This document shows, piece by piece, positions 1 to 5,401 of a stretch of DNA of 5,401 nucleotides. The notes under the pieces are model-generated. The model did not search any database, had not been told where the DNA came from, and worked only from the letters and a program-made list of their open reading frames with translations. A program made the translations under genes and the position numbers. Position 1 is the stretch's first letter, and each line of letters opens with the position of its first letter. Source of the stretch: Clostridia bacterium (lineage in GTDB: Bacteria > Bacillota_A > Clostridia > Oscillospirales > CAG-272); NCBI GenBank assembly GCA_017935805.1, contig JAGBGV010000263.1, forward strand, positions 1 to 5,401, in the 5' to 3' direction.

Positions 1-1
1 A

Positions 2-790
2 GAAGCAGGAATTGATGCCAAGGTGCTCAGAATGCAAGGGGCTAAGGACCCGGACGAGTACATAAAAAAGTACGGAGCGGACAAGTTCAGAGAGCTTATC
101 GAGGCAAGCCGCGGCAAATTCGAATTTATGCTTGACGGAATTCGTTCAAAGTATGATATGAGCATATCTGACTCAAAGATAAAAGCATTGTCAGAAATTT
201 GCGCTTATATAGCAGGAATACAGTCAAGCGTTGAGAGGGATATATATATTGATAAGACCTCTCGGGAGTTTGCGGTCGATATTAAAAGCATAAAGGCTGA
301 TGTTGACTCAAAGCGCAGACGAATTGCCAATGAAAACAGCAAAAAACGCAAGGGCGAGCTTATAAGAATAACATCAGGACTTGGAGACCGAGTAAACCCT
401 GATTTTGCAAAACAACCCAAGGGTGCCAGAATAGAAGAAGCGGTACTCGGAATGCTGTTTCTCCACAATGAGTATTTTTCGCACAGTGTGGACGGCAGAC
501 CTCTCGCGGCAGATGATTTTGTCACCTCTCTCGGTAAGAGACTGTTTGAATTTGCCCATGAGCAGATTGACAGCGGCGGATTTAACATCGGAATGCTGAA
601 TGAAAGCTTCACTCAGGACGAGGTGTCAAGAGTTTCACGCATGATGGTTGAAAGAAGCGAGCTGTCGGGTAATGATGAAAAATCCTTTGAAATCTACGTT
701 CGTTCCATGAGGGAAGAGAGCGAGAATGCAAAGGACGGAGAAATGTCTCTCGAGGATATCCTCAAGAAAAAACGCGGCAACAGCAATTAA
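2..790 (+). CDS. dnaG: DNA primase DnaG, C-terminal part (5' end outside window)
   Basis: DnaG makes the RNA primers for DNA replication and is recruited by the replicative helicase DnaB/DnaC. The window holds the last 262 codons; the frame is open to the left edge, so the GTG at 23 is an internal Val and not a start. Visible residues 1–25 (AGIDAKVLRM, then KDPDEYIKKYG) match the end of the TOPRIM catalytic core, where KDPDEY is a strongly conserved DnaG signature. Residues about 34–92 look like the short helical segment annotated as a DnaB-binding domain in primases. A basic linker (about 95–120, with KRRR and KKRK) leads to a C-terminal helical domain (about 143–240, beginning RIEEAVLGML) of the helicase-interacting type. 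The tail length fits a DnaG of about 600 aa. The gene ends in TAA 45 bases before a sigma factor gene, the classical dnaG–rpoD arrangement. No defects are seen in the visible part. Confidence 0.93.
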   Translation, partial: EAGIDAKVLRMQGAKDPDEYIKKYGADKFRELIEASRGKFEFMLDGIRSKYDMSISDSKIKALSEICAYIAGIQSSVERDIYIDKTSREFAVDIKSIKADVDSKRRRIANENSKKRKGELIRITSGLGDRVNPDFAKQPKGARIEEAVLGMLFLHNEYFSHSVDGRPLAADDFVTSLGKRLFEFAHEQIDSGGFNIGMLNESFTQDEVSRVSRMMVERSELSGNDEKSFEIYVRSMREESENAKDGEMSLEDILKKKRGNSN

Positions 791-835
791 GCACAAAAAC
801 ATTTAGATAAACACAGCACATACACGAGGTTCATT

Positions 836-1936
836 ATGGAAAATGAAAAAAAGGTCGACATGCAGGGGCTGATCGAAAAGGGGAAGTCCCAGGGTTCGCT
901 TTCAAACAGCGATGTAATGGAAGCAGTAGAGTTTGCAGGATATGATGTCGATCAGATCGAAAAGATCTACGAGACTCTTGAGCAAAGCGGAATTGAAGTC
1001 ACAAACTATATTGAAAATGACGGATTTGACGATGATGACGCGTCATCCGAGCTTGAAGATAATACTGATCTTGAAAAATATCTGTCAGATGACGGAGTAG
1101 CGATTGACGATCCCGTCAGAATGTATCTGAAGGACATCGGTAAGATACCTCTGCTTACTCCTGAGAGGGAAACTGTACTTGCAGAAAAGATAGCAGAGGG
1201 AGATGAGGTTGCAAAAAATGAGCTTGTAGAAGCCAACCTGCGTCTCGTTGTAAGTATTGCAAAAAAGTATGTCGGAAAGGGTATGTACTTCCTTGATCTT
1301 ATTCAGGAAGGAAACCTTGGACTTATCAAAGCGGTTGAAAAATTCGACCATACCAAGGGATATAAATTCTCCACATATGCAACATGGTGGATCAGACAGG
1401 CCATTACCCGCGCCATTGCTGACCAGGCGAGAACTATCCGTATTCCGGTACACATGGTTGAGACTATCCACCGCGTATCACGTACATCCCGTCAGCTCTT
1501 GCAGGAGTACGGTCGCGAGCCTACTATTGACGAGATAGCAGAAAAGCTTGGCATGAGCCCTGAAAAGGTGCGTGAGATCATGAAAACAGCACAGGACCCC
1601 GTATCTCTTGAAACGCCTATCGGTGAAGAGGATGACAGCCATCTCGGTGACTTCATTCCCGATGATTCCACTCCCACACCTGCGGAGGCAGTTTCATATC
1701 AGCTACTTCGCGAGCAGCTCAACAAGGTTCTCCACACTCTTACCCCCCGTGAAGAGATGGTGATCAAGCTCCGATTCGGACTTGACGACGGAAGAACAAG
1801 AACTCTTGAGGAAGTTGGTAAAGAATTCAACATTACACGTGAGCGAATCCGCCAGATCGAGGCTAAGGCTTTGCGTAAGCTGAGACACCAGAGCCGATCC
1901 AAGATTCTCAAAGGATTTCTTAACGATATAAACTAA
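836..1936 (+). CDS. rpoD: Primary sigma factor RpoD/SigA, first copy (canonical region 1.1)
   Basis: This is the housekeeping sigma-70 subunit of RNA polymerase, which recognises -35 and -10 promoter elements. The 366 aa are typical of a Firmicute SigA. Residues about 9–55 form a normal region 1.1 (LIEKGKSQG, then [15 protein letters not shown]), followed by an acidic linker (60–80). Region 1.2 starts at DDPVRMYLK (91). Regions 2.1–2.4 cover about 126–207, with [14 protein letters not shown] (178–191); Q188 and T191 correspond to E. coli Q437 and T440, which read the -12 base. Region 3 covers about 208–275, including the finger segment near HLGDFIPDD. Region 4 covers about 295–362, with the -35-binding helix [17 protein letters not shown] (334–350). 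The start is supported by GAGG at 826–829, six bases before ATG. It lies downstream of dnaG with no terminator between. Oddities: His172 where Tyr is usual (E. coli Y421), and HQSRS instead of HPSRS at 351–355. A second, similar gene follows 76 bases later. Confidence 0.96.
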
Positions 1937-2002
1937 AACAAATATTTTCGCAAATTAGGAAGACTCCGCGTAAATACCTTTCACCGCAAATTCATATTTT
2001 TT

Positions 2003-2007
2003 GGAGG
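2003..2007 (+). promoter_or_regulatory. Ribosome binding site deciding the start of the second sigma gene
   Basis: A perfect GGAGG lies five bases before the ATG at 2013. A longer frame could be opened at the TTG at 2001, but that codon touches this Shine-Dalgarno sequence and has no ribosome site of its own, so the TTG start is an artefact and ATG 2013 is preferred. Confidence 0.9.
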
Positions 2008-2012
2008 AAACA

Positions 2013-3125
2013 ATGTACGGTATCGACCCGGAAATGAAAAAGAAAGATATTGAAGAAGAGGTCATTGGTGACGAATCAGTGATCACGGTAACAGATGACT
2101 CATTTGCTGTAATTGACGATACAGATATTACAGAATCCGAAGGCCCGACAGAAGAAGATCTGATGGACATTATGGAGATTGAGCCTGAGGATGTTACAAA
2201 GCTTATTGACGCAGAAGAGCTTGATGACATTGACAGTGATGTTGAAAAGCTTGATAGCGCCGATGACATGGAAAAGGCACTTTCTCAGGAAGGTCTCATG
2301 GTGGACGACCCTGTAAGAATGTACCTTAAGGAGATTGGATCAATTCCGCTTCTTGACAGTGAAGAAGAGACTTATTATGCCAAGAAAATGGCGGAAGGCG
2401 ACGAAAATGCAAAGAACAAGCTGGTAGAATCAAACCTCCGTCTTGTTGTAAGTATTGCAAAGCGCTACGTTGGAAAGGGAATCTACTTCCTTGACCTTAT
2501 CCAAGAGGGCAACCTTGGTCTTATGAAGGCAGTTGAAAAGTTCGACTATACAATGGGATATAAGTTCTCGACATACGCAACATGGTGGATCAGACAGGCT
2601 ATCAGCCGTGCCATTGCGGATCAGTCAAGAACGATCCGTATCCCGGTTCATATGGTTGAGACTATACATAAGGTATCCCGCAGCCAGCTTCAGCTTTTAC
2701 AGAAGCTTGGACGTGAGGCTACATCGTCCGAGATCGCTGCTGATATCGGTATGAGTGAGGAAAAGGTCCGCGAGATCATCAAGATTTCTCAGGATCCCGT
2801 ATCTCTTGAAACACCAATCGGTGAAGCTGACGAGAGTCATCTTGGCGACTTCATTCCCGATGACAATACTCCCACACCTGCTGAGGCTGCATCTTATCAG
2901 CTTCTGCGTGAACAGCTGAACGAGGTGCTTCATACTCTCACACCCCGTGAGGAAATGGTGCTTAAGATGAGATTTGGTCTTGAAGACGGCAGAACACGCA
3001 CTCTTGAGGAGGTTGGCAAAGAGTTCAACATCACCCGTGAGCGTATCCGTCAGATTGAAGCAAAGGCTCTTCGTAAGCTCCGCCATCCCAGCCGTTCCAA
3101 GAGACTGAAGGACTATCTCGAATAA
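2013..3125 (+). CDS. Second primary-type sigma factor (RpoD paralogue with acidic N-terminus)
   Basis: A 370-aa sigma-70 family protein, paralogous to the gene just upstream. By hand alignment about 225 of 273 residues are identical from region 1.2 (DDPVRMYLK at 98) to the C-terminus, without gaps, and the region 4.2 helix ([17 protein letters not shown], 341–357) is identical, so it should read the same -35 element. Regions 2, 3 and 4 are complete and all reading is uninterrupted, which argues against a pseudogene. Residues 1–97 do not resemble the usual region 1.1. They hold 36 Asp/Glu against 6 Lys and no Arg. In the -10 reading segment, Ser198 replaces the usual Thr (E. coli T440), Ser205 replaces Ala (A447), and Met181 replaces a basic residue (R423). 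The start is ATG 2013 with GGAGG at 2003–2007. No terminator separates it from the first sigma gene, so co-transcription with dnaG is likely. It could be a second housekeeping sigma or a condition-specific group 2-like one; the sequence alone does not decide. Confidence 0.93.
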
Positions 3126-3209
3126 GAAATTGCAAAAAAATTCCGACACGAAGCATACAACATTAGTTCTTTTAGCTAATTATACGTTTGTTTACAAATT
3201 GAAGTATAT

Positions 3210-3235
3210 AAAACGCTTGACGTATTGAGCGTTTT
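3210..3235. repeat. Inverted repeat / hairpin overlapping the next promoter; possible weak terminator of the sigma operon
   Basis: AAAACGCT (3210–3217) and AGCGTTTT (3228–3235) are perfect reverse complements. In RNA the stem can extend inward by two G-U pairs and one A-U pair to an 11-bp stem with loop CGTA. The A-rich left and T-rich right flanks give it the look of a weak, bidirectional intrinsic terminator after the second sigma gene, 85 bases past its stop. The -35 box of the downstream promoter (3217–3222) lies inside it, so a repressor operator is an alternative reading. The symmetry is seen directly; either function is inference. Confidence 0.5.
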
Positions 3236-3245
3236 CGTGTAAAAT
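3217..3245 (+). promoter_or_regulatory. Sigma-A type promoter for the lipoprotein gene
   Basis: TTGACG (3217–3222) is separated by exactly 17 bases from TAAAAT (3240–3245), each one mismatch from the vegetative consensus TTGACA/TATAAT. The upstream stretch 3175–3213 is AT-rich and could help as an UP element. Transcription would begin near 3252, giving a leader of roughly 50 bases before ATG 3304. An imperfect TGGG...CCCA repeat (3261–3279) lies in that leader; its role is unknown. Confidence 0.75.
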
Positions 3246-3303
3246 AATAAAAGTATTTTATGGGTAAAATTTATTCCCAAGGTAAATTTAGGAGGATCCT
3301 TAA

Positions 3304-4971
3304 ATGACTAAGAAGCTTATCAGCTTATTACTTGCCATGATAATGGTGCTTAGCATGTTTGCGGGCTGCTCTAAGGATGAGAGTTCCGAACCGGGTGATG
3401 AAACTGCAGACACTCAAGACAGTCAGCGCGTTGCTATGACACTTTCTCTCTGGCTTCCTACAGACGAAAGCACTACTGAGGAAGCAAAGGAGCAGGTAGA
3501 GGCTGCAATCAATAAAATCACACAGGCGAAATACGACACTGCTATCGAGCTTCACCTGATTCCTCGCGATGAGTACAAGGAAACAGTAGATGAAAAGATC
3601 GCAGCTGTTAAGCAGGCTACTGCTGACAAGAAAGCTGCTGAAGAAGCAAGAAAGAAAGCTCTTAAGAATAAAGGTCAGAAGGTGGAAGAAACAGTGGAGA
3701 CAAATCCCCCGGAAGAAACTGTTATTGACGAGCTCGGTATCGCTGTAAAGACATATCCTTCTATTGTTGATACACAGCTTGATATCTTCTATATCAGCGG
3801 ATACGATGCTTACTGTGAATATGCATGGGGAGACATTGCCGCAACTCTCGACGGAGAGCTCAGTGGTAACTCCAAGATCCTCAAATCTTATATTTACCCC
3901 ACATTCCTCAAGCCTATCTATGACTACGGTACATTCGCGATCCCGAATAACCGTCCTGTAGGTGAATACCAGTACCTGCTTATTAATAAGGAACTTGTAG
4001 ATATATACGACTATAACATTAGCGACCTCACATCTTTCCTCAGATCCAAGAACTTTATCGTCGATATTGGTAACCAGGGTCTTGAAGATGTCGTTCCGCT
4101 TCTCGCTCCCGTTGATGCTGCCGGTATGCTGTATTGGGGCGCTGACGGTGTATCCAGTGAATGGTCACTTATCAGTTCACAGCTTACAAGTGAGACAGAA
4201 TACTCCGATTCTCTTCCTCCGGAAAACGTACTTGATTCTACATATGTAAGTACTCTAAAAATGGTAAAAGAGCTTCAGGATCTTGGATATGTTGGCGACG
4301 GTACACTCAAGGAAGGACAGAGATTCGCAGTTGGCGTTGTAGCCGGCGACCCTGTATCCATTGCGGAATATGCTGATGAGTATTATATCAGCGTTTACGC
4401 TAACCCTGTATTTGACGAAGAAACAATCTACGACGCAATGTTTGCGGTTTCCGAATATTCCAAGGACATCTCCCGTTCAATGGAGATCATCACATGCATC
4501 AATACCGATAAAGAACTTAGAACAGTTCTCCAGTACGGTGTAGAAGGTATCCATTGGGAATATGACGATCCCGATACAAAGGAAACCATCTCTATTATCA
4601 GCGACGATTATAAGATGGAGCTTCATGAGACCGGTAATGTATTTATGACATATCCCGGTGAAGGTCTTCCTATGGAATATTGGGATGCATATCTCATTCA
4701 GAACCAGGAAGCAGTTTCAAGCCCTTACATTAAGATGCCTGACTACTTCAGCGAAGAAAACGGAAATCTTGATCTTCTTGAAGAGTACGAAAAGCTCTGC
4801 AAAGAGTACAAGGCAAAGATCGATGCTGTAACCGGCGAAAACTTCAACGCTGAGATCAAGGCGCTGCTTGCTGAGCTTCAGAACAATGAAGTAATGCAGA
4901 AGCTTCTTGACGAAGAAGATGAAGATTCTCTCATCAGCTTCTATAATAAGTGGCACGACAGCGTATATTAA
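3304..4971 (+). CDS. Lipoprotein resembling a family 1 extracellular solute-binding protein, substrate unknown
   Basis: A 555-aa secreted lipoprotein, probably anchored on the outer face of the membrane. Residues 1–22 are a lipoprotein signal: KK at 3–4, a hydrophobic core, and the lipobox FAGC with lipidated Cys22, followed by an acidic Ser/Asp/Glu spacer. The rest resembles ABC-transporter solute-binding proteins of Clostridia: MTLSLWLPTD (45–54) as the first strand, LDIFYISGYDAY (159–170), FAVGVVAGDP (341–350), and RSMEIITCINTDKELRTVLQYGVEG (391–415, a stretch typical of large clostridial binding proteins). Residues about 92–148 are an unusual Lys/Ala/Glu-rich, coiled-coil-like and then Pro/Glu-rich insertion. 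The C-terminus is helical and acidic (DEEDED, 536–541). ATG 3304 has AGGAGG at 3290–3295, eight bases upstream. The gene ends with three consecutive in-frame TAA codons (4969–4977). It has its own promoter and terminator, so it is likely monocistronic, and no permease genes are next to it in this window. Oligosaccharide binding is a common role in such families but is not shown here. Confidence 0.82.
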   Translation: MTKKLISLLLAMIMVLSMFAGCSKDESSEPGDETADTQDSQRVAMTLSLWLPTDESTTEEAKEQVEAAINKITQAKYDTAIELHLIPRDEYKETVDEKIAAVKQATADKKAAEEARKKALKNKGQKVEETVETNPPEETVIDELGIAVKTYPSIVDTQLDIFYISGYDAYCEYAWGDIAATLDGELSGNSKILKSYIYPTFLKPIYDYGTFAIPNNRPVGEYQYLLINKELVDIYDYNISDLTSFLRSKNFIVDIGNQGLEDVVPLLAPVDAAGMLYWGADGVSSEWSLISSQLTSETEYSDSLPPENVLDSTYVSTLKMVKELQDLGYVGDGTLKEGQRFAVGVVAGDPVSIAEYADEYYISVYANPVFDEETIYDAMFAVSEYSKDISRSMEIITCINTDKELRTVLQYGVEGIHWEYDDPDTKETISIISDDYKMELHETGNVFMTYPGEGLPMEYWDAYLIQNQEAVSSPYIKMPDYFSEENGNLDLLEEYEKLCKEYKAKIDAVTGENFNAEIKALLAELQNNEVMQKLLDEEDEDSLISFYNKWHDSVY

Positions 4972-4987
4972 TAATAATTTAAAAAGA

Positions 4988-5016
4988 AAAAGACTCGTCC
5001 AATCGGCGGGTCTTTT
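4988..5016 (+). terminator. Rho-independent terminator of the lipoprotein gene
   Basis: A 12-bp stem, AAAAGACTCGTC paired with GGCGGGTCTTTT (two G-U pairs), encloses a five-base loop (5000–5004) and runs into TTTTCTAT, 17 bases after the stop codon. The A-rich left flank means it could also act on minus-strand transcripts. Confidence 0.85.
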
Positions 5017-5024
5017 CTATATAA

Positions 5025-5054
5025 AACTCCCTTACTAAAAACAGCAAGGGAGTT
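5025..5054. terminator. Second hairpin, terminator of the minus-strand hydrolase gene, probably bidirectional
   Basis: AACTCCCTT (5025–5033) pairs with AAGGGAGTT (5046–5054) around a 12-base loop. On the minus strand it lies seven bases past the hydrolase stop codon and ends in a TTTT run; on the plus strand a run of six T (5058–5063) follows after GTC. It therefore fits a shared terminator between convergent genes, backing up the hairpin at 4988–5016 for plus-strand transcripts. Confidence 0.8.
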
Positions 5055-5061
5055 GTCTTTT

Positions 5062-5401
5062 TTACTTAATGGAAGAGAAAACTTTCTCAAATGCATCTGC
5101 GTAGTATCCTGCAATGAGTCTGGCCGCAGCTTCGGTGGGATGAACACCGTCGTGTGACCAAGCAATCGGGTAAGCATCAACGCAGTGCGCATGGAGCAGA
5201 CCGTCGAGAGGAACATATGCATCGGCAAACTCCATCGCTAGCTTACGTGTTATACCGATTTTGGAGTCAACATCCACTCTCCAGTGCGCTCTTTGGGGAA
5301 CAGGAATGAGAAACTCCTCAAGCATGATTATCTTTGCATTTGTCTTTGTCTTAATATCTGTAAGGATCTGGCGGTATGCACTCTCGAAATGCTCACTTGT
5401 A
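5062..5401 (-). CDS. SGNH/GDSL-type hydrolase (esterase/lipase family), C-terminal part (5' end outside window)
   Basis: The frame is open from the right edge of the window (first full codon ends at 5400) and encodes the last 112 residues, starting TSEHFESAYRQIL; the internal Met at 5325 is not a start. SGNH hydrolases remove acyl or acetyl groups from esters, often from polysaccharides in gut and rumen bacteria. The catalytic block V is intact: WSHDGVHPTEAA, where Asp84 (5149–5151) and His87 (5140–5142) would be the acid and base of the Ser-His-Asp triad. Preceding segments also fit the family: NAKIIMLEEFLIPVP (21–35) as a core strand and KLAMEFADAYVPLDGLL (53–69) as helix then strand. The nucleophile Ser (GDS block) and the Gly/Asn blocks must lie outside the window. 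The gene converges on the lipoprotein gene and ends at TAA 5064–5062 before a hairpin terminator. The absence of a signal peptide cannot be judged. The substrate is unknown. Confidence 0.85.
   Translation of the reverse strand, partial: TSEHFESAYRQILTDIKTKTNAKIIMLEEFLIPVPQRAHWRVDVDSKIGITRKLAMEFADAYVPLDGLLHAHCVDAYPIAWSHDGVHPTEAAARLIAGYYADAFEKVFSSIK

Follow-up and report, generated by a model that had tools for sequence, protein, structure and literature searches.

A tandem duplication of rpoD behind dnaG in a genus of Clostridia, with a Group-2-like second copy and a family of short sigma-derived proteins

Primary sigma factor genes are usually single, and the origins of Group 2 sigma factors have mostly been reconstructed from very old events. 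A sigma-derived domain may also serve other ends, as in PhyR, a protein with a receiver domain which mimics an ECF sigma factor and titrates the anti-sigma factor ('sigma factor mimicry'). Group 2 sigma factors are described in the accessible text of PMC4598750 as close to Group 1, devoid of sigma1.1, and non-essential. A second SigA of C. difficile 630, sigA2 (CD1498), is placed in group 1 and has a SigH-type promoter, according to the accessible part of PMC7438776. Among the papers listed by a search of the open literature, none was seen to report tandem rpoD genes in Clostridia, or sigma remnants like those described below. The 5,401-nt stretch of DNA analysed here, referred to in its full length as the window, comes from a gut bacterium and carries two neighbouring genes for the main transcription-starting sigma factor.

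The window opens within the 3' part of dnaG for DNA primase (2..790, plus strand; PF10410 at E 3e-12, TIGR01391 in part), the start of which lies outside it and which matches the dnaG of locus L028 at 56%. On the same strand follows copy A (836..1936, 366 aa), an rpoD/sigA gene by Pfam and NCBIfam. A has Pfam matches to regions 1.1, 1.2, 2, 3, and 4, and its 572.3 bits against the RpoD equivalog model NF006666 are barely above the curated cut-off of 572. Copy B (2013..3125, plus strand, 370 aa) is an rpoD-like gene with Pfam matches to regions 1.2, 2, 3, and 4 only, and falls below the same cut-off with 529.1 bits, outside the RpoD equivalog. Both copies pass TIGR02393, the RpoD C-terminal model (B with 392 bits against a cut-off of 354). 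The start of B is taken as the ATG at 2013, behind a likely ribosome binding site, GGAGG, at 2003..2007 (plus strand); the mechanical ORF call is a longer frame from the TTG at 2001. The N-terminus of B is strongly acidic, with a net charge of -30 in 97 residues compared with -20 in 90 for A, and its residues 1-58 have pLDDT values below 50 in a predicted structure of modest confidence (mean 70.1).

The original prediction of two intact, co-directional, primary-type sigma genes behind dnaG, 76 bases apart with no terminator-like site between them, was borne out. From region 1.2 on (A 91-362, B 98-369), 225 of 272 residues are identical (83%), where about 82% over 273 residues had been predicted; over a longer BLASTP alignment the figure is 241/322 (75%). 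As B has no match to region 1.1, the N-terminal parts of the two are unlike. The -35 helices, predicted to be identical, are so: region 4.2 of B (2994..3083, plus strand), which holds this helix, equals A over a 30-residue stretch. The third-position differences pointed out at conserved residues were likewise found, at 111 of the 225 identical A/B residues, and the distance between the copies (dN 0.25, dS 2.4) is close to saturation.

The A-B gap (1937..2012, plus strand) folds no better than its own shuffles, and a terminator scan of the window gave no terminator-like site between A and B. Across the genus these gaps measure 25-128 bases to the longest-ORF start; by the same measure, the first and second genes of 29 tandem loci are separated by between -8 and 128 bases, with one genome (G216) unreadable. 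From the size of the gap and the missing terminator-like site we infer that dnaG, A, and B form one transcription unit, and a promoter inside A, separate from this transcript, is conceivable. The last part of the gap (window 1965-2013, CCGCGTAAATACCTT..CACCGCAAATTC) is conserved with G203 and partly with G189. Additionally, TGTCGGGAAATGACA or near variants occur in the A-B gaps of five genomes (loci L002, L131, L134, L137, and L142); two such gaps were folded and are not clearly structured (z 0.05 and -2.3), with a small hairpin possible. Downstream of B, a sigma-70-type promoter-like site (TTGACG-17-TAAAAT; 3217..3245, plus strand) precedes the next gene, so that the A-B operon probably ends upstream of it; L028 and L001 have a similar TTGACA-17-TACAAT. 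The next gene (3304..4971, plus strand) encodes a putative lipoprotein of 555 aa and, being a conserved downstream neighbour, serves as a synteny marker. At E 0.001 it matches no Pfam family, but relatives of it follow rpoD in almost every family locus that was read. The opposite strand of the window carries a weakly GDSL-like fragment with 22.1 bits, below the Pfam cut-off. Rfam gave nothing in the window at gathering cut-offs.

The pair is widely spread in the genus, a grouping of 25 genomes. A was seen in 22 of them, each of which has a second gene: an adjacent B in 18, a B elsewhere in one, and a short remnant in three. In five of the 18 tandem genomes the contig stops inside a gene (G205, G208, G211, G216, and G217); G217, with a third match on a different contig, was classed by its coordinates only and left out of the tree. 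The short second gene of G208 was considered as a half-way form and rejected, being cut by its contig end. In G201, A and B lie near the ends of two contigs, while G001, G005, and G209 have A and a remnant with no full-length B, in assemblies that may be incomplete. The scan of the 25 genomes found no match in G204 and G212 and a B-like gene only, at a contig end, in G215. This divergent gene (L145:4239-5096), which runs off the contig, retains WW and a -35 helix that can still be recognised (TRERVRQIE), but has no recognisable sigma finger. The neighbours around the pair are the same in the 18 genomes wherever contigs reach. The expectation that a single copy is usual was upheld in a scan of genome contigs for relatives of A, which gave at least 80 loci, some short: 77 of the 80 listed have rpoD in one place. 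Among the closest of these loci, L001 and L028 have A and a short second gene, and the list also holds L002 with a full pair.

A tree built on 110 rows and 276 columns unites the genus A copies with those of the sister lineage G030/G137 in a clade of 24 rows (SH-aLRT 99), and places the genus B copies, G215 included, in one of 20 rows (SH-aLRT 96). When the second copies of G030/G137 were constrained with B, the likelihood rose above that of the free search. The paired clades and this placement make it most likely that one duplication preceded these lineages. The proposal of an old tandem duplication was thus upheld: by its phylogeny, the duplication of rpoD behind dnaG is judged to predate the divergence of this genus, and the G030/G137 lineage probably shares it. 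Moreover, both predicted products have evidently been retained since. Selection had been proposed to hold both copies, and omega is indeed 0.027-0.051 within A and within B where computable. Against G203, the window gives 0.027 for A and 0.034 for B; the window B gives 0.034-0.042 against G203 and G189, which rejects a pseudogene. Over 16 genus genomes, core identity averages 0.919 among the A copies and 0.788 among the B copies, with B the less identical in 117 of 120 pairs. A is thereby indicated as the more conserved copy across the genus, as expected of a primary sigma factor. The three reversed pairs are those among the window, G203, and G189 (core identity 0.967-0.986 for B against 0.906-0.971 for A; dN between the window and G203 0.027 for B against 0.039 for A), and a general claim that B evolves faster fails there.

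The changes in B are concentrated in a few regions. Pfam regions 1.2, 2, 3, and 4 are matched by all 19 B tested (17 of the genus including the window, and two of G030/G137), while region 1.1 (PF03979, E 0.01) is found in none of them against 16 of 20 A, a model that therefore also misses four A. Residues are given in E. coli numbering anchored on WWIRQA, with roles that are presumed. In region 2.4 of the window B (2583..2645, plus strand), Ser stands at the T440 and A447 equivalents. At T440, 16/19 B have Ser, compared with Thr in 21/21 A and 29/30 single copies; at A447, Ser occurs in 13/19 B, compared with Ala in every A and single copy. At S467, all 19 B have Gln, yet so do six of the 30 single copies. 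In the sigma finger of the window B (2817..2855, plus strand), Ala replaces the Glu of A and the single copies; at this second acidic position, 15/18 B have Ala, while 22/22 A and 30/30 single copies have Glu. A has derived residues of its own too, among them Gln at A352, where 17/18 B and 30/30 single copies have Pro, so both copies have moved. Missing region 1.1 together with class-specific changes in region 2.4 and finger confines the predicted sharing of promoter specificity to the -35 helix, and the view of B as a plain second housekeeping sigma does not hold.

Judged on regions 1.2-4, which are close to Group 1, and on the absence of region 1.1, the sequence criteria of Group 2, B is assigned as a Group-2-like paralogue rather than a spare copy. 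A slight hint that B may also be dispensable, as Group 2 factors are, comes from G001, G005, and G209, whose possibly incomplete assemblies have no full-length B. A is like Group 1 SigA/RpoD in having all regions including 1.1, in the dnaG-rpoD order, and in passing the equivalog model. B shares regions 1.2-4 and the same -35 helix with that group, but differs from it by the missing region 1.1, the score below the equivalog cut-off, and the changes in region 2.4 and finger. Like RpoS, cyanobacterial SigB-E, and Streptomyces Hrd, as far as the accessible text of PMC4598750 describes Group 2, B is near the primary sigma and has no region 1.1; unlike them, it lies directly behind the primary sigma gene and apparently on the same transcript. 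C. difficile SigA2 is similarly a second SigA-type factor in a clostridium (PMC7438776, accessible part); compared by description only, CD1498 differs from B in not being adjacent to sigA1 (CD1455) by locus number.

The short remnants form a family of their own, comprising those of G001, G005, and G209 and 32 further clusters. Remnant-type clusters number 34 (two of them short) among the best 120 of 416 matches. Position is known in three genomes only, where the remnant lies directly behind rpoD (L001:1383-2096, L028:7128-7880, and L140:3209-3937 on the minus strand); on the G001 contig, no dnaG was seen in front of A. Of 394 genomes in the order sample, 22 match at E 1e-48, with G005 as the sole remnant; the other 21 have open frames of at least 363 residues, the ordinary rpoD length. 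Region 4 (PF04545) was found in none of 25 remnants. W433 and W434 are lost in 35/35 remnants, Q437 and T440 are lost too, and the charge of regions 2.3-2.4 is reversed from +5 to -5. Not all -10 contacts are lost: F427 (33/35), H455 (31/35), and E458 (33/35) are mostly kept, so that some leftover DNA contact may persist. Taking -10 recognition residues and region 4 as the mark of a functional sigma, the remnant falls outside. D403, Q406, and E407, which we take to be core-binding residues, are kept. Residue loss is thus patterned by function rather than even; furthermore, 37 columns are invariant over 25 remnants, and omega over three loci is 0.17-0.19. Some members of the family carry a C-terminal tail rich in His and acidic residues. 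Pfam finds no receiver domain. The remnant is like PhyR in being a sigma-derived domain not acting as a sigma, and unlike it in coming from a primary-type sigma, having no receiver domain, and keeping the core-binding helix. The remnant groups with B in the best tree (97), and this together with its position suggests descent from B; grouping with A is not rejected by sequence alone (AU p 0.47). A broken copy in related strains had been named as evidence against a retained pair. Three congeners do have a truncated second gene, but it is an intact ORF under purifying selection, which argues for a change of role and against decay. The preferred reading of the remnant is that of a predicted core-polymerase binder unable to read promoters, though its conserved core-binding helix does not prove core binding.

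Tandem rpoD genes are also found beyond the genus, so the locus is unusual, as had been proposed, without being a one-off: it recurs in the family and elsewhere in the class. B has matches at E 1e-30 in 180 of the 196 genomes of the family sample, and in 36 of them there are two or more. The rpoD locus was read in 29 of these 36; the other seven were judged from coordinates only, several being contig-end pieces. At least 17 of the 180 have a tandem, namely 16 with two full-length copies and G005 with A and a remnant. In the class sample, 277 of 291 genomes match at E 1e-100, and eight have two such matches; these are adjacent in six (6/277), always directly behind dnaG, and not adjacent in G805 and G842. 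AU tests on a 51-row tree reject a single origin of the second copies of the genus, G030/G137, and G145/G041 (p 3e-5), and likewise one that joins genus B and the G030/G137 second copies to the divergent copies of G063/G116/G158 (p 0.003). A common origin of the divergent copies of the G063 and G084 groups is not rejected (p 0.075). The tree points to at least three origins of tandem rpoD in the family, and gene conversion might give a false impression of separate origins, above all in G145/G041, where one copy groups with the other and regions 2.2-3.0 are nearly the same in both. The divergent copy in these other lineages is often changed near region 2.4 or the finger. For instance, the first copies of G084/G171/G129 have W433C, R436K, and T440N, and the divergent copies of G063/G116/G158, which come first at their loci (L168:4830-5873 and L163:1617-2660, both minus strand, and L169:3236-4264), lack three residues at about 448-451, between region 2.4 and region 3.0. 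The divergent copy of G008 keeps region 2.4, which speaks against a strict rule. The loss of region 1.1 is not universal, as 3/8 divergent copies of other lineages keep it, and TRERIR of region 4.2 is present in every tandem-lineage row compared.

The reading favoured here, at roughly even probability, is that B may compete with A for core polymerase and that the remnant may be an end point which no longer reads promoters. Competition for core and a split of duties were both among the consequences originally considered, and either may hold. One dnaG-A-B transcript would lead to A and B being made together. B would form a second holoenzyme that recognises much the same -35 elements as A and would open and leave promoters differently. 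Competition for core polymerase would then temper or bias housekeeping transcription. What suggests the competition step is the remnant in the B slot, which keeps the core-binding helix without region 4 and with most -10 contacts lost or reversed. In that branch, selection would most likely still act on binding to core, or to another sigma partner.

Possible, though on the doubtful side, is a specialist role of B under stress or in stationary phase, in the manner of RpoS or C. difficile SigA2. B would then be regulated separately, through an internal promoter or through regulated decay, and would serve distinct promoters, with competition as a side effect. The sequence part of the Group 2 definition fits B, and the accessible part of PMC7438776 lists the second SigA of C. 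difficile 630 as 'SigA, stationary phase' with a SigH-type promoter. However, joint transcription is favoured by the genus A-B gaps of 25-128 bases and by the window scan, which found no terminator-like site between the genes; the -35 helix is unchanged between A and B, and a specialist would not obviously become a protein without region 4. It is improbable that the second copy merely raises the amount of primary sigma, the dosage effect originally considered. High A/B identity and the identical -35 helix would suit it, and dosage or gene conversion may fit G145/G041 with their nearly shared regions 2.2-3.0; for the genus pair, dosage alone is made unlikely by region 1.1 in 0/19 B and by the class-specific changes, as well as by unequal conservation across the genus and remnants in three congeners. 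Still less likely is a B on its way to loss, with the remnants as decaying genes of no particular kept function: the lower conservation of B across the genus, the truncated second genes, and the divergent G215 gene without a recognisable finger fit decay, but omega is low in the window B and in the remnants, and the many remnant-type clusters, the invariant columns, and the functional pattern of loss all run against it. An assembly or binning artefact, the error that was to be checked for, hardly deserves credence, for although most named relatives are metagenome assemblies, the adjacent pair recurs in 18 genus genomes, with pairs in other lineages, and A and B are almost saturated at synonymous sites.

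A broader and more tentative proposal is that the rpoD locus behind dnaG may be a repeated birthplace of sigma-derived regulators, where copies often lose region 1.1, drift in their -10 and finger parts, and keep the -35 helix. In one branch, a new family would fill the sigma site of the polymerase with a DNA-repelling surface and inhibit or store core, as an anti-sigma made from a sigma and encoded behind it. At this locus, younger, independent rpoD duplications can be compared in one conserved gene order. In the remnant family, core binding would be naturally separated from promoter binding, giving a direct test of whether sigma competition for core is itself selected.
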